Translations under genes and position numbers: made by a program
Assembly: GCA_020850615.1 (NCBI GenBank)
Contig: JADZEI010000036.1
Location: 1 to 48,158 of the forward strand
DNA length: 48,158 nt
Source: Dehalococcoidia bacterium
GTDB taxonomy: Bacteria > Chloroflexota > Dehalococcoidia > Tepidiformales > Tepidiformaceae
Direction: 5' to 3'
Part shown: positions 1 through 48,158 of the stretch, piece after piece
Numbering within the stretch: position 1 is the stretch's first letter
How the letters are laid out: every line of letters begins with the position of its first letter
Notes under the pieces: generated by a model
The model's input: the letters and a program-made list of their open reading frames with translations, nothing else
Database searches by the model: none
What the model was told of the DNA's origin: nothing

Positions 1-148
1 CACTCATCGCTGGGTTACCGGACCCCTGTCGAGTACGAAGAGGGCCGTGTCAGCGACGCCGTCGCATCTCTACCGGCCGCGTGAATTCGCGGAAGAAACG
101 TGTCCGCCATATCGGGGCAACCACACGAATACGCCGCCCCCGCCTCTC

Positions 149-168
149 GGAACTGGGAACTGGGAACT
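149..168. repeat. Heptamer tandem repeat (GGGAACT, about 3 units)
   Basis: Three near-perfect head-to-tail copies of GGGAACT lie directly on the stop codon of the following minus-strand CoA-transferase (stop at 167-169). The rest of 1-166 shows no gene I can support. A similar heptamer run (GGTTCAC) occurs at 7489-7514, so short intergenic heptamer repeats may be a habit of this genome. Confidence 0.6.
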
Positions 169-1369
169 AAATAATCGCCCCCGCGTCCTTCAGCTTCGCG
201 ATCGCCTCCCAGTCGAGGCCCGCTTCCAGCAGCACCGTCTCGGTATCCTGACCCACCTCCGGGACGTCGCCGCCGGTGCGGGCGGGCGCGGCCCCGAATT
301 CGACCGGCACCCGGACGATGCGCCGCGGCACGCCCTTCACGGTGCACTCCGTGGTCACCAGCGGCCCGATGTCCGGGTCGGCGAAGAGGTCGGCCGCACC
401 GTGGACCGGCGCCCAGATCACGTCCGCCGCTTCCATCCGCGCGCCGATGTCCGCGGCGTCGAACCGCGCGAAGGCGGCGTCGAGCTCGGCCACCAGCGCC
501 GCGGCGTTGATTGCCCGCTCCCTTGCGCTCGTGAACCGCGCGTCCTCCGCCAGCTCCGTCCGCCCGAGCGCACCGCACAGCGCCGGCCATACGCGGTCCG
601 ACTGCAGGTTCACGAGGGCGATCCACCGCCCGTCGCCGCAGCGGTAGAAGCTGTTCAGCGGGTTCGTCACCTGGTCGCGCGGCACGTTGCCCGCCGCCTG
701 CCCGACGAAGCTGAAGTTCGCGAGGTCCCAGCCCAGCGCGTAGCTCCCGTTGCCCGCCAGCGAGGTGTGCACGAATTCCCCGCCGCCGCCGCGCGACCGC
801 CGGAACAGCGCCGCGCAGATCCCCGCGACTGCCGACATCGCCGTCGCGTGGTCACCGATCGCCGCTCGCGGCACCACCGGCGATTCGAGCCCCTCGCTGA
901 ACAGCCCGCCCATCCCCGAGGCCGCCCAGAATGCCGCGCCATCGAACGCCGGCCGGTCCCGCGCCGCGCTCTCCCGCCCATACCCGGTGACCGCGCAGTA
1001 GATGACGTCCGGCGCCTCCGCGCTGACCGACGCGTAATCCAGCCGCATCTTCTCGGTGTCGCCTGGCTGCAGGTTCGTGACCAGCACGTCGGCCTGGCGG
1101 ACCAGCTCTATCACGGTCGCCCGCCCCTCCGGCCGCTTGAGGTTGATCGCCACGCTCCGCTTGCCCGCGTTCGTGACCTCGAAGATCGGGTTCACGCTCT
1201 TGTCGCGGGCCGGGTTGCTCGTGCCGCGCAGGCCGTCGCCGTTCAGGGGCTCGACCTTGATCACGTCGGCGCCCCATTCCTTCATGATCCGGGCCGCCGC
1301 GGGCGCAGCCACCCAGCTCCCGATCTCGATCACCCGGACGCCCTCGAGGGGCAGCGAACCTCCAGCCAT
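167..1369 (-). CDS. CaiB/BaiF family (class III) CoA-transferase
   Basis: The 400-aa product has the length and layout of class III CoA-transferases, which move CoA between carboxylic acids in the cytoplasm. The N-terminus (LEGVRVIEIGSWVAAP) is the CoA-binding Rossmann start, followed by EWGADVIKVE and AINLKRPEGR, all typical of the family. One feature is unusual. Where relatives read roughly (V/I)D(V/L)SxxEA at the segment carrying the catalytic acid, this protein reads FVHTSLAGNG, with no acidic residue. It may therefore be a divergent or non-transferase member. The ATG at 1369 has only a weak ribosome site upstream but matches the family N-terminus. It stands alone on the minus strand. Family assignment is firm; the substrate is unknown. 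Confidence 0.88.
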   Translation of the reverse strand: MAGGSLPLEGVRVIEIGSWVAAPAAARIMKEWGADVIKVEPLNGDGLRGTSNPARDKSVNPIFEVTNAGKRSVAINLKRPEGRATVIELVRQADVLVTNLQPGDTEKMRLDYASVSAEAPDVIYCAVTGYGRESAARDRPAFDGAAFWAASGMGGLFSEGLESPVVPRAAIGDHATAMSAVAGICAALFRRSRGGGGEFVHTSLAGNGSYALGWDLANFSFVGQAAGNVPRDQVTNPLNSFYRCGDGRWIALVNLQSDRVWPALCGALGRTELAEDARFTSARERAINAAALVAELDAAFARFDAADIGARMEAADVIWAPVHGAADLFADPDIGPLVTTECTVKGVPRRIVRVPVEFGAAPARTGGDVPEVGQDTETVLLEAGLDWEAIAKLKDAGAII

Positions 1370-1749
1370 AGCGCACCACCAGCTCCCGGCGCGGCCGCCC
1401 GCGCGCCCATCTCCCCACCATTCTGCCAGCGCCTCCGCTTACCCGGGGCCCGGCGGCCCGCGTTCGCGCCGGCGCGGAGCTTGGGCGGCCCGCTGCGCGC
1501 GGGGCTTTACCCGCGCGACATCCGTTTACCAACTCCGATCCTTCGTGCCGCTGTAATCGCCCTGTTATGCGACATAGCGTGCCTGCGATGGCCGCGCCAT
1601 CGCCGCGCGTCGCGCCGCGCACCATGCTCGCATCACACAACGGAGGGCCCGCCGTGTTCCCAGCGCTCAGCCCGCGAACCCGGCGCACCGCCCGCCCGAT
1701 AGCCTGCGCCCGCCCGGCGCCGCCGGGCCCGGGGGAGTGAGCCGCGCCG
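1370..1749. other. Intergenic region between divergent genes
   Basis: These 380 bases separate the divergent CoA-transferase and M14 peptidase genes and presumably hold both promoters, although no convincing -35/-10 pair is visible. A 28-codon reading frame from GTG 1653 to the stop at 1738-1740 has a GGAGGG-type ribosome site and ends just before the peptidase start. It could be a leader peptide, but nothing else supports it. Confidence 0.3.
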
Positions 1750-2652
1750 ATGCACGACTTCCGGCCACGGCCCCCCACCCTCGCCGGCCGCGCGCGCCGG
1801 CCCTACGGCACCATCGGCCGGGGTGCCCCGCGTTCGCGCTGGTACGGCTGGTACTGGTTCGCCGCGGCCGGGGTCGTCGCCGTCCTCTTCGTTGCCGCGC
1901 TCGCCGCCTTCCGCCCCGGCCAGCCCGGCGTGGCGGGCGTGACGGCCATCATCCATGACTCCGCCCCGGCGGCGGCGCCCATCGCTACCACCGCAGTCAT
2001 CGGTCACTCACTCGAAGGCCGCCCGATCGAGGCCACGTCCATCGGCGCCGGGGCCACCCTGGTCCTCATCGGCGGGCTCCACGCCGGCCCCGAAGCCGTA
2101 TCCGTCGACGTCGTCGACGACCTCCGCGAGGACTACGTCAGCGGCGACCGGGAGCTCCTCGGCGGCGTCGAGCTCGTGTTCATCCCGGCCGCGAACCCCG
2201 ACGGGCTCGCCGCCGGCACCCGCGTGAACGCCGCCGGCGTCGACCTCAACCGCAATTGGCCCACGGGCGACTGGAGCGCCGAGGCGATCCACACCGGCGA
2301 GGTCGTGAGCGGCGGCACGGCGCCCCTCTCCGAGCCCGAGACGCGCGCCCTGCACGACTACCTCGTCGACCTGCGTCCCGCCCTCGTCCTGAGCGTCCAC
2401 GGCTTCGGCGGAGTCGTCGATGACAACGAAGTGGGCCGCGCCAGCGAGCTCGCCGCCCGCTGGGCCGAAGCCGCCGGCTTCGAGCACATCGAGGAATGGA
2501 CGGAGTACGAGATCAGCGGCCAGCTCATCGACGCGCTCGCGGGCGAGGGCATCCCCGCCGCCGACATCGAGCTGGCCGAGGGCGACACCCGGCCCACCGC
2601 CACCGCCCGCGAGGCCCTCGAAGCGGTCCTCGAAGCGCTCGCCGCCCGGTAG
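1750..2652 (+). CDS. Membrane-anchored M14-type zinc carboxypeptidase-like protein
   Basis: The 300-aa protein has a basic N-terminus, one membrane segment at about residues 36-54, then an M14 (carboxypeptidase A fold) domain facing outward. Visible zinc and catalytic residues are H111 and E115 in GGLHAGPEA, the substrate-binding DLNRNW at 165-170, H217 in LSVHGFGG and a candidate catalytic E274 in ADIELAEGDTRP. The first zinc motif is H-x3-E rather than the textbook H-x2-E, a spacing I recall from other M14-like proteins reading HGGYE. The family trims amino acids from peptides or peptidoglycan stems, and the anchor suggests a cell-envelope role. A GGGGGAG stretch precedes ATG 1750. The exact substrate is unknown. 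Confidence 0.8.
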   Translation: MHDFRPRPPTLAGRARRPYGTIGRGAPRSRWYGWYWFAAAGVVAVLFVAALAAFRPGQPGVAGVTAIIHDSAPAAAPIATTAVIGHSLEGRPIEATSIGAGATLVLIGGLHAGPEAVSVDVVDDLREDYVSGDRELLGGVELVFIPAANPDGLAAGTRVNAAGVDLNRNWPTGDWSAEAIHTGEVVSGGTAPLSEPETRALHDYLVDLRPALVLSVHGFGGVVDDNEVGRASELAARWAEAAGFEHIEEWTEYEISGQLIDALAGEGIPAADIELAEGDTRPTATAREALEAVLEALAAR

Positions 2653-2926
2653 CCGTTTCCGCGGTCCGGGAGCCCTGCTGCGCCGATACGAACGGCCCTG
2701 TATGGCGGCGCGCGTTCACGCTACCTTTACCGTGTCATCACCAGCCGTTCACCAATCGGCCGCGCCGCGGCCGGCCCCCGGGCCCCGGGAGGTGAGCTGG
2801 ACGGGCCCGGACCACTATTGCAGACCACCGCCATGCCACCTCCCGGCACGCCCTGGCGGGGTCCGCGTTCAGAGCGTTGCCGGTGCCCCCCGCCGGCCCG
2901 ATACCTGGCAATGAGGGACTACCGAC

Positions 2927-4783
2927 ATGTCTGCGGGCACTCCAGGGAGGATCGCGCGCCACGCCTTCCCGTCGCTTCTCATCCTGGCGCTCACCATCGC
3001 GTTCGCCACGCTCGTAACCGCGTGCGTCCCCGGCGATGCCAGCTGTCTCGAACGGGCCGGCCCTGGTGACTGCACCGAAACCGTCGCCCTCGACCAGCTC
3101 GGCGCGATCGAGTCGCCACAGGCGCCGGATAACTGGCTCGACTTCGACTACTCGGCGGCTTCCGGCCTCAGCGACCGCCTCCGCGTCGATTTCGTGGTAG
3201 CAGGCATCACCGGTACCCCCACCGGGATGGAGCTGCGGGTCACGTGGAGCGGCGCGGCTGACTGCGCGCTCCAGGTGGTCAATGCCGTCGACAACACGAA
3301 GGTGTACGGCACTTTCGTGCGCACAGCGTACGGCAGCGATTCCAACACCTCCGCCGGCCTCCTCGCCGACGTCCTCGCAGCGCGCGGCGCCGGGGTCAAC
3401 TTCAGCATCTTCATCGAGCTCGTCCCCACCACGGCTCAGCTCGATTGCTCCACCACCATCGATGCCGTCCAGCTGTTTGAGACCGGCTCGACCCCCGACG
3501 ACGCAACCATCACCGTCCGCAAGGTCGTCCCCAACGTCGTCGACGACTTCACCGGGTTTGCCATCTACCGGGTGCCGTCGAGCGGCCCCGTGGGCTTCGT
3601 CAGCGAAGGTGGCGGCGAACTGGCCGTCACGGGCCTCCCCAGCACCGGCAGCGTGACCCTCTCCGAGTACGTGCCCGATGACTACCGCGGGCTCGGGCAC
3701 TCCACCGTTGAATACAGTGAGGGCTGCCCGGCCGCGCCCATGGTACCCAGCACCGCCCCCGGCAGCGGCATCATCGACGCCGTCGTGGACATGTCCGCCT
3801 TCACCGCCCCGTTGGTTTGCTTCTACAACGAGCTCCTCACCCAGCAGATCGTCGTCGAGAAGTACAGCGACCCGGCAGCCAACTTCACCGGCACCGAGCC
3901 GGTCGAAGGCTGGGCGGTGACAATCACGCGAACCTCGCCCAGCCCGACCGCCCCCGAGACCCGGCTCACCGGCCCCGACGGACGCGCCGTTTTCGCCGGC
4001 ATCCCCGCGGGCGAGTGGCTCGTCACCGAAGAAACGCGGGCCGGGTGGACCACCGTCGGCTCCGTCGTCGATGGCATCAGCCAGTCCGGTGCCGAGCGTA
4101 CCGTCGTCTTTGGCGGCGGCGAGTCCGAAACCGTCCGCTTCTATAACCAGTCCAACGAGCCCACAACGGGCCGGGTGGTCGTCCACAAGACGCTGATGAC
4201 CAACGGGATCACCAGCGGCGGCGGCGCCGGGTGGGAGTTCACGCTCACCGGCTGCGGCATCATGCCACGGACCGCGACCACCGACGCCGCCGGCATCGCC
4301 GACTTCGGCGAGCTCCTCGCCACCACCCGCGGCTGCGTCTACACCGTGACCGAAACCGCGGTCGACGGCTGGGCTCCGTGGCCCGCCGCCAGCCAGGAGA
4401 TCCGGGTCACAGCTGGCCAGGTGCGCGAAGTCGGCTTCACGAACATGCACCTCGACCTCTGCCCCGACTGTGGCATCGTGACCACCACACCCACTGCCAC
4501 CCCGACCCGCACGCCGACTCCAACGCCAACCCCGACGGCGACGCCCACGGTCGTCCCGACCACGCCGCCCGCGACCCCCACCGCCTCGGTGACGCAGCCG
4601 GTCGAAGTGTCGCCGACGCCCACCACGCCGGCCCCGGCCACCCTGGCGCCCACGACGCCCACGCCCGGCGCGCCGGTCACCGGCACGGGCCGCGCCAGCG
4701 ACGCCGCCCCACTGCCCATCGCCCTCGCCGGTCTCGCGTTCATCGTCTCCGGCGCGGCACTCCTGGCAGCTCGCCGCCGCTGA
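2927..4783 (+). CDS. Surface lipoprotein with SpaA/prealbumin-like repeats and a Thr-Pro stalk
   Basis: The 618-aa protein begins with a lipoprotein signal whose lipobox (LVTAC, Cys33) predicts lipidation. After a beta-rich N-terminal region of about 150 residues come three prealbumin/SpaA-like beta domains, at roughly 190-300, 305-400 and 413-497. Each opens with a strand like TITVRKVV, QIVVEKY or RVVVHKT and contains a GxAxFxxxxxGxxxVTE-type motif. A Thr-Pro-rich stalk (about 523-585) leads to a C-terminal membrane helix and an Arg-Arg-Arg end. Such domains build adhesins and pilins in other bacteria. The combination of an N-terminal lipid anchor with a C-terminal helix is odd. The end resembles a sortase signal, but no LPxTG is visible. 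It is followed by a strong terminator. Adhesion or surface display is an inference. Confidence 0.75.
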   Translation: MSAGTPGRIARHAFPSLLILALTIAFATLVTACVPGDASCLERAGPGDCTETVALDQLGAIESPQAPDNWLDFDYSAASGLSDRLRVDFVVAGITGTPTGMELRVTWSGAADCALQVVNAVDNTKVYGTFVRTAYGSDSNTSAGLLADVLAARGAGVNFSIFIELVPTTAQLDCSTTIDAVQLFETGSTPDDATITVRKVVPNVVDDFTGFAIYRVPSSGPVGFVSEGGGELAVTGLPSTGSVTLSEYVPDDYRGLGHSTVEYSEGCPAAPMVPSTAPGSGIIDAVVDMSAFTAPLVCFYNELLTQQIVVEKYSDPAANFTGTEPVEGWAVTITRTSPSPTAPETRLTGPDGRAVFAGIPAGEWLVTEETRAGWTTVGSVVDGISQSGAERTVVFGGGESETVRFYNQSNEPTTGRVVVHKTLMTNGITSGGGAGWEFTLTGCGIMPRTATTDAAGIADFGELLATTRGCVYTVTETAVDGWAPWPAASQEIRVTAGQVREVGFTNMHLDLCPDCGIVTTTPTATPTRTPTPTPTPTATPTVVPTTPPATPTASVTQPVEVSPTPTTPAPATLAPTTPTPGAPVTGTGRASDAAPLPIALAGLAFIVSGAALLAARRR

Positions 4784-4809
4784 TCTCCCGTGTCAGCAGC
4801 GCGCAGCAG

Positions 4810-4840
4810 AAAGGGCCGGCGATTCGCCGGCCCTTTCCTT
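4810..4840. terminator. Bidirectional intrinsic terminator
   Basis: A perfect 12-bp stem (4810-4821 with 4825-4836, loop ATT) is followed by a T-rich tract, and by an A-rich one on the other strand. It sits between the convergent lipoprotein and acyl-CoA dehydrogenase genes and can end both transcripts. Confidence 0.9.
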
Positions 4841-4862
4841 ATGGTGTCGAGCCCGGTCCGGG

Positions 4863-6137
4863 TTAGACCTCGGCCACGCCCTTGGGCGCCCGCTGCTTCA
4901 TGAAGCCGAACATGTAGCCCGCGACGCGCCGCATCTGGATTTCTTCCGCCCCTTCCGTGATGCGGTAGCGGCGGTGGTGCCGGTAGATGTGTTCGAACGG
5001 CTTGTGGCGCGAATACCCGAGCCCGCCGTGCACCTGCATCGCCTGGTCCGCCGCCTGGCAGCAGAGCCGGTTCGCGTAGTAGTTGCACATCGAGACCTTG
5101 TCCGAGACCGAGAAGGCCCCGTAGGTGTCCATCATGTACGCCGTCTTGTGGATCAGCGCCCGCAGCATCTCGGCCTGCGTCTGCAGCTCCACCAACGGGA
5201 ACTGGATGCCCTGGTTCGTCGCCAGCGCCTTGCCGAACGGCTTGCGCTCCTTGGCGTACTTCACCGCCTCGTTGATGCAGAACTGCGCCGCGCCGAGGCT
5301 CGACGCCGCCTGGCGAATGCGGTTCTCGTTGAAGAACAGCTGCACCACGCCGAGGCCCTTGCCCTCACCGCCGAAGATGGCCTTGTTCGGCACCCGCACG
5401 TCCTTCATCGAGATCCGGCCGTGGTCGGTCGGCATGTTGAACGTCCAGAGCAGCTCCTCGACCTTGAAGCCCTCGGCGTCGGTCGGGGTCAGGAACGCCG
5501 TGATCCCGTCGCCGTCGCCGGCCTTGCCGGAGGTGCGCGCGAAGATCAGGTCCCACTTGGCGCGATGGATGCCCGTGTTCCAGGTCTTCTCGCCGTTCAG
5601 CACCCACTCGTCGCCGTCGCGGTAGGCGTTCGTCTCCATGTGCGTCGCGTCGGAGCCGTGCTCCGGCTCGGTGATGCCAAAGGCGAAGCCGCCCTGGCCC
5701 GCCAGCATCTTCGGCACCCACTCCGCCTTCTGCTCTTCGGTGCCGTGCTCCAGCATCAGCAGCAGGCCGACGTTGTTGCCCACGATCGAGTGCTCGTTCT
5801 GCAGGTCGCAGTGGAGGCCGAGGCCCTTCGCGGCCAGGTGCTCGCGGATGATCGCCATCCCGAGGTTCGTGCCGTCCTTGCCGCCGTACTCCTTCGGGAA
5901 CGGGTAGCGGAGGTGGCCCGCCGCGTCCGCCCGGCGCCGTACTTCCGCCAGGAGCTGCTCCCAGTCCTCGGTCGGCACGCCGCCCTCGTCCCAGTTCGTC
6001 CGGGCGTCTTCGCGCCGGTGGTCGAAGAACCGGATGTTGTCGTTCTCCTGCTCGAGCGGCTTGATCTCGCGCTCGATGAAGTCATCCAGCACCTTCAGGT
6101 AGTCCGCGATGTCCTGCGGGATTTCGTAGAAGTCCAA
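4863..6137 (-). CDS. Acyl-CoA dehydrogenase family protein
   Basis: This 424-aa flavoprotein has the three-part acyl-CoA dehydrogenase fold, which oxidises acyl-CoA to 2-enoyl-CoA with FAD in the cytoplasm. Visible signatures are FGITEPEHGSDATHMET (middle-domain FAD contact), VLNGEKTWNTG, and the C-terminal helix LGYSRHKPFEHIYRHHRRYRI with ITEGAEEIQMRRV. The Glu in TEG sits where the catalytic base of the MCAD class lies. It has a slightly extended N-terminus for the family. The start ATG at 6137 is preceded on the minus strand by a GGAGG-like site. The gene is convergent with the lipoprotein gene. Chain-length specificity cannot be told from sequence alone. Confidence 0.93.
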   Translation of the reverse strand: MDFYEIPQDIADYLKVLDDFIEREIKPLEQENDNIRFFDHRREDARTNWDEGGVPTEDWEQLLAEVRRRADAAGHLRYPFPKEYGGKDGTNLGMAIIREHLAAKGLGLHCDLQNEHSIVGNNVGLLLMLEHGTEEQKAEWVPKMLAGQGGFAFGITEPEHGSDATHMETNAYRDGDEWVLNGEKTWNTGIHRAKWDLIFARTSGKAGDGDGITAFLTPTDAEGFKVEELLWTFNMPTDHGRISMKDVRVPNKAIFGGEGKGLGVVQLFFNENRIRQAASSLGAAQFCINEAVKYAKERKPFGKALATNQGIQFPLVELQTQAEMLRALIHKTAYMMDTYGAFSVSDKVSMCNYYANRLCCQAADQAMQVHGGLGYSRHKPFEHIYRHHRRYRITEGAEEIQMRRVAGYMFGFMKQRAPKGVAEV

Positions 6138-6273
6138 GCGTCATCCTCCGAATCTGGTTAATCAGCGCGTGCGATGCTACGCCAATGTGCGCGAACACGC
6201 GCGGAAAACCCGGAGCTTTCTCGCGCCTCTTTCCCCGCGCGGCCTGCCGCCGCTGCTATGGTTATGCGAGGCT

Positions 6274-7458
6274 ATGGACACACGGCTCCGGGCGGCTGCC
6301 GCCACCATCGCAACCTTCGCGGTCCTACTTGCCGCGGTAGCCTGTTCCGGCCGCGAACCCGTGCCCGCCGTCCTTGCCCCCGTCTCGCCCGGCACCGCGG
6401 TCGTCCCGCCGCCGTCTGTCGCGCTCGCCCCGTCCTTTCGCGCCGACCAGGGCCTTTCCTTTGAAGCCCGCGCGGCCATCCACGACCGCCGCGAACCCGA
6501 CCTCGCCGTGACCGTTGACTACGGCGATGGCGTGTCCGAGACGCTGCTCGCCGGGCCCGGGGGCGCAGTCGCCCTTGAACACCGCTACCGCGGCCACGGC
6601 GACTTCCCGCTGACCGTCCGCGCGGCCGGCCCCGGCGGCGAAACCGTGGCCACCGCGACCGTCACTGTCGCGCCCCGCCACGTCGTCTTCGTCCAGGGCC
6701 TGAACAGCGAGAGCAACTGCCCCGGCGGCAGGCGCTTCCTCGACCGCGCGCCCGAGTGGATCGCCCCCTACCTCGAAGGAGACGCCGAGCTCGCCGCCAC
6801 CATGCAGCTCGACGACTCCAGCTACCTCTACTTCAGCTACTCCGGCGCCTACTGCGACGGCTCCGACGGCACCCGCGGCGCCGCCCCCGACTACGACGCG
6901 GGCGACACCTGCGGCAGCATCGATGGCCGGGCGGCGCCACGGCTCCGGGCGTTCATCGATGGGCTCGGCCCCGGCCGCGTGACCATCGTCGCCCACAGCA
7001 TGGGCGGCATCGTCAGCGCCTACACCATCGCCGCCGACCCCGCCTGGGCGCTCGACCGCATCGCCTCGGTCGTCACCTTCGATAGCCCCCTCGGCGGCGT
7101 CGACCCCGCGCGCACGACCGTCCTCGCGATGCTCGCGGTCCGTTCCGACCGCTGCGGCTGGGGCTCCGACGCGATCGACCAGCTCAAGGACGGCAGCTCC
7201 GTCATCGACCAGGCCCGCCGCGCCGCCCTCGTCGTCCCCTTCTATACGCTCGACGGGAGCGGCGACGAACCGGGCGCCCTCGGTCTCGCCGAAGCCGTGA
7301 AGGGCGGCGAAACCACGCTCCCCGGCGAGCGCCTCCACTGGCAGGTGAGCGAAGCGCACAGCGAGATCTGGAACCGCACGCCCAGCTCCCCCGCCGGCCC
7401 CGACAAGCGCCGCTTCGTCGTCTGCGCCCTCCTCGACGACGCCCGGTGCCTGCCGTAG
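6274..7458 (+). CDS. Lipoprotein with PKD-like domain and alpha/beta-hydrolase (lipase-like) domain
   Basis: I start this 394-aa protein at ATG 6274, because from there it has a clean lipoprotein signal with lipobox AVAC (Cys24). An upstream in-frame ATG at 6169 would add 35 residues with no signal character. Residues about 65-130 form a PKD-like beta domain (TVDYGDGVSET). The rest is a lipase-type alpha/beta hydrolase that opens with HVVFVQGLNS and carries the nucleophile elbow AHSMGG (Ser242), then SVVTFDSPLGG as in triacylglycerol lipases. Cys pairs in the loop after the elbow strand suggest disulfides, fitting export. It probably hydrolyses esters outside the cell. The substrate is unknown. 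Confidence 0.82.
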   Translation: MDTRLRAAAATIATFAVLLAAVACSGREPVPAVLAPVSPGTAVVPPPSVALAPSFRADQGLSFEARAAIHDRREPDLAVTVDYGDGVSETLLAGPGGAVALEHRYRGHGDFPLTVRAAGPGGETVATATVTVAPRHVVFVQGLNSESNCPGGRRFLDRAPEWIAPYLEGDAELAATMQLDDSSYLYFSYSGAYCDGSDGTRGAAPDYDAGDTCGSIDGRAAPRLRAFIDGLGPGRVTIVAHSMGGIVSAYTIAADPAWALDRIASVVTFDSPLGGVDPARTTVLAMLAVRSDRCGWGSDAIDQLKDGSSVIDQARRAALVVPFYTLDGSGDEPGALGLAEAVKGGETTLPGERLHWQVSEAHSEIWNRTPSSPAGPDKRRFVVCALLDDARCLP

Positions 7459-7488
7459 CCCCGCCGCCCGTGCCACCCACCACCCGAA

Positions 7489-7514
7489 TTCACGGTTCAC
7501 GGTTCACGATTCAC
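7489..7514. repeat. GGTTCAC heptamer run, left copy
   Basis: Three to four tandem copies of the heptamer GGTTCAC, the last one as GATTCAC. The same heptamer occurs in inverted orientation at 8048-8069, on the other side of the small gene 7599-7946, so the two runs form a long-range inverted repeat. Confidence 0.7.
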
Positions 7515-7598
7515 ACTGGTGTGGACGTGGTCGGCTTCGATGGCGCAGTTCGCCCGTGGCGCGGGCGACCATGACGGTCGACGTGCCGGTCAAGGAGC

Positions 7599-7946
7599 TC
7601 ACTCGCGGAGGGAGCGCGGTGCGGGCAGTCCGATGTTGTCGTCGCCGAACCATTGAACTCGCAGGCTCGTGGCGTCCCTGAAGGAGCGAAGGTGGGTGGC
7701 TGCTATGTCGAGACAATTGAGGATGGCGTCGATCGCATCGATCCCGTGAATCGTAATCCACTCGGCACTCGGGAACATCTCTCCGAGGAGCCGGAACTCC
7801 ACCGTGGCGTGGAACGGCTCCCTGTTAGTTGACTCTTCGGGGATGCGCAGCTGCAAACGGAGCTCGTGCAGATCTCCGTTCGCACCCAGGACCCTGTACG
7901 TCCGAGTGAGTACCGTTTCCTGTGCCGCGCCTGGCCCGTCTCCCAT
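7599..7946 (-). CDS. Hypothetical protein, possibly DUF6968-like
   Basis: This small gene encodes 115 aa if started at the ATG at 7946, which has a good GAAGGTGG ribosome site. An in-frame ATG at 8036 would give 145 aa without one. No enzyme motif is visible. The layout of a basic RTYRVLG strand, a LRLQLRIPE strand and a helix IDAIDAILNCLDIAATHLRSF reminds me of a small alpha/beta family I know as DUF6968, but this is tentative. Its base composition is clearly less GC-rich than its neighbours, and it is bracketed by inverted heptamer repeats, so it may be an acquired insert. No function is assigned. Confidence 0.55.
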   Translation of the reverse strand: MGDGPGAAQETVLTRTYRVLGANGDLHELRLQLRIPEESTNREPFHATVEFRLLGEMFPSAEWITIHGIDAIDAILNCLDIAATHLRSFRDATSLRVQWFGDDNIGLPAPRSLRE

Positions 7947-8047
7947 TACCCCACCTTCATTTTCGTTTACGTCGAACTCTACGGACGTGGAGGCCAAACT
8001 CCTGACGGGCGCGACATCGCAGCCGATCACGCCCACCCCGGCGTAAA

Positions 8048-8069
8048 CCGTGAACGGTGAACGTGAACT
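8048..8069. repeat. GTGAACG heptamer run, inverted right copy
   Basis: Tandem GTGAACG/GTGAAC units that are the reverse complement of the run at 7489-7514. Together the two runs frame a 580-bp block containing one small, lower-GC gene. Confidence 0.65.
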
Positions 8070-8073
8070 TCGC

Positions 8074-9462
8074 CTACCCGGGCCAGTCCTCCTCCGCTTC
8101 CGCCACGAGCGCGGGCACGTCGCGCGGGAGCAGCACGCCCGCCGCCACGGCGCGCTCGGCCGCCGCCCGGAACTTCGCGAGGAACGACGCCCGGTCGCCG
8201 TAGAGCGCGTGCACCTGCTCCCGCGGGAACGCGTGCGACGAGCCGCCGAGGTAGGCGAAGATGTCGTCCTTCAGCGGGATCGCGCTGTTTTTCGCCAGCG
8301 GCACATCCGCCTGCGGCAGCCGGATCCCGCCGCGCGCGATGCCCAGCTCGTCGCGCACCACCTCCGCCGGGTCGCCCGCGAACTCGACGAGCGGCTGCAC
8401 CGGCGGCGGTGTGCCTTCGGACAGCCAGCGGTGCATGTGGTGGAAGGCCGCGTCGTAGAGCGGGATCATCGGGATCCGGTTGATCCCCTCCGAAAGCGGC
8501 AGCGTCCGCACCTGGTCCCGCACGAACTTCGCCTGCCGGTCGCGCTGGCCCTGCGCCGAGACGTGGCACGTCCCCGCCGACTCCCAGTACCGGAACGTGT
8601 CCGTGTCCGGCTGCCGCACCGGGTAGCAGGCGATCGCCTCCAGCTCGGAGTTCACCACGAACACCGGCACGCCGAGGTCGTCGCGCAGCAGGTTCGCCCC
8701 GCGCAGCCGGTCCCGCGGCGAGTTCGACATCGCCGGCGCGTTGATGTTCACCACCGCGTCCCCGACTTCGAGCGGGCTCCCCGTCCCGAAATAGATGGTC
8801 AGGATGAAGCCGTCGAACGCCCGGCTCAGCGGCTGGATCGCGTTCACGTACGTCCCCAGCCGGCCCGCCGACTGCGACCCGCCCTGCCCGACCACGTGCC
8901 GCACCTCCAGCCCGCCCATCGGGTCGGCCGGCGTCCGCACGCGGTCGCGGCCCACCGCCCGCGCGGCCTGGGTGAACACGTCGTACGAGTAGTCGTCGCC
9001 CGGGATGGAGAGCGTCCCGTAGCGCTCCGGGTCCCACGCCCGCAGCCCCTGCGGCTCCGGCGGCAGCCCTTCGAGGCCCACCTTCTGCGTCGTGAGACAT
9101 ACCAGCGCATAGCCGCCCTCGAAGATCTCCAGGCTCTCGGCGCTGAACAGGTCGTACCCCGCGGTGACGTTGTTCCAGGTCACGACCACGGTCCCGTTGA
9201 ACCGCGCCGGGTCGCCCGGCCGGTAGACCAGCATCCGCGTCTTGAACGGCGCCTCCCCCGCGGGCTCGGCCTGCCAGCGCCCGTCGCGCGTCAGCTCCGC
9301 GCCGGGCGCCAGGCGGTAGCGCGTCGCTGTCCCTTCGAGGAAGTACTCCGCCTCCGTGTACCCAAACGCAGCCACGTCGAGCATCGACGCGCCGAACGGC
9401 CACCCGCGCTGGCCACCGGTCACCGGCCCCGCGACCACGGGCCGCGCGATTACCTCCGTCAT
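8074..9462 (-). CDS. Alpha/beta hydrolase domain-containing protein (Abhydrolase_10-like)
   Basis: From the ATG at 9462, which has a GGAGGG ribosome site, the protein is 462 aa. The longer in-frame start at 9573 adds low-complexity residues. The sequence matches a family of large alpha/beta hydrolases: TRMLVYRPGDPARFNGTVVVTWNN, an ETLEIFEGGYALV-like segment (here SLEIFEGGYALVCLTTQKVG), then VVGQGGSQSAGRLGTYVNA, a GxSxS-type nucleophile region. A C-terminal block IPMIPLYDAAFHHMHRWL supplies the His. No signal peptide is seen, so it is probably cytoplasmic. It is divergent from katG. The substrate is unknown; ester hydrolysis is the general expectation. Confidence 0.75.
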   Translation of the reverse strand: MTEVIARPVVAGPVTGGQRGWPFGASMLDVAAFGYTEAEYFLEGTATRYRLAPGAELTRDGRWQAEPAGEAPFKTRMLVYRPGDPARFNGTVVVTWNNVTAGYDLFSAESLEIFEGGYALVCLTTQKVGLEGLPPEPQGLRAWDPERYGTLSIPGDDYSYDVFTQAARAVGRDRVRTPADPMGGLEVRHVVGQGGSQSAGRLGTYVNAIQPLSRAFDGFILTIYFGTGSPLEVGDAVVNINAPAMSNSPRDRLRGANLLRDDLGVPVFVVNSELEAIACYPVRQPDTDTFRYWESAGTCHVSAQGQRDRQAKFVRDQVRTLPLSEGINRIPMIPLYDAAFHHMHRWLSEGTPPPVQPLVEFAGDPAEVVRDELGIARGGIRLPQADVPLAKNSAIPLKDDIFAYLGGSSHAFPREQVHALYGDRASFLAKFRAAAERAVAAGVLLPRDVPALVAEAEEDWPG

Positions 9463-12029
<2,567 letters not shown>

Positions 12030-12053
12030 GCGCTACCGCCCCGGGGCACCACC

Positions 12054-12086
12054 GCGAGGGCTGCCATCCGGCAGCCCTCGCGCCGT
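12054..12086 (+). terminator. Intrinsic terminator after katG
   Basis: A perfect 12-bp stem (12054-12065 with 12070-12081, loop ATCC) lies 25 bases past the katG stop. Its T-tract is weak (GCCGTTTC). Confidence 0.75.
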
Positions 12087-12263
12087 TTCATCCTGCCATC
12101 GCGAAGCGGTAGTCCGCCGAGCCCAGCCTCGGCGGGGCGTCTAAGCCCAACACACGCCGCACCGAAGGCCCTACCGCCGCACCCCATATCGGTGGCCCGA
12201 CCGGCAGGGAGGGCTCCCGTCGCGCCCCGGTACCGGTCGTGCCCCACCGGCCTCGCACCGTCC

Positions 12264-13226
12264 CTACCCCACGTTCCCCGGCCGCCGCCCCTCCTCCAGC
12301 GCCGCGATCACCTTCGCCGCCGCTTCCCGCTTCGTCACCGTCCCATCGAGGTCTTTGTCCAATTTCGCGTTCTGCGTGTAGAAGACCGTGCCGGCACTGA
12401 AGAGCACGAAATCTTCCGCCTGGCCCACCGCGCCTGGCCACAGGATCGACATATACAGGTCGGACACGGCCCTGATTTTCCCGCGGTACGGCGAAAGGTA
12501 CCGCTCGACCCAGTCGAGCTGCTCTTCCGCCGTCATCGCCGCCAGCTGCGCCACCGTCGTCCCCATCCCCTCCGCCGTCGACGGCATGAACTGGATCAGC
12601 CCCGTCGCGCCGCTTTCCGGGTTTCGCACCGAAGCGCTGAATGTCCCTGCCGATTCGAACGCGATCACCGCCATCAGCAGGTCCGGTTCGAACCCGAGGT
12701 TCGCCGCGATCTCCCGCACGCGCTGCCGGAACGCCGGCGACACCTTCGCCCCCCACGCCAGCAGCTCTCCGCCGCCCCCGCCGTCCGGCTCCCCTGCCGG
12801 CGCGAGGAACCGCGCGTTCACCCACCCCACGGTCGCGTCCTCGGCCGCGACGTTCATCCACGTGTTGCCGTCGGCCAGCGTGACCGGCGCCACGCCCGCC
12901 GCCACCACCACCAGCCCCCGCGGCAGCACCGCGATGCTCCGCGTATCGGGGTCCGGCCCCTCCCGCAGGTTCAGCGCCTCCGCGGTCACCCGGAACTGTG
13001 CCGGGCCCGCCGGCGCCACCTCCGCGAGGAACGCCCGGTTGACCCAGCCCCGCAGCCCGTCGGACGCCGCGACGTGCACCCACGTGCCCCCGTCGACCAC
13101 GGCCGGCTCCGCATCGAGCGCGGTCACCAGCTCACCCTCCCTCAGCACCCGCAGCACCGGGTTGCCCACGCCCGCAGCGGCGCGCAGGTTGAGCCCGGCA
13201 GTGGCGACTTTGTAGCTCCCTGCCAT
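12264..13226 (-). CDS. Lytic transglycosylase (SLT domain) with two N-terminal SH3b domains
   Basis: From the ATG at 13226, with an AAAGGAG ribosome site, the protein is 320 aa. Two bacterial SH3 (SH3b) repeats at about 4-67 and 75-145 contain the typical LNLRAAAG, WVHV and WVNRAFL signatures and probably bind the cell wall. The C-terminal half is a soluble-lytic-transglycosylase-like domain with the catalytic Glu in MAVIAFESAGTF, followed by GATGLIQFMPSTA, which is diagnostic for the fold. It would cleave peptidoglycan glycan strands. No signal peptide is visible, so either it leaves by another route, such as cell lysis, or its role is unusual. It is flanked by convergent katG and a divergent monooxygenase gene. 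Confidence 0.88.
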   Translation of the reverse strand: MAGSYKVATAGLNLRAAAGVGNPVLRVLREGELVTALDAEPAVVDGGTWVHVAASDGLRGWVNRAFLAEVAPAGPAQFRVTAEALNLREGPDPDTRSIAVLPRGLVVVAAGVAPVTLADGNTWMNVAAEDATVGWVNARFLAPAGEPDGGGGGELLAWGAKVSPAFRQRVREIAANLGFEPDLLMAVIAFESAGTFSASVRNPESGATGLIQFMPSTAEGMGTTVAQLAAMTAEEQLDWVERYLSPYRGKIRAVSDLYMSILWPGAVGQAEDFVLFSAGTVFYTQNAKLDKDLDGTVTKREAAAKVIAALEEGRRPGNVG

Positions 13227-13342
13227 GATGTGACTCCTTTCTTGTCCCATCTCCAGCCCGCGTGCCCGGCATACTACGCTGGCCATAGCGGCTGTGCGCG
13301 TCGACTTTGCGGGCGCGCGCGCCGCCCGGTACCGTGGTCGCC

Positions 13343-14341
13343 ATGTCCGCCGTGCCGCTGTCCCTCCTCGACCTCGCTCTCATCGGTGAGGGCGAGACGC
13401 CCCGCGATGCCCTCGAAGGCAGCGTCGCCATCGCCCGCAAGGCCGAGGAGCTCGGCTACCTCCGCATCTGGTACGCCGAACACCACAACATGGCCACTAT
13501 CGCCTCGTCGGCCCCGGCCGTGCTCATCGCGCACGTCGCGGCGCACACGTCGCGAATCCGGCTCGGCTCCGGCGGCGTCATGCTCCCGAACCACGCCCCG
13601 CTCGTCATCGCCGAGCAGTTCGGCACCCTCGCCTCGCTCCACCCCGGCCGCATCGACCTCGGCCTCGGGCGCGCGCCGGGCACCGACCAGGTGACCCTCC
13701 GCGCCCTCCGCCGCTCCCCCCAGGCCGCCGAACACTTCCCCCAGGACGTCCTCGAGCTCCAGGCCTACCTTTCGGACGAAACCCGCGTCCCCACGGTCAA
13801 TGCCACTCCCGGGCGCGGCACAAACGTGCCCATTTACGTCCTCGGCTCCTCGCTCTTCGGCGCCCGGCTCGCCGCGGTCCTCGGCCTGCCCTACGGGTTC
13901 GCCTCGCACTTCGCCCCGCAAGCCCTCCACGACGCCATCCACCTCTATCGCACCGAGTTCCAGCCCTCCGACCAGCTCGCCGCCCCGTATGTCATCGCCG
14001 GTGTCAATGTCATCGCCGCCGAAACCGAGGACGCCGCCCGGGCCCTGCTCGAAAAGCGCCGCCGCATGCTCGTCCGGAACCTCTTCGGGCGCGCCGGCCA
14101 GCCGCTCAGCGACGACGAAGTCGAGCTCGTCCTCGCCTCGCCCCAGGCCGCCCAGGTCGAGGCGATGTTCCACTACACCGCCGCCGGCACGCCCGCCGCC
14201 GTCCGCGCCTACCTGGACGAGTTCCAGCGCACCACCGGCGCCGACGAGCTCATGGTCGTCCACCACGGCGATTCCGTGGCCACCCGCCTCCGCTCCCTCG
14301 AGCTTCTCGGCGCAGCCACCCCCGCCCCCACCCCCGCGTAG
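13343..14341 (+). CDS. LLM-class flavin-dependent oxidoreductase (luciferase-like, MsnO8 type)
   Basis: I start this 332-aa protein at ATG 13343, because [20 protein letters not shown] is the standard beginning of the MsnO8 branch of luciferase-like monooxygenases. The TIM-barrel signatures [37 protein letters not shown] and [12 protein letters not shown] are all present. Such enzymes use reduced FMN supplied by a reductase to oxygenate small molecules. The substrate cannot be predicted. The gene is divergent from the transglycosylase gene and is the last ordinary chromosomal gene before the tRNA integration hotspot. Confidence 0.92.
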
Positions 14342-14491
14342 GCGAGGCCGTGGCGAACGACGGAGCCGGCGAGTCCAGCCGCGCCGACCGCCGCGGACCC
14401 ATCTGCTAAACTCGACAGGCGCCCGGCTGGCTGTCCCCACCGGCAACCGGCCGCCCGCCCGCGGCCCAAGGCCGCCAGGCGCTCACACCGT

Positions 14492-14566
14492 GCCCCCGTA
14501 GCTCAGCGGATAGAGCAGTGGTTTCCTAAACCATGTGCGCAGGTTCGATTCCTGCCGGGGGTACCA
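14492..14566 (+). tRNA. tRNA-Arg (CCU anticodon)
   Basis: The sequence folds into a complete cloverleaf: 7-bp acceptor stem (GCCCCCG with CGGGGGT), D-arm GCTC/GAGC, anticodon arm with loop TTCCTAA (anticodon CCT), T-arm around GGTTCGATTCC, discriminator A at 14563 and an encoded CCA at 14564-14566. It reads AGG codons. Its 3' half is the attachment site used by the element that follows, which restores an intact tRNA end. Confidence 0.96.
14523..14566 (+). repeat. attL: 44-bp tRNA 3'-end core
   Basis: Positions 14523-14566 are identical to 22614-22657 over all 44 bases and differ immediately outside. This copy lies inside the intact tRNA, next to the integrase gene, as expected for the left junction of a tRNA-targeting element. 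Confidence 0.95.
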
Positions 14567-14588
14567 AACTGCGCTGTGGATTCACCGC

Positions 14589-14649
14589 CGCACGATAACT
14601 ATGAGACGAGTGCAAGGGCGCGTTGCTCTAGCGCTCGGGCGCATGATAA
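14589..14649 (+). promoter_or_regulatory. Candidate integrase arm-type sites, left end
   Basis: CGCACGATAA (14589-14598) and CGCATGATAA (14640-14649) flank GCTCTAGCG (14625-14633). The same decamer and nonamer recur at the right end (22546-22555 and 22590-22598). Short motifs repeated at both ends of a tRNA-targeting element fit integrase or excisionase arm sites. The last decamer also overlaps the integrase promoter region. Confidence 0.5.
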
Positions 14650-14658
14650 CTTCCTGGC

Positions 14659-15603
14659 ATGGAAGTGCGCGTCAAGGATATCGTGTCGGCCGTCCCGGTG
14701 TGGCGGGAGTATGAGATCGGGTTCCTCGACAGCCTGGAGGAGACCAACCGGGCGCCGATGACTCAGCGGACCTACGGTGTCGCCGTACGGCAACTCGGGG
14801 AGTTCCTGGCGTCGAAGGGAATGCCCACGGACCCCGCGAACGTGAGTCGCGAACACCTCGGCGAGTGGATGCGCTACATGCAGCGGCGGGCTGAGGACGG
14901 CGGGCAGGGACTGACGGCACAGACGGCACTACAGCGGTACCGGAGCGCGAGCCGGTTCTTCCTGTGGCTCGTGAAGGAGGGTGAGATCCGGGAATCGCCG
15001 ATGACGCGGATGGAACCCCCGAAGGTCCCGGAGAAGCTGGTGCCCGTCGTCAACGACGATGCGCTCAAGAAGTTGTTCAAGACGGTGGACGGCACCGAAT
15101 TCGAGGCGCGCCGTGACCGCGCGATCCTCTCACTGTTCCTTGATGTCGGGCTCCGCATCGCGGAGATGGCTGGCATCAAGGCCGCAGACATCGACATCGA
15201 CGAGCGCGAAGTGCGCGTGATGGGGAAGGGGCGCCGGGCGCGCGAGCTCCGGTTCACTCGCGAGACCCGCGCGGACATACAGCGGTACCTACGGCAACGG
15301 GCAAAACACCCGCACCACGAATCACCGGCACTCTGGATCGGCCGGCAGGGCCCGATGACCGGGAGCGGCATCTACCGCATGGTCACGAGACGGGCCGATG
15401 AAGCGGAGATCGGCCACATCCACCCTCACCAACTCCGGCACACCTTCGCGCACGTGTACCTTCGCAACGGCGGCAACGAGGGCAACTTGATGCGCGTCAC
15501 GGGCTGGAAGTCCCGGAGCATGGTCGATCGGTACGGCGCCAGCGTGGCGGCCTCCCGCGCGGCCGACGCGCACGACGAGTTCTCTCCGAGGAAGCTGGTA
15601 TGA
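14659..15603 (+). CDS. int: Tyrosine-type site-specific recombinase (integrase)
   Basis: This 314-aa integrase has an N-terminal SAM-like core-binding domain (about 20-115) and a C-terminal catalytic domain. The catalytic set is complete: R166 in LDVGLRIAEM, K190 in GKGRR, H257 and R260 in HPHQLRHTFAH, W283 at the second His/Trp position in GWKSRS, and nucleophile Y292 in MVDRYG. It would recombine the 44-bp core at tRNA-Arg for integration and, with a partner, excision. It is short for a phage integrase because it lacks a separate arm-binding N-terminal domain of normal size, so it resembles XerD. It lies 92 bp from attL and overlaps the next gene by ATGA. Confidence 0.96.
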   Translation: MEVRVKDIVSAVPVWREYEIGFLDSLEETNRAPMTQRTYGVAVRQLGEFLASKGMPTDPANVSREHLGEWMRYMQRRAEDGGQGLTAQTALQRYRSASRFFLWLVKEGEIRESPMTRMEPPKVPEKLVPVVNDDALKKLFKTVDGTEFEARRDRAILSLFLDVGLRIAEMAGIKAADIDIDEREVRVMGKGRRARELRFTRETRADIQRYLRQRAKHPHHESPALWIGRQGPMTGSGIYRMVTRRADEAEIGHIHPHQLRHTFAHVYLRNGGNEGNLMRVTGWKSRSMVDRYGASVAASRAADAHDEFSPRKLV

Positions 15604-15980
15604 CGAGGCTGACCGCAAAGTGGTTCGCTTGCGAAGACGAAAGGTCGGCAAGTGGCTTCCGCCTCGAGGCGGCATGTGGCCGGCGTGGATGCTGCCCGGC
15701 GATGGTAACCGCGTCGCCTGGGGCCGGGTGGGCCCGGGGCGCCGGATGGACGTACGACAGCCGGCTCGGCGTCTGGGGGCTTTCCAGTCGTGTGGCCGAG
15801 CAGTGGCGGAGATTCGAGGCCGATGGCGGCGGTTGGCGCGGCTTTGAGCCGACTTCGCAGTTCGGTTGGCGATACCCGGAGCGCGCCGTCCGCGACCCGC
15901 GGTCGCCGCGCCGCATTCCTCTCCCGGCGCTTCTACGCTGCCCGCTCTGCCACTGGATCAATCAAGTGCAAACTGTGTAG
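15600..15980 (+). CDS. Small hypothetical protein, translationally coupled to integrase
   Basis: The 126-aa frame begins with an ATG that overlaps the integrase stop (ATGA at 15600-15603), which favours coupled translation. The protein is rich in Trp, Arg and Gly, with Cys in CGRRGCC near residue 26 and a C-terminal RCPLCHW that may be half of a zinc site. No family is recognised. It might be an excision cofactor from its position, but the sequence does not show this. A perfect 6-bp inverted repeat (AGCGCC-GT-GGCGCT, 15979-15992) sits on its stop codon. Confidence 0.5.
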   Translation: MTRLTAKWFACEDERSASGFRLEAACGRRGCCPAMVTASPGAGWARGAGWTYDSRLGVWGLSSRVAEQWRRFEADGGGWRGFEPTSQFGWRYPERAVRDPRSPRRIPLPALLRCPLCHWINQVQTV

Positions 15981-15992
15981 CGCCGTGGCGCT

Positions 15993-16001
15993 GCTCTAGC
16001 G
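15993..16001 (+). promoter_or_regulatory. Third copy of the GCTCTAGCG motif
   Basis: The nonamer shared by both element ends occurs once more here, next to an inverted repeat at 15979-15992 and downstream of the integrase unit. It could be a binding site for the integrase or for the element's regulator. Confidence 0.35.
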
Positions 16002-16148
16002 TATCCTTCCGTCAGTCCCCGCCCTGGCTGTCAGGTCCGCGGAGGGGGCCAACCTTGTCGAACACCGACACCCGCGCGACCTGCTGCGGCGCTGATCGGC
16101 TCCATCGCTTTCGGCGTACGCGACGGAAGGTGCGCGGAGCCGACGCCT

Positions 16149-16421
16149 TTGTCCAAGGATGCCACTAAACAGCAGGTGGGCCGCATAGGCGGCCTGACCA
16201 CCCACGCCACCTCTGATAGCTCTGCGATCGCCGCACGCGCCCGGGCAGGGCTCACCGCCCGCTTCGAGCGCGAAGTGCGCGAGCATGCCGTGGAGAAAGG
16301 GGAGGTACTCAGCGATTCCGAGCTCGCCCGGCGCATCGAGATGACCCGGCGCGTTTACTACGCGCGCCTGGCACTGAAGTCCGCGGAGGCTCGGAGGAAG
16401 GGGGCTCTAAGTGGCTCCTGA
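16149..16421 (+). CDS. Small conserved phage/island protein, probable DNA-binding
   Basis: A 90-aa protein starting at TTG 16149, about 10 bases after a GGAG site. The opening KQQVGRIGGLTTHA, then AARARAGLTARFEREV and a C-terminal RRVYYARLALKSAEARRK, match a pattern I know from small proteins next to replication genes in actinobacterial phages and islands (GRIGGLTTHA...ARAGLxARFEREV...RLALxSARAR). It is basic and helical, so nucleic-acid binding is plausible. Its place just before the helicase gene suggests a role in replication or its control. No experimental function is known to me. Confidence 0.72.
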   Translation: MSKDATKQQVGRIGGLTTHATSDSSAIAARARAGLTARFEREVREHAVEKGEVLSDSELARRIEMTRRVYYARLALKSAEARRKGALSGS

Positions 16422-16505
16422 GAATGCCGCGACCCGCCGGACAGGGCGGGTCTACAGAAGCGCGGCTGCGGGGTGCACGGGCAACACTCACGAGGCGGAT
16501 GCGCC

Positions 16506-18074
16506 GTGAGCGAATCATACGACATCGCGGAGGCAGTGAGCGACGTCGACGACGAGCGCAACGCTATCGCCGCGTGCATGTGCGAGAACGCGGACGCCGT
16601 GGCCAGGGTGCGGGCAATCATCCGGGCTGACCACCTGCTACGCCCTGAGCACCGGGCGATCTTCGATGGGATCTGCCGTGTGGCCGACAGAGGGGATGTC
16701 GTCAACGAGATAACCGTCGGGGAGGACCTGGCTCGCCAGGGGCGGCTCGAAGAAGTCGGCGGTTTGCGCTACCTCAGCGACATGATCTGTCGTCTTCCGT
16801 TCAGTGGTGCAGCGGAGCACTACGCGAAGAACACCGTCGAGCGGTACGTACGGAGGGGGTTAGCTCAGATCGGGTCCCGACTCACTTACAGCGCGTTTCA
16901 GTTCACGATACCCGTCGCGGAGATGTGCGAGCAGGTTACGGAGCAGCTCGCGGTGCTGAGCCACGTGGGAGCACTCGGGTCCAGCCGCAACGAACCATTG
17001 AACTGGGATTCGTTCTGGCAGACGGATGCACAGGCGGAGGAGTGGCTCGTCGAGCCGCTGTTGCCCCGCGGGCGCCAGGTGGCGCTGTTTGCGCCCGCGA
17101 AGCAAGGCAAGAGCCTCCTGGCCTTCAACATTGCGTCCGCGCTCGCGCTCGGGTGGCCGATACTCGATCGGCCCACAGGCAAACCCGTGCGCGTGAGCTA
17201 CTTCGACCTCGAGATGACCGAGGGCGATGTTCAGGAGCGACTACGCGACATGGGCATAGGGCGACACCACGACCTTTCGCCGCTCGCCTATCACCTGTTG
17301 CCAAGTCTGCCCCCACTCACGACCCCAGCCGGAGGCGCTGAGCTGATGCGGCTCGTGAAGCAGCATGAGGCTGAGCTCGTCGTCGTCGACACGACCAGCC
17401 GCGTGATCGACGGCCCGGAGAATGAGGCGGACACGATGCGGGCTTTCTACCTTCGCACGGGCCTACCGCTGAAGGCGTACGGCGCGACCCTGCTGCGCCT
17501 TGATCATGCCGGCAAGGACCCAAGCAAGGGGCAGCGCGGCACCTCTGCCAAGAACGACGACGTCGACCTCGTGTGGGAGTTGATGGCGACACAGGGGGGG
17601 ATCCGACTGCGGGCCACGCATCGCCGGCAAGCCTGGATCCCTGACACCGTCGACCTGCTGCGGCTTACCGATCCGCTCCGGCACGTGAGGGCGGCGCAAA
17701 CGTGGCCGGCGGGCACGGTCGAGATGGCTGCACTCCTGGACGAGCTACATCTGCCGATCGATGTGGGCCGCGTGAAGGCTCGGGAGGCGCTTGGCGCGGC
17801 CGGGAAGACAGGGAGGAACGAGGTCGTGTCAGCGGCTCTCCGGTACCGCCGCGAAGCGACGACGCGTCCCGGGACAGCACCCGGGACACACAACTCCGGC
17901 CCCGAAGGGACAGCAGCCGGGGACAGGTCCACGATCAGGTTCGGGGACAGCCCGTGGGACATGCCGGGACAGGTGCCCGGCGAACCCCGGGACACGTGTG
18001 TCTCCCTGAAAGGGGACACGTGTTCGGACGGGGCCGCGGCCACGCAACTTCAGACAGGGAGACACTACGCATGA
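16506..18074 (+). CDS. Replicative helicase-like protein: DnaB N-terminal domain plus RepA-type ATPase
   Basis: I start this 522-aa protein at GTG 16506, preceded by CGAGGCGG. A GTG at 16473 would add 11 residues. Residues about 10-115 resemble the DnaB N-terminal helical domain (RADHLLRPEHRAIFDGI, EEVGGLRYLSDM). Residues 180-395 form a RecA-fold ATPase of the AAA_25/RepA kind, with P-loop APAKQGKS (196-203), FDLEMT and Walker B ELVVVDTTSR (Asp295), and LRLDHAGKDPSKGQRGTSAKNDDVD near the end. It probably opens or unwinds DNA at the element's origin. The last 60 codons hold nine GGGACA hexamers and encode low-complexity sequence, which looks constrained at the DNA level. It overlaps the next gene by ATGA. 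Confidence 0.85.
   Translation: MSESYDIAEAVSDVDDERNAIAACMCENADAVARVRAIIRADHLLRPEHRAIFDGICRVADRGDVVNEITVGEDLARQGRLEEVGGLRYLSDMICRLPFSGAAEHYAKNTVERYVRRGLAQIGSRLTYSAFQFTIPVAEMCEQVTEQLAVLSHVGALGSSRNEPLNWDSFWQTDAQAEEWLVEPLLPRGRQVALFAPAKQGKSLLAFNIASALALGWPILDRPTGKPVRVSYFDLEMTEGDVQERLRDMGIGRHHDLSPLAYHLLPSLPPLTTPAGGAELMRLVKQHEAELVVVDTTSRVIDGPENEADTMRAFYLRTGLPLKAYGATLLRLDHAGKDPSKGQRGTSAKNDDVDLVWELMATQGGIRLRATHRRQAWIPDTVDLLRLTDPLRHVRAAQTWPAGTVEMAALLDELHLPIDVGRVKAREALGAAGKTGRNEVVSAALRYRREATTRPGTAPGTHNSGPEGTAAGDRSTIRFGDSPWDMPGQVPGEPRDTCVSLKGDTCSDGAAATQLQTGRHYA
17871..18023 (+). repeat. Iteron-like cluster: nine phased GGGACA hexamers
   Basis: GGGACA occurs at 17871, 17883, 17907, 17920, 17944, 17956, 17966, 17989 and 18013, with steps of 12, 24, 13, 24, 12, 10, 23 and 24 bases. 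The last two extend to GGGACACGTGT. The hexamer is kept although it falls in all three codon phases, so it is not a product of a repeated peptide. An inverted copy lies at 18108-18113. Near-helical phasing in the 3' end of a replication gene fits a replication origin or a cooperative protein-binding array. Confidence 0.7.
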
Positions 18075-18298
18075 AGCGCGCATCGTTCCGGCACACCTGT
18101 CCCCGCTGTGGCGAGCTGAGCTTCCCCAGTGACGAAGGTCCGCGGTACCGCTGGTGTCTCGAACACGGGGATGTGCTCGTGAACCCGATGACCGACGAGG
18201 AGTTGAACGCGCTCACGCGGCCGGCTCCGGCGACGAAGCGCCGCAAGAAGAAGTGGTCGCCATCGGCGATCGGCCTGTTCCTGGAGGCCAGCGAATGA
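18071..18298 (+). CDS. Small zinc-ribbon protein
   Basis: A 75-aa protein whose ATG overlaps the helicase stop (ATGA) and follows a GGGAG site. It has CPRCGELSF near the start and a later WCLEHGD, giving a C-x2-C...C-x2-H set that could hold zinc. The C-terminus is strongly basic (ATKRRKKKW). It is probably a nucleic-acid-binding accessory of the element. No named family is recognised. Confidence 0.65.
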   Translation: MKRASFRHTCPRCGELSFPSDEGPRYRWCLEHGDVLVNPMTDEELNALTRPAPATKRRKKKWSPSAIGLFLEASE

Positions 18299-18459
18299 TC
18301 GCCGACGTCCGCCAGATTCATTGCCCCGATTGCCTTCGCTTCTGTGGCGAGACGGACGGGACCTTCGCCCGGGTGAAGTGCCACGGCTGCCGGCGATGGT
18401 TGATGTGGCGCGTTCACGAGGACGGCCAGATCACGGTCGCGGCCGGGTTGCGGCCATGA
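18295..18459 (+). CDS. Tiny C4 zinc-finger protein (Com-like)
   Basis: A 54-aa protein coupled to the previous gene by an ATGA overlap. CPDCLRF and CHGCRRW form a clear C-x2-C...C-x2-C zinc finger. The layout resembles Com, the small zinc-finger RNA-binding translational activator of phage Mu, though the similarity is only to the motif. Two different zinc-ribbon proteins in a row just after the replication gene suggest regulators. Confidence 0.62.
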   Translation: MIADVRQIHCPDCLRFCGETDGTFARVKCHGCRRWLMWRVHEDGQITVAAGLRP

Positions 18460-18560
18460 GGTACACTCGTACCACGCGCTCATCGTCGCGCCCCCACGGC
18501 GCACACCACAGCGCAGCGACGGCCAAGCCCGACGGCCATACGGGGCTCCGAGGTCGTCGC

Positions 18561-19106
18561 ATGTCCAGTCCCCAGGCGATCCAGGTCTCGCCCACCATGG
18601 CGAAGTTCCTCGCGTTCTTCGGCTCTCTTGACGACGCCGAGGCCGAGCGCCTACTGCGAGTGTTCACTCGCAAGTCGAAACAGGGCCCCTTCACGCCTGA
18701 GCAGTGGCAGGCGTTCGGTGACGAGCCGGAGTGTGTCCCACGTCCTAAGTCGACCGAGGAGCTTCAACGGCTCGCCATCCATGCCGACGCACTGGCGAAG
18801 CTGGCCGCTGCCCGGGAAGCGTACAGCACCGAGATGCAGGCCGTCCGGAAGGAAAGTGCGCAGGCCGAGCGGCACCTCAGGGGGCATAGGCGGGCCCACG
18901 TGATCCAGGAGCTCGAGTATCGCCAGCAGCGAGCGAACGATGCATTGGAAGAGATGCTGCGTATGGAGGTCGAAGCGCGGCCCCATCGACAGCTCGAGCG
19001 CAAGCTCGGCCGACGACTGACCTCGGTGTATGAGCCGGTTGGCGTCTTCATGGACGAAGGCGCCCCGTACGAAGACTACCTCGTCTCCAGCGGGAGGGAC
19101 GCGTGA
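18561..19106 (+). CDS. Coiled-coil hypothetical protein
   Basis: A 181-aa product if started at ATG 18561, which has a GAGG site 7-8 bases upstream. An ATG at 18456 overlapping the previous stop would give a 216-aa form with an extra basic, Ser-rich head. The middle (about 70-155) is a long charged helix rich in Glu, Arg and Ala (LAKLAAAREAYSTEMQAV, QELEYRQQRANDALEEML) and likely forms a coiled coil. It overlaps the protease gene by GTGA. A scaffold- or terminase-small-subunit-like role could be imagined from position, but the sequence does not prove either. Confidence 0.6.
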   Translation: MSSPQAIQVSPTMAKFLAFFGSLDDAEAERLLRVFTRKSKQGPFTPEQWQAFGDEPECVPRPKSTEELQRLAIHADALAKLAAAREAYSTEMQAVRKESAQAERHLRGHRRAHVIQELEYRQQRANDALEEMLRMEVEARPHRQLERKLGRRLTSVYEPVGVFMDEGAPYEDYLVSSGRDA

Positions 19107-20005
19107 CTGCCGCGACTACCGAACGGAAGCACCTCGCGCCGCTGGAGTGGAAGAGCAGCGGCGGCGCCGGCCAGTTCTCCGCCATCTTCGCGACGTTCGA
19201 TGTCGTCGACCACGACGGCGACGTGATCCGCAAGAGCGCATTCCAGACCGGCGACACGACCATCATCGGGTCGTGGGGCCACAAGGTGAACGAGTTGCCG
19301 GTGGGGCTCGCGACGGTCCGTGTCGGCCCGACCGAGGCGAGCGTCGACGGGCGATTCTTCCTGGACACCGAGGCGGGCCGTGAGACCTACCAGACGGTCA
19401 AGGGCCTCGGCGCCGCGTGTGAATGGAGCTGGGTGTTCACTGTGACGCGGCAGTCGTACGGCGAGCATGGAGGGAAGCGCGTACGGTTCATCGAGGGCGT
19501 GAGCCTGATCAGCGTGGACCCCGTTCTTCGAGCCGCTGGCATCGGCACTCGCACGACCGCGATCAAGTCCGCGGACACCATGCCGGCGGACCTTGAGACT
19601 GAGTTTGCAAGCGGCGGATGGCTGCTTGCCAGGGCGGCGATCTCCGAGGCCGGGCAGACCATGGCGCGGGTGGAGAAGCTCACCGCGAAGCGGTACGAGG
19701 TCCCGTCCTCCCGGGTACCCCAGCCGACCCGGGATGCTGCGGCGGCCGCTGTGCGGAAGTCGGTGGACTTGCTCGGCATTACTCCGCGGACCATCCACTG
19801 GTTCGCCGAGCGGGGCGAGCCGCAACTGTGGGGCTTCGTGAAGGACGGCGCGACCATCGCACTGCGCAGCGACCTCGACCCGCAACAGGCGTACGAGACG
19901 GCGGCGCACGAGATGAAGCATTCGGCCGGTGGCGATGAACCCGCGTCGCTGGCATTCGGCAAGGTGATGGTGCGCGAAGCGCTCCATCGAGGGCTCCTCG
20001 GATGA
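19103..20005 (+). CDS. HK97-type prohead protease fused to a C-terminal HExxH metallopeptidase-like domain
   Basis: This 300-aa protein starts at GTG 19103, preceded by GGGAGG and overlapping the upstream stop. Residues 20-150 match the HK97 prohead (S78/U35) serine protease: FDVVDHDGDVIRKSAF, H60 in SWGHKVNELPVG, S109 in CEWSWVF and the EGVSLISVDPVLRAAG tail, close to the H65/S112 spacing of HK97. From about residue 210 a second domain follows, with AYETAAHEMKHSAG carrying HExxH (H269, E270, H273) and a downstream E279 in DEPASLAFGKVMV, a minigluzincin/ImmA-like zinc set. Prohead proteases mature capsids, but no capsid gene is recognised here. The fusion may cleave a host or helper-phage protein. 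Confidence 0.78.
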   Translation: MTAATTERKHLAPLEWKSSGGAGQFSAIFATFDVVDHDGDVIRKSAFQTGDTTIIGSWGHKVNELPVGLATVRVGPTEASVDGRFFLDTEAGRETYQTVKGLGAACEWSWVFTVTRQSYGEHGGKRVRFIEGVSLISVDPVLRAAGIGTRTTAIKSADTMPADLETEFASGGWLLARAAISEAGQTMARVEKLTAKRYEVPSSRVPQPTRDAAAAAVRKSVDLLGITPRTIHWFAERGEPQLWGFVKDGATIALRSDLDPQQAYETAAHEMKHSAGGDEPASLAFGKVMVREALHRGLLG

Positions 20006-20133
20006 CCGGGGAGGGGGTGGGGCAAAAGTCTGGAAGGCGCGCGGATGCCCCAAGAGCGCCCATCATTTTCGCGCGCGCCCATGATCAGGATCTTGGAAAC
20101 CCACCCGCGCCAAGGAATCGGAGGCTAGGCCCC

Positions 20134-20364
20134 ATGGAAACGCTTGAACTGGACCGGGACATCGTTGAGATCGTCCGGCTGGCCCGCGAAATCGAAGTCA
20201 GGGCCCATCGGTGCGCCCGCAAGGACGTCGCGCGAGCAGCACTCGAAAAGGTCGTGCTGGGCCGCTGCGCCCTGGAGGCCGAGGCCGAGGCCCGAACCGT
20301 CGGAGGGATCGCCCGTGCCCGCCGCATCCTCGGCGAAGCGCTCGACCTGTTGGGGGCTGACTGA
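20134..20364 (+). CDS. Small helical hypothetical protein
   Basis: A 76-aa protein from ATG 20134 with a GGAGGC site. A longer in-frame ATG at 20002 would overlap the protease stop and give 120 aa. It is predicted all-helical (LDRDIVEIVRLAREIEVRAH, then ARAALEKVVLGRCALEAEAEA). Its stop shares one base with the tape-measure start. In siphophages the slot just before the tape-measure gene holds tail assembly chaperones, which suggests such a role, but there is no sequence match I can name. Confidence 0.55.
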   Translation: METLELDRDIVEIVRLAREIEVRAHRCARKDVARAALEKVVLGRCALEAEAEARTVGGIARARRILGEALDLLGAD

Positions 20365-21818
20365 TGCCGAGCGCACAGCAGCAGTTGGCCTTCGCCATCC
20401 GGGCGCAGAACGAGGCCGCCAAGGCCATGGACGAGGTGCGCGCGCAGCTCGCCAATATCGAGCTGGCCGGTGGCGACGCTGAGGCGAAGCTCTCCAATTT
20501 CGACCAGACCCTCGCCGACGTCTTCGACGCGGCTGAGGGCGGCGGGTCGCGCCTGGAGGGGCTGGGGACGGCGATTGGCGGGCTGGCCGAGGCGGGCGGG
20601 AACGCCGAGCGCGCACTGATGGGTGTGTCGGACATCACCGGGTTCCTGAACGAGCAGTTCGGGATTTCGCTCGGGCCAATCGGGGAGTACGCGAACTCGT
20701 TCGCGCAGCTCGGCGGCGGCATCGAGGCGGCGTTGCAGGGCGGCCCGGCGCTGCTCGCGCAGCTCAAGACGATGCCCGCGACGCTGGCGCCGGCCATCGC
20801 CTCGACGTGGGCCTACGTGTCGGCGCTGATCGCGCAGGCAGCGGCGTTCATCGCGGCGAACGCGCCGATCATCCTCATCGTCGGTGGCATCGCGCTGCTC
20901 GCGGGCGGCATCATCCTGTTGATCACGCACTGGGACACGATCACGGCGAAGGTGCCTGCGCTTGGCGCGGCGCTGGGCGTGGTGTCCGGGGCGTTCGACG
21001 CCGTGACGACGGCGGCCGGGAACGTGCTCTCGTGGCTGACGGGCAACTGGGCGACGGTGGCGACCATCATCTCGGGTCCGTTCGCGCCGATCGCCCTGCT
21101 CGCGACGGACGCGTTCGGTGTGCGCTCGGCCCTCCAGGACGCGTTCACGGCGGTGAAAGGGTGGGTGACGGGGAACTGGCCGGAGATTGCCGCCATCATC
21201 TCGGGGCCGTTCTTCCCGCTGGTGGCGCTCGCCAGCGACGCGTTTGGGGTGCGCAGCGCGCTCGAAGGTGGGCTCAGCGCGGCCAGGACGTTCGTCGGGG
21301 AGCGCATCGGCGAGATCGTCGGCTTCTTCACCAACCTGCCCGGCCAGATCACCGCGACGCTCTCCGCCGCGCTCGGCGCCGGGACGGCGCTCGGCGAAGC
21401 GATTCGCGACGGCCTGGTCTCCGGCCTGCAGGGCATCGCCCAGCGCGTCGGCGACATCACCGGCGCGCTCATAGGCGCCGTCAAGGCCGCCTGGAACGCG
21501 ATGGTTGATTGGGCCGACCGGAACTTCAAGATGGACATCGACCTCGGCGTGTTGGGTAGCTACGGGATCGACCCAGATCTGTCCATCTTCAAGCTCGCCG
21601 AAGGCGCCATCGTCACCCGACCGACCCTCGCGCTGATCGGCGAGGCGGGGCAGCCGGAGGCGGTCGTACCGCTCCACCGTGCGGAATCCATGGGCTTCCG
21701 CGGCGGCGGGGGTGACGTGCACATTCACATCGAAGCGCCGGTCTACGGCGTCGACCATCTCATCTTCACGATCGACCGGGCGTTGAAGAGGACCGGGGCC
21801 CGCGGGCTGGTCGGGTAA
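20364..21818 (+). CDS. Tape-measure-like phage tail protein
   Basis: A 484-aa protein, short for a tape measure, with a helical N-terminus, a hydrophobic segment at about 169-190 (APIILIVGGIALLAGGIILL), and two similar repeats (GNWATVATIISGPFAPI and GNWPEIAAIISGPFFPL, each ending DAFGVRSAL). The C-terminus AEGAIVTRPTLALIGEAGQP followed by EAVVPL is the hallmark of many tape-measure and tail-length proteins. These set tail length and help DNA cross the membrane. Since no other tail gene is recognised here, this one may be a relic or a protein that acts on a helper phage's tail. Confidence 0.82.
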   Translation: MPSAQQQLAFAIRAQNEAAKAMDEVRAQLANIELAGGDAEAKLSNFDQTLADVFDAAEGGGSRLEGLGTAIGGLAEAGGNAERALMGVSDITGFLNEQFGISLGPIGEYANSFAQLGGGIEAALQGGPALLAQLKTMPATLAPAIASTWAYVSALIAQAAAFIAANAPIILIVGGIALLAGGIILLITHWDTITAKVPALGAALGVVSGAFDAVTTAAGNVLSWLTGNWATVATIISGPFAPIALLATDAFGVRSALQDAFTAVKGWVTGNWPEIAAIISGPFFPLVALASDAFGVRSALEGGLSAARTFVGERIGEIVGFFTNLPGQITATLSAALGAGTALGEAIRDGLVSGLQGIAQRVGDITGALIGAVKAAWNAMVDWADRNFKMDIDLGVLGSYGIDPDLSIFKLAEGAIVTRPTLALIGEAGQPEAVVPLHRAESMGFRGGGGDVHIHIEAPVYGVDHLIFTIDRALKRTGARGLVG

Positions 21819-21883
21819 ACCGGGCATGTCCCGATTGCAGGCCCACCCCGGCAAGGCGTAGGGTTGCGCTGAAGGCGGACGCC

Positions 21884-22034
21884 GGCCGTGTTAGAGCACG
21901 AGCCGACGCCCTAAGCCCGCCGCTGTTGGAGCAGCGCCGGACCTGTGCCGCATCGTACCCCACGACGCGTCCATGGTTGTCGCGCTCCGCCCACGACGGG
22001 TGGCCTATCTCGATGTTTGCCCGTTGGAGCGGGC
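21884..22034 (+). ncRNA. Three stem-loops sharing a TTRGAG hexaloop
   Basis: In the 231-bp gap before the last element gene there are three hairpins with different stems but the same six-base loop. They are 21887-21900 (CGTG/CACG, extendable past a bulged A to 21884-21904, loop TTAGAG), 21921-21936 (CGCTG/CAGCG, loop TTGGAG) and 22017-22034 (TGCCCG/CGGGCA, loop TTGGAG). The last abuts the GGAGG ribosome site of the next gene. Different stems with a kept loop suggest an RNA bound repeatedly by one protein, either as a 5' leader or a separate small RNA. Confidence 0.5.
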
Positions 22035-22049
22035 AGGAGGTAGGGGCAC

Positions 22050-22472
22050 ATGCCCGATCAAGCCATCGAATCTGACGAATCTGACCTGGATGCACACTCC
22101 GGGAGCTGCTACAGCGGCGAGAACCATGTCGTGATCGCCCTCGGGTTCACTGTACCGCGCGAACATCAGGCAAGGGCCATGGCCGCGCTGAGTGCCATCC
22201 GCACGGGGCTGACCGCGGAGTCGGAGTACCCCGGCGAACAGGCCGCCGCATGTTCACACTGGGGCCCCTTCGAGCTTCCGATGTGGGCTGACGAACTCTT
22301 CGCTGGACTCCTGTACGGCATCGTCCACCCACGGACCAAGGATCTGTGGAGCGACGACATCCGCCACATCGCCATCGGCACGGCCGTGCGCGAGATCGTC
22401 GAGACGATGTCCGCTGGCCTCGTCCCCGGCATCGCGAAGCGCTGGGACCCCGACGACGACGTAGTCGCCTGA
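22050..22472 (+). CDS. Hypothetical protein of the integrated element
   Basis: A 140-aa acidic protein with an excellent GGAGG site before ATG 22050. No family is recognised. It begins with an acidic, disordered-looking head (DESDLDAHSGS), then VVIALGFTVPREHQARAMAALSAI, a helix-rich middle, and a TAVREIVETMSAGLVPGIAKRW end. It is the last gene of the element and is followed by an intrinsic terminator. Its own leader with repeated stem-loops suggests separate regulation from the structural genes, as is common for cargo or lysogenic-conversion genes. Confidence 0.65.
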   Translation: MPDQAIESDESDLDAHSGSCYSGENHVVIALGFTVPREHQARAMAALSAIRTGLTAESEYPGEQAAACSHWGPFELPMWADELFAGLLYGIVHPRTKDLWSDDIRHIAIGTAVREIVETMSAGLVPGIAKRWDPDDDVVA

Positions 22473-22496
22473 GCCGTCCCTCGAACCTCCCGTCAC

Positions 22497-22544
22497 AGCC
22501 CGGCGCGCGCTGCTCGCTCCAGCGTCGCGCCGGGCTCCTCTTTT
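22497..22544 (+). terminator. Intrinsic terminator at the end of the element
   Basis: An 11-bp perfect stem (22497-22507 with 22526-22536) with an inner GCTG/CAGC helix in its loop is followed by CCTCTTTT. It ends transcription just before the right arm sites and attR. Confidence 0.85.
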
Positions 22545-22545
22545 G

Positions 22546-22598
22546 CGCATGATAATTCAGCGCCAAGCGCTTCGACCTCCAGATTCAGCGCTCTAGCG
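22546..22598 (+). promoter_or_regulatory. Candidate integrase arm-type sites, right end
   Basis: CGCATGATAA (22546-22555) and GCTCTAGCG (22590-22598) repeat motifs of the left end in the same orientation, directly before attR. Confidence 0.45.
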
Positions 22599-22613
22599 TT
22601 TGGGCCCCGAGTC

Positions 22614-22657
22614 TTCCTAAACCATGTGCGCAGGTTCGATTCCTGCCGGGGGTACCA
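22614..22657 (+). repeat. attR: 44-bp tRNA-Arg 3'-end copy
   Basis: Exact 44-base copy of 14523-14566, from the anticodon loop through CCA. It lacks the 5' half of a tRNA, so it is a junction and not a gene. Confidence 0.95.
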
Positions 22658-22838
22658 GGATTCTGAATCTGGCGGCGTGGCACTAAAGGACCTGGCGCCA
22701 TCCGGTTGGCGTACAGCTCATCGCGCAGTATCGCACCCGTCATCACCCGCGAGACCAGATTGATATCCGGCACCGCCGGCCAGCTCGAACCCGCTCGCGC
22801 GGGGGAGGGTCGACGGGCACCCACAACCTCGCGCGCGA

Positions 22839-23915
22839 CTACGGTGCCGGCACGCTCGCGGGTGCGGCGTCGCCCCATGTGATGTCCGCCGGGTCGCGGT
22901 CGAAGGGGCGGAACATCTCCTTCCAGACGTAGGCGATGAGGGTGTCCATCAGCTCGGAGGTGCCGCCGTCGCGCATCTTCGCCATCTCGGCCTTGAGCGT
23001 CTCGAGTGCCTGGTCCACGCCTGGCCCGAAGAGCCCGCGCAGGTATTCCGCCGGGATGCGGGGGGCCGTCTCATCGAGGCTGCCGTCCGGGTTGAGGCGG
23101 GCGGCGCCCAGGGGCGGGACGTAGAAGACGTTCGGGACGGTGCCGTATTCGGCGTGCAGCGGCAGCGCCACCTGCCATTCGTTCACGAGCCGGTGGACGG
23201 GCCCCTCGACGTCGTCGAGGAAGCCGAACCAGACCGCGCGCCCGGGGCATTGGCGGACACAGGCTGGCGCCACGCCTTGCTCGAGCCGCGGGAAGCAGCC
23301 GATGCAGGACTGGCTCACGTTCCTGGCGATGTTGAGGGCTATCTTCTTGTAGGGGCAGGCTTCGATGCAGCGCTGGGCCCCGGAGCAGCGGGTCTCGTCG
23401 ATGAGGACGACGCCATCTTCGGGCCGCTTGTAAATAGCGCCGCTGGGGCAGACCTCGGCGCAGACGGGCTTCGTGCAGTGGTTGCAGAGCCGCGGCATAT
23501 AGAAGTAGTAGGCGTTGGGGAACTCGCCGGCGCCCTGGTCCTCGTCCCAGTTCGGGCCCCAGGCCGGCGGCTCGCCTTTCGGCTGGAGGTGGACGGAACG
23601 CCCCTTCCCGCTGAAGAGCACCTCGTCGTAGTTGAAGTCCCAGCCGCCGCCCCATTCCTCGCGCGTGGGCACCCGGCCGGGCTGGGGGACGCCGTCCTTG
23701 TAGCCGCCACCCATGGTCTCCCAGTCCCGGGGGTGGCCCCTGCCCGGAAGGGTGTTGACTGAGCACCACCACTGGTACTCCATGCCTTCGTCCTGCGCCC
23801 ACAGGGACTTGCAGGCCACGGAGCAGGTCTGGCAGCCGATGCACTTGTTCAGGTCGAAGACCCACGCCACCTGGCGGTCGGCGGGCCGGGGCTCGTCGTG
23901 TGCGGGCAGCGCCAT
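22839..23915 (-). CDS. Beta (four-cluster ferredoxin) subunit of a type II DMSO-reductase-family enzyme
   Basis: From ATG 23915, with an AAGGAAG site, the 358-aa protein resembles the NarH/EbdB/SerB/ClrB electron-transfer subunit. Cys groups in order are CIGCQTCSVACK (17-30 region), CNHCTKPVCAEVCP, CSGAQRCIEACP and CIGCF...CVRQCPGRAVWFG, enough for four iron-sulfur clusters. The second position of the third group has AQR in place of a Cys-rich spacing, as in enzymes that carry a [3Fe-4S] centre. It passes electrons between the alpha subunit and a membrane or periplasmic partner. The alpha stop lies two bases upstream, so they form one operon. Confidence 0.9.
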   Translation of the reverse strand: MALPAHDEPRPADRQVAWVFDLNKCIGCQTCSVACKSLWAQDEGMEYQWWCSVNTLPGRGHPRDWETMGGGYKDGVPQPGRVPTREEWGGGWDFNYDEVLFSGKGRSVHLQPKGEPPAWGPNWDEDQGAGEFPNAYYFYMPRLCNHCTKPVCAEVCPSGAIYKRPEDGVVLIDETRCSGAQRCIEACPYKKIALNIARNVSQSCIGCFPRLEQGVAPACVRQCPGRAVWFGFLDDVEGPVHRLVNEWQVALPLHAEYGTVPNVFYVPPLGAARLNPDGSLDETAPRIPAEYLRGLFGPGVDQALETLKAEMAKMRDGGTSELMDTLIAYVWKEMFRPFDRDPADITWGDAAPASVPAP

Positions 23916-23917
23916 CG

Positions 23918-26719
23918 TCAGCTTCCTTTCGCTGGTTCGACCTTCGAGACGTCGGCACGGGTGAGGCGGTCGACCTGGGAGGGCTGGTAGTGGACGGGGC
24001 TCCAGCGCAGGTGGCCGTAGCCGCCGGCGAGGTGGAGCCACTTCACCATGCCCGGCTCGACGTCGGCCTGGCCGTTCCAGCCCCGGAAGAGGTACGGTTC
24101 CCAGCCGTTGTAGATGACGAGCTGGCCCGGCCGTACCGAGGGCGTCACGCGCGTCCGCACGAGGAACGACCCGACGTCATTGTGGACGCGGACCTCCTCG
24201 TCGTCGGCGATGTCGCGCGCGCGGGCGTCGCCGTCGTTCATGAACACGAACGGGTGGCCGCGGTGCGTCTCCAGGAGGAGGCGGTTGGTGATGTTGATGG
24301 AGTGCAGGCTCCAGCGGTTGTGCCCGCTGGTGATGACGAACGGATAGTCGCCACCCATGAGGGGCGCTTCCTTGTGCACGGGAAGCGCTTCGCCCGCCTC
24401 CAGGAACCAGTCGTGGTCGATATAGAACTGGGCGCGCCGGACGAGTGTCGGGAAGGGGAGCTTCTGCTCGACGTGCCACTGGAGCGCCGTCATCGTGCTG
24501 TCGGGTTTGAGGTCGCCAGCGTCGGCGATGCTCAGGGCGGTGGGCATTCGCCCCCAGCCGGTGAAGCGCACGTACCCCTTGTCGCGCATGGTCTGGAGGG
24601 TCGTCCCCTCGGGGATGCTGCCGAGGGCGACGGTATCGCGCACCAGCTCATCGGCAAGCTTGTCCTCCACGAGGCTTCCCGACATGGTGTAGCGGTCGAC
24701 GAGGCCATCGAGGCTGTGCACGGCGCCGCCGGCGCTGGTGTACTCCGTGAGGCCGCGAGCCTTCCCGCGCTCTTCAAGCTTCGCGGCCAGCAGCCGCAAG
24801 ATCTCCCACTCGCCCTTCGCCTCACCGGGCGGCTCAGCGACCTTCTCGGAGAACTGGTAGTTCATGATCTCGGCGCTGCCGCCGCCAGGCGTCCACTTCT
24901 CATAGGTCATGGCCGCCGGCAGGACGATGTCGGAGTAGGCGGCGGTGGTATTGAGCCGATAGTCGATGGAGACGGCGAGCTTGAGCTTCGGCCAGAAGTG
25001 CTCCAGGAGCACCGACTGCCCGCCGCGGAACTGGCGGAGCATGTTACCGCCGATCTGCAGGAGCACGCGCGTGGGGGTGTCCTTCGCGGGCCGCTCGGTG
25101 CCCTGCCACCATCCGCGATCGAGGGCCTCCTGGAAGTACTGGTCGAAGGGCCGCTTCATGGCGGGGTCGCCCCACTGGCGGTTGTTCCACGCGTCGCGCC
25201 AGCCGCCGTGGTAGTACCAGGAGAAGACGGGCGGGACCATCATGCCGCCGCCCTGGGTCGTGGCGCGGCGTTCCATCTCGATGACCGCCATCTCGTCGGT
25301 CATCGTCGGGTCCTCGGCCTTGATCATGTCCCGGACCATCTCGATGGCGTCGATCACCTGCTCGGTGCCTTCGAAACCGAGCCGCTGCTTGGCCCCGATG
25401 AGCGCGCCGCCGGACGACGGGCCGCCGTCCCAGCTGATCGAGCCGGTGCCCTTCTTACCCCAGTTGCCTGTCAGCGCCAGCACGAGCGACATCGCTCGCT
25501 CCATGAGGTCGCCGTGGTAGTGCTTGCCGGCGCCGAGACCCGACATCAGGCGCGTCTTCTTCGTCGCTGCCTTGCGCGCGATCATGCGGATGAGGTCGGG
25601 ATGGACGCCGCACACGGCCGAGGCGGCCTCGGGGGCGTAGCCGGCCACGTGTGCCTTGAGTAGCTCGAAGACGGGCGTGACCTCCACCTCCTGGCCGTCC
25701 TTGAGGCGGACGCGATAGCGGCCTTCGAGCGCCGGGTCGAGCTCACCCAGCTCGAGCGTGGCGAGGGGCGCTGCGGCGACCTCCTGGCTCACGCCGTCGA
25801 AGAAGTAGAACTGGTCCTCACGGGCGCCATCGGCGAGGTCGCTTCCACGCAGGAAGCGGCGGGTGTCGGTGCGCACGAGCAGGGGAAGGTCGGTCTGCTC
25901 CTTGACGAAACCGGCGTGGTAGAGCCCTTCGTTGATGAGGACGTGGCACATCGCCAGGCCGAGGGCTGCGTCCGTGCCAGGGCGCACCGGGAGGTGATAA
26001 TCGGCGTGCACGCCCGAGGGGCTGAAGTCCGGGGCGATGAGGACGATTTCGCCGCCGCGATACCGCGATTCGGCGATGTAGTGGTACACCTCGATCTTGG
26101 TGTAGACCGGGTTCATGTTCCAGATGAGGGTCAGGTCGCTGTGGAAGTAGTCGTCGACGCTGCTGACGAAGAACTTCCCGAAGGTGACATGCATCCCGAC
26201 GTTGAAGTCGTTCCGGGTCGCATTCGCGTCAAGGAAGACGCCGCCGACCATGGACTTGAAGCGGAGGATCGGCATGAGGAAGGCATCGACGCCGTGGCCC
26301 GGCTCGAACATGATGGCGTCCGGGCCTTCGGCCTGGACGGTGTCGAGCATGGCATCGGCGACCTCGGTGAGGGCGGCATCCCAGGAGATGCGCTCCCACT
26401 TCCCCTCGCCGCGCTCACCCGCTCGCCTGAGGGGGTGGAGCACGCGTTCGCCGGCGTGCAGGGCGTGGCACCAGGCGGCGCCCTTCTGGCAGCCCATGGG
26501 GTTCATGTCGGGCACGCCCGGCTCGACCGTCTCGTAGACGCCGGCCTGCTCCTCCCGCACCGGTATGCCGTCCTTGATGTAGGCGCGCAACAGGCATTGG
26601 CCGGGGAAGCAGCCGTTCGGGTGGCTAACCCAGCCAACCTTGTCCCACCGCCACCTGGCGCGGTAGGCGTCCTCTGAGCCGCGGCTGGCCGGCTTCGGCA
26701 CAGCGCTGGTGGAACGCAT
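23918..26719 (-). CDS. Molybdopterin catalytic (alpha) subunit, type II DMSO reductase family
   Basis: From ATG 26719, after a GGGGAG site, the protein is 933 aa. The N-terminal cluster motif is H-x3-C-x4-C (WVSHPNGCFPGQC) with a later GCQKG Cys. The His as first ligand is the mark of the NarG/ethylbenzene-dehydrogenase branch. A candidate Mo-ligand Asp lies in the NDFNVG segment before HVTFGK, and WNMNPVYTKIEVYHY and IAPDFSPSGVHADYH match the family. The C-terminal domain holds the pterin-binding FVITSGHNRWSLHS. No twin-arginine signal is seen, so it is likely cytoplasmic. Neither a gamma/cytochrome subunit nor a NarJ/TorD chaperone is encoded nearby. The substrate (nitrate, oxyanion or hydrocarbon-type hydroxylation) cannot be told. 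Confidence 0.88.
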   Translation of the reverse strand: MRSTSAVPKPASRGSEDAYRARWRWDKVGWVSHPNGCFPGQCLLRAYIKDGIPVREEQAGVYETVEPGVPDMNPMGCQKGAAWCHALHAGERVLHPLRRAGERGEGKWERISWDAALTEVADAMLDTVQAEGPDAIMFEPGHGVDAFLMPILRFKSMVGGVFLDANATRNDFNVGMHVTFGKFFVSSVDDYFHSDLTLIWNMNPVYTKIEVYHYIAESRYRGGEIVLIAPDFSPSGVHADYHLPVRPGTDAALGLAMCHVLINEGLYHAGFVKEQTDLPLLVRTDTRRFLRGSDLADGAREDQFYFFDGVSQEVAAAPLATLELGELDPALEGRYRVRLKDGQEVEVTPVFELLKAHVAGYAPEAASAVCGVHPDLIRMIARKAATKKTRLMSGLGAGKHYHGDLMERAMSLVLALTGNWGKKGTGSISWDGGPSSGGALIGAKQRLGFEGTEQVIDAIEMVRDMIKAEDPTMTDEMAVIEMERRATTQGGGMMVPPVFSWYYHGGWRDAWNNRQWGDPAMKRPFDQYFQEALDRGWWQGTERPAKDTPTRVLLQIGGNMLRQFRGGQSVLLEHFWPKLKLAVSIDYRLNTTAAYSDIVLPAAMTYEKWTPGGGSAEIMNYQFSEKVAEPPGEAKGEWEILRLLAAKLEERGKARGLTEYTSAGGAVHSLDGLVDRYTMSGSLVEDKLADELVRDTVALGSIPEGTTLQTMRDKGYVRFTGWGRMPTALSIADAGDLKPDSTMTALQWHVEQKLPFPTLVRRAQFYIDHDWFLEAGEALPVHKEAPLMGGDYPFVITSGHNRWSLHSINITNRLLLETHRGHPFVFMNDGDARARDIADDEEVRVHNDVGSFLVRTRVTPSVRPGQLVIYNGWEPYLFRGWNGQADVEPGMVKWLHLAGGYGHLRWSPVHYQPSQVDRLTRADVSKVEPAKGS

Positions 26720-27078
26720 CGACACGTCGCTCCCCTTTCCCTGTCTGTCCGGCCCGCCAGCGTGGGGCGAAGCACAGCCCGGAATGTCGGCGGGCGGACA
26801 CTGCATGGCTCTCCGGCGGTGGTGGTATGACGGCGGTCATATCCAACCGGAGTTGCAGCCGTTGCCCGCAGCGCGACGCGCGGCAGGGACGGGTAGCAGC
26901 TGCGGCCTGCAGTCCCTGCCCTTTCGAGATTGCCGGTGACACCGATTCCTGCCGGGGGAACCACGCTACCGAATCGCGCAGCATGGCATTCGACCGCACG
27001 ACCGGGGGCGGCGCCACACGCATGCCCCCGCCGTCGCCGAGCGCAGCCCACGCCCGGCCCGCTCGCCTGCCCGGCCGC
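26720..27078. other. Intergenic region with tRNA-end remnant
   Basis: This 359-bp stretch holds the upstream region of the molybdoenzyme operon and the 21-bp tRNA-like remnant at 26943-26963. From about 26964 the base composition returns to that of the chromosome. No coding sequence is supported. Confidence 0.5.
26943..26963 (+). repeat. Third partial attachment-site copy (21 bp, one mismatch)
   Basis: The bases match the final 21 of the tRNA-Arg/att core (from CGATTCC through CCA) except for one T-to-A change. Upstream sequence does not form a T-arm, so it is a recombination scar and not a tRNA. Confidence 0.6.
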
Positions 27079-28236
27079 CTACCCGCGCGGGAGCCCCAGG
27101 CCCCGCGTGGCGATGATGTTCCGCTGGATCTCGCTCGTCCCGCCGGCGATGGTCGATGGCACCGTGGTCATCACGTTGTCGGCGTAGCGGCCCTGCAGCG
27201 GCACGTACTTCGAGCCCTGGACGAGCTGGCCGCTCAGCCCCAGCAGCTTCAGCCCCGTGCGCGCATATCGCTGGCCCAGCTCCGACAGGAACAGCTTGCC
27301 GACCGACGCCTCCTGGTTTGGCACCATCCCCGCCGACTGCATCGACACCACCCGGTACGAGAGCATCCGCCCGATTTCGATGCCGATCCGGATGTCCGCG
27401 AGCTCCGCCAGCGCCTCCCGCGAGAGCCGGCCGCGTTCGCGCAGCGCCCGCACCAGGTCCTCGAGCGAGCGGCGCAGCGCGGCGGCGCCCGCGACGGAGC
27501 TGCGCTCGAAGTCGAGCGTCGTCGCCGCCTGGTACCAGCCGCGGTTCTCCGTGCCCAGCAGCGCGTCCGCGGGGATGTGCACGTCTTCGAAGAACACCTC
27601 GTTGAAGAAGTGTGCCCCGCTCATGTCGATGAGCGGCCGCACGGTGATGCCCGGCGTCTTCATGTCGACGAGGAAGTAGCTGATGCCGCGGTGCTTCGGC
27701 GCCTCCGTGTCGGTCCGCGCCAGCAGGATCATCGCGTCCGCGTAGTGCGCGAACGAGGTCCAGATCTTCTGGCCGTTCACGACGTAGTGGTCGCCGTCAC
27801 GTACCGCCCGCGTCTGCAGCGACGCGAGATCGGAGCCCGAGCCCGGCTCGCTAAAGCCCTGGCACCAGATCATGTCGCCGGTGATCGTCGGCGGGAGGTA
27901 GCGCTGCTTCTGTTCCTCGGTGCCATAGATGATGATCGTCGGCCCCGCGAAGCCGATGCCGACCGGGCTGCCGACGGGCACGCGATGGTAGGCCATCTCT
28001 TCCTTGAAGATGAGCTGCTGCCAGTAAGTGGCGCCGCCGCCGCCGTACTCCTTCGGCCACGACATCGCCAGCCAGCCCTTGTCCGAGAGCGTCTTCATCA
28101 GCGCGCCGCCCGCGGCGTACTCCGCCTCGGAGGAGACGGCCTCGCCGCCGTCCCAGTCGGGCCCGAACTCGCCGAGGATCCAGTCACGGACCTCGGTGCG
28201 GAACGCTTCGTCGCTCGGGGAAAGGGTGAATTGCAT
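27079..28236 (-). CDS. Acyl-CoA dehydrogenase family protein (FadE-like)
   Basis: This 385-aa FAD enzyme has the full acyl-CoA dehydrogenase fold: FSEPGSGSDLASLQTRAV, VVNGQKIWTSFAHYAD, and the C-terminal TIAGGTSEIQRNIIATRGLGLP. At the position of the MCAD catalytic Glu it has Gly (AGGT), so the base must come from another helix, as in isovaleryl-CoA dehydrogenase types, or the protein pairs with a second subunit. The ATG at 28236 has a GAAGGAG site. It lies just downstream of the IclR gene on the same strand, so it may belong to the regulated catabolic locus. The substrate is unknown. Confidence 0.92.
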   Translation of the reverse strand: MQFTLSPSDEAFRTEVRDWILGEFGPDWDGGEAVSSEAEYAAGGALMKTLSDKGWLAMSWPKEYGGGGATYWQQLIFKEEMAYHRVPVGSPVGIGFAGPTIIIYGTEEQKQRYLPPTITGDMIWCQGFSEPGSGSDLASLQTRAVRDGDHYVVNGQKIWTSFAHYADAMILLARTDTEAPKHRGISYFLVDMKTPGITVRPLIDMSGAHFFNEVFFEDVHIPADALLGTENRGWYQAATTLDFERSSVAGAAALRRSLEDLVRALRERGRLSREALAELADIRIGIEIGRMLSYRVVSMQSAGMVPNQEASVGKLFLSELGQRYARTGLKLLGLSGQLVQGSKYVPLQGRYADNVMTTVPSTIAGGTSEIQRNIIATRGLGLPRG

Positions 28237-28324
28237 CTGTTCTGCTCCTTCTCTGGGTGGTGCAGCCGGGCCAGAGGCTACCGGCGCCGTTGGCGCATGT
28301 CACGCGGCCGGGCCCTCGCGGGCA

Positions 28325-29083
28325 TCACGCGAACCCCGCCCGCACGCGGCCGCGGTAGCCGAGCTCGATCGATGCCTTCTCGGCATAGTGCCGCATCGCC
28401 GGGACCAGCGATTCGAGCGCGGCGAGCGGCCCTTCGTGGCCGCAGGTGAACGAACCCACCGGTGTCCCGCCCGACCCGAACACGGCCACGGCGATCCCGG
28501 AGACGCCCCTGTGGTAGTCGCCCTCCGCCCAGCCGTAGTTGAGCTCGGCCGCGCTGGCGACGGCCGCCGCGATCTGTCCCGGCTCCGTGAGCGTCGTCTC
28601 GGTCAGTCGCGGCGCCCCGCGCGCGATGATCGCGTCGCGTGCCGCATCGTCCATGTAGGCGAGGTAGATCCGGCCCGCCGCCACCATCGCCGCCGGGATG
28701 ATCCGGCCCTCCAGCCGCGTGCGCACGCTGTCGCCAAACACCTGGATGACGTCCGTGTAGAACACCGAGTCTCCCTCGTAGATCCCCACGGCCACGTGTG
28801 ACTTCGTCGCCTGCGCCAGCTGGACACCGTTGGCGAAGAGTGCCTCACGAAGATGCCGCTCGATCGATCGGAGCCCAATCGCGGCCACCCGTGCGGTGGG
28901 CACCAGCCGCATCGGCGAATCCGATCGCGCCAGCCAGCCATCTTCGACCAGCTCCTCCACCAGGCGGTATGCCGTCGCTTTGGTCAGCCGAACGCCCTCG
29001 GCGATATCGGCCACGGTGGCCGCGTCGCGGTGGCGCACCAGGTAGGCGAGGACATCGAGTGCGCGGGAATATCCGCCAGGCAT
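28325..29083 (-). CDS. IclR-family transcriptional regulator
   Basis: From the ATG at 29083, with a strong GGAGGAGG site, the protein is 252 aa, normal for IclR. A winged helix-turn-helix lies at about 5-65 (ALDVLAYLVRHRDAATVADIA, TKATAYRLVEELVEDGWL). The C-terminal effector domain follows, with MVAAGRIYLAYMDD and GVSGIAVAVFG, typical of the ligand pocket. IclR proteins bind palindromes near their own divergent promoter and respond to small aromatic or carboxylic ligands. Here the divergent target is the HpaB/ABC transporter operon starting at 29281, so it probably controls that catabolic run. An upstream extension to 29329 is not needed. Confidence 0.9.
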   Translation of the reverse strand: MPGGYSRALDVLAYLVRHRDAATVADIAEGVRLTKATAYRLVEELVEDGWLARSDSPMRLVPTARVAAIGLRSIERHLREALFANGVQLAQATKSHVAVGIYEGDSVFYTDVIQVFGDSVRTRLEGRIIPAAMVAAGRIYLAYMDDAARDAIIARGAPRLTETTLTEPGQIAAAVASAAELNYGWAEGDYHRGVSGIAVAVFGSGGTPVGSFTCGHEGPLAALESLVPAMRHYAEKASIELGYRGRVRAGFA

Positions 29084-29186
29084 AGCCTCCTCCGTCGCGG
29101 GCGGCCCGACATTCTCATATTTGCGAGTCGCTGGCAACGCCGGCGCGTTGTTGAAACGAAACACCTTTACGCGTCTCGAATGCCGC

Positions 29187-29215
29187 TTGCCCCAGTGTGG
29201 CCCGCTCTGTACAGT
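29187..29215 (+). promoter_or_regulatory. Candidate promoter of the HpaB-transporter operon
   Basis: TTGCCC (29187-29192) and TACAGT (29210-29215) are 17 bp apart and match sigma-70 consensus at 4 of 6 bases each, 65 bases before ATG 29281. CGAAAC (29157-29162) and GTTTCG (29214-29219) form an inverted pair around it and may be operator half-sites for the divergent IclR regulator. Confidence 0.4.
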
Positions 29216-29280
29216 TTCGAGCCAGCTTCGCACCGCATCGAACGAGCGTCCGCTTGTTTGCCCACAGGAGTTTCCCCCAA

Positions 29281-30660
29281 ATGAAAACCGGCGACGATTA
29301 CCGGCAATCCCTGCGCGATGGCCGTTCACTCTTCATCGAAGGTGAGCGCGTCGATGACCCGGCCACCCACCCGCTGCTGAAGACGGCGGTGGACAACTGC
29401 GCCGCCAACTACGACCTCTATTACTCGCCCGAACCGGGCGCCCACAACCCGGCCTACATCATCCCGCGGAGCAAGGAAGAGGCGGAAGCCCGCCTTGCCA
29501 GGCTCATCGGGCCGGCCGAGATCGCGGCCACGACCTCCGCCACGTGCGTCCTCGCCCTCGGCAGCGCCGCGCCGGAGCTCGCCAAGGCCCGCCCCGAATA
29601 CCGCACCCGCATCTACGACTTCATCGACTACGTCCGCACGAACGACCTGCGCTGCGCCGAGACCGTCACCGACGCCAAGGGCAACCGCAAGCTCCGGCCG
29701 CTCGAGCAGGACGACCCCGACATGTACCTCCGTGTCGTCGACCGCAACGCTGACGGCATCTTCGTCACCGGCTGCAAGATGCACATCACGGTCGCGGCCA
29801 CCGTCCACGAGCTCGTCGTCTTCCCGACGAAGGCGATGAAGAAGGGCGAAGAGGCCTACGCCGTCTCCTTCTCCGTCCCGGTGAACACCCCCGGCGTCAC
29901 GATCATCAACACCAGCTACGCGCCGTACGATGCCGACGCCCGCCACTTCCCGGTGTCGTCGAAGACGAACTCGCCCGAAGGCTTCGTCGTCTTCGACAAT
30001 GTCTTCGTCCCCAACGACCGCATCTTCCTCGATGGCGAAGTCGAGCACGCCTCGGACCTCGCCTACGCGCTCGGCCTCTGGGAACGCACCGGCGGCGGCG
30101 GCATCTACGCCAGCGAGGGCGAGGACCGCCTCGTCGGGCTCGCCGTCCTCGCCGCCGAGGCCGCCGGCATCGCCGACGAGCCCGGCATCCGCGACAAGCT
30201 CAGCACCCTGATGATGTTCGCGACCATGAACAAGGCCGGGCACGATGCCGCCTGGTCGAACGCCGTCCAGAACGAAGACGGCAACCTCATGCCCTCGACC
30301 CTCTACATCAGCGCGACGAAGTATTACCACGCGGAGTTCAACGACCGCATGGTCGACATCCTCCACGACATCGCCGGCGCGCTGGTGGCGAACGCCCCGA
30401 ACATGGCCGATTACGACCACCCGAAGCTCCGCGGCATCCTCGATACCCTGCTCACGACGCCGACGATGTCGGCCGAGAACCGCCTGAAGCTCTACCACTA
30501 CATCCGCGACACCACGGCCGATGCCTACGGCGGCTGGAGCTCCGTCACCGGCAAGCAGGCCGGCGGCGGGCTCTTCGCACAGCGACTGGTGACCATCCGC
30601 AACTACGACATCGAGCACGCGAAGGAGCTCGCTCGCAAGGCCGTCGGGATCACCGGCTGA
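29281..30660 (+). CDS. HpaB/AbfD-fold flavoprotein, first of two paralogues
   Basis: This 459-aa protein belongs to the 4-hydroxyphenylacetate 3-monooxygenase (HpaB) / 4-hydroxybutyryl-CoA dehydratase (AbfD) superfamily, which has the acyl-CoA dehydrogenase fold and binds FAD. Shared signatures include TGDDYRQSLRDGR, DPDMYLRVVDRNADGIFVTG, YAVSFSVPVNTPG, VVFDNVFVPNDRIFLDGE and IAGALVANAP. Against my recollection of AbfD, the four cluster ligands (C99, C103, H292, C299) align with T, A, W and G here, so the radical dehydratase reaction is unlikely. It could be an FADH2-dependent monooxygenase, but no HpaC reductase gene is nearby, or a novel flavin-only lyase or isomerase on a CoA ester. It is the first gene of the operon. 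Confidence 0.85.
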   Translation: MKTGDDYRQSLRDGRSLFIEGERVDDPATHPLLKTAVDNCAANYDLYYSPEPGAHNPAYIIPRSKEEAEARLARLIGPAEIAATTSATCVLALGSAAPELAKARPEYRTRIYDFIDYVRTNDLRCAETVTDAKGNRKLRPLEQDDPDMYLRVVDRNADGIFVTGCKMHITVAATVHELVVFPTKAMKKGEEAYAVSFSVPVNTPGVTIINTSYAPYDADARHFPVSSKTNSPEGFVVFDNVFVPNDRIFLDGEVEHASDLAYALGLWERTGGGGIYASEGEDRLVGLAVLAAEAAGIADEPGIRDKLSTLMMFATMNKAGHDAAWSNAVQNEDGNLMPSTLYISATKYYHAEFNDRMVDILHDIAGALVANAPNMADYDHPKLRGILDTLLTTPTMSAENRLKLYHYIRDTTADAYGGWSSVTGKQAGGGLFAQRLVTIRNYDIEHAKELARKAVGITG

Positions 30661-30707
30661 CCCGGCCCCGCCGCCGCGTCCCCCAGCAGCACCAGGGAGA
30701 GGTAGAG

Positions 30708-32027
30708 ATGCTCACCGGCAACCAGTACCGCGAATCCATCCGCGATGGACGCGAATCGTATTTCCAGGGCCAGCTCGTGCAGGACCCAGCGTCCCACCGG
30801 CTCTTCGGCCCATCCGTCGATTGGGTCGCGAAGACGTACGACCGCTACCACAGCGCCGGCGGTCACAACCCGATGTACGACATCCCGAAGTCACCGGACG
30901 AGCTGCGCCAGGCGATGGACATGCTCCTCGCCGCTGACCCCACGGCGACGTCCACGGCCGGCAGCATGGCGCTCCGCGGCGTCTCCGCCCGGCTCTCCGC
31001 GCTCAATCCCGCCTACGGCGCACGCCTCGACGCCTTCCTCGATAGCTGCCGCGACGGCGACCGGCGGGTCGGCATCGCCCAGTCGGAGCTGAATGGCCTC
31101 CGCGTCGTCGCCCGCACGGAGGACGGCGTGACCGTGAGCGGCGGCAAGCAGCACGTCGTCGGCGGCGCCCTGGTGCACGAGCTCATGGTGGTGCCCGGCG
31201 GCCCCGTGGGCAGCGACGCCGACCGCGCGATCGCCTTCGCCATCCCGGTGAACACGCCCGGCGTCACGCTCATCAGCACGACGACGCAGCCCCGCTCCCA
31301 CGACGACCGCCACTTCCCCTACAGCCGCGACCACAGCATCCCGGATAGCCTGGTCTCGTTCGAAAACGTCTTCGTGCCGAACGACCGCATCTTCCTCGAT
31401 GGCGAGATTGCGGCCGCCGGCGCCTTCGGCGACGCCCTGGGCACGTGGGAGCGCGCCTTCTGGACGGCCGTCCAGGCCGATCAGGCCGAGATCCTGCTCG
31501 GCGTGGCCCGCACCGTCGCCGAGATGAACGGCGTCGCCGACGCGGCCCACATCCGCGAGAAGCTCGCGGCGATGGCGGTTTACGCGCGCCTCTGCCGCTC
31601 CGGCTGGGATTCGGCGCTGGCGAACGCGAAGACGAACGACGCCGGCATGGTCCTCCCCGACGACTCGTACATCTACGCCACCCGCGCCTACGGCGTCACG
31701 AACTACAGTGACGTGGCCGGCTGGGTGCACGACATCGGCGGCGCGCTGATCCTCACCGCGCCGTCCGTGGCCGACTACGAAAACGAAGCCACTCGGATGT
31801 ACGTCGAGAAGTACATGAGCACGGGCGCGAAGGTCCGCGGCGAAGACCGCCTCCGCATCTTCCACCTGATTCGCGACCTCACGGCCGACGCCTATTCCGG
31901 CTGGGCCAAGCTCAACAACCAGATGATTGGCGGCGGCCTCTCGGCCCAGCGCATGGCCGCGCTCGACAACTACCCGGTGGGAAGCGCACAGGAGAAGGCG
32001 GCCCGCGCCGCCCACATCAACGCGTGA
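30708..32027 (+). CDS. HpaB/AbfD-fold flavoprotein, second paralogue
   Basis: A 439-aa paralogue of the preceding gene, 47 bases downstream and with an AGGGAGAGG site. It keeps LTGNQYRESIRDGR, GVTVSGGKQHVVGGALVHEL, FAIPVNTPGVTLIS, SFENVFVPNDRIFLDGE and HDIGGALILTAPS. Again no Cys or His is found where AbfD binds its [4Fe-4S] cluster (STAGSMALRG and GTWERAFW regions). It is about 20 residues shorter, mainly in the N-terminal and middle loops. Tandem paralogues suggest either a hetero-oligomer or two successive reactions on similar substrates. Confidence 0.84.
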   Translation: MLTGNQYRESIRDGRESYFQGQLVQDPASHRLFGPSVDWVAKTYDRYHSAGGHNPMYDIPKSPDELRQAMDMLLAADPTATSTAGSMALRGVSARLSALNPAYGARLDAFLDSCRDGDRRVGIAQSELNGLRVVARTEDGVTVSGGKQHVVGGALVHELMVVPGGPVGSDADRAIAFAIPVNTPGVTLISTTTQPRSHDDRHFPYSRDHSIPDSLVSFENVFVPNDRIFLDGEIAAAGAFGDALGTWERAFWTAVQADQAEILLGVARTVAEMNGVADAAHIREKLAAMAVYARLCRSGWDSALANAKTNDAGMVLPDDSYIYATRAYGVTNYSDVAGWVHDIGGALILTAPSVADYENEATRMYVEKYMSTGAKVRGEDRLRIFHLIRDLTADAYSGWAKLNNQMIGGGLSAQRMAALDNYPVGSAQEKAARAAHINA

Positions 32028-32130
32028 GGCGCAGGAGGGTGCCCGTGGTCAGTTGCTTGTTCCCGCCGTGGGGTCCTGCCGCGGCGGAGCATCGCCGCGG
32101 CCCTGGCGGCCGCGCCGTGGGTACCCTCTG

Positions 32131-33057
32131 ATGGTCCGCTACATCGGCCTCCGCCTGGGCCTCGCTGTGGTCACCGTCTTCGGGATCAGCATCGTGGTCT
32201 TCTCGCTCGCCCGGCTCAGCGGCGACGTGACCGCCACCCTGATCCCGCCCGAGACCGCCGGCAACCCCGAACAGTACGAGCGCCTGAAGAAGGACCTCGG
32301 CCTGGATAAGTCCTACCCGGAGCAGTACGTCATCTGGGTCGGCAACATGATGCAGGGCGACTTCGGCGATTCGATCACCTTCCGCGAGTCCACCCTCTCG
32401 CTCTACTTCGACAAGTTCCCCTACACGATCCGGCTGGCCGCCGCCGCGTTCGTCCTCGCGGTGCTCATTGGCATCCCGATCGGCGTCACCACCGCGCTCC
32501 GGCCGAACTCGCTGTGGGACCGCGTCGCGAGCGTCGTGGCGCTCCTGGGGCAGGCGTCGCCCAGCTTCTTCGTCGCCATCCTGCTGATCTTCTTCCTGTC
32601 CGTGAAGCTCGGCTGGTTGCCGACATCCGGGCCGGGCGGTTGGAAGAACTACGTCATGCCCGCGATGAGCCTCTCGCTGTTCAGCATCGCCGCCCTCGCC
32701 CGCCTCACCCGCTCGGCCATGCTCGAAGTCCTGGACCGGGACCACATCAAGCTCGCCCGGCTCAACGGCTTCTCCGAACGCAGCATCATCTGGCGGCACG
32801 CCCTTAAGAACGCCAGCATCCCGATCCTCACGCTCGCCTCGCTCCAGTTCGTCTTCTTCATCTCCGGCTCGGTCGTCATCGAGACGATCTTCGCCTGGCC
32901 CGGCATCGGCCAGCTCTCCATCCAGGCGATTCGCTCGCGTGACTACCCGATGGTCCAGACCATCGTGCTCCTCACGTCGTCGCTCGTTGTCCTCATCACG
33001 CTCGCGGTGGACCTGCTCTACGCCTGGGTGGACCCGCGCATCAGGTACGGCTCATGA
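32131..33057 (+). CDS. Dipeptide/oligopeptide-type ABC transporter permease (DppB-like)
   Basis: From ATG 32131 the 308-aa protein has six membrane helices, beginning MVRYIGLRLGLAVVTVFGIS, the standard DppB/OppB start. The large loop after helix 1 has GLDKSYPEQYVIWVGNMMQGDFG. The cytoplasmic coupling (EAA) region reads RLNGFSERSIIWRHALKNA. It is one of two permeases of a five-part importer encoded here. There is a 103-bp gap after the HpaB genes but no terminator, so it is probably co-transcribed. It overlaps the next gene by ATGA. Confidence 0.95.
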   Translation: MVRYIGLRLGLAVVTVFGISIVVFSLARLSGDVTATLIPPETAGNPEQYERLKKDLGLDKSYPEQYVIWVGNMMQGDFGDSITFRESTLSLYFDKFPYTIRLAAAAFVLAVLIGIPIGVTTALRPNSLWDRVASVVALLGQASPSFFVAILLIFFLSVKLGWLPTSGPGGWKNYVMPAMSLSLFSIAALARLTRSAMLEVLDRDHIKLARLNGFSERSIIWRHALKNASIPILTLASLQFVFFISGSVVIETIFAWPGIGQLSIQAIRSRDYPMVQTIVLLTSSLVVLITLAVDLLYAWVDPRIRYGS

Positions 33058-33947
33058 CTGCACTGCCCCACGAAGCCGACGCCGCAACCCTGCCCGTGCG
33101 CCGACCGCGGCTCTCGTTCGGCTGGGTCCGCTCGCTGCCCAAGCTCCCGGTGGCGATCCTGGTCATCGTCCTGCTGGCCGGCGTGCTCGCGCCGCTCATC
33201 CAGCCGCACGACCCGATCGAAGGCGACCTTTCGCTCGCCCTCAAGGAGCCGGTGTTCAACGGCGGCGACTGGGATTACCCGCTCGGCACCGACCACCAGG
33301 GACGCGACGTCCTCAGCCGGCTCGTCGCCGGCGCCCGTGTCAGCATCCTCATCGGCTTCAGCGTCGTGATCGGTGCCGGCACCATCGGCGTGGTCATCGC
33401 CCTCCTCGCCGGGTATCTCGGCGGCTGGGTGGACCAGGTCCTCTCGCGCCTCACCGACGTGCTCCTTTCGATGCCGTTCCTGCTGGTCGCGATCGCGGTC
33501 GTCGGCGCGGTCGGGGCCGGCGTGCGCAACCTCATGCTCATCCTGATCTTCATGGGGTGGGCGCAGTACGCCCGCGTCTTACGTGGCGAAGTCCTCCGCA
33601 TCCGCAACGCCGACTTCGTCCGCCTGGCCCGGGTGAACGGCGCCGGGCCGGTGCGGCTCATGGCCCTGCACATCTTCCCGAACATCACGAACACGCTCAT
33701 CGTCCTGGCCACGCTCCAGCTCGGCACGACCATCCTGATCGAAGCCACGCTGAGCTTCCTCGGCCTGGGCGTGCCCCCGCCCGAGGCGAGCTGGGGCGGC
33801 ATGCTCAACGAAGGCCGCCCCTACCTCACCACCCAACCCTGGATGGCGCTCATCCCGGGCATCACGATCATGCTCACCGTGCTGGCCGTGAACCTGCTCG
33901 GCGACTGGCTCCGCCTCCGCCTCGACCCGAGGTTCCGCCAGCTATGA
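33054..33947 (+). CDS. Dipeptide/oligopeptide-type ABC transporter permease (DppC-like)
   Basis: A 297-aa inner-membrane permease with an N-terminal cytoplasmic tail, a first helix at about 32-52, the periplasmic motif HLGTDHQGRDVLSRLVAGAR (here YPLGTDHQGRDVLSRL), which is diagnostic of DppC/OppC, and a coupling loop VNGAGPVRLMALHIFPNI. It ends DWLRLRLDPRFRQL as the family does. It pairs with the upstream DppB-like subunit and overlaps both neighbouring genes by ATGA, showing tight co-translation. Confidence 0.95.
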   Translation: MTALPHEADAATLPVRRPRLSFGWVRSLPKLPVAILVIVLLAGVLAPLIQPHDPIEGDLSLALKEPVFNGGDWDYPLGTDHQGRDVLSRLVAGARVSILIGFSVVIGAGTIGVVIALLAGYLGGWVDQVLSRLTDVLLSMPFLLVAIAVVGAVGAGVRNLMLILIFMGWAQYARVLRGEVLRIRNADFVRLARVNGAGPVRLMALHIFPNITNTLIVLATLQLGTTILIEATLSFLGLGVPPPEASWGGMLNEGRPYLTTQPWMALIPGITIMLTVLAVNLLGDWLRLRLDPRFRQL

Positions 33948-34957
33948 CCACGCAGGAACCGCTCCTCCGCGTCCGCAACCTGCGGACGCACTTCACCTCC
34001 AAGCTCGGCGTCGCGAAGGCCGTCGACGGCGTCTCGTTCGATGTCTTCCCCGGCGAGACGCTGGGCCTCGTCGGCGAGTCGGGCAGCGGCAAGTCCGTCA
34101 CCTGCCTCTCCGTCGTCCGGCTCGTGCCCCAGCCCTCCGGCCGCATCGTCGAGGGCGAAGTCCTGCTCGGCGGCAAGGACCTGCTCACCCTCTCGGACAA
34201 CGAGATGCGCGACATCCGCGGCAGCCGCGTCGCCTACATCACGCAGGACCCGCTCACCTCGCTCGACCCGCTCTTCCGCGTCGGCAACCAGGTCGGCGAG
34301 CCGATGCTCGCCCACGGCCGCGCGAACCGGAAGGACGTGCGCGGAAAGGTGGTCGACATGCTCCGGCGCGTGCGCATCCCCGCGCCGGAGATCCGCGCCA
34401 CCCAGTTCCCCCACGAGATGAGCGGCGGCATGCGCCAGCGCGTCGTCGCCGCCCTCGCCCTCGGCTGCCGGCCCGAGCTGCTCATCGCCGACGAGCCCAC
34501 CACCGCCCTCGATGTCACCGTCCAGGCCCAGATCCTCCGCCTCCTGCGCGACCTCCAGGAGGAATCCGGGCTCAGCATGATCCTCGTCACCCACGACTTC
34601 GGCATCGTCGCCCGCGCCTGCGACCGTGTCGCCGTGATGTACGCCGGCCGCATCGTCGAGATCTCGCCGGTGACCGACATTTTCGAGCGCCCGGCCCACC
34701 CCTACACCATCGGGCTCATGGCCTCCGTGCCGAAGATCGGCATCAAATCCGAGCACATGCCTTCGATCGAGGGGCAGCCGCCGGATGTGCGGCGCATCCC
34801 GCCCGGGTGCCCCTTCGCCCCCCGGTGCACCGCCCGCCAGGACCGCTGCACGGTGGAATACCCGCCCACGATCAAGCTGCGCGACCAGCACGAAGTCGCA
34901 TGCTGGGCGGTCGACCCGGTGACCGGCGTGCCGGCCGGCGTGGCGGTGGCCGAATGA
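33944..34957 (+). CDS. ABC transporter ATP-binding protein (DppD/OppD-like)
   Basis: A 337-aa ATPase with Walker A GESGSGKS, Q-loop ITQDPLTSLDP, signature MSGGMRQR, Walker B LLIADEPT and the switch His in LVTHDFG. The C-terminal oligopeptide-transporter extension carries PPGCPFAPRC...DRC, a Cys set that binds a [4Fe-4S] cluster in some DppD/OppD proteins. It hydrolyses ATP to drive import together with the following DppF-like subunit. ATGA overlaps on both sides. Confidence 0.95.
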   Translation: MTTQEPLLRVRNLRTHFTSKLGVAKAVDGVSFDVFPGETLGLVGESGSGKSVTCLSVVRLVPQPSGRIVEGEVLLGGKDLLTLSDNEMRDIRGSRVAYITQDPLTSLDPLFRVGNQVGEPMLAHGRANRKDVRGKVVDMLRRVRIPAPEIRATQFPHEMSGGMRQRVVAALALGCRPELLIADEPTTALDVTVQAQILRLLRDLQEESGLSMILVTHDFGIVARACDRVAVMYAGRIVEISPVTDIFERPAHPYTIGLMASVPKIGIKSEHMPSIEGQPPDVRRIPPGCPFAPRCTARQDRCTVEYPPTIKLRDQHEVACWAVDPVTGVPAGVAVAE

Positions 34958-36072
34958 CCGCCCCAGCGTCCGCGCCTGCCTCCACACCCGTTGTCGAGCT
35001 CGACCACGTCTCCCGGTTCTTCCGCGTGCGCACGGGCCGCGTCTGGAGCCGCGCCTACGCCGATGTCCGCGCCGTGGACGACGTCTCGCTCGCGATCAGC
35101 GCCGGCGAGACACTTGGCGTCGTTGGCGAATCCGGCTGCGGCAAGACCACGCTCGCGCGCCTCCTGCTCCGCGATATCCCGCCTACAGGCGGCGAGATCC
35201 GCTTCGAAGGCCGGCCGCTTTCCGCGCTTTCCGGCCGCGAGATGAAGGGCCTCGCCCGCACCGTCGGGGCGGTCTTCCAGGACCCGTTCAGCTCGCTGAA
35301 CCCGCGCCACCGCGTCAGCACGATCATCACCGAGCCCGCCGTCATCCTCGGGCAGACGCCCGAAGGGGGCCGCCGCGCCGCTGCCGCGGAGCTGCTCAAG
35401 CTCGTCGGCCTGCCGCCCACCGCCGTCGACTTCTTCCCGCACGAGTTCAGCGGTGGCCAGCGCCAGCGCATCGCGGTCGCCCGCGCCCTCTCGGTGAACC
35501 CGAGCCTCATCGTCCTCGACGAGCCGATCTCCGCGCTCGACGTCTCGATCCGGGCCCAGATCATCAACCTGCTCAAGGACGTCCAGCGGCGGTTCAACCT
35601 CGCCTACATGTTCATCGCCCACGACCTCGCGAGCGTCTACCACATGGCCGACCGCGTCGCCGTGATGTACCTCGGCCAGGTGGTCGAGACCGGCGAGACT
35701 GTCGAGCTCTACTCGCGCCCGTCGCACCCCTATTCGCGCGCGCTGCTCACGGCCTCGCTGCCGATCAACCCGCGGCACCGCAAGTCCGAGCAGATCCTCG
35801 GCGGCGAAGTGCCGAGCCCCATCAAGCCGCCGCCCGGGTGCCGCTTCCACCCGCGCTGCCCCCTCGCCTTCGACCGCTGCCGCGTCGAGGCTCCTGCCCT
35901 CGTCGAGGTCGCGCCCGGGCACTACGCCGCCTGCTTCCTCGCGGAAGACCTGCACAAGCAGGACGCGCCCGCGCTGGCGGTGCCCGTCGTCGGTTCCGCC
36001 CATCCCCCGGCCGCCGCCCCCGCGGATTCGAACGAGAGGCCGGGACAATCCGCGCCACCGCCGCAGTCGTAA
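34954..36072 (+). CDS. ABC transporter ATP-binding protein (DppF/OppF-like)
   Basis: A 372-aa ATPase, the second of the pair, starting at the ATG overlapping the previous stop. It has Walker [10 protein letters not shown]-loop [13 protein letters not shown], signature FSGGQRQR, Walker [13 protein letters not shown] and IAHDLASV. The C-terminal extension has [15 protein letters not shown], like DppD. A Pro/Ala-rich tail of about 30 residues (after about 340) is longer than usual and probably disordered. Confidence 0.95.
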
Positions 36073-36107
36073 CCCGTGCAGAGGCACCGGGTGCAAGGAG
36101 TACACGC

Positions 36108-36983
36108 GTGAGCACCTATGACAACATCCTCCTCGATGTCGACGACCACGGCGTCGCGACCATCACGCTCAACCGCCCGGAGAAGCTGAACGCGATCAGC
36201 GACGGGCTGCGGTCCGACCTCGAGGCGGCGCTCCGCGAGCTGCGCCCCGGCGATGCCGTGCGGGTCATCCGGCTCCGCGCGAACGGCCGCGCCTTCTGCG
36301 CCGGCTACGACCTCACCCCCGGCGTGCAGCCCTACGGCGGCGAGGCCACCGGCGCCCGCGGCACCGAGGCCTGGGAGATGGGCGAATCCCGCATCGCCGT
36401 CGACCGCGACCGCCTCCGCGAGGGCGTCGACCGCTGGCTCTGGGTCTGGTCGTACCGCAAGCCCATCGTCGCCCAGGTTCATGGCTACTGCCTCGCCGGC
36501 GGTGGCGAGATGATCGGCGCCTGCGACATCGTCTTCGCGGGCGAAGATGCGACCTTCGGGCACCCCGCCGGCCGCGGCATGGGCATCCCGCCCACGCTCG
36601 GCATGTGGCCCGTGAAGATCGGCATGCTCAAGACGAAGGAGCTGCTCTTCACCGGCGACACCATCGGTGCGGCCGAGGCCGAACGCATCGGCATGGTGAA
36701 CCGCGTCTACCCGAACGACCGGCTCGACGACGAGACGCTCGCCTTCTGCCGCCGGATCGCGAAGGTGCCGCTCGACGCCCTCAGCGTGCACAAGCACGTC
36801 ACCAATCGCTGGTTCGAAATCGCCGGGCTGCGCACCGCAGCGGCCGAAGGCGCCGAGTTCGACGCCATCTACCACGAGGCGCCGTCGCTCGCCGAATTCA
36901 AGCGCATCGCCGAAGAGCGCGGCCTCAAGACCGCTCTCGCCTGGCGCGACACGCCGTTCGGCGACGGCCACGGGCGGAAGTAG
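36108..36983 (+). CDS. Enoyl-CoA hydratase/isomerase family protein
   Basis: A 291-aa crotonase-fold protein starting at GTG 36108, 7 bases after AAGGAG. It has the CoA-binding ITLNRPEKLNAIS, oxyanion-hole RAFCAGYDL and GYCLAGGGEMIGACDIVF segments. Of the two catalytic Glu residues of typical hydratases, the first (GGGEM) is present, but the second, normally in a FGxPE motif, is replaced (FGHPAG). It may therefore catalyse a different crotonase reaction, such as isomerisation or C-C cleavage, rather than simple hydration. An insert of about 20 residues around GVQPYGGEATGARG is unusual. It sits between importer ATPase and binding-protein genes, implying CoA chemistry on the imported compound. 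Confidence 0.9.
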   Translation: MSTYDNILLDVDDHGVATITLNRPEKLNAISDGLRSDLEAALRELRPGDAVRVIRLRANGRAFCAGYDLTPGVQPYGGEATGARGTEAWEMGESRIAVDRDRLREGVDRWLWVWSYRKPIVAQVHGYCLAGGGEMIGACDIVFAGEDATFGHPAGRGMGIPPTLGMWPVKIGMLKTKELLFTGDTIGAAEAERIGMVNRVYPNDRLDDETLAFCRRIAKVPLDALSVHKHVTNRWFEIAGLRTAAAEGAEFDAIYHEAPSLAEFKRIAEERGLKTALAWRDTPFGDGHGRK

Positions 36984-37000
36984 CAACAGGGGCACCTGGC

Positions 37001-37018
37001 CGGCCCCTGAAGGGGCCG
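37001..37018 (+). terminator. Hairpin before the binding-protein gene (attenuator-like)
   Basis: A 7-bp perfect GC stem (CGGCCCC/GGGGCCG, loop TGAA) in the 61-bp gap, without a T-tract. Such hairpins often stabilise or attenuate the transcript around binding-protein genes, which need higher expression than the rest of the importer. Confidence 0.4.
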
Positions 37019-37050
37019 CGCCATCGAGCTACCACAGGGAGGAGATGTCC

Positions 37051-38742
37051 ATGCAATCTGAGGTCTGGGACCGAATCAACAACCGCCGTTTCCGGCGCCG
37101 CAAGGTGCTCGGCGGGGCAGCTGCCCTCACGGCCGGCGCCGCCGGCGCGATGCTCGTCGGCTGCGGCGATGACGACGACGGTGGCGACAGCACGCCGACC
37201 ACCTCCGGCACGTCGCAATCCACTTCCACCGCCACCGCTTCGGCCACGGGCACGCAGGCTGCGGCCAAGCCCCGCGGCGAGATCAAGATGGCGCTCGTCA
37301 CCCTCGGTGACCAGTCGAGCGACCCTCACAAGCAGAACGCCGGCAACAACCTGCCGATCATCAACTCCTGCTTCGAGCAGTTCTCGCGCATGGACCTGAA
37401 CGGCAAGCTGATCCCGGCCATCGGGTCCTCGTTCGAAGAGTCCGCCGACCACCTGACCTACACCATCAAGATCAACCCGAAGGCGAAGTTCTGGGATGGC
37501 ACGAGCGTGACCGCCGAAGACGCCGTCTGGAGCTACGAGCGCTGGCAGGCGACCAAGCCCGTCGATACCTACGGCGCCCAGGCCGCCGGGATCATCGACT
37601 CCGTCACCTCCACCGATGCTTCGACCGTCGTCGTGAAGGTGAAGAAGCCGAGCACGCTGCGCATGCGCTGGGCCGGCGCCTTCGCCCCGCAGGGCTGGAA
37701 CATCGCCTCGAAGGCCTACTACGACAAGGTCGGCGAAGACGCCTTCCGCAAGATCCCGATGGCGACCGGCCCCTACAAGGTCATCGCCAACGAAGCCCAG
37801 GCGTTCGTCGAGCTCGAAGCCATCGAAGGCCACTGGGCGCTCCAGCCGCAGATCGCCAAGATCCGCATGGAGCTCGTCCCCGAACAGGCCACCCGCATCG
37901 CCCGCATCCAGACCGGCGAGGCCGCGTTCGCCGATGGCGTCCTCGGCCCGCAGCTCTCGACGCTGGAAGGCGACAGCAAGATCCAGGTCTACCAGAGCGA
38001 GGCGACGGCCAAGGCCACGGTCTACTTCCACTCGCCCGACCAGGCGCCCTACAACGATGTCCGCTTCCGCAAGGCGCTCGGCATGCTCATCGACCAGGAC
38101 GCCATCGTGAAGACCCTCTTCCAGGGCAAGGGCGTCTCTGCCCCGTCCGCCCACATGTGGACGATCATGGACGAGTACGACAAGGCCAAGTTCCCGGCCC
38201 AGGCCTACAACGTCGAAGAAGCCCGCAAGCTCCTCGGCGAAGCCGGCCTCTCCGGTGGCACGAAGGTCATCATCAACAGCTACGACTCGTCCTCCGTCCA
38301 GCTCATCCCCGACACGATCGTCGCCGTCGCCAACATGTGGAAGAAGGAGAAGATCGACGTCGAGATCGTCGCCACCGAGGCGGGCGCCTACTTCGAGAAG
38401 TTCCGCGCCAAGACGGTCGGCAACCTGGCCACCCTCGGTTCCGGCGCGAGCACGAACGGCGAAGCGGTGCTGAACACGTTCTACGCGAACCCGGCCGGCT
38501 ACGGCTCCCCCGTCCCGCAGGCCCTCCAGGACCAGATCAAGGCCATCGGCCAGGAGTTCGACGAGAACAAGCACAAGGAGCTCGTCCAGGCCGCCTACAA
38601 GAAGATCATCGACGAGCAGTGGAGCATCACCTTCCCCTACAGCAACAGCGTCTGGGCCGTCCGCAAGGACAAGATCAAGGAATGGAAGACCCTGCCGGGT
38701 AACGCCTACCCCGGCACCTTCTACACCATGGTCCCTGCCTGA
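37051..38742 (+). CDS. ABC transporter substrate-binding lipoprotein (family 5, Tat-type signal)
   Basis: Two ATGs compete. The one at 37045 touches the GGGAGGAG site, while the one at 37051 has proper spacing and is preferred, giving 563 aa. The N-terminus has a twin-arginine-like NRRFRRRKVLGGAAALTAG followed by a lipobox LVGC, so the protein is probably folded in the cytoplasm, exported by Tat and lipid-anchored. A Thr/Ser-rich linker leads to the SBP_bac_5 fold (TYTIKINPKAKFWDGTSVTA, FRKALGMLIDQDAIV). It captures the substrate for the DppBCDF-like importer. Family 5 proteins bind peptides, nickel, opines or other organic solutes. Tat export might indicate a bound cofactor. Confidence 0.93.
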   Translation: MQSEVWDRINNRRFRRRKVLGGAAALTAGAAGAMLVGCGDDDDGGDSTPTTSGTSQSTSTATASATGTQAAAKPRGEIKMALVTLGDQSSDPHKQNAGNNLPIINSCFEQFSRMDLNGKLIPAIGSSFEESADHLTYTIKINPKAKFWDGTSVTAEDAVWSYERWQATKPVDTYGAQAAGIIDSVTSTDASTVVVKVKKPSTLRMRWAGAFAPQGWNIASKAYYDKVGEDAFRKIPMATGPYKVIANEAQAFVELEAIEGHWALQPQIAKIRMELVPEQATRIARIQTGEAAFADGVLGPQLSTLEGDSKIQVYQSEATAKATVYFHSPDQAPYNDVRFRKALGMLIDQDAIVKTLFQGKGVSAPSAHMWTIMDEYDKAKFPAQAYNVEEARKLLGEAGLSGGTKVIINSYDSSSVQLIPDTIVAVANMWKKEKIDVEIVATEAGAYFEKFRAKTVGNLATLGSGASTNGEAVLNTFYANPAGYGSPVPQALQDQIKAIGQEFDENKHKELVQAAYKKIIDEQWSITFPYSNSVWAVRKDKIKEWKTLPGNAYPGTFYTMVPA

Positions 38743-38743
38743 G

Positions 38744-40015
38744 ATGCCTCCGACTGGCTCGGAGACCGGGGTCGCGGCGCCGCTCAGCGGCGTCCGCGTC
38801 CTCGATCTCGCAAACGAATGGGGCATCCTCGCCGGGAACGTCCTCGCCGACCTCGGCGCGGACGTCGTCGCAGTCGAACCGCCCGCCGGTTCGACTGCCC
38901 GGCGGCTCGGCCCGTTCCGCGATGACAGCGGCCGGGCCGAAGACTCGCTCTTCTGGCTCGCCTACGCCCGGAACAAGCGCGGCATCTCGCTCGCGATCGA
39001 TACGCCCGATGGCCTCGAGCTGCTCCTCCGCCTCGTCCGCGATGCCGACGTCCTCATCGAATCCTTCGCACCCGGTTGGCTCGCCGGCATCGGGCTCGGC
39101 TACGACGTGCTCGCCGCCGCCAACCCGCGGCTCATCCAGGTCTCCGTCTCGCCCTTCGGCCAGGACGGCCCGAAGGCGAACTGGCCCGCCACCGACCTCA
39201 CCGTCACCGCCGCCTCCAACTACCTCCTCGCCAGCGGCGACCCCGATCGCCCGCCGCTCCACGTGCCCTACCACCAGGCCTACCTCCACGCCGGCACCGA
39301 AGCTGCATCCGGCTGCCTCGTCGCCATCCGCGAGCGGCGGCGTTCCGGGCTGGGCCAGCTCGTCGATGTCTCGGCACAGGAGGCGATGACGAGCTGCACG
39401 CAGTCGTTCATCCTCTCCTCAGCCTGGAATGACGTCTCCTTCTTCCGCCTCCCGCCGGGCCCCACCCGCGTGAAGGTCGGGCTCAGCGGCGTCTACCCCG
39501 CGAAGGACGGCGCCGTCGTCATCGGCTTCTTCTTCGGCAGCGGCCTCGGGCCCCTGGCCGTGAAGTTCATGCACTGGGTCTATGAAGAAGGCATGTGCGA
39601 CGAACGCGACCGGGACAAGGACTGGGTCAACTACATGGCCCTGCTCAATAGCGGCGAAGAAACCGTCGAGGAGCTCGACCGCGTGCGCGGCGTGCTCGAA
39701 CGCTTCACGTCATCGAAGACGAAGCAGGAACTGCTCGAAGGCTCGCTCAGCCGGGGCCTGCTCCTTTCGCCGGCGTTCACCGTGAAGGACGTAATCGAAA
39801 GCCCGCAGATGGCCCACCGCGGCTACTGGCAGCGCACGGCCACCGGCGACAAGTCGGTGCAATACCCCGGGCCCTTCGCCAGGTTCTCCGCGAGCCCGCT
39901 GCAGTACGGGCCGCCGGCCCCGTCCATCGGCGAACATAACGCCGCCATCCTCGGCGGCGAGCTCGGCCTGGGCCAGCGTGAGCTCGAAGCCCTGGCGGCG
40001 CGAGGTGTGGTGTGA
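38744..40015 (+). CDS. CaiB/BaiF family CoA-transferase
   Basis: A 423-aa class III CoA-transferase, one base after the binding-protein stop. It has LSGVRVLDLANEWG, LADLGADVVAVEPPAGS, NKRGISLAIDTPDGLELL, and GQLVDVSAQEAM with the acidic residues kept. It probably charges the imported acid with CoA. The C-terminal part (RFTSSKTKQELLEGSLSRGL) is typical of the subfamily acting on branched or alicyclic acids, but this does not define a substrate. It overlaps the next gene by GTGA. Confidence 0.92.
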   Translation: MPPTGSETGVAAPLSGVRVLDLANEWGILAGNVLADLGADVVAVEPPAGSTARRLGPFRDDSGRAEDSLFWLAYARNKRGISLAIDTPDGLELLLRLVRDADVLIESFAPGWLAGIGLGYDVLAAANPRLIQVSVSPFGQDGPKANWPATDLTVTAASNYLLASGDPDRPPLHVPYHQAYLHAGTEAASGCLVAIRERRRSGLGQLVDVSAQEAMTSCTQSFILSSAWNDVSFFRLPPGPTRVKVGLSGVYPAKDGAVVIGFFFGSGLGPLAVKFMHWVYEEGMCDERDRDKDWVNYMALLNSGEETVEELDRVRGVLERFTSSKTKQELLEGSLSRGLLLSPAFTVKDVIESPQMAHRGYWQRTATGDKSVQYPGPFARFSASPLQYGPPAPSIGEHNAAILGGELGLGQRELEALAARGVV

Positions 40016-41223
40016 ACAAGGCACTCGAAGGGCTCAAGGTCCTCGATCTCACCTGGGTCGTCGTCGGCCCGACAGCCGTGCGCGTCCTCGCTGACTACGG
40101 CGCGACCGTGGTCCACGTCGAAACCGGAACCCGCGTCGACACGGCCCGCACCGCTCCCCCCTTCCGCGATAGCAAGCCCGGCCCGGAATCCAGCGCCTGC
40201 TTCAACAACGGCAACGCCGGCAAGCTCGGCCTCCTGCTGAACCTGCGCGTCCCGGAAGCGCGCACGGTGCTGACCCGGCTGATCGAATGGGCCGACGTCC
40301 TGGCCGAGAACTTCACGCCGCACGTCATGCGCCGCTGGGGCCTCGACTACGAGTCCGTCCGCGCCATCAACCCGCGGATCATCTACCTCAGCGCGTCGAT
40401 GATGGGCCAGGAGGGGCCATATTCGAACCTCGCCGCCATCGGCAACGTCGGCGCCGCGCTCGGCGGGTTCACCAACGTCGTCGGCTGGCCCGACCGCCAG
40501 CCATCCGGCCCGGGCGGCGCCTACACGGACTACGTGGCCTCGAAGTACATCACCATCTCGCTCCTCGCCGCGCTCGAATACCGCGACCGCACCGGCGAAG
40601 GCCAGTACATCGACCTCGCCCAGGCGGAGACGGCCGTGCACTTCCTCGCCCCCGCCTACCTCGATGTCCAGGTGAACGGCAGGCTGCCGGAGACGCACGG
40701 GAACCGCTCGCCCGAGCATGCGCCGCACGGCGTCTTCCCCTGCCTCGGCCACGAACAGTGGATCGCCATCGCCGTGGAGGACGAGGCGCAGTGGACCGCG
40801 CTCGCCCGCATCATCGGCCGCCCGGAGCTCGCCGAAGACCCGTCGCTCCAGTCCGTCCTCGGCCGCCAGGCCCGCCTGGAGGAGCTCGAGGCCGCGATCG
40901 CAGCGTGGACGGCCACGGTGGAGCCCGGCAAAGCCGAGGCGCTGCTCGTCGCCGCCGGCGTGCCCGCCCATGCGGCCCTCGATTCGCCCGCCGCCGTCGC
41001 CGACCCGCAGCTGAACCATCGCGGGCACTTTGTGCCGGTGGAGCACGCCCAGTGGGACTCGATGGTGGTCGAAGGCTCCCGATTCCGGCTGGGACGCACA
41101 CCCGCGGCGATCACCGCCGGCGGTCCCACCTTCGGGCAACACAACGACACCGTCCTGCGCGACATCCTCGGCATCGACGACGCCACGATCACGGACCTCG
41201 CCATCGCCGGCGCCTTCGACTGA
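40012..41223 (+). CDS. CaiB/BaiF family CoA-transferase
   Basis: A 403-aa class III CoA-transferase, starting at GTG 40012 and overlapping the previous stop. Motifs include LEGLKVLDLTWVVVGPTAVRVLADYG, NNGNAGKLGLLLNLR and GQYIDLAQAETAV, with Asp and Glu retained. Together with the preceding gene it might form a heteromeric transferase, as in benzylsuccinate CoA-transferase (BbsEF), where two related subunits are encoded side by side. It is the last gene of the catabolic run, 115 bp before cas3. Confidence 0.92.
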   Translation: MNKALEGLKVLDLTWVVVGPTAVRVLADYGATVVHVETGTRVDTARTAPPFRDSKPGPESSACFNNGNAGKLGLLLNLRVPEARTVLTRLIEWADVLAENFTPHVMRRWGLDYESVRAINPRIIYLSASMMGQEGPYSNLAAIGNVGAALGGFTNVVGWPDRQPSGPGGAYTDYVASKYITISLLAALEYRDRTGEGQYIDLAQAETAVHFLAPAYLDVQVNGRLPETHGNRSPEHAPHGVFPCLGHEQWIAIAVEDEAQWTALARIIGRPELAEDPSLQSVLGRQARLEELEAAIAAWTATVEPGKAEALLVAAGVPAHAALDSPAAVADPQLNHRGHFVPVEHAQWDSMVVEGSRFRLGRTPAAITAGGPTFGQHNDTVLRDILGIDDATITDLAIAGAFD

Positions 41224-41284
41224 CCGGGCCGGGGCACGACCGGCGCCGCATGGTTCGGGTGCGTGTGCGAACGAACCCGCAACC

Positions 41285-41301
41285 GCGACACGACCTGTCG
41301 C
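41285..41301. promoter_or_regulatory. Inverted repeat upstream of the cas operon
   Basis: GCGACA-N5-TGTCGC is a perfect inverted repeat 38 bp before the cas3 start. An outer pair GGTTCG/CGAACC lies upstream, around 41252-41277. Either could be an operator for cas expression. No clear -35/-10 pair is visible. Confidence 0.4.
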
Positions 41302-41338
41302 ACTGGTAGCCTACGCTCCCGCGCGAAGGAGCCAGGCC

Positions 41339-43529
41339 ATGCATGACGGACCGTGGGCACACTCGAAGAACGAGCGGGGCGAGCGGGACCCGCTGGTAAC
41401 GCACCTCCGTGACACCGCGGAGCGGGCGCGCGAGTTCGCAGCTGCCTTCGGCGCCGAAGACCTCGCCGGGCGGCTGGGCCTCTGGCACGACCTCGGCAAG
41501 TTCCACCCGGACTGGCAGGACTACCTCCTCCGGGCGGAGGCGTGGGATGCCGCTGGACGGAAGACCCCGCGCCCGAAGTCGACGGACCACAAAGCCGCCG
41601 GTGTGCACCTGGCCTTCGAGGCGGGCGCGGCGCTCTACGCGTTTGCCCTCGAAGGCCACCACGGCGGCATGAAGGGCCTGTCCTGGACGAGGGACGTGCC
41701 GCATGACCCCGTCCGTGGCCCCGTCGCCAGCGGGGCGCTGACCCTCGCCCGGGCCGCGGTGCCGGACCTGGCCCCCGATGCGGCGATCCCGCTCCCGGCG
41801 TTCATGCAGGGCGCCCCCGAGGAAACCTACGAGCTGTTCGTCCGCATGCTCTTCTCCGCGCTCGTGGATGCGGACTTCCTCGACACCGAGGAGCACTTTC
41901 ACCCCCCACCGGGCCGGTGTGCGCGGCAGCGGCGTCACGCTTGCGGACCTCTGGGACCGGCTCGCAGCTGACGAAGCCGCTCAGCGCGCAGCCGGGCGCC
42001 GCCCGCCTGGCCTCGTGAACGACGTACGCAACGAGGTCCTCGAAGCCTGCCTGGCAGCGGCCGCGCAGCAGCCCGGGTTCTTCCGGCTGACCGTCCCCAC
42101 CGGCGGCGGCAAGACGCGCTCCGGCATGGCGTTCGCCCTCCGCCACGCCCTGGCCCACGGCTTGCGGCGCGTCATCGTGGCAGTCCCGTTCATCACCATC
42201 GCGAAGCAGACGTCCGACACCCTGGCCTCGGCGTTCGACTCGCCCGTGCCGGACGATGTCACCGGCGAGCTCGCCCGGGTGTTCCCTGCGGCTGCGCTCA
42301 TCCAGCACTACACCGGCGGGCTGGAAGACGACGCCGACCATCGCCGGAAGCTGGCGGCCGAGAACTGGGATGCGCCGATCGTCGTCACCAGCACCGTCCA
42401 GCTCTTCGAAAGCCTCTTCTCGAACAGGCCGTCCGCCTGCCGCAAGCTCCATCGACTCGCGCGGTCCGTGATCATCCTGGACGAGGCCCAGTCCCTCCCG
42501 CCCGGGTTGATCGAGCCGATCCTCGACGTGCTCCGCGCGCTCGTCCGTGACTACGGCGCGAGCGTTGTCTTCTCGACCGCGACGCAGCCCGCCTTCGAAA
42601 CGATCCGCGGCTTCGGCGAACTCAACGCCCGCGAGATCGTCCCGCAGCACCCAGCGCACTTCGAGGCGCTGCGCCGGGTCCGCTACACCCACGTGTCCGA
42701 GCCCCTGCCCTGGGACGCGGTGGCCGCGCGCATGCTTGCGGCGCCCGCGGCGCTGGCGATCGTGAACACCCGCAAGCATGCCGCGGAGCTGTTCGACGCC
42801 GTTCGTGAGCAGGCGCCCGCGGGCTCCGTCTTCCACCTCTCCACACGGATGGTCCAGCGCCACCGCCAGGAGGTGCTGGACGAAGTCCGGCAGCGGCTCG
42901 AGGACGGCCTGCCGTGCTATCTCGTATCAACATCTGTTGTAGAGGCCAGCGTCGATGTCTCGTTCCCGCTCGTCCTGCGGGCGCTCGCGCCGCTGGATGC
43001 GATTGTCCAGGCCGCCGGCCGCTGTAACCGGCACGGGGAGCTGGGCGTCGAAGGCGGGGAGCTGGTCATCTTCGAGCCCGTCGACGCGGCGATGCCGCCC
43101 GGGCCCTACCGCACCGGCGCCGGCATCATGCAGGGCGTGCTCGCCAGCGGCGACGACATCTTCGCGCTCGCGACGCAATTCGATTACTCGCGCCGCTTCT
43201 TCGACAACCTGGACAAGGATGGGCCGAACATCCAGGAGCTCCGCAGGAGCTTCGACTACCCGCAGGTGGCGAAGGACTTCGCCATGATCGAGCCCACCGC
43301 CTCGGTCGTCGTCCCGGCCACGGATCCGTCCGGGCGAGCGTCCGAGGTGCTGGCGCTGGTCGCGTCGCGCCAGACCACGCGTGCCGATATGCGCGCGCTC
43401 CAGCCGTTCATGGTCTCCCTCCCCCAGCGCGAGTTTGGCCGGCTGGTCACCGGTGGGGTGGTCCGGGAGTTTGCGGCCGGCCTCGGCGAGTGGCTCGGGG
43501 CATACGGAGACGCGGGGATCGTCGTCTAG
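41339..43529 (+). pseudogene. cas3: cas3, type I-C HD nuclease-helicase, interrupted by a frameshift
   Basis: The gene starts at ATG 41339 (AAGGAG site). The first frame, to 41971, encodes the HD nuclease: H22 in THLRDTAE, H50-D51 in LWHDLGK, H84 in TDHKAAG and H107-H108 in EGHHGG. It breaks in a run of six C at 41902-41907. One C fewer would join DTEEHFHP to HRAGVRGSGVTLADLW and continue to 43529. The second frame encodes the DExH helicase: VPTGGGKT, ILDEAQSLP, STATQPAF, STSVVEASVDV and QAAGRCNRHG. All motifs are intact apart from the shift. It may be a sequencing error, a true mutation, slippage, or separate Cas3'' and Cas3' proteins. Confidence 0.85.
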
Positions 43530-43549
43530 CTACCCGCGGAACGCGGTAG
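43530..43549 (+). terminator. Imperfect hairpin after cas3
   Basis: CTAC-CGCG pairs with CGCG-GTAG around a GAA loop, with one bulged C, directly on the cas3 stop. There is no T-tract, so it may be a processing or stability element rather than a terminator. Confidence 0.35.
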
Positions 43550-43570
43550 TCCGTGGAGCACGTGGCTGGC

Positions 43571-43645
43571 GGAGGTGAGCGCCTGTGGATTGAAACGGGT
43601 TATCAGGTGATACGCGGAAGGAGGTGGGCGGCTGTGGATTGAAGC
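43571..43645 (+). repeat. Two degenerate CRISPR-repeat-like units between cas3 and cas5c
   Basis: Two 26-bp copies, 43571-43596 and 43620-43645, differ at 3 positions and share GGAGGTG and CTGTGGATTGAA. Their 3' ends match the GGATTGAAAC end of the array repeats and, more closely, the GTGGATTGAAAC of standard type I-C repeats. The 23 bases between them contain TATCA-GG-TGATA (43601-43612). The remaining operon junctions overlap or are only 2 bp, so this 149-bp structured gap is unusual. A crRNA-like regulatory RNA is a possibility. Confidence 0.7.
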
Positions 43646-43678
43646 TCAGGCGATGGACCAACTACAGGAGGTATACCC

Positions 43679-44353
43679 ATGGAACGACACAGCTCCGCAC
43701 TCTCCCTGAGGGTGTGGGGCGAACTTGGATGCTTCACCAGGCCGGAGCTGAAAGCCGAGCGCGTCTCGTACCCGGTCATCTCGCCGTCCGCCGCGCGGGG
43801 CGTCCTGGAGGCCATCTACTGGCATCCGGAGATGCAGTGGGTCGTGCGGCAGATCGACGTGCTGAACCCGATCGCGTACTTCAGCATCCTTCGCAACGAG
43901 ATCACATCCCGGCAGTCGGACCGCGTCGCTGCCACATGGGCGAAGGACGGGCGCGGCGGCTACGACGCTGCCGGCGACCGCAGCCAGCGTCACACGCTCG
44001 CCCTCCGCGATGTCGCCTACGTCATCCACGCGGACGTGCGGGTCGCGCCGGGCATCGACGAGCACCCCGCGAAGTTCCGGGACCAGTTCCGCCGCCGCGT
44101 CGAGCGCGGTCAGTGCTTCGCGACGCCCTACCTTGGCTGCCGGGAGTTCAGCGCGTCCTTCGGCCCCGCGGACCAGGACGTGGACAAGCCGATCGCCGGC
44201 CTGACGATGGACCTGGGGCGCATGCTCCTGGACATCGACTACACCCCCGGGCACCAGCTCAAGGGCGGCGGCCTCGGCAAGCCCCGCTTCTTCGATGCGA
44301 AGCTGCAGGAGGGCGTCCTGCTCGTCCCCGACCGGTTCGCGGAGGCCGCCTGA
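43679..44353 (+). CDS. cas5c: Type I-C Cas5 (Cas5d) repeat endoribonuclease
   Basis: A 224-aa protein after a strong AGGAGG site. It matches Cas5d: LRVWGELGCFTRPELKAERVSYPVISPSAARG at the start, then QRHTLALRDVAYVIHA, and the C-terminal GCREFSASFG. In type I-C, Cas5 replaces Cas6, cuts pre-crRNA at the repeat base and stays on the 5' handle in Cascade. The stop shares one base with the cas8c start. Confidence 0.95.
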   Translation: MERHSSALSLRVWGELGCFTRPELKAERVSYPVISPSAARGVLEAIYWHPEMQWVVRQIDVLNPIAYFSILRNEITSRQSDRVAATWAKDGRGGYDAAGDRSQRHTLALRDVAYVIHADVRVAPGIDEHPAKFRDQFRRRVERGQCFATPYLGCREFSASFGPADQDVDKPIAGLTMDLGRMLLDIDYTPGHQLKGGGLGKPRFFDAKLQEGVLLVPDRFAEAA

Positions 44354-46065
44354 TGCTCCCCGAGCTGAAGGAGTACGGCGTGCGCCAGCGCGACGTGGCC
44401 CCGCTCCTCTACCAGAACATCTCCGTCCGCTATGTGGTCGAGCTCAACGGCGACGGGACGCTGCGCAACCCGGTACCGATTGACCGCGCCACGGGTGCCG
44501 GCAAGAGCCGGTCCGAGCGGGGCACGGTCGAGTCCGTCCCGAACCTGACGCGGACGTCGTCGCCGGTGGCGCTGCCGTTCGCCGATGGCTCCGACTACAC
44601 CTTCGGGGTCGACCCCAAGGGCCAACCGGCGAAGCTCGCAGCCCGGCACCAGCTCTACGTCAAGGCCGTCGAGGAGTGCGCCGAGGCCACCGGCGAGCCG
44701 GCCGTCCGCGCCGTCCTCGCCTTCCTGCAGCGCGGGGCCTGGCCCCGGTTCCCGGACGACTTCGACTACGGGGCCGAGGTCACGTTCTCCGTCGACGGCG
44801 TGAAGCCCGCGGAGCTGCCGTCGGTACACCGGTTCTGGGTCGACCGCTACCGCCGGTCGCTCGAAACCCTGCCGGAGCAGGAGTGCGTCGTCTGCGGCCG
44901 CCGCGACCACGCGGTCGACACCTACCCGGGCCGCGTCAAGGGCGTGCTCGGCGGCCAGTCGGCCGGGACGGCGCTGGTCTCGGCGAATACCGATGTCTTC
45001 GAGTCCTACGGGCTCAAGGGATCGCAGATCGCGCCCACCTGCCTCGAATGCGCCGACGGGCTCACCAAGGGGCTGAACCACCTCATCGCGGGTCAGAAGA
45101 CCCACCTCTACCTTGGCGGCAGCACGTTCATCTTCTGGGCACGGTCGGGAGAGCTGCCGTTCGACCCCAACACGCTGATGACCGACCCCACCAGCGAGAC
45201 CGTGCAGGACCTGCTCGCCAGCGTCCACTCGGGCCGGATCCCCGCCCACATCGCCGCCGACCGTTTCTTCGCCGCGCCGTTGACCGGCAGCGGGGGCCGG
45301 ACGGTCGTGCGCGACTGGATCGACACCACGGTCGGCGAGGTAGCTGCGAACCTCGCGGACTGGTTCGACCGCCAGCGCATCGTCGACTGGGACGGGGCGG
45401 AGGGCGCCCCCTTCGGCCTCCGACAGCTCGCCGGCGGCACCATCCCGCTGCGCCGCGCAGGCCCCGACTGGGACCGCCTGCCGGCCACCGTATCGCGCGC
45501 GATGTTGCGGGCGGCGCTCACCGGTGCGCCCCTGCCGCCCGACATCCTCTATCGCGCCGTGCAACGCACGCATGCGGAGCGCAACGTCCGGCGCGTCCAT
45601 GCCGCGCTCATCAAGCTCTCGCTGCTCGCCCAGCGTGACGTAACGAAGGAGATAGCACCCGTGTCCCTGAACCCGGACCACCCGGCCGCCGCTTACCACT
45701 GCGGCCGTTTGCTCGCCGTGCTCGAAGAGGCGCAGCGCGCAGCCATGCCACGCGTCACCAACACCATCGTCGACCGGTTCTATGGCGCCGCGTCGAGCTC
45801 GCCCGCCAGCGTGTTCGGCCGCCTCTTCCGCGGCGCCCAACCGCACCTCTCGACCCTCGAGAACAGCAACCGCGGCGCGTTCATCGCCATCCAGCAGAAG
45901 CTCGAAGAGGTCTCCAGCCGGATCGACGACGACTTCCCGGCGACGCTGACGCTCAAGGAGCAGGGGCTGTTCGCCCTGGGCTATTACCACCAGCGCGCCC
46001 ACCGCAACCCCCGGCACGACAAGCCGTCTGCCAGCGATCCCCAGAACGCCCCCGAGGAGGACTAA
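44353..46065 (+). CDS. cas8c: Type I-C Cas8c (Csd1) large Cascade subunit
   Basis: A 570-aa protein from the ATG at 44353 (TGATG overlap). It matches Csd1/Cas8c: LKEYGVRQRDVAPLLYQNISVRYVVEL, FGVDPKGQPAKLAARHQLYV, and a Cys4 site CVVCGRR...CLECADG, probably zinc. It recognises the PAM and recruits Cas3. The length is usual for the family. It is known that I-C cas8c can also yield a small subunit (Cas11c) from an internal start. I did not identify that start with confidence here, though the C-terminal 120 residues would be the source. Confidence 0.94.
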   Translation: MLPELKEYGVRQRDVAPLLYQNISVRYVVELNGDGTLRNPVPIDRATGAGKSRSERGTVESVPNLTRTSSPVALPFADGSDYTFGVDPKGQPAKLAARHQLYVKAVEECAEATGEPAVRAVLAFLQRGAWPRFPDDFDYGAEVTFSVDGVKPAELPSVHRFWVDRYRRSLETLPEQECVVCGRRDHAVDTYPGRVKGVLGGQSAGTALVSANTDVFESYGLKGSQIAPTCLECADGLTKGLNHLIAGQKTHLYLGGSTFIFWARSGELPFDPNTLMTDPTSETVQDLLASVHSGRIPAHIAADRFFAAPLTGSGGRTVVRDWIDTTVGEVAANLADWFDRQRIVDWDGAEGAPFGLRQLAGGTIPLRRAGPDWDRLPATVSRAMLRAALTGAPLPPDILYRAVQRTHAERNVRRVHAALIKLSLLAQRDVTKEIAPVSLNPDHPAAAYHCGRLLAVLEEAQRAAMPRVTNTIVDRFYGAASSSPASVFGRLFRGAQPHLSTLENSNRGAFIAIQQKLEEVSSRIDDDFPATLTLKEQGLFALGYYHQRAHRNPRHDKPSASDPQNAPEED

Positions 46066-46067
46066 CC

Positions 46068-46994
46068 ATGGCCATCTATACCGACCCGAAGCGCCGCCAC
46101 GACTTCGCCCTGCTGTTCGACGTGAAGAACGGCAACCCGAACGGCGACCCGGACGCCGGGAACCTCCCCCGGGTCGACCCGGAGACGATGCAGGGCCTGG
46201 TCACGGACGTGGCGATCAAGCGCAAGGTGCGCGACTGGGTGGACGTCGCCCACGGCGGGGAAGCGCGCAACAAGATCTACGTCCAGCACGGCCAGTACCT
46301 CACCGAGACGCGCACCCGTGAGTTCGACGCGCGGGCCGGCAAGGGTGCAAAGCCGTCGGCGAAGGACGCGGAGGAGTGGATGTGCGAGGCGTTCTTCGAC
46401 GTCCGCATGTTCGGAGCGGTGCTGCCCATCAAGGGCAGCGACTCGGGGCAGGTGCGCGGGCCGATCCAGCTCACCTTCGCCGCCTCCATCGATCCCATCG
46501 TCCCGCTCGAGGCGGCGATCGTGGGCCCGGCGCAAAACGCCGAGCAGTCCAAGCGCACGAGGGCGCCCAAGGAGGGCGAGGCCGAGACCGACGAGGGGGA
46601 GGCCCGCGGGACGATGGGCCGCAAGGCGTTCGTACCGTACGGGCTTTACCGCGCGCACGGCTTCTTCGTGCCGGCCTTCGCCGCCCGCACCAAGGTGACC
46701 GAGGCGGACCTGGACCTCTTCTGGACCGCCCTCCAGCAGATGTGGGACCTCGACCGCTCCGCGACCCGCGGCGAGCTCGCCCTGCGCGGCCTCTACGTCT
46801 TCAGCCACGAATCGTCGCTCGGCAACGCGCCCGCGCACACGCTGTTCGAACGGGTCACGGTGGACCCGGTGATCCCCTCGGCCGGTGGCGTCGATGTCCG
46901 GCCGCCGCGCTCGTTCGCCGACTACAGCGGCCGCGTCCTGGTCGACGATTCGGCGCTGCCGGCGGGCGTGGCGCTGACGCGACTGGTCGGCTAA
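46068..46994 (+). CDS. cas7c: Type I-C Cas7 (Csd2) Cascade backbone subunit
   Basis: A 308-aa protein starting two bases after cas8c. KRRHDFALLFDVKNGNPNGDPDAGNLPRVDP is the diagnostic Csd2 N-terminus, and MFGAVLPIKGSDSGQVRGPIQL follows. Several copies would line the crRNA in Cascade. A charged loop (AEQSKRTRAPKEGEAETDEGEA, about 163-184) is longer than in many homologues. Confidence 0.96.
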   Translation: MAIYTDPKRRHDFALLFDVKNGNPNGDPDAGNLPRVDPETMQGLVTDVAIKRKVRDWVDVAHGGEARNKIYVQHGQYLTETRTREFDARAGKGAKPSAKDAEEWMCEAFFDVRMFGAVLPIKGSDSGQVRGPIQLTFAASIDPIVPLEAAIVGPAQNAEQSKRTRAPKEGEAETDEGEARGTMGRKAFVPYGLYRAHGFFVPAFAARTKVTEADLDLFWTALQQMWDLDRSATRGELALRGLYVFSHESSLGNAPAHTLFERVTVDPVIPSAGGVDVRPPRSFADYSGRVLVDDSALPAGVALTRLVG

Positions 46995-46996
46995 CC

Positions 46997-47590
46997 GTGG
47001 ACACCGGCCGCGACCCGGCCGGCGAAGGGGCGGAGATCGACATACCGATCTCCGCCCTCGAGCACTTCTCGTACTGCCCCCGGCAGTGCGCGCTCATCCA
47101 CGTCGAGCAGACGTTCCAGGAGAACGTCTTCACCGTGCGCGGCCAGATCGCGCACCGCCGGGTGGACCACGCCGCTGACACGGTCGCCCGTGGCATCGCC
47201 CACGTGCGCAGCCTGGAGCTCTGGTCGGAGCGGTACGGGCTTCGCGGCAAAGCCGACCTGGTCGAGTTCCGCCCGGAGGGGCCCTACCCCGTGGAGTACA
47301 AGTCCGGCCCGGCCGTCGGAGGCCACGCCGACATCCAGCTCTGCGCACAGGCGCTCTGCCTCGAAGAGATGTTCGGGCAGCCCGTGGCGGCGGGCGCCGC
47401 CTTTTCCCACGCCGACCGGAGACGCCACCCCGTGCGGTTCACCTCCGAACTCCGTGCGGCCACCGAAAGCGTCATCGAAGCCGTCCGCGGGCAGATCGCG
47501 CGGCAGGAGCTTCCGCCCGCCGCCGACGACGCGCGCTGTCCGACCTGCGGGGTCGGGCAGCACCCGCTCCCCGGAGCGGGTGAGGATTGA
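46997..47590 (+). CDS. cas4: Cas4 exonuclease with C-terminus replaced by CRISPR-repeat sequence
   Basis: A 197-aa frame starting at GTG 46997. It has the Cas4/RecB nuclease features: first Cys pair in HFSYCPRQCALIH, RGQIAHRRVD, GLRGKADLVEF, VEYKSG and QLCAQALCLEEM. The final iron-sulfur motif normally reads C-x2-C-x5-C. Here CPTCGVGQH has His in place of Cys, and the last dozen codons lie in the first CRISPR repeat (starting 47557), with the stop also inside it. So the fourth cluster ligand is missing. Cas4 selects PAM-bearing prespacers with Cas1-Cas2, neither of which is present here, so this copy is probably inactive in adaptation. Confidence 0.88.
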   Translation: MDTGRDPAGEGAEIDIPISALEHFSYCPRQCALIHVEQTFQENVFTVRGQIAHRRVDHAADTVARGIAHVRSLELWSERYGLRGKADLVEFRPEGPYPVEYKSGPAVGGHADIQLCAQALCLEEMFGQPVAAGAAFSHADRRRHPVRFTSELRAATESVIEAVRGQIARQELPPAADDARCPTCGVGQHPLPGAGED

Positions 47591-48158
47591 AACGTTGTGG
47601 ACGGTACGCCCCAGCAAGCACGGGTAACTGCAGCGCCCGCTCCCCAGAGCGGGTGAGGATTGAAACGCCGAAATCGGCGACCGTCGCGTTGCCCGCAGTC
47701 GCCGCAGCGCCCGCTCCCCGGAGCGGGTGAGGATTGAAACTAGGGGTCAGGCGCTGGCAAGAGTCCGCTAGGTCCTCGCAGCGCCCGCTCCCCGGAGCGG
47801 GTGAGGATTGAAACGTGACTCCTTCACCCCTAGTCAGGGTTTCCCCCGAGCAGCACCCGCTCCCCGGAGCGGGTGAGGATTGAAACTCCTCGGTGCGCGC
47901 CGTATCCCCCGCGCTCTCGTGGCAGCACCCGCTCCCCGGAGCGGGGGAGGATTGAAACGCGCGCGGGCGGCGCCGTAGAGCTCGTGAAGCCAGTCGCGCA
48001 GCACCCGCTCCCCGGAGCGGGTGAGGATTGAAACGGCAGGATGGCAGCTCATCGTCTTTCTCGGCGACGCAGCACCCGCTCCCCGGAGCGGGTGAGGATT
48101 GAAACACGACCAGCGTGGTCATCTCGAACCCCGCGGCGTTGCAGCAGCCGCTCCCCGG
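47557..48158 (+). CRISPR. Type I-C CRISPR array (at least 9 repeats, continues past window end)
   Basis: The 37-bp repeats start at 47557, 47630, 47704, 47778, 47850, 47922, 47998, 48069 and 48141 (the last cut by the window end). Spacers are 36, 37, 37, 35, 35, 39, 34 and 35 bp. The unit begins GCAGCACCCGC, has a perfect GC stem (CCCGCTC/GAGCGGG) and ends GAGGATTGAAAC. Repeats 2-4 have G for A at position 6, repeat 2 also has an A in the stem loop, repeat 6 has T to G before GAGG, and repeat 9 starts GCAGCAGCC. The 3' GAAAC fixes the direction as left to right. No leader is present. Confidence 0.97.

Follow-up and report, generated by a model that had tools for sequence, protein, structure and literature searches.

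What occupies the interval between cas3 and cas5c in a type I-C operon whose genes otherwise follow one another closely? The question was raised by the window considered here, i.e. the whole stretch of 48,158 nt that was analysed, in which this interval carries two degenerate copies of a CRISPR repeat. Its features are collected in Table 1.

Layout of the operon

NCBIfam profiles supported the gene calls for both parts of Cas3 (HD and helicase) and for Cas5c, Cas8c, Cas7c and Cas4, and the profile matches indicated intact effector genes. Coordinates confirmed a gap of 149 nt (43530-43678) from the cas3 stop to the cas5c ATG, as well as the tightness of the other junctions: cas5c and cas8c overlap, and cas8c/cas7c and cas7c/cas4 are each separated by 2 bp. 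Neither cas1 nor cas2 was seen before the contig ended inside the array at 48158. The frame of cas3 is broken after ~41888, near a C run at ~41905; this may be a real frameshift, a split gene or an assembly error. The hairpin reported after cas3 was also recovered (CTACC-CGCG-GAA-CGCG-GTAG). It is devoid of a T tail. No terminator-like site was found in the gap, and neither was a sigma-70-like promoter.

Table 1. Features of the type I-C operon and of its cas3-cas5c gap (positions in the window)
Feature	Position	Strand	Remarks
cas3	41339..43529	+	two overlapping frames: HD part 41339-41971, helicase part 41778-43529; TIGR01596 and TIGR01587
hairpin	43529..43550	+	directly 3' of cas3 stop, no T tail; -10 kcal/mol, z -2.1
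unit 1, degenerate CRISPR repeat	43571..43596	+	13-nt handle TGTGGATTGAAAC at 43584-43596 (array counterpart TGAGGATTGAAAC)
spacer-like stretch 3' of unit 1	43597..43613	+	GGGTTATCAGGTGATAC
candidate target of unit 2 guide	43600..43611	+	PAM-like TTA 43600-43602, then TCAGGTGAT 43603-43611
unit 2, degenerate CRISPR repeat	43620..43645	+	handle TGTGGATTGAAGC at 43633-43645
spacer-like stretch 3' of unit 2	43646..43662	+	TCAGGCGATGGACCAAC
cas5c Shine-Dalgarno	43666..43672	+	AGGAGGT, from sequence
cas5c (Cas5d), type I-C repeat-processing subunit	43679..44353	+	TIGR01876, E 2.8e-42
cas8c/csd1	44353..46065	+	TIGR01863, E 4.4e-93
cas7c/csd2	46068..46994	+	TIGR02589, E 2.5e-83
cas4	46997..47590	+	TIGR00372, E 8.8e-30; 3' end overlaps first array repeat
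CRISPR array	47557..48158	+	repeat GCAGCACCCGCTCCCCGGAGCGGGTGAGGATTGAAAC; runs off contig end; Rfam CRISPR-DR9

Two units derived from the array repeat

The two 26-nt units of the preliminary description were found as described, with starts 49 nt apart; 23 of their 26 bases are identical, and no further copy was present in the 48-kb window when up to three mismatches were allowed. Their 3' ends, GTGGATTGAAAC and GTGGATTGAAGC, proved to be the handle found in the array repeats of this system (TGAGGATTGAAAC). The corresponding motif GGATTGAARC occurred at ten sites in the window (0.05 expected), eight of them in the array and two in the units. The palindrome TATCAGGTGATA was likewise located between the units, at 43601-43612.

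Both units have lost the 5' stem part of the array repeat. As previously remarked, they lack an equivalent of its strong stem: folding energies were -18.6 kcal/mol (z -3.0) for the array repeat, versus -10.9 and -7.0 kcal/mol (z -0.6 and -0.7) for the units. Identity to the array repeat amounted to 21/37 and 19/37, the repeat period was 49 nt in the units versus 71-76 in the array, and the Rfam model CRISPR-DR9 recognised the array repeats and not the units. The intact stemmed repeats and normal spacer length of a canonical mini-array were thus missing here. A repeat-like unit lying outside the array and near the cas genes of its own system is, on the other hand, what characterises CreR, a cas-regulating RNA.

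Units in related type I-C loci

Cas5c served as bait to collect 134 type I-C loci. A unit was present in 18 of the 30 cas3-cas5c gaps measuring 140-900 nt, and in none of the 88 gaps shorter than 140 nt. Handle units are conserved at this junction, mostly as single copies, and a two-unit arrangement was also encountered in locus L055. The loci concerned belong to Chloroflexota, Poribacteria, Planctomycetota, Salinivenus, Alpha- and Gammaproteobacteria and Desulfarculales; no close relative carrying the window's own units was found. Array repeats could be read in three Chloroflexota genomes (L007, L008 and L010), where they end in GTGAGGATTGAAAC, like the unit handles. Most gaps of the relatives start with a TTGACA-type promoter.

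In locus L055, the last 75 nt before cas5c contain two tandem handle-plus-spacer units repeated at a period of 31 nt, and a complete target of 16 nt lies further upstream; this locus shows that two units can occur together with a full target. In L050, L086 and L098 the handle-like units, which have good targets beside a TTN PAM, are on the opposite strand from cas5c.

These loci also bear on an earlier suggestion that each unit contains a start-Asp-stop minimal reading frame serving as ribosome trap or toxin. Both units do show GGAGGTG followed by GTGGATTGA (43585-43593 and 43634-43642). However, GTGGATTGA belongs to the common ends of I-C repeats, GGAGG was not conserved in relatives, and relatives with good targets carry GAGGATTGA, devoid of start codon and Shine-Dalgarno sequence. 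The reading frame is best regarded as incidental to the repeat sequence GTGGATTGAAAC; a function of its own is hardly credible.

Guide-target matches upstream of cas5c

The spacer-like stretch following the handle varied between loci while the handle itself was conserved. In 14 loci (L007, L008, L010, L050, L055, L078, L080, L086, L097, L098, L112, L125, L131 and L132), approximately 16 nt after the handle matched a nearby site upstream of cas5c, beside a TTN PAM. L009 also had a matching site, with GTG in place of the PAM, and L013 and L042 possessed a unit and no significant target in the gap or the adjoining cas3-side stretch. For handles outside arrays, all 14 matches with a TTN PAM lay at most 1 kb upstream of cas5c, versus 16 of 113 matches with other PAMs.

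Mismatches in these 14 loci concentrated at positions 6 and 12 (23/28, versus 13/196 elsewhere; p = 1.2e-17). They were counted unmasked, as a mask ignoring positions 6, 12 and 18 would bias the pattern. No phase other than 6 was significant, the excess was absent from the 113 control matches with other PAMs, and beyond position 16-17 identity was no higher than background. The same mismatch phase emerged when nine confident loci were searched separately, again unmasked (p = 5e-10). A test independent of register showed that 18-mers having a second strong match within the gap are over-represented behind handle-like sequences (odds 51, p 2e-11). L009 and L010 belong to one family; their spacers are unrelated, and each matches a target of its own, which points to a joint change of guide and target. 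At L097 the target directly adjoins the -35 box.

Type I effectors flip out every sixth base of the guide and leave it unread, so that the observed mismatches are those expected of binding by Cascade; no other mechanism is envisaged for them. The pattern in the relatives, read from sequence, appears to be the signature of Cascade pairing over a length too short for destruction, and such short pairing should avoid recruitment of Cas3. Most likely, the units of the relatives encode short guide RNAs aimed just upstream of their own cas genes and would constitute a self-made brake.

Cas5c being the type I-C repeat nuclease, repeat-derived units in the cas5c leader might alternatively be processing sites, at which Cas5c would cut the polycistronic cas mRNA and part cas3 from the effector genes. 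This is very unlikely: unit stems were poor, the units of L050, L086 and L098 are oriented against cas5c, and processing alone would not predict that the relatives have targets, PAMs and period-6 mismatches.

Candidate target of the window's own units

The guide of unit 2 (TCAGGCGATGGACCAAC) had one site in the 48-kb window at which seed positions 1-5 and 7-9 were matched 8/8. This site, TTA followed by TCAGGTGAT (43600-43611), is situated between the units and reads TCAGG-x-GAT, with position 6 mismatched; its chance probability in shuffled gaps was P = 0.0015. The PAM-like triplet is TTA rather than the canonical TTC, and no pairing was found there past position 9. Over the full length the match was not significant (10/16, P 0.40; P 0.2-0.36 for 18 nt). 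For the guide of unit 1 (GGGTTATCAGGTGATAC), neither the gap nor the cas3 promoter nor the window as a whole yielded a target. The cas3 promoter (41224-41338), previously suggested as a target, was in fact matched by neither unit. Genome-wide, no full-length target beyond chance was detected for either unit. The few sites with at most two mismatches included one with a TTC PAM, at the end of an apparent small coding gene, and another at a gene start; the near matches examined look like coincidences.

The seed match is located inside an imperfect tandem duplication, in which the units together with TCAGGYGAT can be aligned over 41 columns if one 6-nt gap is allowed, and part of the match could be explained in this way. 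That the whole arrangement is a plain tandem duplication before cas5c, without crRNA function and with the seed match as its by-product, is nevertheless improbable: it leaves unexplained both the identity with the array handle and the occurrence of handles at this place in other phyla, where units are usually single.

As a candidate target was found for unit 2 only, the window copy may be weak or decaying. In the extreme case, it would be an inert remnant of CreR-type origin or a relic mini-array, its target and promoter lost. The lack of any full-length target beyond chance in gap, cas3 promoter, window or genome is consistent with this, as are the promoterless gap, the weak stems and the two frames of cas3. 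Against it stand the almost intact state of both 13-nt handles, the 8/8 seed with a TTN PAM retained by unit 2 and the intact effector genes, and complete inertness is considered rather unlikely. On grounds of its origin and position, the window element is classified as a probable member of the CreR type, whether active or decaying.

Relation to known cas-regulating RNAs

Standalone repeats and mini-arrays partly complementary to cas promoters were reportedly described by Shmakov et al. (2023, Nucleic Acids Res.), mostly in type I and V-A systems and possibly including I-C. The I-C units belong to this computational class. CreR-type guides are known as a kind, the published cases consulted being of types I-B, I-E and V-A (PMC13131331, PMC12737573). 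The likeness consists in a degenerate repeat near cas genes, the absence of a toxin and, in the 14 relatives, a short guide that partly matches DNA upstream of those genes next to a PAM. In contrast to the published cases, the window and its relatives are of type I-C, with Cas5c as processing enzyme and often a single unit, and the candidate target in the window is restricted to the seed. The I-C unit lies between cas3 and cas5c and would therefore affect the effector genes separately from cas3.

The preliminary description had instead drawn an analogy with CreA, the RNA of type I-B CreTA, for which a toxin gene is required and whose PAM is TTC in the haloarchaeal case (PMC9458426). One or two degenerate repeats and a short, partly matching guide are common to both, and the two-unit shape of the window resembles creA (PMC9458426). 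An antitoxin RNA guarding a toxin gene, as in CreTA or CrePA, is nonetheless most implausible in these I-C loci: no toxin-like gene was seen in or beside the 149-nt gap, the targets of the relatives lie upstream of cas5c, and those genome-wide near matches of the window units that were examined look coincidental. The analogy was consequently not upheld; CreR is the nearer relative, because no toxin gene was seen and the targets lie upstream of cas genes.

Proposed mechanism and significance

The idea of a crRNA-like regulator in this I-C operon is well supported by the relatives, through their conserved handles, changing spacers, TTN-PAM targets and mismatches at every sixth position; in the window itself only a seed match was found. 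We consider it moderately probable that the two units are the degenerate repeats of a CreR-type element (a cas-regulating, crRNA-like RNA) repressing cas5c-cas8c-cas7c. RNA transcribed across the gap would be trimmed, and the handle with about 16-17 nt loaded into Cascade (Cas5c-Cas8c-Cas7c). The complex would then bind the partly matching site by its TTN PAM upstream of cas5c and block transcription of cas5c-cas8c-cas7c without triggering Cas3. Since Cascade would block its own genes, free Cascade would limit its own synthesis. Repeat-derived handles, their conserved place before cas5c and the targets, PAMs, mismatches and length cut-off in relatives form the basis of this scheme, from which we infer transcription, processing and repression.

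As a tentative possibility, type I-C systems of several phyla may share an undescribed feedback, in which a CreR-type guide from the cas3-cas5c gap, in some cases part of the leader of the mRNA it represses, holds Cascade output apart from Cas3; in the window, the guide of unit 2 would target the stretch between the units. If this holds for the family, CRISPR self-repression by crRNA-like guides would extend to type I-C, a subtype used in genome editing, and would be recognisable from sequence alone by the handle, the TTN PAM, the period-6 mismatches and the 16-17-nt limit. Long cas3-cas5c gaps would thereby be accounted for, and L055, L078 and L097 would offer test loci for how a system controls the level of its effector and responds to anti-CRISPR proteins.
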